From: Myxococcales bacterium
GTDB lineage: Bacteria; Myxococcota; UBA727; VGSZ01
Direction of reading: 5' to 3'
NCBI GenBank assembly: GCA_023248635.1
Contig: JAHFED010000007.1
Coordinates: forward strand, 1 to 64,000
Length of the DNA: 64,000 bases
This document shows positions 1-64,000 of the stretch, piece by piece; within the stretch, counting starts at the first letter, position 1, and each line of letters opens with the position of its first letter. Made by a program: the position numbers and the translations under genes. The notes under the pieces are model-generated. The model saw only the letters and a list, made by a program, of their open reading frames with translations, was not told where the DNA came from and made no database searches.

Positions 1-133
1 AAAAACGAAGTTTTGAGGCAGACGCGTCCTTGGGAGGGAGGCTCGTCGAGGCTTCGCCTCGACGAGGGAGGGTCTGGGACAGACCCTCCGGAAGTACAGC
101 AGGGTGCGAAAAACGGAGTTGTTCCGCACCCTG
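1..133 (+). repeat. 133-bp multi-hairpin dispersed repeat, copy 1 (cut by window edge)
   Basis: This segment recurs in inverted orientation at 54279-54411 with a single mismatch (g/t at about position 122). It contains three consecutive palindromes: an arm pair around CTCGTCGAGGC at 42-66, a GGAGGGTCTG/CAGACCCTCC hairpin at 67-90, and a GCAGGGTGCG/CGCACCCTGC hairpin at 98-135. The left end lies outside the window; copy 2 shows that about 15 more bases are expected. It sits 36 bp beyond the stop codon of the minus-strand transglycosylase gene and could also act as its transcription terminator. It is seen only as DNA repeat structure; no coding function is supported. Confidence 0.85.
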
Positions 134-171
134 CTAGCTCGCTGGAGAGCCGATCGCATACGACACCGAGG

Positions 172-1515
172 CTACTGCAGGCTGGGGGACAGCGGCGCAG
201 CCACCGAAGCCGTGCGGGCGCCGTCGTCGGGCGCTTGCAACACATAGCCAGCGGGAACGTCGACGACGCCGTTGCGAATGGGCGCCAGCAAGGCCGGGTT
301 GTGGGCCAGCAGCTCCGCCGTCGTCGTCTGCGTGCACAAGGCAAGGTCGCTGAGCGGCACCGCCTTGGCCAGCTTCAAAGTGCGGCCGGTGTAGGTGTGA
401 AGGGGAAAGACCTCGTCTTTGGTCAAGCGCGCGATGGCGACGATCTGGGCGTAATAGTTCTGCCCGTCGAAGCCGTACTCGCCGATGTCGCCCGCGTTGG
501 CGATCTGCCCCAGGTCGGCGGAGTGGCGGATCTTCATCACCCTCTTCATGCGCGCCGGCCCGGTGTTGAACGCCGTCAGTGTCAGAGGCCACGATTTCAG
601 CTGCTTGTTCATGTCGCTGAGGTAACGCGCCGCCGCCCACGACGAGCGCAGGGGATCGAGCCTTTCGTCGACGACCCCCTCTTTCACCAAGAGGTACTCC
701 TTCGACGTCTTGGGCATGAACTGCAGGACCCCGGCGGCCCCCGAGCGAGACAAGGCCTCCGGTCGCCACAAGCTCTCGACGATGGCCGCCCGGGCGTAGA
801 GACGGGGGACGCCTTGCAAGGTGTAAAGGCCCTCGGCCTGATCGAGTTGCTCGCGGGCCCGCTCCTTCGCCCGACCCAAGGCCTCCTTGCGGCCGCGGAC
901 GCCGATCAGGTTCTGCCAGGACGTGCGGGCGAGCAGCTGGTTGCCGGCATAAAGACGGAGGGTGTCGGCCTGCCACCACCCCTTTTTGAGCGCCGCCGTC
1001 GCCTTCTTCTTCGCCGTCGTCACCCTTTCGCCGCAACGGTCTTGGGCGAACTTCGGGTCGCCCCACTCGTAGAGATCGCTGCAGTCGACGTCGGCATAGG
1101 TCACCCAGGGACGCCGCCCGTCGACGAGGAGAGTGTGCCGCTCCGACACCTCTCCCCACACCTGAGACCAGAGCTTCACCCGCGTCTCGAGGCTCTTGGG
1201 GGTGTGCGGCAACACGGCGGCCGTCGGGGGAGCCACAGCCAACCAAGCCGCGTCGACGGGGACGAGGGGACACTCGGTCGCCTGCAGAGGCTGCAACGGA
1301 GGCAACGCCGGCCCCTCCGCGGGGGGCACCAACGCCGCCACATGGGGCAGCTCGACCCGCCCAGCACTCGACACCCGCCTCGAGGCCACGTCCAGAAGGA
1401 CCAGGGCGCCGACGCCGCAGCACAGCCCCAACAGGAGGGCCAGCGAGCGCGGCAAGGGACGGGGCGACACAGACACGAGAGCCGCACGCTGCCACAGGCG
1501 TGCCGGGTGGTGCAT
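172..1515 (-). CDS. Membrane-anchored lytic transglycosylase (SLT family)
   Basis: A 447-aa protein likely to cleave the glycan strands of peptidoglycan in the periplasm. A single N-terminal hydrophobic segment (about residues 24-43) acts as membrane anchor or signal. A Pro-rich stretch and an uncharacterised region follow. The SLT-type catalytic domain begins near residue 240: the IVESLW motif supplies the catalytic Glu (E247), followed by the family signature SRSGAAGVLQFMP (256-268) and an AFNTG motif (315-319) equivalent to the usual AYNAG. The C-terminal about 70 residues resemble a weak LysM-like or cell-wall-binding tail, but this is uncertain. The ATG at 1515 has only a weak purine-rich GGGCGG upstream, so a start further in is possible. 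It is transcribed alone, with the hairpin repeat of 1-133 just downstream. Confidence 0.85.
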   Translation of the reverse strand: MHHPARLWQRAALVSVSPRPLPRSLALLLGLCCGVGALVLLDVASRRVSSAGRVELPHVAALVPPAEGPALPPLQPLQATECPLVPVDAAWLAVAPPTAAVLPHTPKSLETRVKLWSQVWGEVSERHTLLVDGRRPWVTYADVDCSDLYEWGDPKFAQDRCGERVTTAKKKATAALKKGWWQADTLRLYAGNQLLARTSWQNLIGVRGRKEALGRAKERAREQLDQAEGLYTLQGVPRLYARAAIVESLWRPEALSRSGAAGVLQFMPKTSKEYLLVKEGVVDERLDPLRSSWAAARYLSDMNKQLKSWPLTLTAFNTGPARMKRVMKIRHSADLGQIANAGDIGEYGFDGQNYYAQIVAIARLTKDEVFPLHTYTGRTLKLAKAVPLSDLALCTQTTTAELLAHNPALLAPIRNGVVDVPAGYVLQAPDDGARTASVAAPLSPSLQ

Positions 1516-1710
1516 CCGCCCAAGAGCCCCCTCATGACAAAACGCGTCAAGTCTGGGCCCGGTGCCCCGTCTCCGGAGGGCCTCGGGTGAGCGCCGTCAT
1601 GCCCCCGCAGTTGACACCGGTGCCAAAAACGGAAGACGGTCGCCCCGCGCTCACGACGAGCGAGTTCTTTCAAACGCCGTGAAACCCACGGCTTCTATTC
1701 GAGGTGCACG

Positions 1711-2052
1711 GTGGGCGGAGCAATAATCGGAATCATCTATCTCGCTGTGGTCGTATTGATGATCGCTTCGATGTGGAAGATCTTTGTCAAGGCCAATGAG
1801 CCGGGTTGGGCTGCCATTGTTCCGATCTACAATATGGTTGTCTTGCTCAAGATTTGCGGGAAGCCGATCTGGTGGATCGTGCTTTTCATCGTGCCCGTCG
1901 TCAGCTTCGTCGCTGGCATCTTGATCATGGTGTCCTTTGCCAAGAGCTTTGGCAAGAGCACTGGTTACGCCATCGGCATGCTCTTCCTGCCCTTCATCTT
2001 CATGCCCATGCTGGCTTTCTCTGACTCGACTTACCAGGGTCCCGCGGGCTGA
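1711..2052 (+). CDS. Small four-helix membrane protein (DUF5684-like)
   Basis: A 113-aa very hydrophobic protein. It has an N-terminal TM helix (about residues 4-22), then the conserved-looking KANEPGWAAIVPIYN loop, then helices at about 42-72 and 85-103. The layout and the GW-x-IVPIYN motif match the DUF5684 type of small membrane proteins, which are found in many bacteria and have no established function. The GTG at 1711 is chosen because GAGGTG lies 5-10 bases upstream. Codon use is noticeably more A/T-rich than in neighbouring genes. It is monocistronic: a strong intrinsic terminator follows 20 bp after the stop. Confidence 0.75.
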   Translation: MGGAIIGIIYLAVVVLMIASMWKIFVKANEPGWAAIVPIYNMVVLLKICGKPIWWIVLFIVPVVSFVAGILIMVSFAKSFGKSTGYAIGMLFLPFIFMPMLAFSDSTYQGPAG

Positions 2053-2072
2053 GTTTCTCGATTTCAGGTCAA

Positions 2073-2100
2073 AAGGGGCGCATTTGCGCCCCTTTTTTTT
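2073..2100 (+). terminator. Intrinsic terminator of the DUF5684-like gene
   Basis: A perfect stem AGGGGCGCA/TGCGCCCCT with a minimal loop, followed directly by a run of eight T. It is the clearest rho-independent terminator in the window. Confidence 0.9.
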
Positions 2101-2211
2101 ATGTTGAGACGGGAACATCAAGGAACACTGAAACCGCCCCGCCGGCCGAGCTCAGCGCTGAGCCTCGGTGGCTTCCTTGACCGGGCATCTGGCAGGGCGA
2201 TATCCGAGCCC

Positions 2212-2652
2212 ATGCGTCCTGCTGTCCCTCTGTCTCTGTTTGGCCTCCTGGCATTTTCGACGGGCTGCGGGCCGATCTTCTCGACCTACCTGATCGCCGA
2301 TGCGGAATCCAAGGTGGCCGCTGCCAAAGCCGCCGAAGCCGACCGCTACGCCATCTACGAGTACACGGCGTCAGAGGCCTGCCTGAAAAAGGCCAACGAA
2401 GAGCTGGGCTACGCCGACTACGGACCCGCCATCGACTACGCCTTCAAGGCCGGCGAGTTCGCTGCCAAGGGCATGACCAAGGCCACCGAGGAGCGTCACA
2501 AGCACATCGACGAGCCCACGATGCCCGCCAGCGGCGAAACCACGGAGCCGACGCCGACGCCGACGCCGACGCCGAAGAAGGTGATCATCAAGAAGCTGCC
2601 CATCCCCGGCGTGCCGGCCTCTGATCCCTCGACCCGACCGGCACCGCGATGA
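2212..2652 (+). CDS. Lipoprotein with DUF4398-like helical region
   Basis: A 146-aa predicted lipoprotein: hydrophobic segment PLSLFGLLAFSTGC ending in a lipobox Cys, then an Ala/Lys/Glu-rich helical region (about residues 30-90), then a low-complexity (PT)n stretch and a basic tail. It overlaps the following OmpA gene by ATGA, so the two are translationally coupled. Both share an N-terminal helical region of the DUF4398 type, suggesting two lipoproteins working together at the envelope. The start at 2212 is preferred over an in-frame ATG at 2101 because it places the signal peptide at the N terminus. No enzymatic role can be assigned. Confidence 0.75.
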   Translation: MRPAVPLSLFGLLAFSTGCGPIFSTYLIADAESKVAAAKAAEADRYAIYEYTASEACLKKANEELGYADYGPAIDYAFKAGEFAAKGMTKATEERHKHIDEPTMPASGETTEPTPTPTPTPKKVIIKKLPIPGVPASDPSTRPAPR

Positions 2653-4103
2653 GCCACCCCGACCAAAGGCTCAAGCTGGCCCTGGCCCTGGCCCTGGCCG
2701 TCGTCGTCGTCGTCGTCGTCGCCTGCGTCGGCCCCCGCATTCAGGCCCAGACCGAAGTGGTGCGGGTCGACGTCGAAAAGGCGAAGAAATCTGGCGCCTA
2801 CACCTGCGCGCCGCGCGAGCTGGCCCTGGCCGAGACCAGCCTCGACTTCGCCGAAAACGAGCTGGCCCAAGGCGATTCGCTGCGCGCCCAGCAGCACATC
2901 GAAGTCGCCGTCGAAAACGCCAACAAGGCGCTGGCCAACTCGCGCGAGTGCGCCCCCAAACGGGTGATGATCAAGACCAAGACCGACCGCGACGCCGACG
3001 GCATCCTCGACGAGGTCGATGCCTGTCCCGACGAGCCTGAAGATCTCGACTTGTTCGAAGACGAAGACGGCTGCCCGGACTTCGACAACGATCAGGACAC
3101 CGTCGTCGACGTCGTCGACAAGTGCAAGAACACTCCTGGACCGGTGGAGAACGACGGCTGTCCCTACGGCGATCGCGACGGCGATGCCATCAACGACAAG
3201 GCCGACCTCTGCCCCGATGCGCCCGAAGACAAAGATGGCGACCGCGACGCCGACGGCCGCCCCGACCTCGACGTCGACGGCGACGGGGTCGAGGACTGCG
3301 TGCCTGGGTGCGCGCTGGCTCCGATCAAGTCCGCTGATGGCACCGAACGACCGGCGTCGTGCGATCTGTGCATCGTCGGATCCCCCGAGGCGACCAAGGA
3401 AGACCTCGACAAGTTCGACGACGGCGACGGCTGCCCCGAAGTCGACAACGACAAAGACGGCATCCTCGACACCGTCGACGGCTGTCCCAACGATGCCGGT
3501 CCGCTGGAGACTCGCGGTTGCCCCGATCGCGATGGCGACAAGTTCGCCGACATCGAAGACAAGTGCCCCGACGAGAAGGGCATCGATCAGAAGCTGACCA
3601 ATCCCGAGAAGCACGGCTGCCCACGGCCCGACCTCGACGGCGACGGCTTCTTCGACGACGAAGACAACTGCGTCAAAGAGCCCGGCATCCGCCACGACGA
3701 CAATCCCAAGCAGAACGGCTGCCCCAAGAAGTTCACGCTCATCGTCATCAAGAAGGACAAGATCGAGATCAAGCAGCAGGTGCAGTTCGACACCGGCAAG
3801 GCCACCATCAAGCCCGCGAGTGCCAAGCTGCTCTCCGAGGTTGGCGAAGCGGTGCGCAGTATCGAGGGCCTGACCAAGATCATCATCGAAGGCCACACCG
3901 ACGACGTTGGCGACGACGACTTCAACATGAAGCTCTCGCAGGACCGCGCCGACAGCGTGCGGGATTGGCTGGTGCAGAAAGAGCGCGTCGATCGTGCTTT
4001 GCTCGAGGCCACTGGCTTTGGTCAGACCAAGTCCATTGCGTCGAACCGGACCAAGGCCGGTCGCCAGCAGAACCGTCGCGTCGAGTTCAAGGTCGAGCGT
4101 TAG
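2649..4103 (+). CDS. OmpA-family lipoprotein with thrombospondin type 3 repeats
   Basis: A 484-aa outer-membrane protein predicted to bind peptidoglycan and calcium. The N terminus has a hydrophobic core of Ala/Leu then seven Val encoded by GTC triplets, ending VVVAC (lipobox Cys near residue 26). A DUF4398-like helical region follows (about 50-100). Residues about 110-360 hold a series of acidic Asp-rich TSP3 calcium-binding units, e.g. DRDADGILDEVDACPDEPED. The C-terminal OmpA-like domain (about 365-484) contains the peptidoglycan-binding signature IIIEGHTDDVGDDDFN...LSQDRADSVRDWL and ends NRRVEFKVER. It lies in the same operon as the upstream lipoprotein (4-bp overlap). Likely role: tethering outer membrane to cell wall. 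Confidence 0.92.
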   Translation: MSHPDQRLKLALALALAVVVVVVVACVGPRIQAQTEVVRVDVEKAKKSGAYTCAPRELALAETSLDFAENELAQGDSLRAQQHIEVAVENANKALANSRECAPKRVMIKTKTDRDADGILDEVDACPDEPEDLDLFEDEDGCPDFDNDQDTVVDVVDKCKNTPGPVENDGCPYGDRDGDAINDKADLCPDAPEDKDGDRDADGRPDLDVDGDGVEDCVPGCALAPIKSADGTERPASCDLCIVGSPEATKEDLDKFDDGDGCPEVDNDKDGILDTVDGCPNDAGPLETRGCPDRDGDKFADIEDKCPDEKGIDQKLTNPEKHGCPRPDLDGDGFFDDEDNCVKEPGIRHDDNPKQNGCPKKFTLIVIKKDKIEIKQQVQFDTGKATIKPASAKLLSEVGEAVRSIEGLTKIIIEGHTDDVGDDDFNMKLSQDRADSVRDWLVQKERVDRALLEATGFGQTKSIASNRTKAGRQQNRRVEFKVER

Positions 4104-4234
4104 TCTCGTCTTTGATCGCTTCGCGCGGTGGTTTTACTGTCATGTGGACAGCGCCTGCGGCGGGCCCGGAACGCCTCCGGCGGGGCCAAAGGGGCTCCAG
4201 GGCAAGCCCCTCTGGACTCCCTGCCCAGGTGTAG

Positions 4235-4338
4235 GCGCATTCCCTCGAGCTGTTGCCGGCGCCCCAGCGTTGTCGTCGTCGCATGGCGCCCAGCGGGTGG
4301 GCACTTCTGCGCCGGCAGAGCTCGAGGGAAATGAGCGC
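4235..4338. repeat. Long imperfect inverted repeat (28/30-bp arms)
   Basis: The left arm 4235-4262 and right arm 4309-4338 are near-perfect reverse complements, sharing the blocks CCCTCGAGCT and TGCCGGCGC and outer GCGC(TC)AT. The 46-bp loop is itself GC-rich. It lies downstream of the OmpA gene and could fold into a terminator-like or RNA-stabilising hairpin, but has no T-run. Confidence 0.7.
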
Positions 4339-4444
4339 TTCGATGGCCGCGGCGCGCGTCGCGTCGAAAAACGCGGATGGTGTGTCGCTGTGCTCTCTAT
4401 CAGCGATTTCGGCAGCTTCTTTTTCGGCGGTTCACGCGCTAGCC

Positions 4445-4603
4445 CTAGACGCGGTGTAGCTGCCCCGGGGCTCGTGGCCGAATTCGCCGTCGCTGCACTC
4501 GGGCCATGGCGCGGGCCAATTCCAGCAGGAGCCCAGCGGAAGCCCGCAGCTCGGCAGCAGCAGCAGCCAGCGTAGTCGTCGTCGTCGTTTCGGGGCTGCT
4601 CAT
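4445..4603 (-). CDS. Possible 52-aa protein downstream of the sensor kinase
   Basis: A short minus-strand ORF starting at ATG 4603, preceded by a good Shine-Dalgarno GAGGAG six bases upstream, and ending with TAG at 4445. The translation begins MSSPETTTTTTL, continues with an Ala/Leu-rich helix, and ends in an Arg-rich tail. It lies 135 bp downstream of the sensor kinase gene on the same strand. I recognise no family. The evidence is only the ribosome-binding site and position, and in GC-rich DNA such an ORF can occur by chance. Confidence 0.22.
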   Translation of the reverse strand: MSSPETTTTTTLAAAAAELRASAGLLLELARAMARVQRRRIRPRAPGQLHRV

Positions 4604-4738
4604 CTGCATCTCCTCGGGCTGCTCAACAAACGGTGCTGGGGAACATTCGATCTGTTCATCGGCACGCGCAGGAACATCCAGGAAACGCTCGCCACTCCGC
4701 AGCGATGGGGCGCACAGGTCTGGGCCCGATCGGGTGAG

Positions 4739-6703
4739 TCACGCCGGGTCGGTGATCGGCGGCACGTCGGTCGACGACGCCGGCGGGGTCGAGCGTCGTT
4801 GGGGCAAGCGGATCACGAAGCGCGCGCCGCCGAGGGAAGAGCGCGAGGCCTCGATGGTACCGCCGTGCTCGACGACGATGCGGTGGGAGAGCGCCAGACC
4901 CAGGCCGGTGCCGCGCGAGCCCTTGGTGGTGACGTAGGGCGTGAAGAGGCGGTCGGCGACTTCGGCGGCGATGCCGGGGCCGGAGTCGTCGAAGGCGACT
5001 TCGACGTCGCTTGGTGCGCCGGGCTCGCCGTGGGCGCGGATGGTGGCTTTGAGGGTGCCGCTGCCATTGAGGGCTTCGACGGCGTTTTTCACCAAGTTCG
5101 TGATCACGGTGAGCAGCTGGGTGCGGTCGGCTTCGATGGTGCTGGGGGCGTCGGCGTAGTCCCTTTCGACGACGATGGGCGCCGTGTCGGCGCCGGCGCT
5201 GGCGTAGAGCGCCAAGGCGTGGTCGACGAGCTCACAGGGGTTGAGGGGCTCGGGTTTTTGCTCGGGCAAGCGGGCGAAGCGGGCGAAGGCGTCGGCCAAT
5301 TCCTTCAGGCGCATGACCTCTTCGACGACGGCGGTGGCTTGCTCGTGCAAGATGGCGTCGAAATCCGGGCGCTGAAGTTGGCGGGCGCGCTTGATGACGT
5401 CCATGGCGCCGAGGATGGGTGTGAGGGGGTTTTTCAGCTCGTGGGCGAGGCCGCGGGCGATCTCTTGCCAGGCGGCGACGCGCTCGGTTTGCAGCAGCCG
5501 GCGCTGTCCCTGCTCGAGGTCGGCGGCCATCTTGTTGAAGGCCAACACCAGCTCTTGCACCTCGCCTTCGGTCTTTTGGGCCGAGACCCGCACGCTGAGA
5601 TCGCCACCAGCGAGGCGACGCGCAGCTTCGGCGAGGGACTCGATGGGCTGCACCAGGCGCGTCGCCAACATCGCTCCCAAGACGACGGCGAAGACGACGG
5701 CCAAGATGCCCACCAGGATCGCGCGTCCGATGATGCCGCTGCGCACGGTGTCGATGCCGGAGCGATCGAGGCCAATCCACAACACATGGCCGCCGACGTC
5801 GACGGCTTCGAGGTGCAAGCGCGAGCGTTCGCTGCGGGCCGCGGGATCGAAGGCAGGTTCCGCCGCCAACGTCGCCGCCCGCACGGAGAGACACAGATCG
5901 GCGGCGACGTCGCTGCTGCGGCTGCTGGGGTTTCTCTGGGCGTTGTCGTCGACGTTGCGGCACAGGGCCAAGACGTCGGCGCCGGTGCGGGCCCGCAGGC
6001 GTTCCAGGGCGGGTCCGTCGAGGAAGCGGCCGGCGACGACGACGACCTCGCGTCCGGAGGCCCGCAGGGTGGTCCAGCGTTCGAGGGCGGGGGCGGAGCC
6101 CTCCGGGGTGGCTTCGTCGACGATGCGGGGGAGGCGTCCGGGATCGTTGGTGTAGGCGGCGATGAGGGGGTCGAGGGCGCCGAAGCTGGCCGGCCAGTGT
6201 CCGGAGGTCAGGATGGTGCCGTCGGGCTGCAGCACCTTGAGCACTTCCAGGCGACCGCTGGTGAGACGACTTTGGGCGCCGAGAAAGCGCGCTTCGACGC
6301 GGCCCGACGACAAGAGGCGCGCGACGCCTTGACGGGGATCCGCAGCGGTGTGCAGCTCCTCGTCGAGGGCCGTGGCGGTCTGTTCGAGATCGGTGCGAAT
6401 GGCGCCGGTGACGCGGTTGGCCTGGGCCTGCAGATCGTGCTCGAGGCGCGCGGACACCTCGACCAGATGGGCAATGGTGCCCGCGGAGACGGCGACGACG
6501 ACGGCGGCCAACAGGGCCAGGGACACGCGCCAGCGCAGGGTCGCGAGCGCGGTCTGCACTTCGAGCAGTCGCTCGCGAAGACGGCGGATCAGTGCGGGTC
6601 GGGCCGATGCCGGTGAAGCGCTGGTCGACGACGACGTCGGGGCATCGCTGCGCGGGTTCGATGGCAGGCGACCTGGAGCGCTCGGTGGATCGCTGCCGAT
6701 CAC
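4739..6703 (-). CDS. Membrane sensor histidine kinase (NtrY/NtrB-like, orphan)
   Basis: A 654-aa kinase. A low-complexity Pro/Ser N terminus is followed by TM1 (about 60-80), a periplasmic sensor region of about 240 residues, TM2 (about 322-346), a HAMP linker (LVQPIESLAEAARRLAGGDL), a HisKA domain with GLAHELKNPLTP (phospho-acceptor His near 420), and a HATPase domain with N box NLVKNAVEAL, DSGPGI and GTGLGLALSHR. The long open frame continues upstream to 7639, but that part is out of frame with a better gene. The GTG at 6703 is chosen because it overlaps the upstream stop codon as GTGA. No response regulator is adjacent, so its partner is elsewhere. The two upstream coupled genes encode exported proteins that may supply or process its signal. 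Confidence 0.88.
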   Translation of the reverse strand: MIGSDPPSAPGRLPSNPRSDAPTSSSTSASPASARPALIRRLRERLLEVQTALATLRWRVSLALLAAVVVAVSAGTIAHLVEVSARLEHDLQAQANRVTGAIRTDLEQTATALDEELHTAADPRQGVARLLSSGRVEARFLGAQSRLTSGRLEVLKVLQPDGTILTSGHWPASFGALDPLIAAYTNDPGRLPRIVDEATPEGSAPALERWTTLRASGREVVVVAGRFLDGPALERLRARTGADVLALCRNVDDNAQRNPSSRSSDVAADLCLSVRAATLAAEPAFDPAARSERSRLHLEAVDVGGHVLWIGLDRSGIDTVRSGIIGRAILVGILAVVFAVVLGAMLATRLVQPIESLAEAARRLAGGDLSVRVSAQKTEGEVQELVLAFNKMAADLEQGQRRLLQTERVAAWQEIARGLAHELKNPLTPILGAMDVIKRARQLQRPDFDAILHEQATAVVEEVMRLKELADAFARFARLPEQKPEPLNPCELVDHALALYASAGADTAPIVVERDYADAPSTIEADRTQLLTVITNLVKNAVEALNGSGTLKATIRAHGEPGAPSDVEVAFDDSGPGIAAEVADRLFTPYVTTKGSRGTGLGLALSHRIVVEHGGTIEASRSSLGGARFVIRLPQRRSTPPASSTDVPPITDPA

Positions 6704-8190
6704 CGTCCGCCTCCCCACCAGGCGCCGTCGAGCAGGGGCACACCGTCGCCGCGCACGACGACCCCGCGCAGGTCGGGATCGACGACGAGGAAGCGATCGA
6801 CCACCAGCAGTGGGACCACGCGGCGGCTGTCGAGCAGCGCGCGTTCGAGGGCGAGGGCGGCGGCGAGGCGGACGGCGGGGTCGGCGGCGAGCAAGGCTCG
6901 GTCGTCGAGGGCGCGGCGCACCGCGGGATCGTTGTTGAGCTCGGGGCGGGCGCCGATGAAGGAGAGCAGGGCCAAAGCGGCGTCCTTGGTCGGCGGGTGC
7001 CAGCGCACCAGCTCGCTGCCGCGCTCGGCGCCGTCTTCGCTTTGGGCTTCGGCCCGCCGCACCTCGAGCAAGCGCCCGCGCGCGCGCAGGATCACAGCCA
7101 GGCGTTCGGCGACGCCATCGGTGACGACGTCGCCCCCGCGGACCACCACGGAAACCCGGGGCGCGTCGGCGGGTACGGGGCGCAGGGCCAGGGGAGTGCG
7201 GTCGACGCCGACGGAGGCGGGCAGGGGTCGTGCGGGGGCGACGCCGGGGGGCAGGAGGGCTTCGGTGGGTCCTCCGCGACCGCTGGCCCAGGCGGCGGCG
7301 AGCAAGTCGGCGCGCAGGGCGGTGCGAAAGGCGCGGGTGCCGGCTCGGGCGTCGCTGAGGCCAAAGGGATCGGCGTCGCGGGCGCCGCTGCCCTGCACGA
7401 GGACGACGACGTCGGGCCAGGGGGAGAGCTGGGTGGCGCCGTTGCCGGAGTCGCCGCCGGTAGGATTGACCACGACGTCGGCCTTGTCCGTGGTTGTGTC
7501 GGTGCCGGCGGAGGCGCGCACTTCGATGGCGCCCAAGAGAGGGGGGGCGTCGAAGCTGCCCGAGCGCCAGGCGAGGCGTCCTGGTCCCGAGATGGCGTAG
7601 GCCCCGGTGGGCGCGTTTTGGGCGGCGCGCAGGGGACAAAAGGCCAGCAGCTCGGGCAGCACGAACACAGGCTTGTCAAAGGTGACGACGACGTCGCCGC
7701 CGATGCCCTCAACTGTTTCGCTGACGCCGGCTGCGCGCAGGGCCATGACCGGCCAGGAGCTTTGCGGGGTTCGATCGGGTCGACCCGAGAGGCAGCGGGC
7801 GACGGCTTCTTTGACGACGCCCACGGGAGCGTGGGGGGTGAGGGTCCAGCGCAGGCCGGCGTCGTCGACGGCGATCTTCGACAGGACCGCGGAGCTCCAA
7901 GCGGGGGCGCCCGCCAGGGGGGCGCGATCAGGAGCGGCAGCACCGACATCGAGTCCCCGGGGCTGCAGCAGAGGGGCAAAGATGTGGGCTTCGACGACGG
8001 CGCCGACCAGATCGGCTGGCACGGACACGATGACTGTGCCCCCGGGTCCCGGCGCGCGGCGGGCCTGGGCGGTCGCAGAAAAGAGCAAGGCAACGACGAC
8101 GACGACACCGAGGAAGGCCGCAGCGCGTTCTCCTTCTCCGCGCGCGGCGCGCGGCGCGACCTTGGCCCTCCGCAGGTGCAAGAAGCTCAT
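6700..8190 (-). CDS. Exported protein, possibly a solute-binding-protein relative
   Basis: A 496-aa protein with a signal peptide (Arg-rich n-region, core FLGVVVVVALLFSATAQA near residues 27-44). The body has a loose resemblance to family-5 extracellular solute-binding proteins: a PTGAYAISG stretch like the usual GTGPY motif, and alternation of Ala/Val-rich strands. I cannot confirm the family. The start at ATG 8190 overlaps the preceding stop codon (ATGA); an in-frame upstream start at 8211 would lie inside the previous gene. It also overlaps the downstream sensor kinase by GTGA. The three genes therefore form one tightly coupled operon, suggesting the exported protein presents a ligand to, or modulates, the kinase. 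Confidence 0.7.
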   Translation of the reverse strand: MSFLHLRRAKVAPRAARGEGERAAAFLGVVVVVALLFSATAQARRAPGPGGTVIVSVPADLVGAVVEAHIFAPLLQPRGLDVGAAAPDRAPLAGAPAWSSAVLSKIAVDDAGLRWTLTPHAPVGVVKEAVARCLSGRPDRTPQSSWPVMALRAAGVSETVEGIGGDVVVTFDKPVFVLPELLAFCPLRAAQNAPTGAYAISGPGRLAWRSGSFDAPPLLGAIEVRASAGTDTTTDKADVVVNPTGGDSGNGATQLSPWPDVVVLVQGSGARDADPFGLSDARAGTRAFRTALRADLLAAAWASGRGGPTEALLPPGVAPARPLPASVGVDRTPLALRPVPADAPRVSVVVRGGDVVTDGVAERLAVILRARGRLLEVRRAEAQSEDGAERGSELVRWHPPTKDAALALLSFIGARPELNNDPAVRRALDDRALLAADPAVRLAAALALERALLDSRRVVPLLVVDRFLVVDPDLRGVVVRGDGVPLLDGAWWGGGR

Positions 8191-9497
8191 GGCGCGTGCT
8201 CCAAGCGCCACACCTGCACGTCGCCGGAGGCAAGCTCCTCGAGAACCAGCACATCCAGGCGAATGTCAAAATCGACGTGGCCGTAAGCAACGCCAACGAT
8301 GGATCCACCCGAGAGCGGGCTCTTCAAGAGCACCGTCGACGACGACAGACCAGGACCCAGCCGCCGCAGCACCAGCTGATCGGGCTCTCCCGGCGCTGAC
8401 GCCGACGTCGTCAAGAGCTCGGGCTCGGCATCGGCGTCGATGTCCACGAGCAAGATTCGATCGCCACAGCGCTCGGGGGCCAAGGGCTCGACGACGCCGG
8501 CGTCGTTGCGCGCCATCAAGGAACCGTCTTCGGCGACGAAGATCCAGCTGTCGCCGACGGGGAAGCGGACCAGGTCACGGAGGCGCGGTGGCAGCCCCGG
8601 GACGGTGACGTCGACGCCGCCGGCCGAGATCAGGGGCAGGGACAACAGGGGCGAGCCAAAGCGCCAATGCAGGGCGAGGGGGCCGTCGCGGGTGGCCACC
8701 GATCGCAGGGGGACCCGCTCGGCCGGGGCTTCGCGCACGGCGTCTTTGGCCGAGGGCCGGACGTCGACGACGACGCTGTGGCCCGCCGACGTCGCCGCCC
8801 ACAAGGTGTGGGTGCGTTCGCCTGGTGAGCCCACCGCCACCAGCCAACCCAAGGCCACCCGCGGCCAGCGTTTTTCAGGCAGCGCCAAGGGGCCGGCCAC
8901 CCGCTCCATCTGGGCCCCGTCGACGTGAAAGGCTTCGACCCCGCAGCGGGACAAGACAGCGAGCTCCAGGGCGGGGTCGCCGTCGACGTCGACGAGGGCG
9001 GCGTCGAGCACTGCGCAGGAGGGCGTCAGCGGCAGCAGGCCTTTGCGCTCGAGCAAGAAGCGCCCCTGGGTCAGCTTGCTCACCGCCCCCAGGGCGCTCG
9101 AGAGCTCGCGGTCGACGCTGGCGGAGACGACGATGGTCGAGGGTCCATCAAGGCCGGGGCCGTCGACGACGACGACGGCCCACAGCTTGCCGCCCTCCTC
9201 CGAGAGCGCGAGTCGGGCTTTGAGAGGTCCGTCGGCGGCGTACAGACCCTTGAGGGCCTTCCGGACGCGGGGGAGCAGGGTGGCCCGCGCCTTCGGCAGG
9301 TCGACGCCGCGGCTGTCGTCGAGCAGCAAGCGCACGCCGCCGTGCCAGCCCTCGGCCTCGGCGCGCGCTCGCACCGCGGTGGCCAGCGCCTCGGCGAAGG
9401 CCTGCACCGATCCAGGGGCAGCGTCGTCGCCGGCGCGGCTGCTTGGGCTCAGAAGCTGTGAGCACACCAGGGCACAGAGGACGACGAGGGCGCGCAC
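8187..9497 (-). CDS. Exported protein with FG-GAP/VCBS-like repeats
   Basis: First gene of the coupled operon with the exported protein and kinase. A GTG at 9497 gives a clean signal peptide (RALVVLCALVCSQLL then SPSSRAG). A further in-frame GTG at 9572 would add 25 residues lacking signal-peptide character; neither has a strong Shine-Dalgarno, so the start is uncertain. The body (about 436 aa) contains several Asp-rich strands of integrin-like type, e.g. AALVDVDGDPALELAVLSRCG and LLVDIDADAEPELLTTSAS, which resemble FG-GAP/VCBS beta-propeller repeats. Function unknown; probably a periplasmic or surface protein of the same signalling unit. Confidence 0.65.
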   Translation of the reverse strand: MRALVVLCALVCSQLLSPSSRAGDDAAPGSVQAFAEALATAVRARAEAEGWHGGVRLLLDDSRGVDLPKARATLLPRVRKALKGLYAADGPLKARLALSEEGGKLWAVVVVDGPGLDGPSTIVVSASVDRELSSALGAVSKLTQGRFLLERKGLLPLTPSCAVLDAALVDVDGDPALELAVLSRCGVEAFHVDGAQMERVAGPLALPEKRWPRVALGWLVAVGSPGERTHTLWAATSAGHSVVVDVRPSAKDAVREAPAERVPLRSVATRDGPLALHWRFGSPLLSLPLISAGGVDVTVPGLPPRLRDLVRFPVGDSWIFVAEDGSLMARNDAGVVEPLAPERCGDRILLVDIDADAEPELLTTSASAPGEPDQLVLRRLGPGLSSSTVLLKSPLSGGSIVGVAYGHVDFDIRLDVLVLEELASGDVQVWRLEHAP

Positions 9498-9590
9498 GCA
9501 ATCAAGATGAACCAACGACCCGCAGGCCGGCAATCCCGCAACTTGGGATTTCCGAGAGCCGGCGGCACCCACTTGGCCGGGTTGGTTGGA

Positions 9591-11423
9591 TCACCCGCCG
9601 CGAAAAAGACGGCCAAAGAGCCCGCTCTTGGCGTTGGCTGGGCGACCCCGTCGCTGGGAGAGCGCCGCGATCTTGCCGAAGTTGTTTTTGAAGGTGGGGT
9701 CGTCGGGGCTCAGCTCGATGGCCCGCGTCATGGCGTTGAGGGCGCCGTCGAGGTCGTTCATGCGCGTCGCCAGCAGCAAGCCCAGGCGGTTCCACGCTGC
9801 CGCATTGCGCGGGTTTGCCGTCGTCGCTTGCTTCAGCAGGGTGACGGCGCGGTCGACGTCGCCGGCGGTTTCGGCGCTCACGGCCTGGGCGTGCAGGCGC
9901 GCGTCGTCGGCCACCTTGTGCTGCGACACGAACGCATTCCAGTCATCGAGGACCTCGCGGTAGAGCGCAACGTCGGGGGCGGACTCGTGCGCCATCTTGG
10001 CCACCCCCCAGGCGCGGGCGACGGCGCCGCCTTTGAGGTCCCGCAAACATTGGCTGTGCAGCGCCAGGGCCCGAGCGTGGCCGGCGTCGTCGACGACCGC
10101 GGGTCGCGCTGCGGCGGGCGTTGCCAAAGGCGCGGTGGGAGCCCGTGGGGCGGAAGCGATGGAGGGGAGCGGCAGGCTCGCCGGGGTCGGCTTTGCGAAG
10201 GAGCGAGAGGGCACAGGAGAGGACCCCGCGGGCACCGGCGCGGCGGCCCCGGGCGCTGGAAAGGACGCCGAGGGCACGCGCGCCGACGGCGCAGGCAGCG
10301 GAAAGGACGCCGAGGGCACCCGCGCCGACGGCGCGGGCAGCGCAAAGGACGCCGAGGGCCCGCGCACCGACGCCGAGGGCGCTGGAAACGAGCCCGAGGG
10401 CACCGGCGAGGGCGCCGACACGGGGCTGGGGGGCACCGCAAAGGAGCCGGAGGGCACCGGCGGCGGCGCGCGAAAGGAGCCTGAGGGCATCGGCGGCACG
10501 CGAAACCCGGGGTCGGTCGGCTTGGTGGAAGCCGCGCGTCCGACCTGCTCGACCAGCTTCTTGTCGGCGAGCAGCGCCAGGGCGATGCGGAGGTCGGCGT
10601 CGCCGAGGCCCATGCGTTTTTGAATGCGGGCCACGGGGCGGACGCCGTCGATCTGGTCGAGGACGAACTGTTCGAAGGGGCTCAAGGCCAGGCCCGACGT
10701 TGCTCGGGTGGTCTTTTGCAGCACGGACTCTTTTTCGATCATGCGGGCGACGTCGGCGCCGACGTAGACCTGCAGGGGGATGATGTCGCGCAGCCCGTCT
10801 TGGGTGGGCGCCGACAGAAAGTCTCTGTTGTCGGCTGGGCCCGGGCCCACGGGCGGCGCGAAATCGACGCCCTGGGGAATCTCCTGGGGAAGAGGTCGCC
10901 CGGCCTGAGCGCCCACCATCGCTTGCCGGGTTCCCACCGTGCTCTCGGTGTCGATCCACAGGGTCTCGACGATGTTGCCGGCGTCGCCGAGGATGAGGGC
11001 GTCGGTGGAGGAGCGCAGGTCCTCGGGGTTGAAGTCCGAGCTGGTGTGCTCCTCGAGAAACCCGAGCGACTCCTCAGCAGGCGCGCCCAAGCCTGCGAGC
11101 GCTGAAATGGGTCGCGGGGTCTCTGCCGCCCCGAGGCGCAAGGTCGGCGTGTCGGGCTCGGGCACGGGGGCCGCCGTCGCTTCGAGGACCGAGGTCTCAA
11201 AGAGCGCCAGGGATCTGAACCTCGGCATCTCGTCGCTCGCCGTCGTGGGCGTCATCGCTTTCATCGGCACCGTGGAATCAGAGAAGGGCGAGCCCCGCTC
11301 GCCGCCGGCTGCGGGCTGGTCCTCGAGGAAAGAGAGATCGACGACGTTGTCGCAGTTGGGGCAGATGACGCGGCCGTTTTCGACCATCGTCCCACAGCGT
11401 TCGCAGCGCGTTCCCCCGGCCAT
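9591..11423 (-). CDS. Zinc-ribbon / winged-helix-like / TPR protein
   Basis: A 610-aa cytoplasmic-looking protein. The N-terminal zinc ribbon is CERCG...CPNC (residues about 5-23). After a disordered acidic region comes a helical block (about 240-330) with ALSPFEQFVLDQIDG and LRIALALLADKKLVEQ, resembling the winged-helix regions of some delta-proteobacterial regulatory proteins. A long Pro/Ser/Phe low-complexity linker follows, encoded by tandem 42-bp units. The C terminus (about 475-600) has TPR-like helices: AVTLLKQATTANPRNAAAWNRLG and AMTRAIELSPDDPTFKNN. The ATG at 11423 is chosen because the zinc ribbon then starts at the N terminus; the frame remains open to 11711. It is divergent from the gspC operon. 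Likely a scaffold or regulator; role unknown. Confidence 0.7.
   Translation of the reverse strand: MAGGTRCERCGTMVENGRVICPNCDNVVDLSFLEDQPAAGGERGSPFSDSTVPMKAMTPTTASDEMPRFRSLALFETSVLEATAAPVPEPDTPTLRLGAAETPRPISALAGLGAPAEESLGFLEEHTSSDFNPEDLRSSTDALILGDAGNIVETLWIDTESTVGTRQAMVGAQAGRPLPQEIPQGVDFAPPVGPGPADNRDFLSAPTQDGLRDIIPLQVYVGADVARMIEKESVLQKTTRATSGLALSPFEQFVLDQIDGVRPVARIQKRMGLGDADLRIALALLADKKLVEQVGRAASTKPTDPGFRVPPMPSGSFRAPPPVPSGSFAVPPSPVSAPSPVPSGSFPAPSASVRGPSASFALPAPSARVPSASFPLPAPSARVPSASFPAPGAAAPVPAGSSPVPSRSFAKPTPASLPLPSIASAPRAPTAPLATPAAARPAVVDDAGHARALALHSQCLRDLKGGAVARAWGVAKMAHESAPDVALYREVLDDWNAFVSQHKVADDARLHAQAVSAETAGDVDRAVTLLKQATTANPRNAAAWNRLGLLLATRMNDLDGALNAMTRAIELSPDDPTFKNNFGKIAALSQRRGRPANAKSGLFGRLFRGG
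10195..10500. repeat. Tandem about 42-bp repeats coding a Pro/Ser/Phe linker
   Basis: Within the zinc-ribbon/TPR gene, degenerate units of about 42 bp (clearest at 10260-10370) encode on the minus strand repeats of the type PAPSARVPSASFPL and PVPSGSF. Because units are multiples of three bases, copy number could vary without breaking the frame. Confidence 0.7.
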
Positions 11424-11633
11424 GGAGAGGGCGTACCACTTCCGAGGCTGAGACGGCGGAGCGCCACCAGCGGGCAGCCTGCCAACTTGGCAAAAGTGCC
11501 CGGCCAAGCTCCGCCACCCCTGCCAGGCTGACAAGAAAATTCGTTGAAGAAAAAAGGTCGAAGTCCTTGAAGTAGCAAGGCTTTTCAGGAATGTTGGGGC
11601 CAGGCCGCGGCTTCTTTGGTGGAAGCTGTGTTG
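11424..11633. promoter_or_regulatory. Divergent intergenic region upstream of gspC
   Basis: Contains the lowest-GC stretch nearby (about 11530-11590). A TTGAAG at 11567-11572 with AATGTT 17 bases later is a weak sigma-70-like candidate for the secretion operon. This is inferred from position and composition only. Confidence 0.3.
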
Positions 11634-12686
11634 ATGTCTCCAGCGCTGGCGCGCCTCGCAAGGTGGACTGTGCTCGAAACCTTGTTCCGCAAACGCTTCT
11701 TCTTCGTTCATCTCGTCTTGTCGGCGGTGCTGGCGGTGCTCTTGGCCCGAACGGTGACCAGCGTCGTGGCCCGCGTCTTGGTGGAGAAGCTTCAGGCGGG
11801 TGCTGTGCCGACGAAGCCGGCGCTCTTGCCCTCGCGGGTGGTGGGGGCTGCGCGCGATTTCGTCGCCGCCGCCAACGCCAACATCTTCGAGGGCAAGCGG
11901 GAGATCGTCGTCGACGAACCGGGTCCTGAGCCGGTGGCTCCCCTGGACGGGGGCGAGTGGTGGAACGCGCCGAAGTCGTCGCTGCGGCTGCGGCTGGTGG
12001 GCACCATCGCTTTTTCGGAGCCAGAGTTCTGCCTGGCCTCCATCGTCGACGAGGGCAAGAGCGGGTCGGGAGCCGAGGTCAACTCGATCAACGACTGCGT
12101 CTTCCCCGACATCAGCAACATGAGCCCCGAAGACCAGAAGCTCGTGGGCAAGCCCGCCCCCTGCAACAAGATCGGCGACGTCGCCGTGCTCAAGCGGGTG
12201 GAGCCCGAGCGCGTCTTCATCCTCAACACCTCAGAGGGTCGCATCGAGTACCTCGCGCTCAACGAGCCCCCTGCCAGCGGAGAGCCGCCACCGCCGCCCG
12301 CCATCAAGAGCGAAGAGCCCAAGGGCGATGGCAAGGACATCGGCGAAGGCATCGTGAAGACGGGGGAGAACACCTACGGCGTCCCCCGCGCCGCCGTCGA
12401 CGGCGCCCTCAACAACCTCTCGGAGCTCGCGACCCAGGCGCGGGTGGTGCCCGCCTTCGAGGGTGGCAAGGCCGTCGGCTTCAAGCTCTTTTCGATCAAG
12501 CCCGGGTCGCTCTACTCCAAGATCGGACTGCAAAACGGCGACGTCATCAACCGCATTAATGGGTATGAGATGTCGAGCCCAGAGAAGGGGCTTGAAGTGT
12601 ATTCGAAGCTCAAGGATTCCACCAACATCACCGTCGACGTCAAGCGGCGCGGCAAGCCGATGACGCTCGATTATGCCATCCAATAA
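11634..12686 (+). CDS. gspC: Type II secretion inner-membrane protein GspC
   Basis: A 350-aa bitopic inner-membrane protein that links the inner-membrane platform to the secretin. It has a short cytoplasmic N terminus, a TM helix (FFVHLVLSAVLAVLLARTV, about residues 22-41), an HR domain (about 105-210: LRLRLVGTIAFSEPEFCLA through VFILNTSEGRIEYLAL), a Pro-rich linker, and a C-terminal PDZ domain (about 265-350: GFKLFSIKPGSLYSKIGLQ, NGDVINRINGYEM). The GTG at 11616 is in frame, but the ATG at 11634 starts just before the basic n-region. It opens the secretion operon; a second PDZ-bearing gene follows 21 bp later. Confidence 0.93.
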   Translation: MSPALARLARWTVLETLFRKRFFFVHLVLSAVLAVLLARTVTSVVARVLVEKLQAGAVPTKPALLPSRVVGAARDFVAAANANIFEGKREIVVDEPGPEPVAPLDGGEWWNAPKSSLRLRLVGTIAFSEPEFCLASIVDEGKSGSGAEVNSINDCVFPDISNMSPEDQKLVGKPAPCNKIGDVAVLKRVEPERVFILNTSEGRIEYLALNEPPASGEPPPPPAIKSEEPKGDGKDIGEGIVKTGENTYGVPRAAVDGALNNLSELATQARVVPAFEGGKAVGFKLFSIKPGSLYSKIGLQNGDVINRINGYEMSSPEKGLEVYSKLKDSTNITVDVKRRGKPMTLDYAIQ

Positions 12687-12707
12687 GAAGCGAAGAGTAT
12701 CGATCCA

Positions 12708-13160
12708 ATGATCATCACTGTTTCGCCGTCGTCGTCGTTGGTCCGGCCGCTGCTGGTCAGCTTGGCTGCGTTGGCGCTGGGTCTGTGGACGTCGTCGAAA
12801 GGCGGTTTCGAGCGTCCCGGTCCCGTCGGTGCCTGGGAGCCTGTGCTCCCCGCCGTCAGCGCCACCTCGGGGCTGCTCGCCTTGCCCTGGGCCGCCGGCG
12901 CCGACGTCGGCCTCACGCTCGTCGTGGAGGGGGGCCGCCTCGCTGGCTTCTCGCTCAAGTCCGTGCGCGCTGGTTCGCCCTGGGCCCGCGCTGGGCTGCG
13001 CGACGGGGACGTCATCAGAAACGTCGACGGCGCTGCGGTGACCGATCTGGCGCAGGTGCTCCACGTGCTCTCGTCGTCGCCGCGCCACCTCCTGGTCGTC
13101 GTGCGCCCCGGCGACGCCGATCCCTCCCTCCTGAAGCTCGACTTGGCCTTTCACCCATGA
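12708..13160 (+). CDS. PDZ-domain membrane protein, GspC-like accessory
   Basis: A 150-aa protein between gspC and gspD. It has an N-terminal hydrophobic helix (SLVRPLLVSLAALALGLW, about residues 10-27), a short linker, and a PDZ domain with the same core as GspC: FSLKSVRAGSPWARAGLRDGDVIRNVDGAAV. It lacks the GspC HR domain. It overlaps the next frame by ATGA. It may be a duplicated, shortened GspC that modulates secretin or substrate contact, or a separate anchor. PDZ homology is visible; its role in secretion is inferred from position. Confidence 0.75.
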   Translation: MIITVSPSSSLVRPLLVSLAALALGLWTSSKGGFERPGPVGAWEPVLPAVSATSGLLALPWAAGADVGLTLVVEGGRLAGFSLKSVRAGSPWARAGLRDGDVIRNVDGAAVTDLAQVLHVLSSSPRHLLVVVRPGDADPSLLKLDLAFHP

Positions 13161-13243
13161 GACTTGCCGCAATGAATTCTGTCCTCGCCGGGCGTTGCCC
13201 CAACTCCGTGTGGTCCCCCCTGAACGCCCGGCTGCAGGAAGTC

Positions 13244-15868
13244 ATGAAGTTTGATGGCTCAAGACGCTGGCGCGTTTTGCAGGGGCTGCACGCCTGTCTG
13301 TTTGTCGTCGTCACCGCCGCCGCTCCGGTGCTCGCACAGACACCGCCGCCGGCCCCCCTCGGTACGGGGAAGCCCGAAGAGAAGCGCGACATTTCGACGA
13401 CGAAGGTGGACCTGCAGACCTGCAAGCCCGCCACGGGAAAGACGCCTTTTTTCTTCGATAAGGCCTCGATTCAAGAGATTCTGGAACCCATCGCACGCAT
13501 GCGGTGCATGAACTTTATTCTTTCCGATCAGGTCAAAGGAAAGAACGACATCAGCATCATCTCGCGCACGCCGGTCACCGTAAGCCAAGCCTATGCCGCT
13601 TTCTTGTCGGCCCTCGAGGCCAACGGCATGTCGCTGGTGCCCGCAGGGGCCTACTGGAAGGTCGTCGAGCGCAAAGATGCGGCCAAGACGACATTGCCAT
13701 TGTATGATATTGGCAAAGATGGTGTACTGCAAAAATTGACACCAAAAGAAAGTCGCGTGGGCGATTTTCCAAACAGTGACGCGCACGTGACGCTCTTGTA
13801 CGAAGTGAAGTACGCCAACAAGGACCAGGTGCAGGCGCTGATCCGCAACCTGATGACCAAGAACGCCGACCTGCAGGCCCCCGGCGGCAACCTGCTGATC
13901 TTGTCGGATTCAGGCAGCAATATTCTTCGCATTCTTGAAGTGCTCGACAAGATTGACATTCAAGGCAGTAGCAACCAGTTGAACGTATACACGCCCGACT
14001 ACGCCGACGTCGGATCGATCCAGACCCGCCTGCAGGAGATCTTCGGGGTCGGCGACAAGAGCGGTGCCGCCGGCGGCAAGGCCACCAAGGCCAAGAAGAA
14101 GGACAAGGACAAGGAAGCCGCCGTCGCCGCCGCCGAAGCCGCCCGCGCCGAATCCAAAGAGGACGAGGACTTCGACGGCGACGTCACCGATGTCTTCATC
14201 GAAAAGATTATCGCCGATGAGCGCACCAATCAGCTGATTGTAATTTCTTCTCCAAAGGCCTTTGAAAGAGTGTTAGAGGTCATCAAGATCCTCGACGTGA
14301 TGGGACCCGCCGACGGCACCGGTGTGCGCATGTGGGTGGTGCCCCTCGCCAACGCCGACGCCCAGAAGGCGGCCTCGACCTTGTCGTCGCTGGCCACGGG
14401 GGCGGGGGCCAAGAAGGGCGCGGATGCCAAAGCGGGAGCCAAAGCCAAAGAGCAGGCCGCCGCCGCCGCCTTGTTCGAGGGCGACGTCAAGGTCACCGCC
14501 GACGAGACCACCAACGCCCTCGTCGTCGTCGCCTCGGCCCGTGATTTTCGGGCGCTGCGATCGGTGATCGAACAGCTCGATGTGCGACGGCCACAGGTCT
14601 TCGTCGAAGCCGCCATCCTCGAGGTCGCCGTCAACCAGAACCGCAACGTCGGCCTGTCGGCCTATGGCAGCGCGCCTCTCGACGTCCCCATCCCCGGCGC
14701 CACGGGTCCGGGCATCCTCACCTTCGCCAATGAGGGCGGCAAAACCCTCTTTGGCCAAGGGGCGCGCGTCGCCAGCGGCATCGCGCTTTTGCAGGCCCTG
14801 GAGCGCACCGGTCGCCTCGATCAGTCGAGCGCGGCGCTGGGTCTCGAGCTGGTCGACAGCTTGAGCCAGGGCATCGGCCTCTTCTCCTTCACCGGCCCGG
14901 CCATCACTTTGATCGAAGACGCCGCTGGCAACCCCATCGTGAGCTTTCCTTCGGTCGGCGCCGTCGTGAACCTGCTGCAGGGCAACTCCAACGTCGACAT
15001 CCTCTCGACGCCACATCTGATGACCACGGACAACGAGAAGGCCGAGCTCTCCGTCGGCGACAAGGTACCGGTCAGCAAGGGCACCTCCTTCGCCGGCGCC
15101 GGCGGGATCGGGCTCAGTGCCCAACAGCAGATTGGCTTCGAAGACGTGAAGCTCAAGTTCACGGTCACGCCCCACGTCAACGCCGACAATGAGGTGCGCA
15201 TCGAGCTCGAGCAGGAGGTCGCCGACATCTCGGGCCAGGTGAACATCGGCGGCGTCAGCAACCCGATCATCTCCTCGCGCAGCATCAAGAGCGTCGTCGT
15301 CACCGCCGACCAGCGCACGGTGGTCATCGGCGGCCTCATGCAAGACCGGAAATCGGACTCGGAGTCGAAGGTCCCCTTCTTCGGGGACATCCCCGTCATC
15401 GGCTGGTTGTTCAAGAATTGGAGCGACACCTCGAAGAAGACGAACTTGATTCTATTGCTGACGCCCTACATCGTGCGAGACGAGGACGACTTCCGGAAGA
15501 TTTACGAGTTGAAGATGAAGGAACGCCAGGCGTTCATTGATTCTTATTTCACCGATGCTCGTCGCTATGATCCATACATCGATTACGACCGAAAGACCGG
15601 TCCATTGGGCAAGTTGGTGCAAGCCATCGATCTCGAGATGCAGCGCGTGGAAAACGGCGGCAAGGGCATCGAAGGCGAAGAGCTGTTCGGCCCGGCGAGC
15701 TTCGGCGACCGCAAGGTGGGCAACGGCGGCGACGCCGACGGCGACGACGGCGGCGAATCGGATGGGGGGGGCGAAAGCGCGCCGCCGCCGCCTTCGCCCG
15801 ATCCGAGTCTTGGAGTGCTGCCACCGGTGCCGCCGCCGCCGCCGCCGCCGCCCACCCCGCCGAACTGA
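13244..15868 (+). CDS. gspD: Type II secretion secretin GspD
   Basis: An 874-aa outer-membrane secretin. The ATG at 13244 has AGGA upstream and yields a signal peptide (core VLQGLHACLFVVVTAAAPVLAQ). An earlier ATG at 13157 overlapping the previous stop would add 29 residues. N0 (FFFDKASIQEILEPIARMR) and N1-N3 modules (e.g. VTLLYEVKYANKDQVQALI) are followed by the secretin core with VDILSTPHLMTTDNEKAEL and GDKVPVSKG, and the typical end ILLLTPYIVRDEDDF. Two Lys/Ala-rich charged insertions interrupt the N domains (about 14070-14165 and 14400-14470). The C terminus is an acidic then polyproline tail. The first codons contain a partial copy of the GACGC hairpin repeat. Confidence 0.95.
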   Translation: MKFDGSRRWRVLQGLHACLFVVVTAAAPVLAQTPPPAPLGTGKPEEKRDISTTKVDLQTCKPATGKTPFFFDKASIQEILEPIARMRCMNFILSDQVKGKNDISIISRTPVTVSQAYAAFLSALEANGMSLVPAGAYWKVVERKDAAKTTLPLYDIGKDGVLQKLTPKESRVGDFPNSDAHVTLLYEVKYANKDQVQALIRNLMTKNADLQAPGGNLLILSDSGSNILRILEVLDKIDIQGSSNQLNVYTPDYADVGSIQTRLQEIFGVGDKSGAAGGKATKAKKKDKDKEAAVAAAEAARAESKEDEDFDGDVTDVFIEKIIADERTNQLIVISSPKAFERVLEVIKILDVMGPADGTGVRMWVVPLANADAQKAASTLSSLATGAGAKKGADAKAGAKAKEQAAAAALFEGDVKVTADETTNALVVVASARDFRALRSVIEQLDVRRPQVFVEAAILEVAVNQNRNVGLSAYGSAPLDVPIPGATGPGILTFANEGGKTLFGQGARVASGIALLQALERTGRLDQSSAALGLELVDSLSQGIGLFSFTGPAITLIEDAAGNPIVSFPSVGAVVNLLQGNSNVDILSTPHLMTTDNEKAELSVGDKVPVSKGTSFAGAGGIGLSAQQQIGFEDVKLKFTVTPHVNADNEVRIELEQEVADISGQVNIGGVSNPIISSRSIKSVVVTADQRTVVIGGLMQDRKSDSESKVPFFGDIPVIGWLFKNWSDTSKKTNLILLLTPYIVRDEDDFRKIYELKMKERQAFIDSYFTDARRYDPYIDYDRKTGPLGKLVQAIDLEMQRVENGGKGIEGEELFGPASFGDRKVGNGGDADGDDGGESDGGGESAPPPPSPDPSLGVLPPVPPPPPPPPTPPN

Positions 15869-15878
15869 GGAGAGGATC

Positions 15879-17711
15879 ATGAGCGAGAGTGAAGTTTTGA
15901 TGTCCAAGACGCTGGCGCGTCTTGAAAACATCGCCCTGCACCCGCCCCGCCCCGCGGTGGACCTCGGCGTCACCGCCAAGAAGAAGCACCTCGTGGGGCG
16001 CGCGCTGGGTGAGATCTGTGCCGAGCTCTATGGGCTGACCGGCAGCCAGATCGGTGAAGCCCTCGATCAACAGATGGCCAAGGGCGGGCGCATCGGCGAG
16101 ATCCTCGTCGACAAGAAGTGGATCAGCGAAGCCGACATGCTGGCCGCCTTGGCGTCGCAGCTCGACCTGCCTTTTCTCGCCGAGCTGCAGCCTGACCTCG
16201 TGCCCGACGAGCTGCTGCGCAGCGTGCCCATCGGCTTTGCGCGTCAGCAGAAGCTCCTGACCCTGGGCCGCACCGAAGACGGCGTCGTCATCGTCGCCAG
16301 CGCCGATCCCTTGGACACAGCGGCCCACGATGAGCTGCGCTTGTTGTTGAAGGTCGAAATCGAGCTGGTGCTGACGCCCTCTGACGTCGTCACCGCCGGC
16401 ATCAACAACGCCTACGATCGGGTGCGGGCGCAGGCCGACGCCGCCGTGGCCGAGCTCGATGAAGGCGCCACCGCCAGCGAGATCGCCGAAGAAGAGGTGC
16501 CCGACCTCCTCGACGCCAGCGACGACGACGAAGCCCCCATCATCAAGCTGGTGAACAGCTTGTTTTCCCAGGCCGTGAAGGAACGTTCATCGGACATTCA
16601 CATCGAACCATTCGAGACGTCGATGCTGGTTCGATTCCGCGTCGACGGCGTGCTCAAGGAGATTGTGAAGCCGCCGAAGAGGTTTCAAAGCACGATCATT
16701 TCTCGCGTCAAGATCATGGCCGGATTGAACATAGCCGAAAAGCGTCTTCCCCAAGACGGCCGCATCCGGCTGAAGATCGCAGGCAAAGACATCGACGTCC
16801 GCGTTTCTTCGGTGCCGACGACCTATGGCGAGCGCATCGTCATGCGTCTGCTCGACCGCAGCAGCGTCTTGCGGGATCTGGACACCATTGGTTTTTCGCC
16901 GCGCAATTTCGCCGTCATCAGCCAGCTCATCACCAAGAGCCACGGCATCATCTTGGTATCGGGACCAACTGGCTCCGGCAAGACGTCGACGTTGTATGGT
17001 TGTTTGGCCAAGATCAATCATCCAGATCTGAATATCTTGACGATCGAAGACCCTGTCGAATACCAATTGAAGGGCATCGGTCAGGTGCAGGTCAACGCCA
17101 AGATCGGCTTGAGCTTCGCTGGCGGGTTGCGCTCGTTCTTGCGGCAGGATCCCGACGTCATCATGGTCGGCGAAATCCGCGACAAAGAGACGGCCGAGAT
17201 CGCGGTGCAGGCGTCGTTGACGGGTCACCTGGTGCTCTCGACGGTGCACACCAACGATGCCCCGGGTGCTGTCACCCGCCTCGTCGATATGGGCGTGGAG
17301 CCCTTCTTGGTGGCGTCGTCGTTGATCGGTGTGCTGGCGCAGCGCCTGGTTCGTACTATCTGTCCGAAGTGCCGCGAGGAGTACACGCCCTCGGCCGAAG
17401 AGCTGCGCGGCATCAGCTTGGAGCCCAAAGACGTGAGCCGCTTGTTCAAGGGCAGGGGCTGCAGCCACTGCCAAAAGACCGGCTACCGCGGCCGCACCGG
17501 CATCTACGAGCTCATGTTGATCGACGACGAGATCCGCAAGCTCATCCTCAAGAACGTCGACTCGGGGACCATCAAGCAAAAGGCCCGCGAGAAAGGCATG
17601 CGCACCCTGCTCGAAGACGGCGCCGACAAAGTGCTGGCGGGCATCACCACCTGTGAAGAGGTCTCCCGCGTCACCCAAGAAGACTCGATGTCATTGGAGG
17701 CCTTCGCCTAA
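15879..17711 (+). CDS. gspE: Type II secretion ATPase GspE
   Basis: A 610-aa hexameric cytoplasmic ATPase that powers pseudopilus assembly. It has strong Shine-Dalgarno GAGGAGAGG at 15867-15875. The N1E-type domain (about residues 25-180) contacts GspL. The ATPase core shows Walker A GPTGSGKTSTLYG, Asp box, Walker B with LRSFLRQDPDVIMVGEIRD, and His box LTGHLVLSTVHTNDA. A tetracysteine zinc motif CPKCREEY...CSHCQKTG follows. Codons 9-16 (15904-15925) are an exact 22-bp copy of a hairpin repeat found elsewhere in the window. The stop overlaps gspF by one base. Confidence 0.97.
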   Translation: MSESEVLMSKTLARLENIALHPPRPAVDLGVTAKKKHLVGRALGEICAELYGLTGSQIGEALDQQMAKGGRIGEILVDKKWISEADMLAALASQLDLPFLAELQPDLVPDELLRSVPIGFARQQKLLTLGRTEDGVVIVASADPLDTAAHDELRLLLKVEIELVLTPSDVVTAGINNAYDRVRAQADAAVAELDEGATASEIAEEEVPDLLDASDDDEAPIIKLVNSLFSQAVKERSSDIHIEPFETSMLVRFRVDGVLKEIVKPPKRFQSTIISRVKIMAGLNIAEKRLPQDGRIRLKIAGKDIDVRVSSVPTTYGERIVMRLLDRSSVLRDLDTIGFSPRNFAVISQLITKSHGIILVSGPTGSGKTSTLYGCLAKINHPDLNILTIEDPVEYQLKGIGQVQVNAKIGLSFAGGLRSFLRQDPDVIMVGEIRDKETAEIAVQASLTGHLVLSTVHTNDAPGAVTRLVDMGVEPFLVASSLIGVLAQRLVRTICPKCREEYTPSAEELRGISLEPKDVSRLFKGRGCSHCQKTGYRGRTGIYELMLIDDEIRKLILKNVDSGTIKQKAREKGMRTLLEDGADKVLAGITTCEEVSRVTQEDSMSLEAFA

Positions 17712-18964
17712 TGCCCGTCTTCGAATTCAAAGGCTTCGACTCCGCCGGCAAGACCGTCAAAGGTCTGCGCGACGCTGACAGCGTCAAGGCGTTGCGCTCG
17801 CTCTTGAAGAAGGAGGGCGTGCTCGCCACCGAGGTCAGCGAATCCGGCAAGGGGGTCTCGAAGGGGAAGAACAAGGCCGACGGCAAAGGGCAGGGGCTCT
17901 TGGACCGTGAGGTCGACTTCGCGTTCTTGCAGCGGGTCAACACCGACGACCTGGCGCTGGCGACCCGCCAGCTCGCGACCTTGTTGCAGGCCGGCGTGCC
18001 CATGGTGGGCTCCTTGGCAGCGCTCATCGAGCAGACAGAAAATAAGGCCCTCAAAAGGATTCTCAGCAAGATCAAGACCGAGGTAAACGAGGGTATTTCA
18101 CTCGGTGATGCGATGTCGAAGCACAAGCTATTCGATCACATCTTTGTCAATATGGTGCGGGCCGGTGAGAGCTCGGGCACCCTCGACGTCGTCCTCGAAC
18201 GGCTCGCTGATTTCAAAGAAGGACAAGCCAAGATTCAGGGCGAGATCATTGGATCTCTGATGTATCCGATGATTATGGTCTTCGTTGGTATTATCAACAT
18301 CAGCGTATTGTTTACTGTCGTCGTCCCACGCATCACCAAAATATTCGATCACGCCAAGGTGCAGCTGCCGCTGCAGACCCGGCTGCTGATGTTCATGTCG
18401 TCGACGGTGCGCGATTATTGGTGGCTGATCTTGATCGTCATCGCCGGCAGCGTCTTCTTGTTCACGCGTTGGCGGGGCTCCAAGCGGGGGCGTGGGCAGT
18501 GGGACACCTTGGTGCTGAAGCTCCCCGTCGTCGGCAGCCTGGTGCGGATGATCGCCGTCTCTCGCTTCGCGCGCACGCTGGGGACGCTCTTGTCGTCGGG
18601 AGTGTCGCTGCTGGTCAGCCTCGACATCGTCAAGAACGTCGTCGCCAACACCCGCATCATGACCGCCATCGAAGTCGCCGCCGAGGCCATCCGCGAAGGC
18701 GAAGACATCGCGGCTCCGCTCAAGCGCTCGGGGGAGTTCCCGCCCATGGTCATCCACATGATCGCCATCGGCGAGAAGTCCGGACAACTCGAGCAGATGC
18801 TCAACCGCGTCGCCATCGCCTACGAACAGCGCGTCGACGTGCGTCTCAAAGGCCTCATGAGCCTGCTCTCACCGTTGCTCATCTTGTGCATGGGCGGCGC
18901 CGTCGGATTTATTGTGTTCTCGATTCTGACGCCGATCTTGCAGATGAATACACTTGTGAAGTGA
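17711..18964 (+). CDS. gspF: Type II secretion platform protein GspF
   Basis: A 417-aa inner-membrane platform protein coupling GspE to the pseudopilus. The N-terminal MPVFEFKGFDSAGKTVKGL is family-typical, and the two GspF repeats share the pattern LATLLQAGVPMVGSLAAL / LGTLLSSGVSLLVSLDIV. Three TM segments are visible: about 195-220, 233-253 and 382-410. The length is normal. It is joined to gspE as TAATG. A 95-bp gap, the largest in the operon, separates it from gspG. Confidence 0.96.
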   Translation: MPVFEFKGFDSAGKTVKGLRDADSVKALRSLLKKEGVLATEVSESGKGVSKGKNKADGKGQGLLDREVDFAFLQRVNTDDLALATRQLATLLQAGVPMVGSLAALIEQTENKALKRILSKIKTEVNEGISLGDAMSKHKLFDHIFVNMVRAGESSGTLDVVLERLADFKEGQAKIQGEIIGSLMYPMIMVFVGIINISVLFTVVVPRITKIFDHAKVQLPLQTRLLMFMSSTVRDYWWLILIVIAGSVFLFTRWRGSKRGRGQWDTLVLKLPVVGSLVRMIAVSRFARTLGTLLSSGVSLLVSLDIVKNVVANTRIMTAIEVAAEAIREGEDIAAPLKRSGEFPPMVIHMIAIGEKSGQLEQMLNRVAIAYEQRVDVRLKGLMSLLSPLLILCMGGAVGFIVFSILTPILQMNTLVK

Positions 18965-19059
18965 AATCTGTATGTTCCACCGGTATCAAATCGCGCCAGC
19001 GGTGTGATCATCAATACTGTAAAGCGCTGCACGCGCCGTTTGAAGAAGAAGGAGTTACG
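18965..19059 (+). promoter_or_regulatory. gspF-gspG spacer with hairpin
   Basis: The largest gap in the operon, relatively A/T-rich. CACCG (18978 region) pairs with CGGTG about 20 bases later, and a second small GCGC hairpin lies before the gspG ribosome site AGAAGGAG. It could hold an internal promoter or an RNA-processing/stabilising hairpin that raises expression of the major pseudopilin. This is inference from position. Confidence 0.35.
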
Positions 19060-19503
19060 ATGAAGGTGCTCACAATGCTCGATGTGGAACGGATGGCCGG
19101 AGCGCGCCGTGCGAAACGCGTGCGGGGCATGAGCCTGCTCGAGATCATGGTCGTTATCACCCTCATCGGTCTGGTCACCGCGGCCATCGGCGTCGCCGTC
19201 ATCGGCCAGTTGAACAAGGGACAAGCCGACACCGCGCGCAACCAGTCGTACGAGATTGCAAAGGCCCTCGATATCTACAAGCTTCAGAATGGATCGTATC
19301 CGTCGACGGGCCAGGGACTTGGTGTCTTGAAAGATCCACCAAAGGGTAAGGGAATCATGGACGAGATTCCGAAAGATCCCTGGGGGCAAGACTACATCTA
19401 TACTAACCCCGGCCAGAAGAACCCGAAGAAGTTCGACATCCGCAGCAAGGGCAACGACGGCGTCGAAGGCAACGAAGACGACGTCGGCAACTGGTCGGAG
19501 TGA
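19060..19503 (+). CDS. gspG: Major pseudopilin GspG
   Basis: A 147-aa precursor of the major pseudopilin, the main subunit of the periplasmic piston. The class III leader ends RVRG, with cleavage before MSLLEIMVVITLIGLVTAAI; the Glu at +5 is present. The C-terminal region shows the GspG calcium-loop style sequence GYPTTEQGL-equivalent SYPSTGQGLGVL and DPWGQDYIYTNPG, then NDGVEGNEDDVGNW. AGAAGGAG lies upstream of ATG 19060. The stop overlaps the gspH GTG. Confidence 0.96.
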   Translation: MKVLTMLDVERMAGARRAKRVRGMSLLEIMVVITLIGLVTAAIGVAVIGQLNKGQADTARNQSYEIAKALDIYKLQNGSYPSTGQGLGVLKDPPKGKGIMDEIPKDPWGQDYIYTNPGQKNPKKFDIRSKGNDGVEGNEDDVGNWSE

Positions 19504-20192
19504 CCTTGAACGCGAGGGCCCTCCCGGTGTCGGTCAACAGGGGCTTCACGCTGCTGGAGATCGGCATGGCCCTCGTGTTGCTGGGATTGATGATCGCCGT
19601 GGCCGTTCCCTCTCTCAACGCCGTCACTGGCGCGCGCATGAAGCAGTCGACCAATCTGATGGCCGGCGCCATCCGAGACACCTATGCGCGTACGGCGCTC
19701 CTGGGACGCTCGACGCGGCTGGTGCTGGATCTCGAGCAGGAGGCCTGGTGGATCGAAGAGGCCGACGGCGTCGCCCGCGTGAAGCCGGTCAAGCTGCAGG
19801 CCGACCGCGACGGCAAGGTGAAGCTCGAGGCCAAAGACGAACGCCTCGAGCACATCGAAGACGACACCACCGATGTGAAGGAGCGGGCCAAGGTGCAGCT
19901 GCTGACTGGTCCCGCCTTTCAGCCCGTCGAGGGCGAATTTGGCCAGCCCAACAAGCTGCCCGACGAGGTGCGCTTCAAGAGCGTGTGGATCGAGCACCTC
20001 GACGACAAGGTCACCGCTGGCGTCGCTGCCCTCTACTTCTATCCAGGTGGCTACACCGAAGAGGCGCTCATCACGCTCACCGACGACGAACACGGCGAAA
20101 ACACCCTCACCCTCGTGGTGCAGTCCCTGACCGGCGAGGTCTTCGTCGAGAAGGAAGAGCCCCGCGTCCCAACGCTCGAGGACGACGGATGA
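19500..20192 (+). CDS. gspH: Minor pseudopilin GspH
   Basis: A 230-aa prepilin. The leader ends VNRG, followed by FTLLEIGMALVLLGLMIAVAV. The GTG at 19500 overlaps the gspG stop (GTGA). A region around residues 85-125 is charged and longer than in typical GspH. The C-terminal part shows strand-rich FKSVWIEHLDDKVTAGVAALYFYPGG and LVVQSLTGEVFVEKEEP, as in the GspH fold. It is assigned by order in the operon and by the prepilin signal. Confidence 0.88.
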   Translation: MTLNARALPVSVNRGFTLLEIGMALVLLGLMIAVAVPSLNAVTGARMKQSTNLMAGAIRDTYARTALLGRSTRLVLDLEQEAWWIEEADGVARVKPVKLQADRDGKVKLEAKDERLEHIEDDTTDVKERAKVQLLTGPAFQPVEGEFGQPNKLPDEVRFKSVWIEHLDDKVTAGVAALYFYPGGYTEEALITLTDDEHGENTLTLVVQSLTGEVFVEKEEPRVPTLEDDG

Positions 20193-20893
20193 AACACGAT
20201 CAAACACGCGCTTTTTCGCTGTTGGAAGTGATGGTAGCCCTCGCCATCCTGTCAGTTGGTCTTGTCACTTTGGTGCAGGTGCAAGCCCGCTCGGCCCAGC
20301 TCGCCATCGAGGGTCGCGAGATGACGGTGGCGACGATGCTCGCCCGCGGCAAGCTTTACGACTGCCAAACGGATCTGCTGAAAAGAGGCTTCTCGATTGG
20401 TGACTATGAGTCCGAGGGAAACTTCGACGACGAAGGTCATCCCACCTTCTTTTGGGAGTGCCACGCCTACAAGCCGCAAATGCCGACGGGCGAAGGCGGC
20501 GATCTCAGTTCGCTGGTGGGAGGCGGCGCCGCCGACGCCGCGAGCGCTGGTGGGGCAGCCAATCCTGCGGCCGACATGGGCGCGTCCTTCCTCGCGCCCT
20601 TTCTGACGCAGATGTCGTCGGTGATGGGCGATTCCATTCGCGAGCTCGTCGTCATCGTGCGCTGGGGCACCGGCACCGAGCAGCAAGAGATGGTCGTGAC
20701 AACGCACGTCATCGACAAAGGCCCCGTCAACGGCGTCGCCGCCCTTATTGCCCAGCAATGCCGCTCCCTCCCCGGTGGCACGCCGCCGCCGCCTGCCGAT
20801 CAAGGGAAGGCCTGCCGCACCGACACCGAATGCGCCCAGGGTGAGCGCTGCGTGACCCGACGCTGTCGCGTTCCCAAAGAGGGCGGCAAGTGA
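20189..20893 (+). CDS. gspI: Minor pseudopilin GspI with Cys-rich C-terminal tail
   Basis: A 234-aa prepilin. The short leader MKHDQTRA is followed by FSLLEVMVALAILSVGLVTLV; the conserved Glu +5 is present. It is the usual partner of GspJ and GspK at the pseudopilus tip. The protein is about twice the length of a typical GspI. The extra C terminus (about residues 190-234) is Pro-rich and then holds a four-Cys segment CRTDTECAQGERCVTRRC, a pattern also seen in the secreted Cys-rich lipoproteins at 35-38 kb. It overlaps gspH by ATGA and gspJ by GTGA. Confidence 0.87.
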   Translation: MKHDQTRAFSLLEVMVALAILSVGLVTLVQVQARSAQLAIEGREMTVATMLARGKLYDCQTDLLKRGFSIGDYESEGNFDDEGHPTFFWECHAYKPQMPTGEGGDLSSLVGGGAADAASAGGAANPAADMGASFLAPFLTQMSSVMGDSIRELVVIVRWGTGTEQQEMVVTTHVIDKGPVNGVAALIAQQCRSLPGGTPPPPADQGKACRTDTECAQGERCVTRRCRVPKEGGK

Positions 20894-21561
20894 GGAAGCA
20901 AGCCCAGCACGCCTTCTCGCTCATCGAGATCCTGATCGCCGCCAGCCTGCTGGCGATCATCGGGGCCTTGTTGGCCCAGTCGTTGTCGTCGTCGATCGAA
21001 GCCAAGGATGCCATTGAATCGACATCGAATCGATATCATCTGGTTCGCTCATCAATGAGTAGAATGGTCGACGAAATATCGATGGCTTATCTCTCGACCC
21101 ACCGCCCCACAGGAGGCACAGTGGTACGCATGGTGACGGGCTTCAAGGGCGAGCGCGATCGCATCGACATGACGGGCTTTGGCTATGTCCCGCGCGTCGA
21201 GGATGAGAAAAAGTCCGACCAGCGCCAGCTCTCTTTTTACACCGACACCGATCCGCGTACTCAGACCCGATCCTTGGTGCGGCGGGAGCAGGCAAATCTC
21301 GACGATGAATACGACGAAGGCGGTCGGATTTTAACGCTTTTGCCCGATGTACGAAGTCTGGAATTTCAGTACTGGGATCCGCAGAAGGAAGCCTGGACCG
21401 AAAAATGGGACGCCGCCGGCAACGAGCTCAACCGCCTGCCCTCCCGGGTGCGCATCGAGTTGGTGGCGGTGATGGACGACGGTCGTGAGCAGACCTTCGT
21501 CACCCAGTCGAAGTTGTGGACGCTGGCACCGCTGAACTTCCGCGCGGGAGGTGGCCCTTGA
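20890..21561 (+). CDS. gspJ: Minor pseudopilin GspJ
   Basis: A 223-aa prepilin. The leader MRKQAQHA is followed by FSLIEILIAASLLAIIGALLA, again with Glu at +5. Body features are typical of GspJ: MVDEISMAYLS, and the C-terminal pattern LEFQYWDPQKEAWTEKWD with LPSRVRIEL. The GTG at 20890 overlaps the gspI stop. It forms part of the GspI-J-K tip complex. Confidence 0.92.
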   Translation: MRKQAQHAFSLIEILIAASLLAIIGALLAQSLSSSIEAKDAIESTSNRYHLVRSSMSRMVDEISMAYLSTHRPTGGTVVRMVTGFKGERDRIDMTGFGYVPRVEDEKKSDQRQLSFYTDTDPRTQTRSLVRREQANLDDEYDEGGRILTLLPDVRSLEFQYWDPQKEAWTEKWDAAGNELNRLPSRVRIELVAVMDDGREQTFVTQSKLWTLAPLNFRAGGGP

Positions 21562-22967
21562 TGGTGCCCATCGAAGCCTCGACCCCGAGCACGCCGAGCA
21601 GAACGCAGCGGCTCAAGCGCTTCTTGCTCGAGCCCGTCGGCAGACGCGTGCCCATTCGCAATGGCAAGGGAGCGCCCCACGGCATCGCCCTGCTGACGGT
21701 GATGGTGGCCTTGGCCCTCATGAGCGCCGTCGTCACCGACCTCGGCACCAATGAGATGATTCGCTACCGCCTGGCCTGCAACGATCGAGACGCCCTCAAG
21801 GCCCAGGCCCTCGCCGAGAGCAGCACCAACATCGCCCGCCTGTTGCTCGCGATGCAGTCTTCGGTTCAGTGCCTGCTGACGGCGGCAGCGGCCATGGGCA
21901 TCCCGCTGCCCGCGCAAACCTTCTGGGAGCTGGTGCCCCTGGACTCCGAGCTGTTGCGCGGGCTGACCTCGGGCGAGCTGCAGACCATGATCGGTGTCGA
22001 TGTCACCGCGGCTCTCGAAGAGCGCAAGACCAAGCACGACGAAGCTCTCGAAGAAAAAAAGCACGACTTCGACGCCGACAAAGACGGAGCCGGCGCTGGA
22101 CCCTTCGAGCCCCCCGAGGGCGGCTTCGGCTACTTCTGCCGGGCCGACTCCGGGGTGTGGCCGGACGAGTGTGTTGGGCAGTTCACCGCCAAGATCGTGG
22201 ACGAGGAACGCAAGGCAGCGTCGTTGCGGGGTTGGGCGACCGCGACGACGCCCCAACAGAAATTCCCCTTCGCGCAACGCTTGTTCATGGTCCTGCAACC
22301 CGAGCGCTACGACTTCTTGTTCGAGGACCGCGACGCCCAGGGCAACCGCACCGATCGCTTCGAGCTGGTCGCCGCCATTCACGATTGGATCGACGACAAC
22401 CAGGAGGCCACCGACGGTCGCGCCGATGCCGCCAGCTGGGGCCGCATCACCGTCGGCAGCGAGGATGCGTTGTATTCTTCTGGTTACAAGATTGAGCCAA
22501 AAAATGCCTATTTTGATTCGCCGGGAGAGCTGCGGCTGGTGCGGGGCATGACCGAGGCCCACCTGCGGGCCTTCGGCGATTCCATCTCGATCTACGGCGA
22601 GGGCAAGATCAACCTGCTCTCGGCTCCCGACCCCACCATCGAAGCCCTCATCTTCAGCTGTGCCCAGCCCGGCGATCCCCTACCGCAAAACACCCAGTGG
22701 ATGGAGGAGACCCTCATCACCTGGCGCGAGTTCAAGACCCTCGGTCCCCTCGCCGGCGGCGGGCCCATCAACGCCGATGGCTTCATCCAGATGCTCGACG
22801 CCCGCGGCCTGACGGCCAACGAGACCTGCAAGGATCAAATGGCGACGGAATCCCGCAATTTCACCATCCAAGCGGTCGGCAAAGTCGGTGAAGTTACCCG
22901 CACAATTACAACCGTGCTGCGGGTGTATAATTCGACGGAAGAATTTTACTACTATTCCGTGCGCTGA
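21561..22967 (+). CDS. gspK: Minor pseudopilin GspK (tip subunit)
   Basis: A 468-aa GspK, the large tip subunit. The N-terminal extension is unusually long (about 38 residues) before the cleavage region APHGIALLTVMVALALMSAVV; the position of the leader Gly is APHG. GspK characteristically lacks the Glu at +5, as here. The body includes a charged helix (EERKTKHDEALEEKKHD) and the repeated helix-hairpin-helix style segments, e.g. GKINLLSAPDPTIEALI. The ATG at 21561 shares its A with the gspJ TGA; an earlier frame start at 21516 is less likely. Confidence 0.9.
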   Translation: MVPIEASTPSTPSRTQRLKRFLLEPVGRRVPIRNGKGAPHGIALLTVMVALALMSAVVTDLGTNEMIRYRLACNDRDALKAQALAESSTNIARLLLAMQSSVQCLLTAAAAMGIPLPAQTFWELVPLDSELLRGLTSGELQTMIGVDVTAALEERKTKHDEALEEKKHDFDADKDGAGAGPFEPPEGGFGYFCRADSGVWPDECVGQFTAKIVDEERKAASLRGWATATTPQQKFPFAQRLFMVLQPERYDFLFEDRDAQGNRTDRFELVAAIHDWIDDNQEATDGRADAASWGRITVGSEDALYSSGYKIEPKNAYFDSPGELRLVRGMTEAHLRAFGDSISIYGEGKINLLSAPDPTIEALIFSCAQPGDPLPQNTQWMEETLITWREFKTLGPLAGGGPINADGFIQMLDARGLTANETCKDQMATESRNFTIQAVGKVGEVTRTITTVLRVYNSTEEFYYYSVR

Positions 22968-23033
22968 CCTCGAGGTCGCGGCGGGCGAGGCGACCGGTCA
23001 AGAGGCATCTGATTCGGGGCGACAGGAAGAAAC

Positions 23034-25163
23034 ATGGCACAGCGAGTCGTCGGAATTGATCTCGGTAGTTACAGCGTGAAAGTCGTCACGCTGACGCCGC
23101 GCAGCAAGAATCCCGGGGTCGGCAAGGCCCGGGCTTCGACGTCGAAGCAGGCGTTCGAGGTGCTCGGCTTCGGCCACGCGCTCGTGCCACCGCCCAACGC
23201 CGGCGAAGATGCGGCCGATAGCTTGCGCCGGCGTCAGGGCGAAGCTCTTGCGGAGCTCAAGACCCGCGGTCTGCTCGAAGGCGACGTCTACGTGACTGGT
23301 TTGCCCGGCGACTCGGCGGCGGTGAAGACGCTGCTCTTTCCCTTCTCCGACCGGGACAAGATCGCCGTTGCCCTGCCCTACACCCTCGAGGCCGAGATCT
23401 CCCTCGACCTCGACGACGTCGCCTGGTCGTGGATCCAGCTCCCGCTCCGGCCCACCACCAAAGAGAGCGAGGTGTTGTGCGCCTTTGCCCGCAAAGAAGC
23501 GGTGCAGGAGGTGCTCGATCTCTTCGCCGTACACGGCCTCGATCCCCGCCACGTCGAGCTCGATGCCCTTGCCCTCGATGATCTCTGGGACGGCGTGCTC
23601 GCGCCCAACCACACCATCGACGTCGACGGCCCCTCGCAGTTTTCGGCTCTCACCACGCCGGGGGGCACCGTCATCGAGACCGTCGACGGCGCTCCCGCGC
23701 CGGCCATCGCTGTCGTCGACATCGGCCACCGCCGCACCAGTGTCTGCGTGATGCACCAGGGGCAGGTGGTCTCGGCGCACACCCTCTTGCACGGCGGTGC
23801 CGACGCCACCCGCGCTTTGGCCAAGGACATCGGGCTGCCTCTGGAAGAGGCCGAGCGCGGCAAGCGCAAGGAGGCCTTCCTCGAGGTTGCGGGCGCCGTG
23901 GCCCAGTTTCCCGAGCAGCAGATCGTCTCCGACGTGCTCAAGCGGGCCTACGCCCCCATCGTGCGGCGCCTGCGGCAGATCGTGCAGGCGACCATTTCCT
24001 CGTCGCGGCTGCGCATCGTCAAAATCGTGCTCACCGGCGGCGGCGGCAAGGTTTTGAACCTCGATCGCCACTTGGCCGAAGAGCTCAACGTCAAGGTGGC
24101 TCGTGGTCGCGAGGTGGGGGCCACACTGCGGGCGTCGGGCACCGGCGCCAGCGATTTGCGGGGTGCGCGTCTCACCGACGACGACGACGGCTCGGAGTCT
24201 GCGCTGGCCTTGGCCTATGCCTTGTCGGGGCTCGCGGCCCGCAGCAAGCCCCGCATCGATTTCCGCGTGGGTCCCTTTGCTTGGCAGGGGGACTACGACT
24301 TCTTCAGGGAACGGGTGCCAGCGTTGACGGCGTGGGCGGCGGCGTTGGTGGTCGTCGTCGGCGTCGGATCGCTGGTGCAGATCGTGGCCCTGGCTCGCGA
24401 AGACGATGCGCTGGTGAAAAAGCAGCTCGCGGTCTGTCAGCAAATCACCGGTCAGGCGCTGGAGTCGGCGTCGGTGTGCCGCTCCATGATCCAAGAGCGC
24501 ATCAACGGCACCGCGGGGTTCCAGGTGCCCGAGCACAGCGCCGTCGACGTCTTCCTCGAGATCTCGCGCCGCCTGCCCTACGCCGCCGAGCTCAAGCGCA
24601 AGATCACCGAGCTCGACATCACCTCCGAACGCGTGCGCCTCAAGGGAACGACGACGACCTACGACGCCATCGACACCATGGTCGAGCGCCTCCAGGGCGG
24701 GAAGTGCTTCCAGCTGGTTGAGAAGGGCAAGGCCCGCAACATCAGCGCCGACGTCGTCGAGCTCAACATCACCATCAACCTCGACTGCGCCACGGCCCCT
24801 GGTGACGGGAAGGTGCCGCCGCCGCCGCCGTCGCCCACGGCGGCTTCGTTGAGAGCAGCCTCGGCGGCCAGCGCCTCGTCACCGTCCACGACGTTGCCGA
24901 CACCGCCGTCGCCCTACCCGCCGGTCGTCGACGAGCGGCCCGCGCGCACCCCCGACGCCGACCTCCTCGAGTCTGCCAAGCGCCCCACTGCCCTCGACGT
25001 CGAAGCGCGCCGGGACCGGCTCAAGAAGCTGCGCGAAGAACGAGAGATGAGGCGCAAGCAAATGCTCGACGTCCCCAACGCCGCGCGTCCGAGCCTGCGG
25101 GAACGCTTTCAAAAACCCAACGCGCCCCTCGATCGCACCCGCTCCGTCGATGGAGACCAGTGA
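23034..25163 (+). CDS. gspL: Type II secretion assembly protein GspL with long tail
   Basis: A 709-aa inner-membrane protein that recruits GspE. The actin-like cytoplasmic domain begins MAQRVVGIDLGSYSVKVV and includes AIAVVDIGHRRTSVCVMHQG and IVLTGGGGKVLNL. One TM helix lies near residues 428-452 (ALTAWAAALVVVVGVGSLVQIV). A periplasmic ferredoxin-like domain follows (about 470-590). Beyond it is an unusual 120-residue tail rich in Pro, Ala, Arg and Glu, including RRDRLKKLREEREMRRKQM. Typical GspL proteins are about 400 residues; the extra length is in both the cytoplasmic domain and this tail. GGAAGAA lies before the start. Confidence 0.9.
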   Translation: MAQRVVGIDLGSYSVKVVTLTPRSKNPGVGKARASTSKQAFEVLGFGHALVPPPNAGEDAADSLRRRQGEALAELKTRGLLEGDVYVTGLPGDSAAVKTLLFPFSDRDKIAVALPYTLEAEISLDLDDVAWSWIQLPLRPTTKESEVLCAFARKEAVQEVLDLFAVHGLDPRHVELDALALDDLWDGVLAPNHTIDVDGPSQFSALTTPGGTVIETVDGAPAPAIAVVDIGHRRTSVCVMHQGQVVSAHTLLHGGADATRALAKDIGLPLEEAERGKRKEAFLEVAGAVAQFPEQQIVSDVLKRAYAPIVRRLRQIVQATISSSRLRIVKIVLTGGGGKVLNLDRHLAEELNVKVARGREVGATLRASGTGASDLRGARLTDDDDGSESALALAYALSGLAARSKPRIDFRVGPFAWQGDYDFFRERVPALTAWAAALVVVVGVGSLVQIVALAREDDALVKKQLAVCQQITGQALESASVCRSMIQERINGTAGFQVPEHSAVDVFLEISRRLPYAAELKRKITELDITSERVRLKGTTTTYDAIDTMVERLQGGKCFQLVEKGKARNISADVVELNITINLDCATAPGDGKVPPPPPSPTAASLRAASAASASSPSTTLPTPPSPYPPVVDERPARTPDADLLESAKRPTALDVEARRDRLKKLREEREMRRKQMLDVPNAARPSLRERFQKPNAPLDRTRSVDGDQ

Positions 25164-25813
25164 TGTCTGACTCTCCTGCTGCTTCCCGCATCGCTGCGGC
25201 CCTGCAAAAGATGACCGAGCGCGAGCGGCGTTTGGTCTTTGTCACCGTCGGCGTCGCGGCGGTCCTTGGCGTCGTCGGCGCGGGGTGGCTCGTGTCTGGC
25301 GCCATCGGCAAGCGCGAACGCCAGATTCAAAACCGCAAGGACGAGATCGTGCAGCTCGAGGCCTTGCACGCCGACTACGACGCCGCGGTGGCCCGCCAAA
25401 AGGCTGCGGAGACCCGCATCAAGACGGCTGCGTCGACGTCGTTGTCGTCGCTGCTCACCAAATCCACCGCCGAAGTCGGCCTGGCGCTGAGCGATCTGAA
25501 CGAGCGCCGCCTTCCCATCAAGGACAGCGAGCTCACCGAGGTCACCGCCGATGTGACTTTCAAAGAGATCACGGTGGACAAGCTTGTGACCCTCTTGGAA
25601 AAGATCGAAGGCCGCTCCGCGGGCGGCGTCGTCAAGGTGCAGAAGCTCAAGGTCAAGTCCCGCTTCGACAACCCCGAGGTGCTCGAGGCCTCGCTGACGG
25701 TGTCGACGTGGAAAGCGCCGAACACGTCCGCCAGTGGTGCGCCGCCAGCAGCCGCCGACCCGCCCCCCGATCCCAGTGCAGTGGTGCCGGACCCAGCGGG
25801 GAAGCCCCAATGA
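25163..25813 (+). CDS. gspM: Type II secretion assembly protein GspM
   Basis: A 216-aa bitopic inner-membrane protein, the partner of GspL. It has a short cytoplasmic segment containing MTERERRLV, a TM helix (about residues 24-46: VFVTVGVAAVLGVVGAGWLVSG), a coiled coil (RERQIQNRKDEIVQLEALHADYDAAV), then a ferredoxin-like periplasmic domain (LPIKDSELTEVTADVTFKEIT to LTVSTWK) and a Pro/Ala tail. The ATG at 25163 shares a base with the gspL stop; the GTG immediately before is an alternative. Confidence 0.9.
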   Translation: MSDSPAASRIAAALQKMTERERRLVFVTVGVAAVLGVVGAGWLVSGAIGKRERQIQNRKDEIVQLEALHADYDAAVARQKAAETRIKTAASTSLSSLLTKSTAEVGLALSDLNERRLPIKDSELTEVTADVTFKEITVDKLVTLLEKIEGRSAGGVVKVQKLKVKSRFDNPEVLEASLTVSTWKAPNTSASGAPPAAADPPPDPSAVVPDPAGKPQ

Positions 25814-26874
25814 AGGCCGCCAAAATCATCGGCTACGTCGCCTGGTTCTTCTTCTGCTTCACCTTGGCCGTGCTCTTCACCTTCCCTCTCGACGGCATCA
25901 AGCCCCTCGTCATCACCGAGGTCGAGAAGGTGCTGGGCAAGGGCAAACAGGGCACGCACGGCATCGACCCCGAGGTCACCATCGAGTCGCTGCGCATGAG
26001 CGGCCTGGGTGTGAAGGCCACTCGCGTGCACGTGCGTTTCGGCAACCGCGAGCCCGAGCCCGGACCCGAGCTCGACGTCGACTCCCTTTGGGTCAGCGCG
26101 TCGCTTCTGTCGGCGGTGTCCACCAACAAGACCCTGCAGCTGCAGGGATCCCTCTACGGCGGCGACGTCGACGCCACCCTCACCGTCGATGACAAACAGA
26201 ACGTCGTCGCCCTCGACGCCAGCATCGATGATGTCGACCTTGGCAAGGTGCCCGTGTTGATTGCCAAGCTCGGGGTGCCCGTCGAAGGCAAGATCGACGC
26301 CGACGTCGAGCTCGACATGGGCAAGCAGGCCGAGAAGGACGCCGTGGGTCACATCGACCTCGACGTCAAAGGCCTGGCCGTGGGTGCCGGGAACTTGAGC
26401 GCGGTGCCCGGCGGCTGGGAGCTCCCCGACGGCATCAAGCTGGGCAACCTCAAGGGCCGGGTGCCGATCAAGCAGGGGCTGGGCACCATTGAGACCCTCA
26501 AGCTCGAGGGGGCGCCCGACATCGAAGCCGAAATCAGCGGCACGATCAACGTCAAGGCCAAGCCCCAGCTCTCGCGCCTCGACGCCGACGGCTGGTTTCG
26601 TCCGCTGGCTGCCTTTCTCGACAAGAACACCAAGATCAAAAGCGCCCTCGAGCTGGGGGAGAAGATCCAGCTGCCGGGCGCTCCCTCGCTCAGCAAGGCG
26701 AAGGACGACGAGGGTCGCTATCACTTCTCGGCCAAAGGCGCGTTCACGACGCTGGTGCCCCAACTGTCGAAGGATGCTGGTCGCAAGGCCAAGGCGCGCC
26801 TCGCCAAGGGCAGCAGCCCCGTCGAGGCGCCACCGCCCAAGGCGGAGATGCCCGAAGGAAACGGACCAGAGTGA
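25810..26874 (+). CDS. gspN: Type II secretion-associated protein GspN
   Basis: A 354-aa inner-membrane-anchored periplasmic protein. It has an N-terminal TM helix (IIGYVAWFFFCFTLAVLFTF) followed by beta-rich repeats typical of the GspN/AsmA-like group: LRMSGLGVKATRVHVRFGN, LQLQGSLYGGDVDATLTVD, and VGHIDLDVKGLAVGAG. The C terminus is Lys/Ala/Pro-rich. It overlaps gspM by ATGA and closes the operon; a terminator follows within 5 bp. GspN is an optional T2SS component; its exact function in the apparatus is not established. Confidence 0.88.
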   Translation: MKAAKIIGYVAWFFFCFTLAVLFTFPLDGIKPLVITEVEKVLGKGKQGTHGIDPEVTIESLRMSGLGVKATRVHVRFGNREPEPGPELDVDSLWVSASLLSAVSTNKTLQLQGSLYGGDVDATLTVDDKQNVVALDASIDDVDLGKVPVLIAKLGVPVEGKIDADVELDMGKQAEKDAVGHIDLDVKGLAVGAGNLSAVPGGWELPDGIKLGNLKGRVPIKQGLGTIETLKLEGAPDIEAEISGTINVKAKPQLSRLDADGWFRPLAAFLDKNTKIKSALELGEKIQLPGAPSLSKAKDDEGRYHFSAKGAFTTLVPQLSKDAGRKAKARLAKGSSPVEAPPPKAEMPEGNGPE

Positions 26875-26878
26875 CCCC

Positions 26879-26909
26879 AAAAAAAGCCCGCGCAGTGCGG
26901 GCCTTTCTT
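26879..26909 (+). terminator. Intrinsic terminator of the T2SS operon
   Basis: A perfect GCCCGC/GCGGGC stem with loop GCAGT, flanked by an A-run on the left and CTTTCTT on the right. It starts immediately after the gspN stop and may work in both directions. Confidence 0.85.
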
Positions 26910-26978
26910 GTGGTCCATGGCCCTCGCTCATCCCGGGTCCGCTTGATGTTCGACCGCGTTCCGAGCTGGGAAGGACGC

Positions 26979-27016
26979 GGGATGATGCGCGTGAAGCGCC
27001 CGCGGAGTTGGTGGGG
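26979..27016. repeat. Dispersed GC-rich repeat R1, copy 1
   Basis: GGGATGATGCGCGTGAAGCGC and GCGGAGTTGGTGGGG in this order recur at 42778-42824, followed in both places by a GCC(CC)GCGTCNGGCTCC(A/G)CCGGCGCGGGG segment. Both copies lie upstream of the R2 element on the plus strand, so R1 and R2 form a composite block. Confidence 0.75.
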
Positions 27017-27070
27017 GGCCCCGCGTCGGCTCCACCGGCGCGGGGAGGTCTGCACCAGACCTCCCAGAAG

Positions 27071-27134
27071 AGCATCCCCGACGGAGCTGAACGAGACCGC
27101 TCCGCGGTCGAAGTTCAGCGAGATCGGGGCTCAG
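27071..27134 (-). repeat. 64-bp nested-hairpin 3' element R2, copy 1
   Basis: Matches 43031-43094 with three mismatches in 64 bp. Read on the minus strand it folds as nested stems: outer CCCCGA/TCGGGG, middle GCTGAAC/GTTCAGC and inner ACCGC/GCGGT. The TGA stop codon of the lipoprotein gene at 27131-27574 lies at its edge. A pyrimidine tract follows on the minus strand, so a terminator role is plausible. Confidence 0.8.
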
Positions 27135-27574
27135 TACTGCTGAGAAGCGACCACGACCGGCGCAGCGGCCTTCGACGTCGCCACCTTGGCGGGTTTGCCG
27201 GGCAGCGGCGGCTTCTTGATGCGCACGATGTCGCCGGTGACTTTGTAACTGCGGGGATCGACACAGCCGAAGGAGCAGGCACCGATCACCATGTCGACGA
27301 TGCCTTCAGAGGACTCGTACTTCAGGTTGGCGACCCCGTCGCCGCCTTTGGCCTGCACCGCTTTGGCGATATCAGCAGACAAGAAAGTCTTGTCGGGCGA
27401 CCCAAGCAGTCCATACAAGAAGAACCAATTTCCCTTCTCAATGGACAGTTGTCCGATGCGTTCGGTGTCGGCGGCGGCGACGTCGGCGCGGAGCGTTCCC
27501 GGCAGCTCGGCATTGACGGTCATGCAGCCGCTGGCGGCCGCGCAGGTCAGGATCAAGCAAGCAAATTTCTTCAT
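27131..27574 (-). CDS. Lipoprotein of a tandem pair (TRL-like family)
   Basis: A 147-aa lipoprotein: signal MKKFACLILTCAAASGC, lipobox Cys at 17, followed by MTVNAELPGTLRADV. The mature part has an alternating hydrophobic pattern with LANVK-like VANLKYESSEGIVDMVIGACSFGCVD and a Lys/Pro/Ala-rich tail. It is related to the next gene (27640-28176): both continue after the lipobox Cys as M-(T/H)-(V/I)-x-x-E-(L/V)-P-G-x-L. The overall pattern is like TRL/Bor-type small lipoproteins, but this is tentative. The ATG at 27574 follows AAGGA; the TTG at 27586 is less likely. Its stop codon lies inside repeat R2. Confidence 0.7.
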   Translation of the reverse strand: MKKFACLILTCAAASGCMTVNAELPGTLRADVAAADTERIGQLSIEKGNWFFLYGLLGSPDKTFLSADIAKAVQAKGGDGVANLKYESSEGIVDMVIGACSFGCVDPRSYKVTGDIVRIKKPPLPGKPAKVATSKAAAPVVVASQQY

Positions 27575-27581
27575 GGCGTCC

Positions 27582-27614
27582 TTCAAGACGCTGGCGCGTC
27601 TTGAACATCAGAAC
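27582..27614. repeat. GACGC hairpin repeat
   Basis: TTCAAGACGC-tggc-GCGTCTTGAA forms a perfect 10-bp stem. The last 21 bases, ending CATCAGAAC, recur exactly at 33883-33903. The 22-bp palindrome also occurs inside gspE at 15904-15925. Here it lies between the two paralogous lipoprotein genes and overlaps the upstream region of the 27574 start. Confidence 0.85.
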
Positions 27615-27639
27615 TGAAAAGGATGGCTCTGGGTGCGGC

Positions 27640-28176
27640 TCAAAACCCGAGGGCCGGTGGCGTGCCTGGCACGGCGGGGGGGGCGATGGACTCGTTGCGC
27701 GGTGAGGCTTCGCCTTTGATGCGCGTACCTTGGGCGGTGAAGTCCCAGGTCATGGCGACGAGGCCGCCGATGCCACCGATGGGGGCGGTGCAGACCTGAA
27801 AGACCATTTGGTTCAGCCAGGCAAAGATCGACAACTGGTCGCCAATTTGAACGTTTCTCAAGGCGCCATTTTCGCCCAATGCGGCTTGCCATTCCTCCTT
27901 TGAAGATGCGTTGATGATCGGTAGCAACGCAATGATGTAGTGGTTGCGGTCAACGATCTTGGCCTCAGCACCGATCGCGGTGGTGCCGTCGCCGAGGAAG
28001 AACCCGCCCAGGCCGCCGCGAGCGCTCGCATCCGAGGGAGGCACCGCTGCTGTCTCGATGGGCGCTGCCGAACCGTCGGAGCGCAGGTCGAGGACACCGG
28101 GCACCTCCGAGCTGATGTGCATGCAGCCGCTCGTTGCCAAGCCAGCCAACAAAAAGACCGCCAGTGGTTGCCTCAT
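27640..28176 (-). CDS. Lipoprotein of a tandem pair
   Basis: A 178-aa lipoprotein: MRQPLAVFLLAGLATSGC with lipobox Cys at 18, then MHISSEVPGVLDL, matching the start of the mature 27131-27574 protein. The body includes FWQ-less helical segments AEAKIVDRNHYIIALLPIIN, EEWQAALGENGALRNVQIGD and a hydrophobic patch QVCTAPIGGIGGLVAMTW, with a Pro-rich end. The pair probably arose by duplication and divergence. No function is recognised. No clear ribosome site precedes ATG 28176. Confidence 0.7.
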   Translation of the reverse strand: MRQPLAVFLLAGLATSGCMHISSEVPGVLDLRSDGSAAPIETAAVPPSDASARGGLGGFFLGDGTTAIGAEAKIVDRNHYIIALLPIINASSKEEWQAALGENGALRNVQIGDQLSIFAWLNQMVFQVCTAPIGGIGGLVAMTWDFTAQGTRIKGEASPRNESIAPPAVPGTPPALGF

Positions 28177-28225
28177 GCACCGCGGCTACCGCGCTCGGGT
28201 GCAGGCGTAAAGCACCGGCTGGTGC

Positions 28226-29488
28226 TCAGCGCAAGCGCAGGGTCAGCTCGGCGACGTCGAGGCCACCCCGGCCGTCGCTGGCGACGACGACGACGACGAC
28301 CTCGTCACCCCTGCGGGCGGCGCGGGGGATGGCGAGCTCGGCCTGCGCGTTGCCGCTTTGGTTCACGGGCTGGTTGGGCTCGGCCGCCACGAGGTCGAAG
28401 GGGCCATCGGGCACATAGAAGCGCAGCGACGGTGCCTCGCGGCTCAGGCAGGCCGCGACCGGCTGGCTTTCGCACCAGGGCTCGAGCGGGGCCGCAAAGA
28501 ACTCCTGCACCTCGTCGAAGGCGCCGGCGACGTCGACGACGGGCGCGATGCGCAGCGAGGGTTGGGGCTCGACCTCGGCCACGGCACCCACGTCGACGTC
28601 GGCCACGTCTTGGTCACTGGTAGCGACGTCGAAGGTCCGGGCGCTGGGGTTCAGGTCAAAGCCAGTGATGAGGGGCGGCTCGTTGGGGGGCAAGCGCTCG
28701 AGGCACGGCGCCGAGCCGCGCGTGGCGGGCGCGCAGGCGTCGTGGCGCAGGCAGTCGTCGCCGCAGCGGTCGCCGTCGGGGGGATCGCAGGACTCGTTGG
28801 CATCGACGACGCCGTCGCCGCAGGGACCAGGAGGGCTGCCGCCGAAGCAGACGGCGTTTTCACCGGGGTCCGCGGGGTCGGCGCAGAGGCGCACCGCGGT
28901 GTCCTCGGAGACGCTGTTCACGGTGCGCGGGTCCAGCCGCAGGGGCAGCGTCAGGGTGGCGCGCTCGCGTTCGACGGGGTCGGTGCCCGGCTTGGTGACG
29001 TCGACGACGATGGTGATCGGCACGGGCACCACCGACAGCGACGACGACGACGACGACAAGAGGGTCGAGAGCAGCCTGGGGGTCAGTGAGAGGGTGGCGG
29101 TGGTGTCTGTGACGCGTCCCAGGGGGTGGTGCTCATCGGCCGCGAGCACGACGCTGCGCACCTCGATGGGGACATCGACGCAGGGCTGCGAGAACGACGC
29201 CGGCGCGCACAGGCCGATCTGCAGGGCCACCGCGCCGCCGCGGGGGTCGTAGACAAAGGGCGTGACGACGACGTCGGGCACCGATCCATCGGCGTCGACG
29301 TAGAAGGAGGCAGGCTCGGCCCGAATCGCGATCACGCGCAGATCTTCGATGCGGTGCTCCTTGCTGGGCGTGGTGTCGAGCAGGGTTTGCCAACCCGACC
29401 AGCAGCCGCTCACGCCGACGACGACCACCACCACCACAGAGAGCTTGGGTCCCCTCAAGATTCGCCGCCGCCGCCCGGGCGGGCGCAC
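28226..29488 (-). CDS. Cys-rich lipoprotein with Myxococcus Cys-rich repeat
   Basis: A 420-aa lipoprotein: Arg-rich n-region, seven-Val hydrophobic core from GTC repeats, and SGC lipobox at about 29. In the middle it has CGDGVVDANESCDPPDGD followed by RCGDDCLRHDAC, the Cys-rich (DUF4215-type) repeat common in secreted Myxococcota proteins. Strand-rich Ig-like regions flank it (e.g. PITGFDLNPSARTFDVATSDQD-type pattern and a C-terminal VVVVVASDGRGGLDVAELTLRLR). It starts with GTG at 29488 and follows the TonB-dependent receptor gene by 34 bp on the same strand, suggesting a receptor-associated surface lipoprotein. Confidence 0.75.
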   Translation of the reverse strand: MRPPGRRRRILRGPKLSVVVVVVVGVSGCWSGWQTLLDTTPSKEHRIEDLRVIAIRAEPASFYVDADGSVPDVVVTPFVYDPRGGAVALQIGLCAPASFSQPCVDVPIEVRSVVLAADEHHPLGRVTDTTATLSLTPRLLSTLLSSSSSSLSVVPVPITIVVDVTKPGTDPVERERATLTLPLRLDPRTVNSVSEDTAVRLCADPADPGENAVCFGGSPPGPCGDGVVDANESCDPPDGDRCGDDCLRHDACAPATRGSAPCLERLPPNEPPLITGFDLNPSARTFDVATSDQDVADVDVGAVAEVEPQPSLRIAPVVDVAGAFDEVQEFFAAPLEPWCESQPVAACLSREAPSLRFYVPDGPFDLVAAEPNQPVNQSGNAQAELAIPRAARRGDEVVVVVVASDGRGGLDVAELTLRLR

Positions 29489-29522
29489 ACGGAGCAGGGG
29501 CGACGCCCGGCGAGGAGGACGA

Positions 29523-32225
29523 TCACAACGTCATCTCGAGGCCCACCACGGGCATGAGTGGCGGCCCAGGCAAGAGCACGCGCCGCTCGCGTTGGCGGTA
29601 GTCGCCGCTGGGAAAAAAGACCTCGGGGTTGAGCCAGTTGTAGGTGTTCAGCACCTCGAGAAAGGGCGTCACCCGGTACCAATCGAAGATCCAGGTCTGC
29701 TCGAGGCGCAGATCCAGGCGGTGAAAGGGCGGCAGCCGCGCCGGCCGCAGCGTCGACAGCAGGGGCGTGTAGCTGTTGGTCGAGACGTCGTGCTCGGTGG
29801 CGATGGAATCCGGCATCGGCCCCGGGTTGCCGGTGACGAAGGCGAAGCGCGCGCCAGCGGTGAGGTCCCAGGGCAAGGTCAGCTTGGCGACGATGACGAG
29901 GTTGTGGGTCTGATCGAAGGGGGCGGGCACCACGGGTTCGCGGGAGTTGCCCAGCGAGGTCACCGTGCGCGAAAAGGTATAGGCCACCCAGCCAAAGAAG
30001 CTCCCCGAACGCAGGGTGCGCGGGCGCTGTCGCAGCAGCAGCTCGAAGCCCTCGGTCTCGCCGCTGCCGAGGCTGTCGAAGCTCCCGAGTCCCGGAAAGC
30101 CGGCAAAGACGACGCCGGCTCGATAGCGGGCGTTGCGATCGCGGGTGAGGGCCAAGCGCCGCACGCCGTAGACCTGGGCATCGAGCCCGAGCTCGGGACC
30201 AAGCTCACTCTCCAAACCGAACACCAAGTGCAGGGCTTGGGGATGCAAGAGCGCGTCGCCGTCGACGTCGAAGCCCACGGCTTGCAAACGGGGGCGCTGG
30301 TGGAAGCCCCCAAAGGCGCCCTTCAAGGTGAGCAAGGGTCCAAAGCGGTAGCGAAGCTGCACGCGGGGATCGACGAAGGCGGCGTCGGCGACGGTGCTGG
30401 TCTTGCCATCAAAGATTGGGTCTTCGTCGTTGACCTGGATCGACGAGAGCTCGCCCCGCACGCCAGGAATGACCGTGAGTGCGCCCAGCACGACGACGAG
30501 GTCGGACCACAGCGCGGTGGCTGAGATGGCGGCGTGGGAGAGCTTGGTGGCCTCGCTGAGATCCTCGAGGTTGGCCATCGAGAGCCGCTGCACCTGCGTC
30601 GTCGATTGCTGCGCATCCAGGCCCGAGCGCAGCTCGAGCCACGGCCACAAGCGCACGCGGCTTTCGTCGCGCACGCCCCAGTCGGATTGGTCCTGTGGGG
30701 GCGAGAGCACGTCGCCGGCGAGCAGGGGAACGACGACGCCGTCGGCCAACAAGCCCCGCCGGGTGGTGCCGCCGTAGGGTTGCAAGGTGTGACTGACGCC
30801 GGGGAGCGGTCGCCACACTGCTCGACCGACCACGCGGGTGAACTGGCTGCCCAGCAGAGAGTTCAGCAGGTCGCCAACGTCGATGGCGTCGCCGAGCCCG
30901 AGGTCAGGTACCGCACCGAGAAAGCTGAACTGGTCCTCGGCACCAAAGGCGAACAAGCTCAGGGTGACGTCGTCGACGACCTCGCTCTCCAATTTGAATT
31001 GCCAGTCGTACCAAGAGGGCACCGGGATCGGCGGCAGGGCTCGGCGCAGCAGCGTCGCGGTGCCCAGCAGGAGGTTGGCGGGGACCTCGGTGTGGCTGCG
31101 GCGTGCGGCGGCCCCGATGCGCACGTCGGGCAAGGTGGAGGCGAGCTGAGAAAGCCGGGCCGTGCCGCCGAAGAAGAAGCCGACGTCGAGCAAGTCGAGG
31201 GTGAAGCTGGCCTCGAGGGGATCTGCCCGCAGGGCATGGGTGGCGACGTCGATGACGCCGGCGGTGGCGTTGCCGTAGCGCGCCGGAAATCCGCCGGGCA
31301 TCACCGTGAGCTCCTCGACGAAAGCGCCGTTGAGCACCGAGCGCAGCCCGCCGAAGTGGTAGAGGGTGGGCACCGGGACGCCCTCGATCAGCACTTGGGT
31401 GTCGGCGGGAAGACCACCCCGCACCAAGAGCGCGCCACCGAGCAAAGGCGCGCGCGCAACGCCCGGCAGGCTCTCAACCACGCGCAGGGCGTCGCCGTAG
31501 GTCCCAGGAATTCCTGTGACTTCAGCGCGCGACAAGCTCACCCGCGACACCCCCGGTGCTGAGCGCGCACCGCGCACCACGGTCTCAAAGGCATTGGCCC
31601 TGCGCGGTCGCAGCGCGAAGTCGACGACCTCGACGCTGCCGCCGCCGACGTAGACGTCGACGTCGCTGGGCTCATGTCCGCTGCAGCTGACCTCGAGGTG
31701 CCAAGGACCTTCAGCGAGCTCCAGGGCAAAGCGGCCGTCGTCGTCGGCGTCGAAGACGAGCTCGCTTGCTGGGTGCTCGCTCTCGAGGTTCGAAGACACC
31801 CGCAGCTCGGCGGGCAGGGGAAGCACGCTGCCTTGGGCCCGCACCCGCCCCGAGAGCGTGCCCCGGCGGTGGTTGGGTGAGCTGGCCGTCGGCACGGGTT
31901 TGGCGACGTCGGGAACAAAGGTCAGGGTCTGGCTGATGGTGACAGCGGCGGGCTTGCCGTCGACCTCGGCGGGAACAAAGAGCAAGTTGGTGGCGGCACC
32001 GAGTGCTGCCCAAGCGAAGGGGGCAGCGGGACCATCGCCGTCGACGTGGATGGCGCTGACTTCGACCCGGCTGACGCATCCCAGGGGGTCGATGACGATG
32101 GTGAGGGAGACGGTGGCGCCCTGGTTTTGGGCCTCGATGGGGTGCGAGGGAGGGGCACCCGCGACGAGCTCGGGTGGCTTCGTCAGCGTCTGGGCGACCA
32201 ACAACCAAGCAAAGGCAAACAGCAC
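29523..32225 (-). CDS. TonB-dependent receptor with N-terminal TonB-C-like domain
   Basis: A 900-aa outer-membrane receptor. After a short signal (MLFAFAWLLVAQ) comes a region resembling a TonB C-terminal energy-transducer fold (about 35-105: ATVSLTIVIDPLGCVSRVEV...). A carboxypeptidase-regulatory-like beta domain follows (about 120-210: GTLSGRVRAQGSVLPLP...GPWHLEVSCSGHEPSDVDV). The plug (about 215-330) includes VVESLPGVARAPLLGGALLVRGG, and the 22-strand barrel ends TYNWLNPEVFFPSGDYRQRERRVLLPGPPLMPVVGLEMTL-type aromatic terminus. The substrate is unknown. It is the first gene of a likely two-gene unit with the Cys-rich lipoprotein downstream. GTG start. Confidence 0.87.
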   Translation of the reverse strand: MLFAFAWLLVAQTLTKPPELVAGAPPSHPIEAQNQGATVSLTIVIDPLGCVSRVEVSAIHVDGDGPAAPFAWAALGAATNLLFVPAEVDGKPAAVTISQTLTFVPDVAKPVPTASSPNHRRGTLSGRVRAQGSVLPLPAELRVSSNLESEHPASELVFDADDDGRFALELAEGPWHLEVSCSGHEPSDVDVYVGGGSVEVVDFALRPRRANAFETVVRGARSAPGVSRVSLSRAEVTGIPGTYGDALRVVESLPGVARAPLLGGALLVRGGLPADTQVLIEGVPVPTLYHFGGLRSVLNGAFVEELTVMPGGFPARYGNATAGVIDVATHALRADPLEASFTLDLLDVGFFFGGTARLSQLASTLPDVRIGAAARRSHTEVPANLLLGTATLLRRALPPIPVPSWYDWQFKLESEVVDDVTLSLFAFGAEDQFSFLGAVPDLGLGDAIDVGDLLNSLLGSQFTRVVGRAVWRPLPGVSHTLQPYGGTTRRGLLADGVVVPLLAGDVLSPPQDQSDWGVRDESRVRLWPWLELRSGLDAQQSTTQVQRLSMANLEDLSEATKLSHAAISATALWSDLVVVLGALTVIPGVRGELSSIQVNDEDPIFDGKTSTVADAAFVDPRVQLRYRFGPLLTLKGAFGGFHQRPRLQAVGFDVDGDALLHPQALHLVFGLESELGPELGLDAQVYGVRRLALTRDRNARYRAGVVFAGFPGLGSFDSLGSGETEGFELLLRQRPRTLRSGSFFGWVAYTFSRTVTSLGNSREPVVPAPFDQTHNLVIVAKLTLPWDLTAGARFAFVTGNPGPMPDSIATEHDVSTNSYTPLLSTLRPARLPPFHRLDLRLEQTWIFDWYRVTPFLEVLNTYNWLNPEVFFPSGDYRQRERRVLLPGPPLMPVVGLEMTL

Positions 32226-32454
32226 CGGCGAGGCCTAGCGGCTCCGCCATCGCAGGCCACGGCTGACAGATCGCCCGCAATCCGAAGCAGGCGGGTGGCA
32301 TTCCCAAGGATCGGCGACGACGTCGACGGCGCCGTTGTCGGGCGTGACACGGCGAGCTTGCTGCACAAAAAGCCGTGCCTAGAGGTATGACCACCCCGCA
32401 TGTTTGCGCCGAGGGCGCAGACCACAGCACGTCGCCCCCGCAAGGAGCAGGTCC

Positions 32455-33768
32455 ATGGCAGCCGAGCCGAGCAAGAGCAGCGATCCGCCGAAAAACACGC
32501 CCGTCGAGGCCGTCGAGTTCACCTGTGGCGAGTGTGGAGCGGTGAACCGCCTGCCGCGCGACAAGGTGCTCAACCTGAAGGTCTCGCCGCTGTGCGGGCG
32601 CTGCGAGAAGCCGCTGCTGCGGGCCTATGAACGCCCCTTCGACGACCTCGACCCCGACAGCTACATCCACCCCCTCGACAAAGAGACCCTCGACGCCCTC
32701 AAGCGCATCCCCGGCGTGTCGACGTTGTTGCGCTCCCTGATCCGCCACAGCTTCGAGCTCGCGACCCGCTTGCACCACCACGCGAACTTCGTGCGGGTGG
32801 GGCCGACACAATACGCCTCGGTCTGGTCGCGCTTCGAGTTCGCCGCCCGCTGTCTCGGCGTCAAGCAGCTGCCCGAGCTGTACATCTACCAAGACCCGGT
32901 CCCCAACGCCTACACCTTCGGCGTCGACAAATACTTCATCGCCGTGTCGACGGGCTGCCTGGAGCTCCTCGACGACGAAGAGATCACGGTGGTGCTGGCC
33001 CACGAGCTGGGACACGTGCACGCCGACCACGTGCTCTACAAGTCCGCCGCCCGCGTGTTTGGATCGGTGGCTTCCACCATTATTCAAGCCACGTTTGGAA
33101 TCGGATCACTCGTTGTTTATCCAGTGCAGTTGGCTTTGCTGCGCTGGGATCGCGCGAGCGAGCTTTCTTCCGATCGCGCAGCGCTCCTGGTGGTGAAGAA
33201 TCCTCACACGGTGATGCGAACCCTGATGAAGATCGCAGGCGGCACCCGACGCTACGCCGGCGAGCTGAGCATCGACTCCTTCATCGATCAGGCCGACTCC
33301 TTCGGCAAAATGCAAGACGAAGGACCGCTTGGTCGTTACATCACGATTTTCCAGAGCCTGTTCCGATCACACCCTTTTCCGATCTGGCGCACCAAGGAGA
33401 TCATTGACTGGGTGAGCACCGGAAATTTTCTCGAAATCCTCGACGGCGAATACAAGGTCCGTGCGCTGGTCGCCACCAAGGTGTGTCCGGCCTGCAACAC
33501 CGCCAACAAGATCGAGGCGCTGGTCTGCATCCACTGTGGTCACCAGTTGGTCGCCGAGCCCAGCGGCGAAGAAGCCGCGCGTGCCGTGCGCGAGGTCAAA
33601 GAGGCCGCCGGCGTCGACGAAGGCGGCCAAGACGTCGTCGCCAAGACCTGGAGCGACGTGCGGGGCTGGTACAAGCGCACCTTCACCATGGACGGCGCCG
33701 ACGAGGGCCCCATCGTCGACGGCGAGCCGCCCGCGAACAAGCCCGACCCCGACAAGCCCGACACCTGA
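32455..33768 (+). CDS. M48-family zinc metallopeptidase with zinc ribbons
   Basis: A 437-aa protein. The N-terminal zinc-ribbon has CGECGAVNRLPRD and CGRCEKPLL (about residues 23-52). The M48 catalytic domain includes VVLAHELGHVHADHVL with HExxH at about 183-187, hydrophobic SVASTIIQATFGIGSLVVYPVQL, and the distal ligand region ASELSSDRAALLVV. A second zinc ribbon CPACNTANKIEALVCIHCG (about 345-363) precedes an acidic tail. AAGGAG lies upstream of ATG 32455; the frame is open 17 codons further. Likely a membrane-associated protease of the HtpX/Ste24 type, but with cytoplasmic zinc ribbons. It is divergent from the receptor gene. Confidence 0.88.
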   Translation: MAAEPSKSSDPPKNTPVEAVEFTCGECGAVNRLPRDKVLNLKVSPLCGRCEKPLLRAYERPFDDLDPDSYIHPLDKETLDALKRIPGVSTLLRSLIRHSFELATRLHHHANFVRVGPTQYASVWSRFEFAARCLGVKQLPELYIYQDPVPNAYTFGVDKYFIAVSTGCLELLDDEEITVVLAHELGHVHADHVLYKSAARVFGSVASTIIQATFGIGSLVVYPVQLALLRWDRASELSSDRAALLVVKNPHTVMRTLMKIAGGTRRYAGELSIDSFIDQADSFGKMQDEGPLGRYITIFQSLFRSHPFPIWRTKEIIDWVSTGNFLEILDGEYKVRALVATKVCPACNTANKIEALVCIHCGHQLVAEPSGEEAARAVREVKEAAGVDEGGQDVVAKTWSDVRGWYKRTFTMDGADEGPIVDGEPPANKPDPDKPDT

Positions 33769-33816
33769 AGACGCCGACAGGCGTTGAGGCTCCGAGCCGA
33801 GACGGGCCCTGAGTCA

Positions 33817-33903
33817 GCGTCTTGAAGTTCTGCTGGTTCCAGACGCTTGCGCGTCTTGAAGTTCTGCTGGTTCCAGACGCTTGCGCGTCTTGAACATCAG
33901 AAC
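33817..33903. repeat. GACGC hairpin tandem array
   Basis: A partial unit and two fuller units of about 34 bp: AGACGC-ttgc-GCGTCT hairpins joined by TGAAGTTCTGCTGGTTCC, the last unit ending TGAACATCAGAAC exactly as at 27594-27614. It lies between the convergent stops of the M48 peptidase (33768) and hydrolase (33905) genes, where it may terminate transcription from both sides. Confidence 0.85.
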
Positions 33904-33904
33904 G

Positions 33905-34831
33905 TCAAGGCCGCCGGGTGATGAACCAGGCAAAGGCGGCGACGGCGGGCCCCACGTCGTCGTGGGCAGTGCCGATGGTCAGCACCATGTCTTCGTGCGT
34001 GAGCTTGGGAAGGGTGCGAAAAAAGGCGCGGTCGCCGACGAGGCCTGCGAGGCTTTTTTCGGCGGCGTGGTAGTCCACCAGACAGCTCTCGAAGTCGTTG
34101 CTGCCGACGACGAAGAAGATCGGGGCCATCTTGTCGCCGAAGTAACGGGCGGGCGATTGCTCGGCGCCCAGCTTGCCAAAGAGCGGACGCCAGAGGGTGA
34201 CGCGGTCTTCTTCGAGCTCGGCTCGCGCGGCGGCCCCCGGCACGTCGTAGATGCCCGACAAGGACACGACGCCCTTGATCACCGAGGGATCGATGCCGCG
34301 CTTGCGCAGGGCGTCGGGCCGGCTGGCGAGGAGCGTGACGAGGTGTGCGCCGGCAGAGTGGCCCGCGAGCAAGATGCGCTGGGGATCTCCCCCGTGCACC
34401 GCGATGTGGTCCCGGGTCCAGGCGAGGGCCGCAGCGACGTCGTCGAGCATGTCTTCGGCGGACGGCACCTGGGGGTAGAGGCGGTAGCTCGGGACCACGG
34501 TGACGACGTCGTTGTCGGCGAGGGCCGTGCCGACGTTGCCGTACAGACCGACGATGGACTCGTGGTAGGAGCGATCGCCGGCGCGCCAGAAGCCACCGTG
34601 CACAAAGACGACGACCGGCGCTCCCTGGGCTCCCGCGGGTGCAAAGACATTCAGCTTGTGCTTGTCATCGCCGTCGTCGATGTAGGCGATGTTCTCCGCC
34701 GTGCGGACGGCTCGGCTGGCGCGGTAGAGGTTCTGCAACGACAGGCACGACGAGAGCAGCAGCAGGAGGAGCACGACGACGGCGCGCTGCCCGTTTCGAG
34801 CGCAGGAGTGGGGGGTGCGGCCGCTGTGCAT
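33905..34831 (-). CDS. Alpha/beta-hydrolase lipoprotein (BD-FAE/kynurenine-formamidase-like)
   Basis: A 308-aa lipoprotein: signal with core VVVLLLLLLSSC and lipobox Cys near 29. The alpha/beta-hydrolase fold shows the oxyanion HGGFW motif (VVVFVHGGFWRAGD), nucleophile elbow GHSAGAH, an Asp in VVGSNDFESCLV and a His in LTHEDMVL. The arrangement fits the carboxylesterase/isoprenylcysteine methylesterase and kynurenine-formamidase group. The substrate is unknown. It is divergent from the GEGEG lipoprotein gene (34958) and convergent with the M48 peptidase. Confidence 0.85.
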   Translation of the reverse strand: MHSGRTPHSCARNGQRAVVVLLLLLLSSCLSLQNLYRASRAVRTAENIAYIDDGDDKHKLNVFAPAGAQGAPVVVFVHGGFWRAGDRSYHESIVGLYGNVGTALADNDVVTVVPSYRLYPQVPSAEDMLDDVAAALAWTRDHIAVHGGDPQRILLAGHSAGAHLVTLLASRPDALRKRGIDPSVIKGVVSLSGIYDVPGAAARAELEEDRVTLWRPLFGKLGAEQSPARYFGDKMAPIFFVVGSNDFESCLVDYHAAEKSLAGLVGDRAFFRTLPKLTHEDMVLTIGTAHDDVGPAVAAFAWFITRRP

Positions 34832-34957
34832 GGGTCCGTCTATCCCGCCGCCGCCACAGACAACAAATGCACGCTCCCCTGTGGCACGGAGCTTGTTTCC
34901 TGGCAGACGCTGGTGCGGTGTCTGGAACCCAGAACCACCACCTGCTGCGGAGCCCCC

Positions 34958-36997
34958 ATGCGTCTCGTCCTCCTGTCTTGCGCCCTGCTGGTCGGCACCC
35001 TCGCTTGCCCCGCCCCTCGGCAGGGGAGCAACGAAGGCGAAGGAGAGGGCGACGCCGGCGAAGGCGAGGGCGAAGCTGCAGAAGGAGAAGGCGAAGGCGA
35101 GGGGCTCGCTGCGCCCCTGGCCGTGTGCGATCTGAACTCAGATTGCGAGTCGGGGCTGTGCACCAATTTCTTCGACGGCGAATTCTCCAACAACTTTTGC
35201 ACGGACGTGTGCCTCAGCGACGACGACTGCGACTTCGGCGACCAAGACACCTTCTGTCTGCCGCTGAGCGCCAACAGCGGCATCTGCTTCCCTTTTTGCT
35301 CCAGCAGCGAAGATTGCGCCGGCTTCGAGGGGCCGGGCACCCTGGGGGCCTGCTTTGCCAACCCCGATGTCGGTCGCAATCTGTGCTTCAGCTTCAACGC
35401 CTCGGGCTCTTGTGAAGACGGCGCCGGCTGCCCCTCAGGCGAAGCCTGCACCCTCGTCGACAGCGGGCTCAAGTTCGAGTTTCTTTGCAGCCCAGGTCCC
35501 GCCGGCGACGTCGGCGAAGCCTGTGACGCCGCGAAGCTTAACCGCCGCGGGACCCTGTGCCAAGCCGCCGCCGACTGTCCCCCGGGCTTTGCCTGCGTCG
35601 ACGAAGACGGCGTCGCGGGCGGCAACCGCGTGTGCAGCGCCCCCGAAGAACAAAACTGCGGCGCCTTCGTCTGCTGGGATCAGGGGGTGTGCGCCGGTGC
35701 TTGCGACGACGACAGCGACTGTCCCGCGGACTGGACCTGCGACACCTTCGACTTCGGCGCCGACTATCTCGTGCACCTGTGCCGGCCCGGCCACGGCTCC
35801 TTCGCTCCCTGCGACAGTGACGCCGACTGCACCGTGCCCGACGAAGTCTGTGCCCTGCGCACCGACGAAGCCGGCGACAACGTGACCCAGTGCGCCTTGC
35901 CCAACCTGGGGGATGTCGCCGCCGGCAGCGCCTGCGGCGACAGCTCTCTCACCTTCGACGTCATCGAGCCCAGCGCGGGCTGCACGAGCAACCTGTGCAT
36001 CAACAATGCGACCTGCGGCATCATCTGCGAGCAGGACAGCGACTGCGGCGCCAACGCCTGCTTGAAGTTCGAGCTCGCCCAAGAGGTGCCCGAGGTGCTC
36101 TTGGGGCTGTGCGCATTGGGACCCCAATGCGACAACGACGCCGACTGCGGCGTCGACGGCTTTTGCACCCGCACCCCCACCGCCCTTGGATCCATCGGCA
36201 CCTGCTCCCCCAATGGGGTTGGCGAGCTGGCCGCCGGCGACGTCTGCGATGTGGCCACCAACCAAAACCTGGCAGCCGGCAACGTCACCTGCTTCGACGA
36301 CGACGACTGCTTGCTCGCTGGGGGCGCGGGCACCCGCTGCGACGTCGCGGTGCACAACTGCGTTCCACCACTCGCCGAGCTCTGCCGCGGGGGGTGCTTC
36401 TTGAACCACTGCCTGCAAAACTGCGGATCCGACGCCGACTGCACGAGCACCGATTTTGTCTGCAGCGGCGACGAAGAGCTCATCGATGCCAACGATCCCA
36501 CAGACCCGAGCGACGACGAGCGCGACGACTTTGGCCTCTGCATCTTCTTGCCCGGCTCCCGCGCGTCTTGCGGCAGCAACGCCGACTGCGCCGGCAACGA
36601 GCACTGCCTCTTCTACGTCGAGCGCGACAGCCTCGAGGTCCTGCCGGTGTGCACAGCACCCCCGGGACCGGCGGCGTTGGGAGATCTCTGCGGCAGGATC
36701 GGCACCACCAACCTCCTGTGCGAAGACTTCTGCGCCCTCGACGACGACGGCGCCGCCGCCCATTGCCGCGCCCTGTGCGACGACGACAGCGATTGCGAAG
36801 GAGCCCTGGTCTGCCGGGCCTTCGACCTCGGCAACGAGCGCTCGGTGGATTTGTGCCAGCCCGGGGAAGGAGAAGGAGAAGGAGAAGGAGAAGGAGAAGG
36901 AGAAGGAGAAGGGGAAGGGGAAGGAGAAGGGGAAGGGGAAGGCGAAGGGGAAGGCGAAGGGGAAGGGGAAGGCGAAGGCGAAGGCGACGGCCCATGA
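34958..36997 (+). CDS. Large Cys-rich 'GEGEG' lipoprotein
   Basis: A 679-aa predicted surface lipoprotein. The signal RLVLLSCALLVGTLAC ends in a lipobox Cys near 17. A Gly/Glu repeat (about 25-55) leads to many six- to eight-residue Cys-loop units of the form C-(D/N)-x-D-x-D-C-x-x-G-x-x-C, e.g. CDNDADCGVDGFCTRT and CDDDSDCEGALVC. The extreme C terminus is 20 uninterrupted Gly-Glu dipeptides then GDGP. Proteins of this architecture are frequent in Myxococcota and are thought to be extracellular; function is unknown. The start at 34958 puts the lipobox at the N terminus; the frame is open far upstream without coding logic. Confidence 0.82.
   Translation: MRLVLLSCALLVGTLACPAPRQGSNEGEGEGDAGEGEGEAAEGEGEGEGLAAPLAVCDLNSDCESGLCTNFFDGEFSNNFCTDVCLSDDDCDFGDQDTFCLPLSANSGICFPFCSSSEDCAGFEGPGTLGACFANPDVGRNLCFSFNASGSCEDGAGCPSGEACTLVDSGLKFEFLCSPGPAGDVGEACDAAKLNRRGTLCQAAADCPPGFACVDEDGVAGGNRVCSAPEEQNCGAFVCWDQGVCAGACDDDSDCPADWTCDTFDFGADYLVHLCRPGHGSFAPCDSDADCTVPDEVCALRTDEAGDNVTQCALPNLGDVAAGSACGDSSLTFDVIEPSAGCTSNLCINNATCGIICEQDSDCGANACLKFELAQEVPEVLLGLCALGPQCDNDADCGVDGFCTRTPTALGSIGTCSPNGVGELAAGDVCDVATNQNLAAGNVTCFDDDDCLLAGGAGTRCDVAVHNCVPPLAELCRGGCFLNHCLQNCGSDADCTSTDFVCSGDEELIDANDPTDPSDDERDDFGLCIFLPGSRASCGSNADCAGNEHCLFYVERDSLEVLPVCTAPPGPAALGDLCGRIGTTNLLCEDFCALDDDGAAAHCRALCDDDSDCEGALVCRAFDLGNERSVDLCQPGEGEGEGEGEGEGEGEGEGEGEGEGEGEGEGEGEGEGEGEGDGP
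36863..36982 (+). repeat. Hexanucleotide repeat coding (Gly-Glu)20
   Basis: A run of GG(A/G/C)GAA hexamers at the 3' end of the Cys-rich lipoprotein gene. It is subdivided into blocks of GGAGAA, GGGGAA and GGCGAA, suggesting stepwise expansion. Copy-number change would keep the frame. Confidence 0.92.
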
Positions 36998-37037
36998 TCC
37001 GTTGGCAGCCCCAGCACGGGCAGGGTAGGGTGCCGCC

Positions 37038-37835
37038 GTGACGACGTCGTTGGTCTTCTTTTTCGCCGCCGTGGCCAGCGTACCAACGCCCGTCGCTGAG
37101 GCGCCGGCCCCGCTGGTGGTCGCCGAGCCCAAGACGGTGGCCAGCCTCGATCTGGCGGAAAAGCAGCTCGACGAAGGCGCCGCCCTCGAGGCCGTCGCCG
37201 CCCTGCTGGCCGAGCAGCGGGCGCCCGCGGGTGGAGCGCTGTCGGACAGCGATCGGGCCCGCATGTCCAACCTCCTGGGACGCGCCGCCGATGTGCTGGC
37301 CTCCAACGGCGCCATCAAGGCCGCCGCCGTCGCCGCTGACGCCGGCTGGCTGCTCGAGGGGCGACCCGTGCGGCCGCGGGTTTCCTTGCTGCTGGGCCGC
37401 TACGCCGCAAGCGTGCAAGAGAGCGAACCCGACGTCGCCCGGGCCATCGCCGAACGCGCGCTGGTGGCCGACCCCGACAACAGCTCAGCCCGGACGCTCG
37501 ATGCTTCCCTCAGGGGCGCCGATTCCTGGGTGAACGGACACCTCACCCTCGGTGGCGGCGTCGGCTTGGCCGTGCTCTCGTCGTCGGCCTTCGTCTACGG
37601 CCTCGACGTCGAGCGCCAGGCCCGCGTTTCAGTGCACGACACCGCCGCCGTCGACGCGCTGCTGCTGCGGCGCGGTGTGGCAGCCGGGGTCGCCTGGCCG
37701 GCTGCCGTCGGCGCCGTTGTTGCCACCGGCCTTGGTCTGGCGCTCATCATGTCCCACGATCCCGGACCCGAGCCGCTGTTGCCCTCGCCCTTCGTGCCCT
37801 TGCCCGCCACCGACGCAGCAGCGGGCCAGCCATGA
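37038..37835 (+). CDS. Exported/membrane protein with TPR-like helices
   Basis: A 265-aa protein starting at GTG 37038 (AGGGTG upstream). It has an N-terminal hydrophobic signal segment (LVFFFAAVASVP), then Ala-rich helices that look TPR-like (LDLAEKQLDEGAALEAVAALLAEQ; IAERALVADPDNSSARTLDASL), followed by two likely TM segments (LGGGVGLAVLSSSAFVYGL and PAAVGAVVATGLGLALIMS) and a Pro-rich end. It overlaps the next lipoprotein gene by ATGA. I recognise no family. The 41-bp spacing after the GEGEG gene suggests co-transcription with that secreted protein. Confidence 0.65.
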   Translation: MTTSLVFFFAAVASVPTPVAEAPAPLVVAEPKTVASLDLAEKQLDEGAALEAVAALLAEQRAPAGGALSDSDRARMSNLLGRAADVLASNGAIKAAAVAADAGWLLEGRPVRPRVSLLLGRYAASVQESEPDVARAIAERALVADPDNSSARTLDASLRGADSWVNGHLTLGGGVGLAVLSSSAFVYGLDVERQARVSVHDTAAVDALLLRRGVAAGVAWPAAVGAVVATGLGLALIMSHDPGPEPLLPSPFVPLPATDAAAGQP

Positions 37836-38350
37836 GATTCGTCGTCGCCATCGTCGTCGTCGTCGTCGTGTCCCTGGGTGGCTGCTTGGTCGGAGAGGTC
37901 ACGGGCATTCCCTGCGGCGACGACAGCCAATGCCCCAGCGATCACTTCTGTGACATTCCCAACGACACCTGCGTCGCCGGCGTCGACGGCCAGGGAGCAG
38001 CCGACCTCACCGTCCGTGGTGTGCGGGATCGTTCTGGCGATGTCGTCTCTGCACCTCGAGTGGCCCGCGACGTCAAAAGCGTCTTGCAGCTGGTCATCGA
38101 AAACGCGGGTGGCGACGCCGACGACGTCTCCTTGGAGATGGTGCGGCTGGTGTGCATGAACCTCGAGTTCGATCCCACCACGGTCCCCACGCACCTCGAG
38201 GCCGGCGCCTCCGTCGAAGTCGAATTCACCGTGCTGCCCGATGGCTGCGGCACGCCCTCGATCCAAGATTGGTTTTTGTTCTATTCTGGTCGGGCCAAGC
38301 GTGGCACTTTCAACATTCTCCCCGATCGCGTTCCTCGTCCTGACGAATGA
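37832..38350 (+). CDS. Small Cys-rich lipoprotein
   Basis: A 172-aa lipoprotein: a short basic start, hydrophobic core IVVVVVVSLGGC encoded by GTC triplets, lipobox Cys at 18. A single Cys-loop unit CGDDSQCPSDHFCDIPNDTC follows, of the same type as in the large 34958 protein. The C-terminal part is a beta-rich domain (DLTVRGVRDRSGDV... VLQLVIENAGGDADDVSLEM ... ASVEVEFTVLPDGCG), reminiscent of CARDB-like adhesion domains. It is coupled by ATGA to the upstream gene and 12 bp before nadC. Confidence 0.72.
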   Translation: MRFVVAIVVVVVVSLGGCLVGEVTGIPCGDDSQCPSDHFCDIPNDTCVAGVDGQGAADLTVRGVRDRSGDVVSAPRVARDVKSVLQLVIENAGGDADDVSLEMVRLVCMNLEFDPTTVPTHLEAGASVEVEFTVLPDGCGTPSIQDWFLFYSGRAKRGTFNILPDRVPRPDE

Positions 38351-38362
38351 GCAGATGGCACC

Positions 38363-39220
38363 ATGATTGATCCCCTGCTCGATCGCCTGATCGACCTCGC
38401 CTTCGAAGAAGATCTCGCCGCCAACGGCGACGTCACCACGCGCTCCACCGTGGCGCCCACCACCCGGGCCATCGGCACCGTCCGGGCCAAAGAGCGACTC
38501 ACGCTCGCCGGCGTCGCTGTGTTTCAGAGGGTGTTCGAAAAGCTCGATCCTACGGTTCAGTTGAATGTGCGTCATCACGACGGAGAAATCGTCGAAAATG
38601 GCACCGAGGTCATCACCGCCGCCGGCCTGGCGCACAGCCTGTTGGTTGGCGAACGACCGGGCCTGAATTTCCTCATGCGTCTCTCGGGCATCGCCAGCCT
38701 CACGCGGCAAATGGTGCAGGCCGTCGCCGGCACGACGACGCGCGTCGTCGACACCCGAAAGACGACGCCGGGCTGGCGCAGCATCGAGAAGGCCGCGGTG
38801 CGCGCCGGCGGGGGACACAACCACCGCACCGGTTTGTTCGACGGCGTGCTCATCAAAGACAACCACCTCGAGGCAGCCGGAGGCATCCGTCCCGCCGTCG
38901 ACGGTGCCCGCCGCCACGCCCACCACCTGCTCAAGATCGAGGTGGAATGCGCGACCCTGGCGCAGGTCGAAGAATGCCTCGTCGTCGGCGTCGACGGCCT
39001 CTTGCTCGACAACATGGACAACGCCCTGCTCGCTGAAGCCGTGAAGCGCGTGCGCGCCCATCCCCGCGGCGCGGGCGTCTTTCTCGAGGCCTCGGGCAAC
39101 ATGACCCTCGAGCGTTTGCCCTCGGTGGCGGCCACCGGCGTCGACCTGATCTCCATGGGAGCGCTGACCCACCAAGCGCGCTCCATGGACCTCTCGATGA
39201 AGCTCAAACTGCTGGCCTGA
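38363..39220 (+). CDS. nadC: Nicotinate-nucleotide pyrophosphorylase (carboxylating)
   Basis: A 285-aa enzyme of de novo NAD synthesis. It converts quinolinate and PRPP to nicotinate mononucleotide, CO2 and diphosphate in the cytoplasm. Visible signature segments: FEEDLAANGDVTT at the N terminus, FLMRLSGIASLT, VVDTRKTTPGWR, VRAGGGHNHRTGLFDGVLIKDNHLEAAGG, and the barrel end LEASGNMTLERLPSVAATGVDLISMGALTH. Normal length. It is followed 5 bp later by birA, a common neighbour pairing. No nadA or nadB is present in the window. Confidence 0.97.
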   Translation: MIDPLLDRLIDLAFEEDLAANGDVTTRSTVAPTTRAIGTVRAKERLTLAGVAVFQRVFEKLDPTVQLNVRHHDGEIVENGTEVITAAGLAHSLLVGERPGLNFLMRLSGIASLTRQMVQAVAGTTTRVVDTRKTTPGWRSIEKAAVRAGGGHNHRTGLFDGVLIKDNHLEAAGGIRPAVDGARRHAHHLLKIEVECATLAQVEECLVVGVDGLLLDNMDNALLAEAVKRVRAHPRGAGVFLEASGNMTLERLPSVAATGVDLISMGALTHQARSMDLSMKLKLLA

Positions 39221-39225
39221 CGCTC

Positions 39226-39984
39226 ATGCTCATCGAGCTCGACACGGTGACGTCGACCCAACAAGAGGCCAAGGCCCGGGCCCAAGAGGGCTGCGCCCAT
39301 GGCGTCGTCGTCGTCGCCGCCCACCAGAGCGCCGGTCGGGGTCGACGGGGGCGCACTTGGCTTTCAGGTCCCCACGGGTTGTGGATGTCGATGGTCTTGC
39401 GCCTCGACCTGCCGCCCAGCTGTGCGCCGCGCCTGCCCTTGAGCGCGTGTGCGCTGGTCGCTGAGGTCCTGCAGGCGGCGGGGACCGCCATCTCGGTGAA
39501 ATGGCCCAACGATCTGATGGTGCCTTCGACGACGACGCACCCGACCCTTGGACCCTTCAAGAAGGCCGGCGGCCTGTTGATCGAGGCCGTCGACGTCGAC
39601 GCCCGCGGCCTGCACACCGCGGTTGTGGGGCTGGGCCTCAACCTCACGACGCCGGCGCTGGGCTTTGGGCCCGCGCTCGAAAAGACCGCAGGAACCCTCG
39701 AAGAAGGCGGCTTCGACGTCGACGGCTGCTCGCGGCTCGGGCTGGCCGCCCGGCTGCAACGTGCCTTGATGGAGGTGGCATCGAGCACCAGCGACGACGC
39801 CTTCGCCGGCGTCTGTGCCCGACTTGCGCTGATCTCGGCGACCTTGGGCCGCCGCGTGTGCATCGACGGCGACGCCCAGGTGTCGGGAATGGCGGTGGGC
39901 TTCGGCGACGACGGCGCCCTGCAAATCATGGACGACGCGGGCCAGCTTCAGACCGTGCGCGCTGGCGACGTCATGCTAGCTTGA
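39226..39984 (+). CDS. birA: Biotin--[acetyl-CoA-carboxylase] ligase
   Basis: A 252-aa cytoplasmic ligase that activates biotin to biotinyl-AMP and attaches it to the biotin carboxyl carrier protein. It has the biotin/ATP loop SAGRGRRGRTWLS, GLWMSMVLRL, KWPNDLMV and GLGLNL. The start lies directly at the catalytic domain, without the N-terminal helix-turn-helix of E. coli BirA. It is therefore a monofunctional ligase and not a repressor. It lies close behind nadC on the same strand. Confidence 0.95.
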   Translation: MLIELDTVTSTQQEAKARAQEGCAHGVVVVAAHQSAGRGRRGRTWLSGPHGLWMSMVLRLDLPPSCAPRLPLSACALVAEVLQAAGTAISVKWPNDLMVPSTTTHPTLGPFKKAGGLLIEAVDVDARGLHTAVVGLGLNLTTPALGFGPALEKTAGTLEEGGFDVDGCSRLGLAARLQRALMEVASSTSDDAFAGVCARLALISATLGRRVCIDGDAQVSGMAVGFGDDGALQIMDDAGQLQTVRAGDVMLA

Positions 39985-39991
39985 CCCGGTG

Positions 39992-41071
39992 ATGGAACGC
40001 CGGGCCGTCGTCGTCGTGTTGCGCACCATTGCGGTGTCGCTCTTGGCCCTCTTGCTCACCTGGTTGGCCCTGCCCTCGCCCATCGGCTCCCTGGCCTGGA
40101 TCCCCTCGCCAGCGCCAGCCCTCGACGGCGCCTACCGCACCAACGAGGCCCTGGTCTCCGCCGAGCGGCTCTACGCTGGCAGCGTCTCGGGACCCGAGGA
40201 CATCGCCTTCGACAAAGACGGCCACGCTTGGTCGGGCCTGCGTGACGGCCGCATCGTGCGCCTCGAGAACAACGGCGCGGTGACCGAGGTCCTCAACACC
40301 GGCGGCCGCCCCCTGGGCCTGGAGCACGGCCCCGACGGCGCCCTCTACGTCGCCGATGCCCGTCGTGGCTTGCTGCGCATCGACCTGAAGGACCCCAAGG
40401 TCGAAGTGCTGGTCGCTGAGGCCGAGGGCGTGGGCTTCCATTGCCTCAACGACCTCGAGATCGCGCGCGACGGCACCATCTACTTCTCCGATTCGTCGGC
40501 GGTGTGGGGCATCGATCAGTTCACCGAGGACGTGCTCGATCAGCGTCCTTCGGGCCGCGTGCTCAAATACGATCCCATCGCTCGGGGCGAGCCGCTGGTG
40601 TTGGCCCGCGATCTTGCGTTCGCCAACGGTCTCGCGCTCTCCGCTGACGAATCCCAGCTCTTCATCGCCGAGACCGGCCGTTATCGCCTCTGGCGCCTGT
40701 GGCTCAGCGGCGACAAGCGCAACCTCAAAGAGGTGGTCACCGAGAACCTGCCGGGGTTCCCCGACAACCTGCAGATCACGCCCCGGGGCACCATCTGGGT
40801 CGCGCTCTATGCGACCCGCAAGCGCCTCCTGGACTGGATCCACCCCTACCCCTTCCTGAAGGACGCAACGGCGTCGCTGCCCAACTGGCTGCGTCCTGAG
40901 ACGCCGCGGTGGGGCTTCGTCATCGAGATCGACGCCAACGGCGTGCCCCTGCGTTCGCTGCAAGATCCCAGCGGCGAGCACATCCCGCACGTCAGCGCCG
41001 CCAAAGAGCACGATGGCCTGCTGTGGTTGGGCAGTCTCGAGGGCAACCACCTCTCGCGCCTGGCCCTGTGA
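39992..41071 (+). CDS. SMP-30/strictosidine-synthase-like beta-propeller protein
   Basis: A 359-aa protein with an N-terminal TM anchor (TIAVSLLALLLTWLALP) and a six-bladed propeller of the strictosidine synthase/APMAP group: GPEDIAFDKDGHAWSGLRDGRIVRL, GRPLGLEHGPDGALYVADARRGLLRID, CLNDLEIARDGTIYFSDSSAVWG, FANGLALSADESQLFIAETGRYRLWR and the family-typical LPGFPDNLQITPRGTIWVAL. Members hydrolyse lactones or esters; the substrate here is unknown. The ATG at 39992 directly follows an in-frame GTG at 39989, and either may start. It is 7 bp downstream of birA. Confidence 0.85.
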   Translation: MERRAVVVVLRTIAVSLLALLLTWLALPSPIGSLAWIPSPAPALDGAYRTNEALVSAERLYAGSVSGPEDIAFDKDGHAWSGLRDGRIVRLENNGAVTEVLNTGGRPLGLEHGPDGALYVADARRGLLRIDLKDPKVEVLVAEAEGVGFHCLNDLEIARDGTIYFSDSSAVWGIDQFTEDVLDQRPSGRVLKYDPIARGEPLVLARDLAFANGLALSADESQLFIAETGRYRLWRLWLSGDKRNLKEVVTENLPGFPDNLQITPRGTIWVALYATRKRLLDWIHPYPFLKDATASLPNWLRPETPRWGFVIEIDANGVPLRSLQDPSGEHIPHVSAAKEHDGLLWLGSLEGNHLSRLAL

Positions 41072-41074
41072 TCG

Positions 41075-41401
41075 ATGAGAGCCGCAAGAGCTGGCCCAGC
41101 CCTTGTCGTCGCGGCCTCGCTCTTTGGCTGCGGCATCGCCCCCATCCAAGCCGGGCGGACGGGGCCTGGCCCACCCCGCACCCACGTCTTCGTCGGCGCC
41201 CACGGTCGTCCCCGGGCCTGGAGCGGCGGGGTCTGCCCCCTCACGAGACGGCACGAGCACCTCTACCCGCCCGTGCCCCCCGCAGCCTTCGTCGACGACG
41301 ACGGCGCCTGGCGCGACACCCGAGCCCTTCAGGACTTCGACGGACCCCATCCCTGGAAGGGCCAGCGCTGCAGCCAACCCGGTTGGCACCAGCACGTTTG
41401 A
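41075..41401 (+). CDS. Small lipoprotein with His/Pro-rich motif
   Basis: A 108-aa protein: signal RAARAGPALVVAASLFGC with lipobox Cys at 19. The mature part contains GAHGRPRAWSGGVCPLTRR, then HEHLYPPVPPAAFVDDDGAW and DTRALQDFDGPHPW. The two Cys and closely spaced His residues could bind a metal, but no family is recognised with certainty. It follows the propeller gene after 3 bp. Its stop codon lies within the first hairpin of the repeat array at 41397. Confidence 0.62.
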   Translation: MRAARAGPALVVAASLFGCGIAPIQAGRTGPGPPRTHVFVGAHGRPRAWSGGVCPLTRRHEHLYPPVPPAAFVDDDGAWRDTRALQDFDGPHPWKGQRCSQPGWHQHV

Positions 41402-41501
41402 GCCGTGCCAACGGCTCAAACCATCGGCGCAAAGCATCGGCACTTTGAGCCGTGCCAACGGCTCAAAGCAGGAAGCACCTTGCGCCGTGCCAACGGCGCA
41501 A
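41397..41501. repeat. Array of three GCCGTGCCAACGGC hairpins
   Basis: Two perfect copies of TTTGAGCCGT-gccA-ACGGCTCAAA-type hairpins (41397-41420, 41444-41467) and a third with compensated stem TTGCGCCGT/ACGGCGCAA (41480-41501). They are separated by CCATCGGC(A/G)-C linkers. The array fills the space between convergent genes. Confidence 0.88.
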
Positions 41502-41514
41502 CCATCGGCACTTG

Positions 41515-42168
41515 CTAAGGATGAGCTCTCAGCCACGCGCTGACGTCTTGACCGAGCTCACGGCCGCAGGCTTGGGCGGCGTCGTCGGCGAGCTCATCGA
41601 CCGGTGTCCCCTCGCCTTCGGCGTCGGCGCGCGCGCGAAAGGAGGCGAGCACGTTCTTTTTCGGCAAGAGCGCAAGGGAGGCCGTGCAGCGAAGAGTGAC
41701 GGCATCGGCGCGCTCCTCGTCGTCGATGCCCAGAGTGAGGGCGTAGCCGCTCTCCGCACGCGCGCGCACGTCGAAGCTCGGCAATGAGCCCGAGAGGCTG
41801 CGCACCAGGGCCTTGCGCACCACCGGGGTGCCACCGACGGCCTCGGCGATCACCAAGACCGGGGCTTGGGCACGGGCGAGCTTGGAGGCCCGGGCACTTT
41901 GGGCACCTTGGCGCAGGCCCGGCGACGCAATCGACCCCGGCGCCTCGACAAGCACAGGACGTGGGAGCGGCGGTGGGGGCGGGGCCGGCGTCGACGCCGG
42001 GGCCACGGTCTGGGTGGGAAAAGCTCCCGCATCGTCGACGACCGCGTGGGGCGGTCCCCGCAGGCCGACGATGACCACTGCCGCCCCGATGCCCAGCAGC
42101 CCAAGCACGGCAATGGCTCGTCTTCTTCGCGCAGGTGCGTCGTCTTGTTCGCGGTCCGCGTCGTTCAC
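41515..42168 (-). CDS. Single-pass membrane protein, unknown
   Basis: A 217-aa protein from GTG 42168: acidic then Arg-rich N terminus, a TM helix (AIAVLGLLGIGAAVVIVGL), a Pro-rich linker (ASTPAPPPPPLPRPV), and a C-terminal periplasmic domain (about 95-217) with VLVIAEAVGGTPVVRKALVRSL, YALTLGIDDEERADAVTLRCTASLALLP and AAQACGRELGQDVSAWLRAHP. The pattern suggests a small alpha/beta envelope domain; no family recognised. It is convergent with the 41075 lipoprotein. Confidence 0.62.
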   Translation of the reverse strand: MNDADREQDDAPARRRRAIAVLGLLGIGAAVVIVGLRGPPHAVVDDAGAFPTQTVAPASTPAPPPPPLPRPVLVEAPGSIASPGLRQGAQSARASKLARAQAPVLVIAEAVGGTPVVRKALVRSLSGSLPSFDVRARAESGYALTLGIDDEERADAVTLRCTASLALLPKKNVLASFRARADAEGEGTPVDELADDAAQACGRELGQDVSAWLRAHP

Positions 42169-42426
42169 CGCGCATCGATGGCCGACGAGGAGGCGCCTTT
42201 CAAGGTGCTGTCTGCGGCTGCGCGCAGCGCGTCAGTGTGAAGGCGTCGGTCGTCTGGTGTTGCCGCTGTGTGAATTTCGCCCCCGACGTTCGAGAACAAG
42301 CGATCGATTCAGCAGCAAGCGGCCAAGCCGAGCATCGACGGCCCAGGCGGCGCGCCTTCATCGTTGCTGGCCCGCCCATTGCTCACTCGTTCATCGCTTC
42401 GAGACGCACCGCGACCCCGAGGGATC

Positions 42427-42585
42427 ATGAGCCAACAGCTGACGCAGAACCAAGAAAGCGTTTCCGCACAGAAGCCGTCGCTGGCAGCCCTGCTGAAGCG
42501 AGCTCTCGACGACGACGAGGATGCTCCCAGCGTTGATGATCGCGAGCGCTACGTGCGCGACGACGAAGACGGCTACTCGGGCTGA
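42427..42585 (+). CDS. Small acidic protein (52 aa)
   Basis: A short gene: MSQQLTQNQESVSAQKPSLA followed by an Asp-rich end with ALLKRALDDDEDAPSVDD and YVRDDEDGYSG. GAGGGATC lies upstream of the ATG (GAGGG five bases away). A good terminator 36 bp downstream supports that it is a real transcription unit. The composition suggests a disordered cytoplasmic protein. No family recognised. Confidence 0.5.
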   Translation: MSQQLTQNQESVSAQKPSLAALLKRALDDDEDAPSVDDRERYVRDDEDGYSG

Positions 42586-42620
42586 GCTCCGCCACCCCGG
42601 CGACGCACCCAACTCACGCG

Positions 42621-42652
42621 ACGGCGGCCCTTGGTGGTCGCCGTTTTTTTTT
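42621..42652 (+). terminator. Intrinsic terminator after the 52-aa gene
   Basis: GGCGGCC-cttggt-GGTCGCC stem (one G-T pair) followed by nine T. Confidence 0.85.
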
Positions 42653-42777
42653 GGGGTCGGACACCAGGGGGATGCCCCGGCTTGGCCGCCATCGCGAGCG
42701 GAGCGAAGTGCGCCCGCAAGGGCAAAGAAGATTCCGGAGCCCGATGGTGCGGCCTCCGCGCAGCCGACAAGGCCAAC

Positions 42778-42824
42778 GGGATGATGCGCGTGAAGCGCGC
42801 CGGCGGAACGCGGAGTTGGTGGGG
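42778..42824. repeat. Dispersed GC-rich repeat R1, copy 2
   Basis: Shares GGGATGATGCGCGTGAAGCGC and GCGGAGTTGGTGGGG with 26979-27016; here the two blocks are separated by 10 extra bases. Confidence 0.75.
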
Positions 42825-42859
42825 CCCCGCGTCCGGCTCCGCCGGCGCGGGGGCCTCCT

Positions 42860-42905
42860 AATCCCTGGATTCAGTTGAGTTTGCACTCAACTGAACCCAG
42901 GGATT
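42860..42905. repeat. 46-bp near-perfect hairpin
   Basis: AATCCCTGG-a-TTCAGTTGAGT, loop TTGC, ACTCAACTGAA-c-CCAGGGATT: twenty paired bases with one internal a-c mismatch. Similar sequence (GATTCAACTGATCTCTGGGATT) recurs once about 90 bp downstream. Confidence 0.9.
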
Positions 42906-43030
42906 GTGTTTCAAAGGGGGCTGCGCCCCCTCCCGTCGTCGAGCAAGTCGCCGACGGGGCCCTCCCCATCCGTGGTCGCTCCGCTCCCGAAGATGCAGAT
43001 TCAACTGATCTCTGGGATTAAGATAAGAAA

Positions 43031-43094
43031 AGCATCCCCGCCGGAGCTGAACGAGACCGCTCTGCGGTCGAAGTTCAGCGAGATCGGGGATCAG
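43031..43094 (-). repeat. 64-bp nested-hairpin 3' element R2, copy 2
   Basis: The second copy of the 27071-27134 element. On the minus strand the outer stem is ATCCCCG/CGGGGAT, with the same middle and inner stems, and is followed by TTTTCTT, giving it the form of an intrinsic terminator. The TGA of the TPR-zincin gene (43091-43093) lies at its edge. Confidence 0.82.
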
Positions 43095-44155
43095 CTGAGC
43101 CCGCGGGCGTCGAGGTCTTCTTCGTCGAGACCCAAGTGGTGCCCGATCTCGTGCAACAGGGTCACACCGATCTCGTCGACCATCTCGTCCTCGCTCGCGC
43201 AGGTGACCTCGAGGTTCTTGCGATAGAGGAAGATGCGCACCGGTTGTCCGGGGCCCGCGTTGGGCGCCAAAGGCTCGGGATCAAAGAGGCCCACCGCCGA
43301 CGGCGACAAAGGCGGATCGCTCTTCTGCAGCACAGCGAGGTCCGGAAGATCTTCGACGATGACGTCGACGTTCTTCATCGCAGTGCGCACGGCTTCGGGC
43401 AGCTCGGCCATGGCTTCTTCGATCACCTTGGCGAAGTGGTCCTCGTCGATGCGAAAGGGGAGCTGGAAGCGGTCGCCGTCGAGGGCGATGGCACGATCGA
43501 AGGCCTTGTCGGCTTTGTCGTGATCCCGGCGGATGGTGTGGATGCGCCCGCGCAGCCACCAGGCGTCGGCGTTGCGTGGATCGCGATCGACGGCCTGGGC
43601 CACGATCTTCTCGGCTTCGTCGACGCGGCAGAGGTCAAAGAGCGCGGCTGCGCGGGCCACCCGGGCCATGGCGTCGTCGGGCGCGAGCTTGACGGCGAAA
43701 TCGGCAGCAGCGAGGGCCCCCCGTGGATCGTGGTCGGCGGCGCGCACGTCGGACAAAGTCAAATAGACCTCGACGGCGAAGTCGGCGGCGGCTTCGGCTT
43801 TTTCTTCTTTGTCTTCGCCGCCAGTGTCTGGCTGCTCGCCTTTTTGCAGACGTCGCCCGAGCTCTTCGAGAGGTGGACGCGCGCCAACGACGTCGTCGAA
43901 GCCGTCGAGGAGCAGGGTGACCAGGCGAAAGCTGATGATCATCGACGTCGGGTGATCTTCGCGGGCCTCTTCGGCGGCGCTAACGGCTTCGTCGAGCAGA
44001 TCGTCGGCGGCGAGCACGTCGACCTCGAGGAGACGGACGTCGATGGCCCGCCCGTCGACACGCCGCGCCTCGTTCAGCAGGCGCTTCGCATCATCCACCC
44101 GCCCGTCGTACAGGGCTTCGTGGGCTTCATCGACGAGTTCACCAAGGCGCGACAT
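43091..44155 (-). CDS. TPR protein with C-terminal zincin metallopeptidase domain
   Basis: A 354-aa protein. Residues about 1-220 are TPR-like helices (LGELVDEAHEALYDGRVDDAKRLL; AAADFAVKLAPDDAMARVARAAALF; ADAWWLRGRIHTIRRDHDKADKAFDRAIALD). The C-terminal about 130 residues form a small zincin of the 'metallopeptidase family' (DUF1025-type): FRIDEDHFAKVIEEAMAELPE, EDLPD, PVRIFLYRKNLE and the active site VTLLHEIGHHLGLDEEDLD. The substrate is unknown. The ATG at 44155 begins with the first TPR helix; the frame is open 12 codons further. It follows the outer-membrane protein gene on the same strand after 68 bp. Confidence 0.83.
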   Translation of the reverse strand: MSRLGELVDEAHEALYDGRVDDAKRLLNEARRVDGRAIDVRLLEVDVLAADDLLDEAVSAAEEAREDHPTSMIISFRLVTLLLDGFDDVVGARPPLEELGRRLQKGEQPDTGGEDKEEKAEAAADFAVEVYLTLSDVRAADHDPRGALAAADFAVKLAPDDAMARVARAAALFDLCRVDEAEKIVAQAVDRDPRNADAWWLRGRIHTIRRDHDKADKAFDRAIALDGDRFQLPFRIDEDHFAKVIEEAMAELPEAVRTAMKNVDVIVEDLPDLAVLQKSDPPLSPSAVGLFDPEPLAPNAGPGQPVRIFLYRKNLEVTCASEDEMVDEIGVTLLHEIGHHLGLDEEDLDARGLS

Positions 44156-44223
44156 GTCTGATGACCTCGACGAATTCGTCGACGAGGTCAACGGGTCTCT
44201 TGCTCCGCAGGTGACGGCTCAGC

Positions 44224-45534
44224 TCAGAAGGTGATGCCGACGTGGGCCTGCACGCCCAATTGCAGGGACTGCTCGATGCGCAGGCGTCGCCCGACGGTGT
44301 CGATGGCCGGGTTGTAGTAGGGGTTGCGCTCGGCCGGGTTCGTCAGGTCGATCTCGTTGTTGTCGTCGGTCTCGAGATCCTTGCCGAAGTCTTCGATGCT
44401 GAGAAAGTGCTCGGTGTCGTAGTTGAGCATCCCTTTGAGATCAATAAAGAGCAAATCGAACGCTTTGAAGCTTAAACCAGCTTCGGCGCCGACGCGAACA
44501 AATTGATCTGTGTAGGTCTGTTCGCGGAACAAATCACTTACTTCTGAGTAGTCGCGTCCTTCGCTGAAATAACGTGCTGATCCTTGCAGCTCGATGGCGA
44601 AACGTTGGGTCAGCTTCTTGTCTTCATAGGGAACGATCTCGAGCCCGGCGACGAAGCCCCCGCTCTGTCTTGGCTGCTGCCCCAGCACGTGCTCCGCCTG
44701 GCCACCGACGAAGGGGATCGTGTACTCGACGAGGAAATAGGGATCGAGGACGAGGAAGCGCTTGGACATCGCGATACTGAAGTGGAACTTGTTCAGCCCG
44801 TCGGAGACGCCACCGGGAGCTTCCTGCTTGAGCTCCTCAGCGGTCGGATCCATGAAACCGAAGAAGGGCGGCGTGTAATCGGTCTGCAGCGTGACCGTCG
44901 GCTTCGTCTCGTCGCGTTCGTTGTTCCAGGGCGACCACCGCACACCAAATGTCGGATTGTCGAGGCCCTGACGATACATGGAGGATTCACCGTTGGCGTT
45001 AAATCGCCAGTCATTGTACCCGTTAGCAGGAAAACCATACTGCTCTTTATTATCGCCCTGCACCTCTGGTTTGTTGTTGCCGGCGCCGGCGGTCTGGGGC
45101 CATCCGTCGACGGTGGGGGTGGGGTTGGGCGAGCGATCTCGGATGAGGGTGCTGTTGGTGGCGTCGGTGCTGGCAGCGAAATGGGTGGTCTGCTGGTCCC
45201 ACAAGACGATGGGCCACTCGATGAAGAGCGACAGATCGTGAAAAACACCGACCTCGAGGCGGGGCCTGAGGCGAAAGCGCTGCCGCTGCCACTCGAGCTC
45301 TTTGACGTCGGCGGTGCGCACGTCGCCTTCCGGATCGTCTGGGGGCGCCTGGGTGTTTTCGCGGGTGATGAGAGCGCTGCTGTTCACGAAGTCGAACTTG
45401 AGCTCCAGGTTGACGTCGATGGGGTCGTCGCCGTCGGCAGCGTCGGCGACGTCGGTGACCTGTGCGGCGCGGGCTCCCGGCACCACGGCAAAGCTGGTGC
45501 CAACGACGACGGCGAGCAGGGGGAAAGGGCGCAT
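44224..45534 (-). CDS. Outer-membrane beta-barrel protein
   Basis: A 436-aa protein with a signal peptide (LLAVVVGTSFAVVPGARAA). The body is rich in alternating aromatic/hydrophobic strands (LEVGVFHDLSLFIEWPIVLWD; FHFSIAMSKRFLVLDPYFLVEYTIPFVGG; FAIELQGSARYFSEGRDYS) and ends QSLQLGVQAHVGITF with a terminal Phe, as expected for BAM-dependent barrels. No precise family is recognised. It sits 33 bp downstream of the NtrC-type regulator gene on the same strand, so it may belong to the operon or be a target. Its central part is locally A/T-richer than its flanks (44400-44600). Confidence 0.78.
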   Translation of the reverse strand: MRPFPLLAVVVGTSFAVVPGARAAQVTDVADAADGDDPIDVNLELKFDFVNSSALITRENTQAPPDDPEGDVRTADVKELEWQRQRFRLRPRLEVGVFHDLSLFIEWPIVLWDQQTTHFAASTDATNSTLIRDRSPNPTPTVDGWPQTAGAGNNKPEVQGDNKEQYGFPANGYNDWRFNANGESSMYRQGLDNPTFGVRWSPWNNERDETKPTVTLQTDYTPPFFGFMDPTAEELKQEAPGGVSDGLNKFHFSIAMSKRFLVLDPYFLVEYTIPFVGGQAEHVLGQQPRQSGGFVAGLEIVPYEDKKLTQRFAIELQGSARYFSEGRDYSEVSDLFREQTYTDQFVRVGAEAGLSFKAFDLLFIDLKGMLNYDTEHFLSIEDFGKDLETDDNNEIDLTNPAERNPYYNPAIDTVGRRLRIEQSLQLGVQAHVGITF

Positions 45535-45567
45535 CGCTCCGACGTTAGGGAGACCGAGAAAGCCGGG

Positions 45568-47178
<1,611 letters not shown>

Positions 47179-47207
47179 CCGCGCCGGCTATAGCAGCTTC
47201 GCCGTCG

Positions 47208-49370
47208 TCATTTCTCGGCCGCCGCTGCCTTGTCCCGCCGCGCCGAGGCCGGCAGTCGTATGATGAAGGTCGCACCATGATCGCGTGAGGGGGCCTCGAT
47301 GGAGCGCACCTCGATCTGCCCGCCGTGGTGCTGAACGATGCGCTGGCAAAGCGCGAGCCCGAGACCGGTGCCCCGCTCCTTGGTCGTGAAGAAGGGAATG
47401 AAGATCTGATTCAACGTCGCCGCCGACATGCCCGGGCCTTCATCTTTGACGCGCACCTCCACCGAACGCAGCGGTCCCTTCAAGCCGATCAGAGCGGCGT
47501 CTTTGAAGCTGTCGACGACGCGGGTGGAGAGAGACACGCGGCCTTTGCGCCCCATGGCATCGGCAGCGTTCAGCACCAAATTGATCAGCACCTGTTGCAA
47601 GCGTTCGGCGTCGCCGCTGACGTCGGGAGCGGCTTCGTCGAGGTCCAGGGTCAGCTGCATGTCGGCCAGATCGTGCTGCATCAGCTGGGCGGTGCGCTTG
47701 ACGGCGTCGTTCACGCTCAACGCTGCAAAGGTGCCGCGAAAGGGGCGCGCATAATCGAGGAATTCGGTGACGACGCCGTTGAGCCGGTTCACCTCGTCGA
47801 TGATGATCTCCATCAGCTCTTTGTCATCGCCGCGCAGCTGCCGGGGATCGAGCTCTTGGGCAGCACCCTTGATGGCGGCGAGGGGGTTTCTGATCTCGTG
47901 GGCCAGGCCGGCCGACATCTCACCGAGGGCCGCGAGTCGATCGCGTTCCCGCAGCACGCCGAACAAGCGGCTGTTCTCGACGTTGATGGCGAGCTGATCG
48001 CAGACGGCGATGAGGGCGGCAATTTCGTCGGAGGCGTAGGCATCGGCGAGCCGTTCGTCGCGCAAGCACAAGAAACCGACGACGTTGCCTTGCACGCGCA
48101 GCGGCACCACGAGGTCGGCGGTGAGCTCATCGAGTCCGCCCAAGAGCGCGGTCTCTTGGGCCACCGATTCCGACTTGCTTTCATCGGCGGCTGGTTGCTC
48201 GAGGGTCCCGCGTTGGGTTGTGAAGGGCCGGTCGTCGCTGCGTCCCAGCCGCCGGGTCAAGGCCTCGCGCGACAGGGGCGTCTGCGCCCGCAACAAGAAG
48301 GCGACCAGCGCTGGGTGCGTGTTGCCGTCGAGGACGCGCACGGGTTGGGCCCCGCGGTACTCCTGCAGTTGAAAGGCGAGGCCGCCCTGATCGAGCAAGT
48401 AGGCGCCGGCGTGGGTGGCCCGCTTGGCTTCGTAGACTTCATCGAGCACGGCGGCGAAGGCGCGGGGCAGCTCAATGGTTGTCATCAGGCGGGGCACCAG
48501 GCGTCGCAGGCCGCGGGTGAAGCTCAGCTGCTCGCGAAAAAACACGCGGGTCGCTGTTTCTTCCAGGCGGGTCTTCACGGGCTCAAAGAGGATCAAGATC
48601 AACGAGCTGGCCACGAGCGTGTTCGACAAGAAGAAGCCGCGGCGGTCGCCGACCCACAGGAACAAGAGGCCGTAGACGACGGCGAGGATCAGCGCCAGCG
48701 AGCCGAACACCAGCACTTTGCCCAAGAGCTCGTGCAGATCGAGAAGCCGCGAAGACAAGATCGCCTGGGACAAGAAGTACACGTAGAGCGCGACGATCAA
48801 TCCGCCGACGGCAGGCAACGGCAGGCCCGCGAAGGCCAGCAGGTCGATGGCGCAAAAGAAGGCCGCGACGATGCCGCCGATGGCCAAGGTCTGCAGCCGC
48901 GTGCGCTCGGCCAGCGAATCGAGGTGGCGGGCCCGACCGAACACGCGCGCCAAACGCGACAACAGCAACAGCAAGAGCACCGTCGACAGCGCCGGCGTCA
49001 CCCCCCGCATCGTCAGCAAGGGCGTGAAGGTGACGACCACCACGAGCAAGGCCGCCAGCAGGGTTCGTCGTCGACGTCGCCGCGCGGACAGCGAGTCCTC
49101 GCCGAGAATGCCGTCAAAGAAGAGATCGGCTGCGACCACGGCGACGGCGGCCAAAGACACCCGCAAGGACAAGAAGCGTGACGGGTCGGCGGCTGCCGAA
49201 CCGGCGATGGCGGCGGCGAGAAAGCTCGCATGGTAGGCGCCGACGGCGAAGGCAAACAGAGCGAAGCGAACCGTTGAGCCCTGCGTCGAGCGCAACAACA
49301 ACGCCGCCGCCGAAGCGATGCAGACGATGACTGCGACGAGGGCGGACTGGGACGCGAGGGTATCGAACAA
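47208..49370 (-). CDS. Polytopic sensor histidine kinase with GAF domain
   Basis: A kinase of about 720 aa. The N-terminal third has seven to nine TM helices (e.g. ALVAVIVCIASAAALLL, TLLAALLVVVVTFTPLL, AVGGLIVALYVYFLSQAIL, LVFGSLALILAVVYGLLFLWVG). A GAF-like domain follows (about 310-470: VVPLRVQGNVVGFLCLRDERL). The HisKA domain has GEMSAGLAHEIRNPLAAIKG (His near 491), and the HATPase domain has NLVLNAADAMG, DEGPGMS and GTGLGLALCQR. The start is uncertain: TTG 49370 has AAGGA upstream and begins just before TM1; TTG 49442 extends it by 24 residues. It is paired with the adjacent NtrC-type regulator. Confidence 0.88.
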   Translation of the reverse strand: MFDTLASQSALVAVIVCIASAAALLLRSTQGSTVRFALFAFAVGAYHASFLAAAIAGSAAADPSRFLSLRVSLAAVAVVAADLFFDGILGEDSLSARRRRRRTLLAALLVVVVTFTPLLTMRGVTPALSTVLLLLLLSRLARVFGRARHLDSLAERTRLQTLAIGGIVAAFFCAIDLLAFAGLPLPAVGGLIVALYVYFLSQAILSSRLLDLHELLGKVLVFGSLALILAVVYGLLFLWVGDRRGFFLSNTLVASSLILILFEPVKTRLEETATRVFFREQLSFTRGLRRLVPRLMTTIELPRAFAAVLDEVYEAKRATHAGAYLLDQGGLAFQLQEYRGAQPVRVLDGNTHPALVAFLLRAQTPLSREALTRRLGRSDDRPFTTQRGTLEQPAADESKSESVAQETALLGGLDELTADLVVPLRVQGNVVGFLCLRDERLADAYASDEIAALIAVCDQLAINVENSRLFGVLRERDRLAALGEMSAGLAHEIRNPLAAIKGAAQELDPRQLRGDDKELMEIIIDEVNRLNGVVTEFLDYARPFRGTFAALSVNDAVKRTAQLMQHDLADMQLTLDLDEAAPDVSGDAERLQQVLINLVLNAADAMGRKGRVSLSTRVVDSFKDAALIGLKGPLRSVEVRVKDEGPGMSAATLNQIFIPFFTTKERGTGLGLALCQRIVQHHGGQIEVRSIEAPSRDHGATFIIRLPASARRDKAAAAEK

Positions 49371-49621
49371 GAGCCTTCGTCCTTCTGGGCGTGACCGGGG
49401 GGCGCTCCGGACAATGGCGCGCTCGTGTCCCAAACGATACAATCAGCGACGCAGGATCAATGGTCGCTTCGGCGACGCTGATGTTCCAGGTCCGCGGGAC
49501 CCGGAAGGCTCGTGGGTTCGAGGTGCTTGCCGGCCTGGAATAACGTCGACGCCGCTGCCGTCTGGTGGTTCCTCGATGGGCAACGGGCTCCTCGAGAGGG
49601 TTTGTGAGGTGTGCCTTCGCC

Positions 49622-50239
49622 ATGTCGATGATGATGATGTCCCCCGCCTTGGACGCGCGGGTTCTGGTGCTGAACCGAGGCTTCCAACCCGTCGCCGTCA
49701 CCCGCGCCGCCCGTGCCTTTGGCTTGCTGTGCTCCGGTGCCGCGCGAGCCCTCGACAGAGAATTCCGGTCCTTCGACTTCTCGTCGTGGGCGGAACTCGG
49801 TGCCGACCTCGACGACGACGTGATCCACACGCCGCGCATGATCCTCAAGGTTCCGCGCGTGGTGGTGTTGCAGGCCTACGATCGGCTGCCGCGGACGCAC
49901 GTGCGCTTCAGTCGGCAGAACATCTACCTGCGCGACAATTTCACGTGTCAGTACTGCGGGAAGTTGTTCTCGCGCAGCCAGCTGAACCTCGACCACGTCA
50001 TTCCGCGCTCCCAAGGGGGCCGGACCTCGTGGGAGAACGTGGTTTGCTCGTGCGTGCGCTGCAACCTCAACAAGGGTGGCCGTACCCCCGAGCAGGCCGG
50101 CATCAAGCTCTTGAAGGAGCCCAAGCGGCCGTCGTGGTCGTCGTTGTCGCCGTCGTTGGGCAAGGTCCCCTACAAGGAGTGGCTGCCCTTCGTCGACCCG
50201 GTGACGGCGAGCTATTGGAACGCCGAGCTCGAAGACTGA
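49622..50239 (+). CDS. HNH endonuclease family protein
   Basis: A 205-aa protein of the widespread stand-alone HNH family (McrA-like). The N-terminal segment DARVLVLNRGFQPVAVTRAARAFGLL is typical. The HNH domain (about 100-165) has zinc Cys pairs CQYCGKLF and CVRCNLNKGGR around LNLDHVIPRSQGG and TSWENVV. DNA-cleaving activity is expected from the family, but its physiological role is unclear. The start codon lies in a cluster of ATGs (49622-49642); the first is taken, and a start at the last is possible. A terminator follows directly. Confidence 0.85.
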   Translation: MSMMMMSPALDARVLVLNRGFQPVAVTRAARAFGLLCSGAARALDREFRSFDFSSWAELGADLDDDVIHTPRMILKVPRVVVLQAYDRLPRTHVRFSRQNIYLRDNFTCQYCGKLFSRSQLNLDHVIPRSQGGRTSWENVVCSCVRCNLNKGGRTPEQAGIKLLKEPKRPSWSSLSPSLGKVPYKEWLPFVDPVTASYWNAELED

Positions 50240-50241
50240 TG

Positions 50242-50270
50242 GGGGCCCCGGCAACGGGGCCCTCCCTTTT
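50242..50270 (+). terminator. Terminator after the HNH gene
   Basis: GGGCCCCG-gcaa-CGGGGCCC stem followed by TCCCTTTT; starts 3 bp after the stop codon. Confidence 0.8.
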
Positions 50271-50324
50271 CGTGCACGACAAGGCAGGACGGGCGACCGG
50301 GCTGCCGCAATGAGCGGGGCGGGG

Positions 50325-50503
50325 GCGCGACTGTGCGACCGGGGTGTCGCACAGAGCGGCGCGACTGTGCGGCCGGTGTGTGGCACAGAGCGGCTGCGCG
50401 ACTGTGCGACCGGTGTCGCGCGGAGCGGCTGGGCGACTGTGCGACCGGGGGGCGCACACAGCAGCTGCGCGACTGTGCGATCGGGGTGTCGCACAAAACG
50501 GCT
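50325..50503. repeat. Five-unit tandem array of GCGACTGTGCGAC hairpins
   Basis: Five degenerate direct units of about 34-37 bp, each beginning GCG(C)GACTGTGCG and containing a GTGCGAC/GTCGCAC-type hairpin, separated by AGAGCGGCT-like linkers. Units 1 and 5 keep the full 7-bp stem, while units 2-4 have decayed stems. It fills the space between the HNH gene and the HicAB operon (50240-50603), which has no other gene. Confidence 0.9.
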
Positions 50504-50603
50504 GTTGGCTGGTTGAAGAGAAGACGAAGACATCGTTACCGACGATTGTCGCGAACTCTGGCAACAGAGATGTCATACTAAGACGACGTGGTCTCGTGCA
50601 TCA

Positions 50604-51059
50604 CTACTTGCGTGCCGAGCGTTTTCCCGCTCTTGGTGCCGAGCCGGTCGTGCGTGTGCGAGTCATGGAGCGACGAGCCGCAGCAGCGAGAAAGCCCGAT
50701 CGCGTCAGGCCCTCCAGAGAGGCTGCAGAGTCGATCTCCTTGAGCAGCCGCTCCTCGAGCGTGATGTTGACTCGCACCACGACTGGCTCGGATTGCTCAG
50801 CCTCGACCTCGACAAGCGCGTAGAAGTCGTCACCACGCTTTCCCCGGAGCTTGCTTCCAACGTCATCGAGATCGCTCGCTGCGGGAATGGTGTTGCCATC
50901 AGCTGCAAGGCCATCGAGATGGAGGCGAAGAGCTTCTCCAGCCATCAGGCGGGCCTCCTCAAGGGTGGAGCCCGCCGAGAAGCAGCCTGGTAGGTCAGGG
51001 AACTCGACGCCGAAGTCGGATGCACCCGTCTTTCGCAGGACGCCAATGTAACGCTCCAT
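50604..51059 (-). CDS. hicB: HicB-family antitoxin
   Basis: A 151-aa antitoxin. The N-terminal HicB fold is clear: RYIGVLRKTGASDFGVEFPDLPGCFSAGSTLEEARLMAGEALRLHL. The C-terminal part contains VVRVNITLEERLLKEIDSAASLEGLTRSGFLAAAARR, a ribbon-helix-helix DNA-binding segment for autoregulation. A basic Arg/Lys tail ends the protein. It neutralises HicA and probably represses the operon. The ATG at 51059 shares a base with the hicA stop; GTG 51062 is an alternative. Confidence 0.93.
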   Translation of the reverse strand: MERYIGVLRKTGASDFGVEFPDLPGCFSAGSTLEEARLMAGEALRLHLDGLAADGNTIPAASDLDDVGSKLRGKRGDDFYALVEVEAEQSEPVVVRVNITLEERLLKEIDSAASLEGLTRSGFLAAAARRSMTRTRTTGSAPRAGKRSARK

Positions 51060-51256
51060 CACGTACCTCTCAGGCCGGCCTGCCGGCGAATCGCTGCCAC
51101 TGTTCCAGGCGGGAGGTCCTTCTTCGGATGAGGCACGGTCACTCGGCCCGGCTTTGTCGGGTGCTTGAACTGAACGTGGCTGCCGCGCTGCGCGACCTTC
51201 TCCCAGCCGTCCGCTTTGAGCTCACGGATGACGTCCTTGCTTGAGACGGACGGCAT
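51059..51256 (-). CDS. hicA: HicA toxin (mRNA interferase)
   Basis: A 65-aa toxin of the dsRBD-like HicA family, which degrades mRNA. It matches the family along its length: SSKDVIRELKADGWEKVAQ, catalytic-His motif RGSHVQFKHP, and RVTVPHPKKDLPPGTVAAIRRQAGL. It precedes hicB as usual. The ATG at 51256 lies only 5 bp after a TATGAT box, implying a leaderless or near-leaderless transcript. Confidence 0.95.
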   Translation of the reverse strand: MPSVSSKDVIRELKADGWEKVAQRGSHVQFKHPTKPGRVTVPHPKKDLPPGTVAAIRRQAGLRGT

Positions 51257-51260
51257 GCCG

Positions 51261-51290
51261 AATCATACACACCCGATGTGTACCCGGCAA
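51261..51290 (-). promoter_or_regulatory. hicAB promoter with overlapping palindromic operator
   Basis: On the minus strand TTGCCG (51290-51285), a 17-bp spacer and TATGAT (51267-51262, with an extended TG) give a good sigma-70 promoter. The palindrome TACACA-N5-TGTGTA (51266-51282) occupies the spacer and the first -10 bases, placing it ideally for repression by the HicB ribbon-helix-helix domain. Sequence seen directly; the HicB binding is inferred. Confidence 0.65.
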
Positions 51291-51579
51291 GCCTAGGCAC
51301 GGCAACCGACGGGCCCCGTGCGAGACGAAAAGATCCGCAGCTCGCAGAGAACGACGTCGTCACGCACGCTTGGCGGCTGCGGCGATCGAGTGCTGGTGCA
51401 AGCGCTCTGACCGCGCGGCGAGAAAACAGCGGCCCGATCCCACCCGACCAGCCAACAGGGGCATGTGCGCTGGCTCGTCGGCCGCGGGTCGCGTCCGACG
51501 CGACACCTCCGTGCCGGGAGGCTCGTTCCTCGCCACCACGGCCCTCCGGTGTCGCACATGCTAAACGGATGGCGCCGAA
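51291..51579. other. Gene-free stretch between hicA and zinc-ribbon gene
   Basis: About 290 bp without a supported gene. Short open frames on both strands lack ribosome sites and have no recognisable protein pattern. No repeat structure was seen. Confidence 0.5.
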
Positions 51580-51837
51580 CTAATTGAGCGCGACGATGGC
51601 GCCGATGCAGACGCCGAACAGCACGAGCGCGCCGACGACCATCAGGGCCGAGTTGCGGGTCATCGTGGCTCGATCCTGGGCAGAAAAATCGGTCTTCGCG
51701 AGCTTGCCGCACTTGGCGCAGGTGAGGCTGGCGAGGGCGGCAAAGATCAGGGCCCCGACGAGGCCGCCGGCCTGCTGCACACCGCTGTTGTGCTGTCGAC
51801 TCACGGCTCCACCACATTTCGGACAGGCGTAGGCCAT
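51580..51837 (-). CDS. Small zinc-ribbon membrane protein
   Basis: An 85-aa protein: CPKCGG near the N terminus and CAKCGK after a hydrophobic segment (GGLVGALIFAALASLT) make a split zinc-ribbon-like pair around a TM helix. A second TM helix lies at the C terminus (ALMVVGALVLFGVCIGAIVAL). A strong Shine-Dalgarno GGAGG lies before ATG 51837. No known function; similar short zinc-ribbon/TM proteins are common as uncharacterised membrane proteins. Confidence 0.75.
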   Translation of the reverse strand: MAYACPKCGGAVSRQHNSGVQQAGGLVGALIFAALASLTCAKCGKLAKTDFSAQDRATMTRNSALMVVGALVLFGVCIGAIVALN

Positions 51838-51891
51838 CGCATCCTCCGGTGCCGCATTGGGCCAGCCAATCTGGCACGAGGGGCAGCTGGA

Positions 51892-53118
51892 TCAGCTCAT
51901 CTGACCCAGCGCGAGACGGCCGCCGACGACGACGGCGCGGGTGAGGTCTTCTCCCCAGCGGTAGACGAGGGCCAGGGGATTGACGGCGTCGATGACCAAG
52001 AGGTCGGCGCGCTTCCCGCGGGCGATGACGCCGCGGTCCTGCAGTCCGAGGGCTTGGGCACCGCCGGTGGTGATGGCCTGCAGGGCTTCTTCGGCGAAGA
52101 GCCCGCTCTGGGTGACGGCGAGGCCGGCGGCGAGGGCCAGATCGCAGGACATCGCGGTGCCCGGGTTGAAGTCGGTGGCGACGGCGACGACGCAGCCGGC
52201 GTCTTTGAGCTTGCGCCCGGGGATGGCCCGCTGTGATTTCAAGAACACCTGCGCGAGGGACAACACCTCGCACACGACCCCTGCGTCGGCCAAGGCTCGG
52301 GCGTCGTCGTCGGTGATGTGCTCGAGGTGTCCGGCTGACAGGGCCGAAATTTCGGCGGCCAGTCGGGCCCCCCCTTGCCAGGACAACTGCTCGGCGTGCA
52401 CGCGGGTCTTGAGCCCCCGATCGCTGGCGGCCCCCAGCAAGCGCCGAGCGTCGTCGACGGAGAAGGCGCCTTGTTCGACGAAGACGTCGCAGGCGGTGGC
52501 CAGGTTTTCGGCGACGACCTGGGGCAAGAGCTCGGCGATGATGCGGGTGGTCCACGACGTCGCCGTCTCCTCTTCGGGGGGGATGGCATGGGCTGCCAGC
52601 AGGGTGGGCTCGATGTGGATGGACTCTTCCTCGCCCTGCAATTGGCGCAGGGCGCGCAGCATCTTGAGCTCGTCGTCGACGGAGAGGCCGTAGCCGCTCT
52701 TGATTTCGACAGTGGTGACTCCGCGCGCCCTCATGCGCCTCAGGCGCGGCCGCACCCCGTCCACAAGCTCGTCGACGGAGGCCGCCCGCACGGCCTTCAT
52801 GGTCGAGCGAATGCCGCCGCCGGCCTGGGCGATCTGGGCATAGGTCTCGCCGCGGGCGCGCCGGGCGAACTCGTCGCAGCGATCGCCCAGAAAGAGGGCG
52901 TGGGTGTGGCAGTCGATGAGCCCGGGCAGCACCGCCCCACCATGGGCGTCGACGACGACGGCGCCGGCGGGACGGGCGCAGGATCCGCGCGCTCCCACAT
53001 GATCGATGCCCCCAGCGGCGCAGACGACGACGGCGTCGTGCACCAGACCAAGCCCGTGGGGACCGGTGCCATCCATGGTCGCCAGCGTGCCAATGTTCTC
53101 AATCACCAGCGGCTGCAT
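51892..53118 (-). CDS. hutI: Imidazolonepropionase
   Basis: A 408-aa amidohydrolase of histidine degradation, hydrolysing 4-imidazolone-5-propionate to N-formimino-L-glutamate in the cytoplasm. Signatures: metal-binding DCHTHALFLGDR, GGGIRSTMKAVRAAS, VTTVEIKSGYGLS, LLAAHAIPPE, HAEQLSW, GHLEHITDDD and catalytic-Asp region VAVATDFNPGTAM. Normal length. The other hut genes are not adjacent. It begins one base after the apbE stop, so the two are probably co-transcribed, though their functions are not obviously linked. Confidence 0.96.
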   Translation of the reverse strand: MQPLVIENIGTLATMDGTGPHGLGLVHDAVVVCAAGGIDHVGARGSCARPAGAVVVDAHGGAVLPGLIDCHTHALFLGDRCDEFARRARGETYAQIAQAGGGIRSTMKAVRAASVDELVDGVRPRLRRMRARGVTTVEIKSGYGLSVDDELKMLRALRQLQGEEESIHIEPTLLAAHAIPPEEETATSWTTRIIAELLPQVVAENLATACDVFVEQGAFSVDDARRLLGAASDRGLKTRVHAEQLSWQGGARLAAEISALSAGHLEHITDDDARALADAGVVCEVLSLAQVFLKSQRAIPGRKLKDAGCVVAVATDFNPGTAMSCDLALAAGLAVTQSGLFAEEALQAITTGGAQALGLQDRGVIARGKRADLLVIDAVNPLALVYRWGEDLTRAVVVGGRLALGQMS

Positions 53119-54201
53119 TCAGGGTCCGTCGGTGGGCGGTCGTTGCTGCAGGGCTTGGGCCTTGGCGAGCTGTTGCAGCCCCTTGCTCAAGACCACGCGG
53201 TTGTCGGCGGTGACGACGACGGCGTTGGCCCCGGGCAGGCGATCGATGAGCTTGAGCCCGTCCTTTTCGCCCAGCACAAACACCGCCCGCGATAGGGCTT
53301 CGGCGAGCAGGGCGTCGTCGTGCAACACGGTCACGCTGCGGCTGCGCGTCGACGGCAGACCGGTGCGGGGATCCAAGATCGAGTGGTAGCGCACGCCCGC
53401 GGCGAAGAAGAAATGCTCGTTGTCGCTGCTGCTCATGACCGCGCCGCCCAAGGCCGCGACCTCGACGGGGAGGGCCAGGAAGGGTCCGGGACCGCGGGGA
53501 TCTTGCACGCCCACCATCCAGGCTCGGCCGCCCCGCTGGCCGCTGACGACGACGTCACCCCCGCTTTGGAGCACGAAGTCGACCACGCCGCGGCCCAAGA
53601 GCACGGCCCGGGCGCGGTCGAAGGCGTAGCCCTTGATGACCCCGTGCAGGTCGATGCGGGCGCCGGGCTTTTTCAAGCGCGCGGTGCGGGCCACGGGGTC
53701 GAGCAAGAGGTCGTCGACGGAGACCAGCTGCCGCGCCCGGTCGACGTCGGCCCGGCGGGGCGGGGCGCGGACCTCGTTGCTCGCGCTGTCGGCGAAGGTC
53801 CAGGCGTCGTCATAAGCGGCGGCGGTGACGTCGAAGGCCCCCTTGCTCAGCTTGGCCACCCGCTGCAGCGCCACCAGCACATCGAAGACCTCGGGATCGA
53901 CGACGACGGCCTCAAGTCCTGCCCGCTCGTGCAGCTGGGCCAGGGTCCCATCGGTGCGCCGGGCATCGAAGAGGGTGAAGACCCGCTGGGCCTCGTCGAG
54001 GGCGGCGTCGGCGTGGGCATCGCCGTCTTTGGGGTTGGCGCTCACCAGTACTTCGATGACGACGTCGTCGACCGTGCGGGACTTGCGCACGAGTCCTGGA
54101 GCGGGGTCCGCCACCACCGGCGCGGGGGGGCCCGAGGCCACAGCGGGCGCTGCAGCGCTGGCCGTCGACATCGTCAGGAGCAACGGCACCAGCAAGCTCA
54201 T
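53119..54201 (-). CDS. apbE: FAD:protein FMN transferase (ApbE family)
   Basis: A 360-aa exported enzyme that covalently attaches FMN from FAD to Thr residues of target proteins such as NqrC/RnfG. It has an N-terminal signal ([16 protein letters not shown]), [75 protein letters not shown], and the metal/FAD-end region [36 protein letters not shown] lies before ATG 54201; GTG 54207 is the alternative. No Rnf or Nqr genes are in the window, so the substrate is elsewhere. Confidence 0.92.
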
Positions 54202-54275
54202 GGGCACCCTCTATCACGACGGCATCTGCAGGCTGTCGGGCGGTGCTCCCGACGCCCCCAGGTCGGCAACCGTCT

Positions 54276-54426
54276 TAACAGGGTGCGGAAAAACTCCGTT
54301 TTTCGCACCCTGCTGTACTTCCGGAGGGTCTGTCCCAGACCCTCCCTCGTCGAGGCGAAGCCTCGACGAGCCTCCCTCCCAAGGACGCGTCTGCCTCAAA
54401 ACTTCGTTTTTCAGCAGCCTGCTAAA
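54276..54426 (-). repeat. Multi-hairpin dispersed repeat, copy 2 (complete), MITE-like
   Basis: Bases 54279-54411 match 1-133 in inverted orientation with one mismatch. The complete element is bounded by imperfect terminal inverted repeats: TTAACAGGGTGCGGAAAAAC at the left and, read inward from the right, TTTAGCAGGCTGCTGAAAAA. It carries the same three internal hairpins. It lies between the divergent apbE and prkA genes, upstream of prkA. Confidence 0.85.
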
Positions 54427-54486
54427 CCAGCCGCTGTTCCGTCGCTGCCACGCCGACCCGCCGGGAGCCGCGCAGAGCGCGTCGAC

Positions 54487-54516
54487 TTGCCGCCCATCCC
54501 GCCAGTGACCTACACC
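54487..54516 (+). promoter_or_regulatory. Candidate prkA promoter
   Basis: TTGCCG at 54487-54492 and TACACC at 54511-54516 with an 18-bp spacer, 28 bp before the prkA start. The -35 is identical to the hicAB one. Weak -10; position supports it. Confidence 0.3.
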
Positions 54517-54543
54517 TCAGGCGTCTCCGACCGGAAGGAAACG

Positions 54544-56603
<2,060 letters not shown>

Positions 56604-56607
<4 letters not shown>

Positions 56608-57617
56608 AGAGCCGCAGCACAGCGTCGCTCCTCTGTGACTGCTCGCTACTGGGTCAGCAAGCAGCGACCCGGCGCGACCAGAGACTCGCAGTCGTCGTCG
56701 TTGGGCTGCTGGCGGCCGCGCCCAGCATCGCTGGCTACGACGGCGCCTTCTGGCACCAGTGGAGCGATGGCAAGGCCGAGGTCGACACCTACAAGCTCAC
56801 CCAGGAGCGCTACGGCGAGCCCCGCGAGGGCGTCGTCGTCGCCATCGTGGTCACCGAGCCCTGGTCGGCCAGCAAGCTGGTGAAAGACGACGGCGCCGTC
56901 GGCCGCGACCGCTTGCCGGTGCTGAAGCTCCACACACTGAAATCATTTCAGACCGGTATCTATGATTATCACTTATCTACCACGGCTTTCATCAACCTAG
57001 AGCCTCTCCAAAACCTGGCGCCTGGTGGTGCTGCTAAACTTTCATTTTCAGCTCAAGAGTGGTGCGGTCAAGTATACCATGAGATCACTGATGATGGCCA
57101 CGGATCTTCAGAGGTGATACGCTCCTACTTTCCGGGCGAGTCGGTGATGCGTCCCCTGACACGCGAGGAGGAACCGGTGCTCGTCGAGGACGCGCTGCTG
57201 CTCTGGGCCCGCGGGCTGGCCGGTCCAGCACTGCCTCTGACGACGTCGACGGTGCGCTTTCAGTCATCGCTCGAGCGCGCCCGCCTGTTGCACCAACCGG
57301 TGGAGCGCGGGGCGGCGACGGTTACTCACGTGGTGGGCAACGCCCTGCCCGGTCACCCCACTGGCTGGGATTCGATCGACATCGCCGCCGGCCACTTCGA
57401 GCGCACCGATCGCTATCGTGTCGTCGTCGGCGACCGCACCATCGACGTCGTTGTCGAGCAGGGCGGAGCGCGCCGGGTGCTGAAGGTTGACAGTGCGGCC
57501 TCTTCTCTCGAGCTGGTGAAGAGCGAACGCCTCGCCTACTGGCAGATGAACCACCAGGCCGACGTCGGCGCCCGCGCGGTGCTGGGTCTGTCCCCCACTC
57601 CCTTGACCCAGGATTGA
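56604..57617 (+). CDS. Exported protein of the 'septum formation inhibitor Maf'-annotated family
   Basis: A 337-aa protein with an N-terminal hydrophobic segment ([17 protein letters not shown]). It matches by pattern an exported family often mis-annotated as 'septum formation inhibitor Maf': [55 protein letters not shown] and [16 protein letters not shown]. It does not show the true Maf nucleotide pyrophosphatase motifs. The function is unknown. The central conserved part (56935-57120) is markedly A/T-richer than the rest. It is translationally coupled to prkA (ATGA) and followed by the phosphatase gene with a 2-bp gap. Confidence 0.72.
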
Positions 57618-57619
57618 CC

Positions 57620-58843
57620 ATGCACGTCGACAGCGCCGCCCTCAGCGACGTGGGGCTCCAACGGACCCACAACGAGGATTGTTGCGTCGCCGACGACGCC
57701 CACGGCATCTACGTCGTCTGCGACGGCATGGGGGGAGCGGAGGCCGGCGAGATCGCCAGCGCCATGGCCCTCGACAGCGTCACGCAGTTCTTTCGCCGCC
57801 GGGTGGCCGAGCTGCGCGGCGGCGACGTCCAGAGCCCAGCGTTTCGCCAGCGCCTGGCCCGTCTCGCCGACTCCGCCATCCAGGAGGCCTGCCAGCACGT
57901 GTACCAAGCCGCCTCCGACGGCGTCAGCGGCAAGCCGGGCATGGGCACCACCCTCACCTTGTTGGTGCTGCTCGACCGCGTGGCCATCACGGGTCACGTC
58001 GGCGACACGCGCATGTACCTCAAACGCGATGAAAAGTTGTATCCTTTAACCCGCGACCACAGCTTCGTTAATGAGATGGTTTCTCGCGGCGCGCTGAGCG
58101 CGGAAGAAGCCCTGCACCACCCCATGGCCAATGTGCTGACCCGCGCGGTGGGTCCCCAGGCCAACGTCGCCGCCGACACCAACGTCCTCGACATCTACGA
58201 AGACGACCTCTTTTTCCTTTGTTCCGACGGCGTCTCGAAGGGGGTCGACGAGCCGGGCATGTTGACTGCCCTCGGGGCACCCACGCTGAAGGCGGCCTGC
58301 CAGGTCATCGTCGACGCCGCCAACGCCGCCGGCGGCGACGACAACGCCACGGTGGTCATGGCCCGGGTGCGGGAGTCCACGGGGATGCACCACCCCTACC
58401 GCGAGGCCGTCGAGGAAAAGATCCGCACCCTGGCCTCGCTGCCGGTCTTTGCCGGCCTCGATCCCAGCGAGCTGGCCGCCGTCGTCAGCGTCGCCGGCCA
58501 ACGCAGCGTCGCCAAAGACGAGGTGATCAGCCGCGCGGGCCTCAAGAGCGAGCAGTTCTACGTGCTGGTGCGCGGCCGGGCCTCGCTGCGCCTGATGGGA
58601 GCCGAGGTGCTCGACATCAACGTCGGCAAGGTCTTTGGCGACGTCGAGATGTTCGTCGGCAAGCCCGCGCTGATGGAGGCCGTCGCCGTCGAGTCCAGTG
58701 AGGTGTTGACCTTTGCGCGGGCGCACCTCGAAGACCTGTTCCTGCGCGATGCCCCCCTGGGGGTCAAGCTGTTGTGGCGCTTCACGACGGCGCTGTCGAC
58801 CAAAGTCGATGAGGTGCTCCGCCGCGGTACCCTCACGGAGTAG
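57620..58843 (+). CDS. PP2C-type phosphatase fused to a cyclic-nucleotide-binding-like domain
   Basis: A 407-aa protein. The PP2C domain (1-255) has all main metal and catalytic motifs: [65 protein letters not shown]. The C-terminal domain (about 270-400) has a cNMP-binding fold: [28 protein letters not shown], and phosphate-cassette region [21 protein letters not shown]. The canonical Arg of that cassette (in RSA) is not seen, so it may sense another ligand or act structurally. It lies between kinase prkA and yeaH and is a candidate antagonist of PrkA-dependent phosphorylation. The start at 57620 has no strong ribosome site and is coupled by proximity. Confidence 0.92.
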
Positions 58844-58883
58844 TCGTCGTCGTCCGTCCCTTCTGCTTCCGCTGGGAGCCCGC

Positions 58884-59990
58884 ATGAGCCTTCGCATCCA
58901 GAACGATCACGCGCGCTTCAAAGACATCGTGCGCGGCAAGATCAAGAGCAACCTCAAGCAATATATCAAGAAGGGTGAGCTGATCGGCAAGCAGGGCAAG
59001 GACAAGATCACCATCCCCGTGCCGCGCATCGACCTGCCGCACTTCCGCTTCGGCGACAAATCCCAGGGCGGCGTCGGGCAGGGTGAAGGCCAACCCGGTG
59101 ACAGCGTCGACGGCGAAGAAGGCGAAGGATCGGGTGCTGGCAAGGCCGGCCAAGAGGGGGGCGAGCACGGCCTCGAGGTCGACATCACCCTCGACGAATT
59201 GGCCGACATGCTCGGCGAAGAGCTGGAGTTGCCCCGCATCGAGCCCAAGGGCACCGACCTGGTCACCCAGCGCATCAAGTACACAGGCGTCAACACCGTC
59301 GGGCCTGAATCACTCAAGCATTTCAAGCGCACCTACAAGCAGGCGTTGCGGCGCCAGATTGCCATCGGGAGCTACGATCCCAAGAACCCCATCATCGTGC
59401 CGGTGCGCGAAGACCGCCGCTACCGCACCTGGCGCATCGAACAGAAACCCCAGGCCAACGCCGTCATCGTCTATATGATGGATGTCTCTGGATCGATGGG
59501 TGAAGAGCAAAAAGAAATCGTGCGCATCGAGAGCTTCTGGCTCGACGCCTGGCTGCGGCGCAACTACGACGGCGTCGCCAGCCGCTACATCATCCACGAT
59601 GCTGTGGCCAAGGAGGTCGACAAGGAGACCTTCTTCCACACCCGTGAGTCGGGCGGCACCATGATCAGCTCCGCCTATCGTTTGTGCGCCGATATTATTG
59701 ACAATGATTATCCGGTAGATTCGTGGAATATATATCCATTTCACTTCTCGGACGGTGACAATTGGTCCATCGACGACACGCGGACTTGCATTGGTCTCTT
59801 GCGCGAGCGCATTTTGCCGACGGCGAATCAGTTTTCTTATGGGCAGGTTGAGTCGCCTTATGGTTCAGGTCAGTTTATCAAGGACTTGAGTGAGAACCTT
59901 GGCAAGCATGAAAAGGTGGTTCTCTCTGAGATCAAAGACAAAGAGAGCATCTACGGCAGCATCAAGGACTTTCTCGGGAGCGGCCGTTGA
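58884..59990 (+). CDS. yeaH: YeaH/DUF444 VWA-domain protein
   Basis: A 368-aa protein of the DUF444 family. It has the basic N-terminal region ([24 protein letters not shown]), a Gly/Glu-rich acidic linker (about 60-100), then the von Willebrand A-like domain with MIDAS-like [12 protein letters not shown] and the conserved [23 protein letters not shown] and [17 protein letters not shown]. YeaH partners PrkA/YeaG and is needed for its stress function in enterobacteria. The ATG at 58884 is preceded by GGGAG. Several 3' segments are locally A/T-rich (59690-59900). Confidence 0.95.
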
Positions 59991-60093
59991 AATTCTTTCC
60001 CGCGCTGCACGCGGCTGAACGCGCTTCGCGCCTGCTCCCTCTCCGCGCGGCGCGCGGTTTCACAGCCGCGCGCCGCGCACAAGGAATTCTGAA

Positions 60094-61590
60094 ATGCCAA
60101 AGCGATTGCCCCCTCAATACGCCGACATGCAAGCCCAAATCGAAGAGCACGCGCGCACCGCGGGCCTCGATATGTTCGAATGCCACTACGAAATGCTCGA
60201 CTACGACGAAATCAACATGGTTGCGTCGTACATGGGCTTTCCCGTGCGCTATCCCCATTGGAAGTGGGGCATGGAATATGAGCGCATGTCGAAGTCCTAT
60301 GAGTACGGACTTCACAAGATCTATGAAATGGTGATTAACAACGATCCCTGTTACGCCTACCTGCTTGAATCCAACGCCATGACCGACCAGAAATTGGTCA
60401 TGTGTCACGTCAGCGGTCACAACGACTTCTTCAAGAATAATTTCTGCTTCCAGCACACCAACCGCAAGATGATCGACGAGATGGCGAACCACGCCACCCG
60501 CATCCGGCGCTACATCGATTGGTACGGCGTCGAAGTCGTCGAGTCCTTCGTCGACAAGTGCTTGAGCATCGACAACCTCATCGACATCGAAGCGCCCTAC
60601 ATCATGCGCAAGCGCAAAGAGGGCGCCGAAGCCCCGATGCAGCCGTCGGACAAGAAGCGCGAGTTGGGACTGTTGCCCAACACCAAAGAGTATATGGAGC
60701 GCTACATCAATCCCGACGAGTTTGTCGCAGCGCAGAAGAAGAAATTCGACGACGAACAGAAGAAGCAGAAGAAGTTTCCACCGGAGCCTGAGCGCGATGT
60801 CATGCAGTTCTTGATGGAGCATGCTCCGCTCGAACGTTGGCAAGTCGACGTCATGGACATGCTGCGCGGCGAAGCCTATTATTTTGCACCCCAAGGCATG
60901 ACCAAGATCATGAACGAGGGCTGGGCTTCCTATTGGCACAGCCGCTTGATGACCGAGAAGGTCATGGACAGCTCGGAGGTCATCGACTTCGCCGACAAGA
61001 ACGCTGGCGTGATGTCGACGTCGAGGACGCAGCTCAATCCCTATGCGCTGGGTCTCGCGCTCTACCGCGACATCGAAGATCGCTGGAACCGCGGCCGCTT
61101 CGGCAAGGAGTGGCACGAGTGCGACGACATGGCCGAACGGCGACGCTGGGACAAAGCCACCGGCATCGGGCGCGAGAAGATCTTCCAGGTGCGACAGATC
61201 TATTCAGACGTCACCTTCATCGACGAATTCTTCACCATTGATTTTTGCCGCGAGCACGGCTTCTTTGCCTATGAGTACGACCGCAAGAAGAAGAGCTTCG
61301 TCATCGACAGCCGCGAGTTCCAGGCGGTAAAGCAGAAGATTTTGCAGTCGCTGACGAACTTCGGGCAGCCCGTGATCAAGGTGACCGACGGCAATTTCGA
61401 AAACCGCGCCGAGCTGCTGCTCGAGCACAACCACGAAGGCGTCGACCTTGACGGCACCTACACGCACGACACCCTGCGAAACATCCAGGCCATCTGGACC
61501 CGGCCCGTGCACCTGCTGACCGCCATCGAGCAGCGCAAGGTGCTGCTGACCTTTGATGGCCGCAGTTTTTCGGAGAAAACGATCTCTTAG
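60094..61590 (+). CDS. spoVR: SpoVR family protein
   Basis: A 498-aa protein. The SpoVR core is evident: MFECHYEMLDYDEINMVASYMGFP, HWKWGMEYERM, MCHVSGHNDFFKNNFCF, EPERDVMQFLMEHAPLERWQ and MNEGWASYWHSRLMTEKV. In Bacillus SpoVR affects spore cortex formation; in proteobacteria (YcgB) it clusters with prkA/yeaH. The catalytic role is unknown; recent work suggests peptidoglycan-related regulation. AAGGA lies upstream of ATG 60094, 104 bp after yeaH; that gap holds short GCGC hairpins. The 3' end overlaps the convergent flippase-like gene by 4 bp. Confidence 0.95.
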   Translation: MPKRLPPQYADMQAQIEEHARTAGLDMFECHYEMLDYDEINMVASYMGFPVRYPHWKWGMEYERMSKSYEYGLHKIYEMVINNDPCYAYLLESNAMTDQKLVMCHVSGHNDFFKNNFCFQHTNRKMIDEMANHATRIRRYIDWYGVEVVESFVDKCLSIDNLIDIEAPYIMRKRKEGAEAPMQPSDKKRELGLLPNTKEYMERYINPDEFVAAQKKKFDDEQKKQKKFPPEPERDVMQFLMEHAPLERWQVDVMDMLRGEAYYFAPQGMTKIMNEGWASYWHSRLMTEKVMDSSEVIDFADKNAGVMSTSRTQLNPYALGLALYRDIEDRWNRGRFGKEWHECDDMAERRRWDKATGIGREKIFQVRQIYSDVTFIDEFFTIDFCREHGFFAYEYDRKKKSFVIDSREFQAVKQKILQSLTNFGQPVIKVTDGNFENRAELLLEHNHEGVDLDGTYTHDTLRNIQAIWTRPVHLLTAIEQRKVLLTFDGRSFSEKTIS

Positions 61591-62666
61591 ACCACGGTCT
61601 CAACTGATCTATTCTTAACCTGTTTTAAAGGCGGCGACTCTGCCATCCCCGACGGCCGCAGCGAGATGCCGCCGACGACGGCGAAGAGGGCGGCCCACAA
61701 GAGAATGGCCACGCTCGAGAGGGCGTGCAGCAGGACGGCGCTGGCCACCGCGGGGGCCACCGCCACGCCGCTCAAGGTCAGTCCCAGGCGTGCAAAAGCG
61801 TGGAAGTTGCCGACATTGCCCGGCGGTGCGGGGATCATCACGCCGATGACCAAGAAGCAGAGGCAGAAGAAGCCCGCGAGCAGGCTGGCGTCGGGGTCGA
61901 CGCCCCAGACGACGACGCCCGTGGAGAGGCCGTTGAGGCCCCAGTACACGACCGAGATCCCGACGAAGGCTGTGACGTCTCGGGGACCGCGGAAACAGGC
62001 CAGTCCGTCGAGGAATCCACCAATGAGCGCGACCAGACGATCGGCCAACTTCGCGCTGACGAGCCCGGCCACGCGCTGCACCAATCCAAGCGCCGCGCTG
62101 CGAAAGCGGAAGGCGACAACGAAGAAGACGACGGCGCCGCCGAAGACGGCCAGGGCTGTGAGTCCTCCCGCGCGCACAAAGGGCGGCAGGTCGTGGGGGG
62201 CCAAGAGCAGGAGGCAGCCGAAGAGGGCCGTGGTCACCAGTCCGTCGATGACGCGCTCGAGGGCCGAGGCTGCCAGGCCAGCCGACGCCGACATGATGTT
62301 GAGGCGCGCACACAGGTTGGGGCGCACCAGCTCGCCCAGGCGAAAGGGAAAAAAGAAGACGGCGGCGAAGGCGAAGGCGTTGATGGCGAGGGCTTCGCGC
62401 CAACCGGGGGCCGCGCCGGTCAACCCGCGCACCTGCAGCCGCCAGCGTTCGGTGCGCACCAAGATCTGCACGATCATCAGCACGGCGAAGAGAGCGTAGG
62501 TCGACCCCGGCACCGCCAGAATCAAGCGTTTGACGTCGTCGAAGGAGACGTCTTTTTGGTTGGCGCCCCCCTGCACGCCGGAAAAGGCGAGCCAGAGGCA
62601 GACGACGCCGATGACGATGCTGACGAGCAGCTGCAGCGCGCGCCGCGCGTTCAACGAGAGGCTCAC
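61587..62666 (-). CDS. Polytopic membrane protein, LPG synthase TM / flippase-like
   Basis: A 359-aa integral membrane protein with about eight TM helices and the pattern of the 'lysylphosphatidylglycerol synthase transmembrane region' (UPF0104) family: RTERWRLQVRGL, FFFPFRLGELVRPNLCARL, ALERVIDGLVTTALFG, and PAPPGNVGNFHAFARLGLTL. Members act as lipid or polyprenyl-glycan flippases. The long open frame upstream is out of phase with a better gene; the GTG at 62666 overlaps the stop of the phosphatase gene (GTGA). It likely works in cell-envelope glycan export with its neighbours. Confidence 0.87.
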   Translation of the reverse strand: MSLSLNARRALQLLVSIVIGVVCLWLAFSGVQGGANQKDVSFDDVKRLILAVPGSTYALFAVLMIVQILVRTERWRLQVRGLTGAAPGWREALAINAFAFAAVFFFPFRLGELVRPNLCARLNIMSASAGLAASALERVIDGLVTTALFGCLLLLAPHDLPPFVRAGGLTALAVFGGAVVFFVVAFRFRSAALGLVQRVAGLVSAKLADRLVALIGGFLDGLACFRGPRDVTAFVGISVVYWGLNGLSTGVVVWGVDPDASLLAGFFCLCFLVIGVMIPAPPGNVGNFHAFARLGLTLSGVAVAPAVASAVLLHALSSVAILLWAALFAVVGGISLRPSGMAESPPLKQVKNRSVETVV

Positions 62667-63394
62667 GGAAACACCTTGGAGGCCGGTTCGTCGTCGAGGA
62701 TGGCGCGGGGACTGCCCACGGTCAGCCGCTCGAAGGCCGCGGGCGTGAGGAGCTTCAGCGCCGCCTTGCGCCCGGCGACAATGCACTCGTCGACGTCGCT
62801 GCCGCGGTGGCAGTCGCCGGCGAGCACCGCGACCCGACCGCGCTTGAGCAAGCGTTCGGCTGCCTTTTGTTGTTGGCGGTTGTAGGCGCCGGCCAGCGAG
62901 CCGAGATTGACCTGCACCAGGTGCCCAGCGTCGATCAAGCGGTCGACGAGGTCGTCGTCGTCGCAGGCGTAGGGGAAGCGCTCGAGGTGGGCGAGCAAGA
63001 TCTTGAAGCCCTTGCGGCGAATGCGGTGCAGCAGCCCGAGCAAATCCGGTGGCGCGCCGAGGTAGGGGCACTCGACCAAGAGCCAGCGGCTCTCGCCATA
63101 GGGAACCACGCGATCGACGAAGCTGTCGTCGCCGAAGACGCGGTCGTCGATGTAGTGCTCCGCTCCCTGCACCACTTCGAGGCCCACCTGATCGGCGACG
63201 GCGTGGGCGCGGCTGAGGTTTTCGACGACGACGCTGCGATCGTTGACCCAGCCGCGGTCGGGGCGGATGTGCGAGGTGCAGGCCAAGGTGGTGACGCCGG
63301 CGTCTTTCAGGGCCTGGGCCAGCTCGAGGGCCTCGCGCCAATCGCGGGGGCCGTCGTCGACGCCGTAGACCAGGTGGCCGTGCAGATCGATCAT
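62663..63394 (-). CDS. CpsB/CapC-type (PHP-fold) tyrosine-protein phosphatase
   Basis: A 243-aa metal-dependent phosphatase of the PHP family that dephosphorylates bacterial tyrosine kinases of exopolysaccharide synthesis. Motifs: MIDLHGHLVYGVDDGPRDW (metal ligands HGH and D), TTLACTSHIRPD, GAEHYID, ILLAHLERFPYA and AGDCHRGSD near the C-terminal ligand site. Length is normal. It is coupled by ATGA/GTGA overlaps to genes on both sides, indicating a polysaccharide-related operon. No tyrosine kinase is in the window. Confidence 0.9.
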   Translation of the reverse strand: MIDLHGHLVYGVDDGPRDWREALELAQALKDAGVTTLACTSHIRPDRGWVNDRSVVVENLSRAHAVADQVGLEVVQGAEHYIDDRVFGDDSFVDRVVPYGESRWLLVECPYLGAPPDLLGLLHRIRRKGFKILLAHLERFPYACDDDDLVDRLIDAGHLVQVNLGSLAGAYNRQQQKAAERLLKRGRVAVLAGDCHRGSDVDECIVAGRKAALKLLTPAAFERLTVGSPRAILDDEPASKVFP

Positions 63395-64000
63395 GTCGTC
63401 GGCGGCACGCCAGCAGCGAGCTTGGCTTTCAGCGCAGCGAGGTCGTCTTCGATCTTTTGTGCCGGCGACACCGGGATGGGCTTGCTGGGATCGACGGCAA
63501 AGACCGGCTGCTGCACGGCTTGGGCGCTGGCTTTGGTGGCGTGGGGTCCGATGGGCTCCCAGCGCGACGAGGGCGCGTGGGTGCCGGGCAGGGGATCGAC
63601 GGCGGCGAGGGCCTCGTACAGCGCTTTCTCAGTGGAGAACAAAGCTTCGCCCAAGGCCAGGCCGCGGGCGGCGGTGGCGCCGGGATCGAACAAGCGCCGA
63701 TCGATGGCCGCGGCCAACTGCAGGGTGCCCATGACGTCGTCGACGACGCAGGCATCGCGCAAGGCTGCGGCCAAGGGCGCGTGGGCCCCCGACGACGCCG
63801 GGAGCAGCGCCAGGGGCGTGCGGTAGAGGGCTGCGAGCAGGATCTCGTCCCACGAGGGTGTGGCCACCACCAGATCGGCGACTCCCATCGTCGACGACAG
63901 GGCGTCGGGTCCAGCGACCAGCCAGGCATCGACCAGGTGCCGCTGACACAGCTCGCGCAAGCGTCGCTGCAGGTCAACGTCTGCGGGGGCAGCCAAGACC
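63391..64000 (-). CDS. Partial gene, cytoplasmic protein (truncated at window edge)
   Basis: Only the C-terminal about 200 residues are inside the window; the frame stays open to the edge. The visible part has LRELCQRHLVDAWLVAGPDALS, GVADLVVATPSWDEILLAALYRTPLALLPASSG and LGEALFSTEKALYEALAAV, then a low-complexity tail. The ADLVVATPSWDEILLAALYRTPLALLPA segment resembles the acceptor end of MurG/UDP-glycosyltransferase (GT-B) folds, where a nucleotide-sugar site precedes the C-terminal helix. This is tentative. It is ATGA-coupled to the PHP phosphatase. Confidence 0.55.
   Translation of the reverse strand, partial: VLAAPADVDLQRRLRELCQRHLVDAWLVAGPDALSSTMGVADLVVATPSWDEILLAALYRTPLALLPASSGAHAPLAAALRDACVVDDVMGTLQLAAAIDRRLFDPGATAARGLALGEALFSTEKALYEALAAVDPLPGTHAPSSRWEPIGPHATKASAQAVQQPVFAVDPSKPIPVSPAQKIEDDLAALKAKLAAGVPPTT

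Follow-up and report, generated by a model that had tools for sequence, protein, structure and literature searches.

In the window, the 64,000-nucleotide stretch of DNA analysed here, a gene for a PP2C phosphatase with a C-terminal cyclic-nucleotide-binding (CNB) domain lies inside a prkA-yeaH-spoVR cluster, and its phosphate-binding cassette lacks the Arg that nearly all examined relatives possess. According to the reading favoured here, to which a probability of about one half is assigned, a PP2C-CNB phosphatase arose by duplication, was taken up into the PrkA operon, lost its coupling to cyclic nucleotides and now acts on a partner in the PrkA pathway.

The gene occupies positions 57620-58843 of the forward strand (stop codon included), starts with ATG and encodes 407 amino acids. 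The original prediction of a PP2C phosphatase carrying a C-terminal CNB domain was borne out, as both Pfam domains were found and both folds were modelled confidently. The catalytic domain comprises residues 1-252 (57620..58375, forward strand), delimited by Pfam PP2C_2 and by the alignment of the model to PstP (1txo), and the CNB domain with its flanking helices comprises residues 263-407 (58406..58840, forward strand), delimited by PF00027 and by a model of this domain only. In Pfam, residues 16-224 matched PP2C_2 (E 1.9e-14), and residues 295-376 matched cNMP_binding (PF00027; 39.4 bits, E 6.2e-10), the latter above the cut-off. An AlphaFold2 model of the full-length protein, built from a 37-row alignment, gave a mean pLDDT of 89.7 and a pTM of 0.84; its catalytic part has the PP2C fold, matching PstP (1txo) with Z 32.8 and rmsd 2.1 over 235 positions and also matching the structure of tPphA. 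Because the PP2C matches hid the CNB domain in the structure search with the full model, this domain was modelled separately. The CNB-only model (pLDDT 90.0, with a confident C-terminal helix) has the CNB fold and matched cAMP-bound GlxR (3r6s) with Z 20.0 and rmsd 1.7 over 138 positions.

It had also been claimed that the catalytic domain keeps all PP2C motifs. This stands for the core motifs R15, N18-E19-D20, D35-G36, G128-D129, D203-G204 and D241-N242, which are invariant in 37/37 rows and whose conserved Asp residues we take to be the metal-binding ones, but it fails for GMGGH, whose His is replaced by Ala40 (57737..57739, forward strand). Residue 40 is His in 32 of the 37 rows, Ala in four (the window protein, its orthologue in genome G055 and two others) and Tyr in one. 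The mutated site of the tPphA H39A variant, a solved structure (5d2u), aligns with this residue. As the catalytic His of GMGGH is absent, phosphatase activity of the window protein is not assured. Compared with Stp1, PstP and tPphA, the protein is alike in catalytic fold and invariant motifs; it differs in the replaced His, in the added C-terminal CNB domain and in its score against the NCBIfam Stp1 model (210.8 bits, below the equivalog cut-off of 230). In searches bearing on a phage or defence link, two PHROGs families of unknown function and a single PADLOC entry (PDC-M21C, E 4.3e-10) were matched, all over the PP2C half.

The cassette covers residues 336-357 (58625..58690, forward strand) as delimited by the alignment of PP2C-CNB rows, and includes residues 339-357, the stretch flagged from the sequence beforehand. 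Its codons include those of D341 (58640-58642), E343 (58646-58648) and, at the Arg site, A350 (58667-58669), which is followed by L351. The alignment, A2, has 37 rows drawn from homologue searches, mostly the best locus of each genome, and is a subset of all PP2C-CNB matches; the one-domain matches L004-L008, L047 and L048 were omitted from it, together with L009, which is the same gene as L038. At position 350, which corresponds to R209 of PKA, Arg is present in 35/37 rows, and Ala occurs only in the window protein and the G055 orthologue. The surrounding positions are Pro at 349 in 36/37 rows, Ser at 351 in 34/37 (Leu in the window protein, Val in the orthologue) and Ala at 352 in 35/37 (Met and Leu, respectively). 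The claim of a degenerate cassette devoid of Arg is thus upheld by the alignment and by the confident CNB-fold model. A check of the alignment for an Arg displaced by a short gap had been named in advance, and this possibility is ruled out: the window cassette is ungapped relative to the other rows, no Arg occurs between residues 339 and 366, and the next Arg, R367, is not a displaced cassette residue because it is invariant in 37/37 rows. A single-genome artefact is likewise ruled out by the same substitution in the G055 orthologue (63% identity). Since the change from Arg to Ala occurs in the orthologue and in 0/35 of the other rows, it is more than a chance event in one genome.

Arg209 of PKA coordinates the phosphate of the cyclic nucleotide (PMC2246266). 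By analogy with PKA, binding of a cyclic phosphate by the window protein appears unlikely, because the cassette Arg is missing and Glu residues are present. The sensor domain probably either has no need of cyclic nucleotides or responds to a different ligand, and judged from its residues the cassette would be compatible with either a nucleoside-type pocket or a ligand-free regulatory or docking domain. Retained binding of an anionic nucleotide (a cNMP, a c-di-nucleotide or another) via different residues is very improbable: a non-canonical cassette on the CNB fold can go with another ligand, such as heme in CooA (PMC2246266), but Glu343 and Glu353 are present in both orthologues, and the basic K337 and K348 of the window protein are not conserved, being Ala and His in the G055 orthologue.

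To place this substitution among CNB domains in general, cassettes were read in the loci with a PF00027 match of five related genomes (G000, G040, G044, G055 and G023), using a profile of the PP2C-CNB rows; identical strings were collapsed to 143 distinct ones, two gapped strings were set aside, and some weak matches among the remaining 141 may be misaligned. Arg was present in 113/141 of these ungapped strings and absent in 28/141, which rules out the supposition that Arg loss is rare in CNB domains; on this count, it is ordinary among CNB domains at large. The notable point is that all Arg losses in the examined PP2C-CNB rows fall within a single orthologous pair. At the position of residue 343, Glu was found in 5/113 strings with Arg and in 4/28 without it, namely the window protein, the G055 orthologue, L265 and L271. 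In the last two (from G044 and G000), Glu stands at the position of A202 of PKA, the cassette Arg is replaced by His and the cassette Gly by Ala (AEMEVLT..., HMEDC). In L211, L204, L160 and L192 (from G044, G055, G000 and G040), the cassette belongs to the second of two CNB domains and has Thr for Arg, followed by Cys-Ala.

Intact PP2C-CNB paralogues are common in the phylum. Matches to the window protein were found in 191/193 genomes of the phylum sample, PP2C-only and CNB-only matches included, and nearly all among the matches listed span both domains; the window genome has two further full-length PP2C-CNB paralogues with intact cassettes. The copy in the prkA operon is known from two orthologous sequences, those of the window and G055, both of one genus. 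In a maximum-likelihood tree, this pair forms a clade with 100/100 support, which a long branch of 2.37 changes per column separates from the other 35 rows; the tree is rooted at its midpoint, so that the duplication and its direction are only inferred. A scan of contigs for relatives used patterns in the PP2C half and confirmed 95 loci; among the best 80 of these 95, the nearest is on the same G055 contig. Of the other 79 loci, 78 match at most residues 1-299, and the scan therefore says little on further orthologues.

The two domains of the prkA-operon pair have changed at different rates. Identity between the window protein and the G055 orthologue is 68.4% in the PP2C domain and 57.9% in the CNB domain (Fisher p 0.039), with NG86 dN/dS values of 0.159 and 0.308, respectively. 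In the intact paralogues, the order is the opposite, with 72.5% in the CNB domain versus 70.0% in the PP2C domain for one pair (Fisher p 0.64) and 91.3% versus 83.2% for another (Fisher p 0.032). The faster change of the CNB domain fits relaxed or changed selection that is still purifying, the difference being modest. It could also be explained by relaxed constraint, in which the CNB domain is vestigial and drifts after the loss of its ligand, leaving the phosphatase simply constitutive. This explanation, which is unlikely although it deserves some weight, agrees with the lower conservation of the CNB domain in this pair and with a short tail after the KLLW motif. At 21 residues, this tail is shorter in the window protein than in any of 30 further rows measured; the G055 orthologue, with 26, exceeds two of these rows (23) and falls below the remaining 28 (31-55). 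Against it, the dN/dS of the CNB domain is still 0.31, R367, K383 and W386 are retained, and the fold is predicted confidently up to and including the C-terminal helix; a dN/dS below 1 together with well-formed models argues against a dead domain.

Regarding the genomic context, the order in the window is prkA, a gene for a protein designated X, PP2C-CNB, yeaH and spoVR, all on the forward strand. PrkA (54544..56607), a putative protein kinase with AAA+ and PrkA C-terminal domains in Pfam, is the first gene of the cluster; the query used for domain and neighbourhood searches started at 54589, and was thus 15 residues shorter than the product of the true ATG at 54544. X (56604..57617, 337 amino acids) shares 4 nt with the stop end of prkA, and 2 nt separate it from the start of PP2C. 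The gene for a YeaH/YhbH family protein (DUF444; 58884..59990; Pfam and NCBIfam) begins 40 nt past the PP2C stop, and that for a SpoVR family protein (60094..61590; Pfam and NCBIfam) follows after a further gap of 103 nt. This tight spacing on one strand counts for the favoured reading. In G055, the end of prkA, of which the contig includes only the last 89 residues of the product, is followed by PP2C-CNB, yeaH and spoVR, without X between prkA and PP2C. Among 20 other prkA neighbourhoods of the phylum, yeaH was present in 19 and spoVR in 14 (several contigs end early), and none contained a PP2C match (tblastn, E 1e-4; 0/20). That the phosphatase gene separates prkA from yeaH in both the window and G055, with no PP2C match in the 20 others, counts for the favoured reading. 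Against it, there are only two such orthologues, both of one genus, and in G040, a genome of the same genus, prkA, yeaH and spoVR are arranged with nothing between prkA and yeaH, and no close match to the window PP2C-CNB was found elsewhere in that genome. In G023, another genome of the order, prkA and yeaH are separated by an interval of about 3.5 kb (L051, 5064-8621) that contains other ORFs; by eye, one of these is lipoprotein-like and one is membrane-protein-like. The prkA-yeaH junction thus seems to accept insertions, as X in the window and the interval in G023 indicate, and for this reason the location of a gene there says little, by itself, about a common function. Protein X had no match in Pfam, PHROGs or PADLOC and has relatives in 6/38 other genomes searched. 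The G+C content falls to about 0.5 within the X region (56904-57103), compared with 0.63-0.73 around it. Elsewhere in the window, on the reverse strand (45571-49442), a GAF-domain histidine kinase adjoins a sigma-54 response regulator.

Under the favoured reading of duplication and recruitment, a myxobacterial PP2C-CNB Ser/Thr phosphatase would have been duplicated and, in one sublineage, one copy would have been placed inside the prkA-yeaH-spoVR stress cluster. Its CNB domain would have lost its hold on the phosphate of cyclic nucleotides through the change of Arg350 to Ala, together with changes at 343, 351, 352 and 353, and the phosphatase would thereby no longer be under the control of cAMP or cGMP. 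The retained CNB fold would probably serve regulation or docking without a ligand. The phosphatase, if active, would most likely dephosphorylate a partner of the PrkA pathway, which may be PrkA itself, YeaH, SpoVR or a shared client, and would antagonise PrkA-dependent signalling; the substrate and the direction of the effect are guesses from the operon context.

An alternative is that the cassette turned into a ribose-binding one, as in the PKA regulatory subunits (PKARs) of trypanosomatids, and that an uncharged purine nucleoside controls the phosphatase; in that case Glu343 would contact the ribose hydroxyls and exclude a cyclic phosphate. This is improbable, and its fuller form, in which a bacterial PP2C is gated by purine nucleosides via an independently acquired ribose cassette and the nucleoside level sets the dephosphorylation of PrkA-YeaH-SpoVR, is a long shot. 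According to the description in PMC10959531, inosine and guanosine are ligands of the CNB domains of these subunits; inosine is bound by the cassettes of T. brucei PKAR, GELELMYQTPTVA and GELEFLNNHANVA, in which Glu replaces A202 of PKARIa as the critical residue, R209 is replaced by Thr or Asn and A210 by Val. The cassette of the G055 orthologue is GEVECFDGHPAVL. Like the trypanosomatid proteins (6flo, 6hyi and 6ftf), the prkA-operon pair has Glu at the A202 position (E343), no Arg at R209 (A350) and no Ala at A210 (L351 in the window, Val in the orthologue). These proteins are eukaryotic tandem-CNB kinase subunits, in contrast to the PP2C of the window. At the position of the other ribose Glu (E200), moreover, Glu is present in the G055 orthologue but Asp in the window protein, and the Met or Leu in place of the small Ala at 352, two residues past the lost Arg, could fill the pocket. 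Glu combined with a residue other than Arg also occurs in the L265/L271 pair, and the prkA-operon pair amounts to two sequences only.

Profile comparisons weigh on both sides of the nucleoside alternative. When a profile of the window and G055 CNB domains (A3) was scored against 108 PDB sequences, inosine-bound T. brucei PKAR (6flo) ranked first with 47.4 bits for the whole chain, a rank that reflects the summed scores of its two CNB domains; T. cruzi PKAR (6ftf/6hyi) followed with 45.8, and the mutant 6h4g, in which site A is altered back in the direction of cAMP, obtained 41.9. The G055 orthologue alone also preferred 6flo to 6h4g (46.6 versus 41.7), whereas the order was reversed for a profile of the intact paralogues (A5; 6h4g 65.2, 6flo 59.3, both far below PKG at 121.3) and for the intact L043 alone (55.2 and 50.6). 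For another CNB domain without Arg, 6flo ranked 28th (52.6 versus 52.1 for 6h4g). However, the closest single-domain similarity is not to a trypanosomatid PKAR: with A3, the best single domain of 6flo scored 23.2 bits, less than the single-CNB chains of DNR (2z69; 36.1) and MloK1 (1u12; 34.4). The margins are also small (yeast Bcy1 44.4 and PKG 43.1 with A3; PKG 46.0 against 46.6 for 6flo with the orthologue), and with the window CNB domain alone PKA RII and Bcy1 ranked first, 6flo obtaining 17.4 bits (E 0.036). The absolute similarity to 6flo is not raised (the G055 orthologue, L038, 46.6; intact L043, 50.6; the other domain without Arg, 52.6); what fell is the similarity to cyclic-nucleotide binders. 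The comparison between wild type and mutant, furthermore, rests on the same three residues. T. brucei PKAR was absent from the 50 structural matches listed for the CNB-only model, which carries no weight either way.

PP2C proteins with a C-terminal cNMP domain have been described from myxobacteria (Mxan4398, sce2855 and sce6950), with control by cAMP or cGMP suggested, and the combination was stated to be absent outside Myxococcales in the database used there (PMC2887360). The same report describes eukaryotic-like kinase and phosphatase genes of myxobacteria as rarely paired directly, which counts against the favoured reading. As far as this published description goes, the window copy and its orthologue have the same domain order and are set apart by the missing cassette Arg and the location in a prkA cluster. 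Non-canonical cassettes on the CNB fold are also described for PDZ-GEF, K_HCN, CooA and CprK (PMC2246266), from which the fused domains and cassette sequences differ. Regarding PrkA, E. coli has a yeaG-yeaH operon and requires YeaG to adapt to nitrogen starvation, and recombinant YeaG was reported to have kinase activity in vitro (PMC4664914); for PrkA of B. anthracis, negligible kinase activity was reported (PMC13001217), and the activity is thus disputed between the two accounts, a further point against the favoured reading. The window resembles these systems, as they are described, in its PrkA family protein and in keeping prkA and yeaH family genes together, and differs from them in PP2C-CNB and X between the two and in spoVR downstream. 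Neither a PP2C gene in a prkA operon nor a PP2C-CNB protein with this cassette was found in the literature searched (open-licence, mostly at the level of titles and abstracts); the architecture is known from myxobacteria, and the altered cassette and the prkA-cluster context were not found in that published work. The stress operon of PrkA/YeaG and YeaH, which here includes SpoVR, is conserved widely, and its biochemistry is not settled; a phosphatase inside it would point to reversible phosphorylation as part of how it works and would help in finding the substrate. With its altered copy and two intact paralogues, moreover, the window genome offers a natural before-and-after pair for a CNB domain leaving cyclic nucleotides.

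The architecture also appears outside myxobacteria. A Halobacteriovoraceae MAG contig (L070, 2505-3698) matches residues 1-403 of the window protein with 32% identity, and thereby both domains, beyond the Myxococcales range given in the published description.
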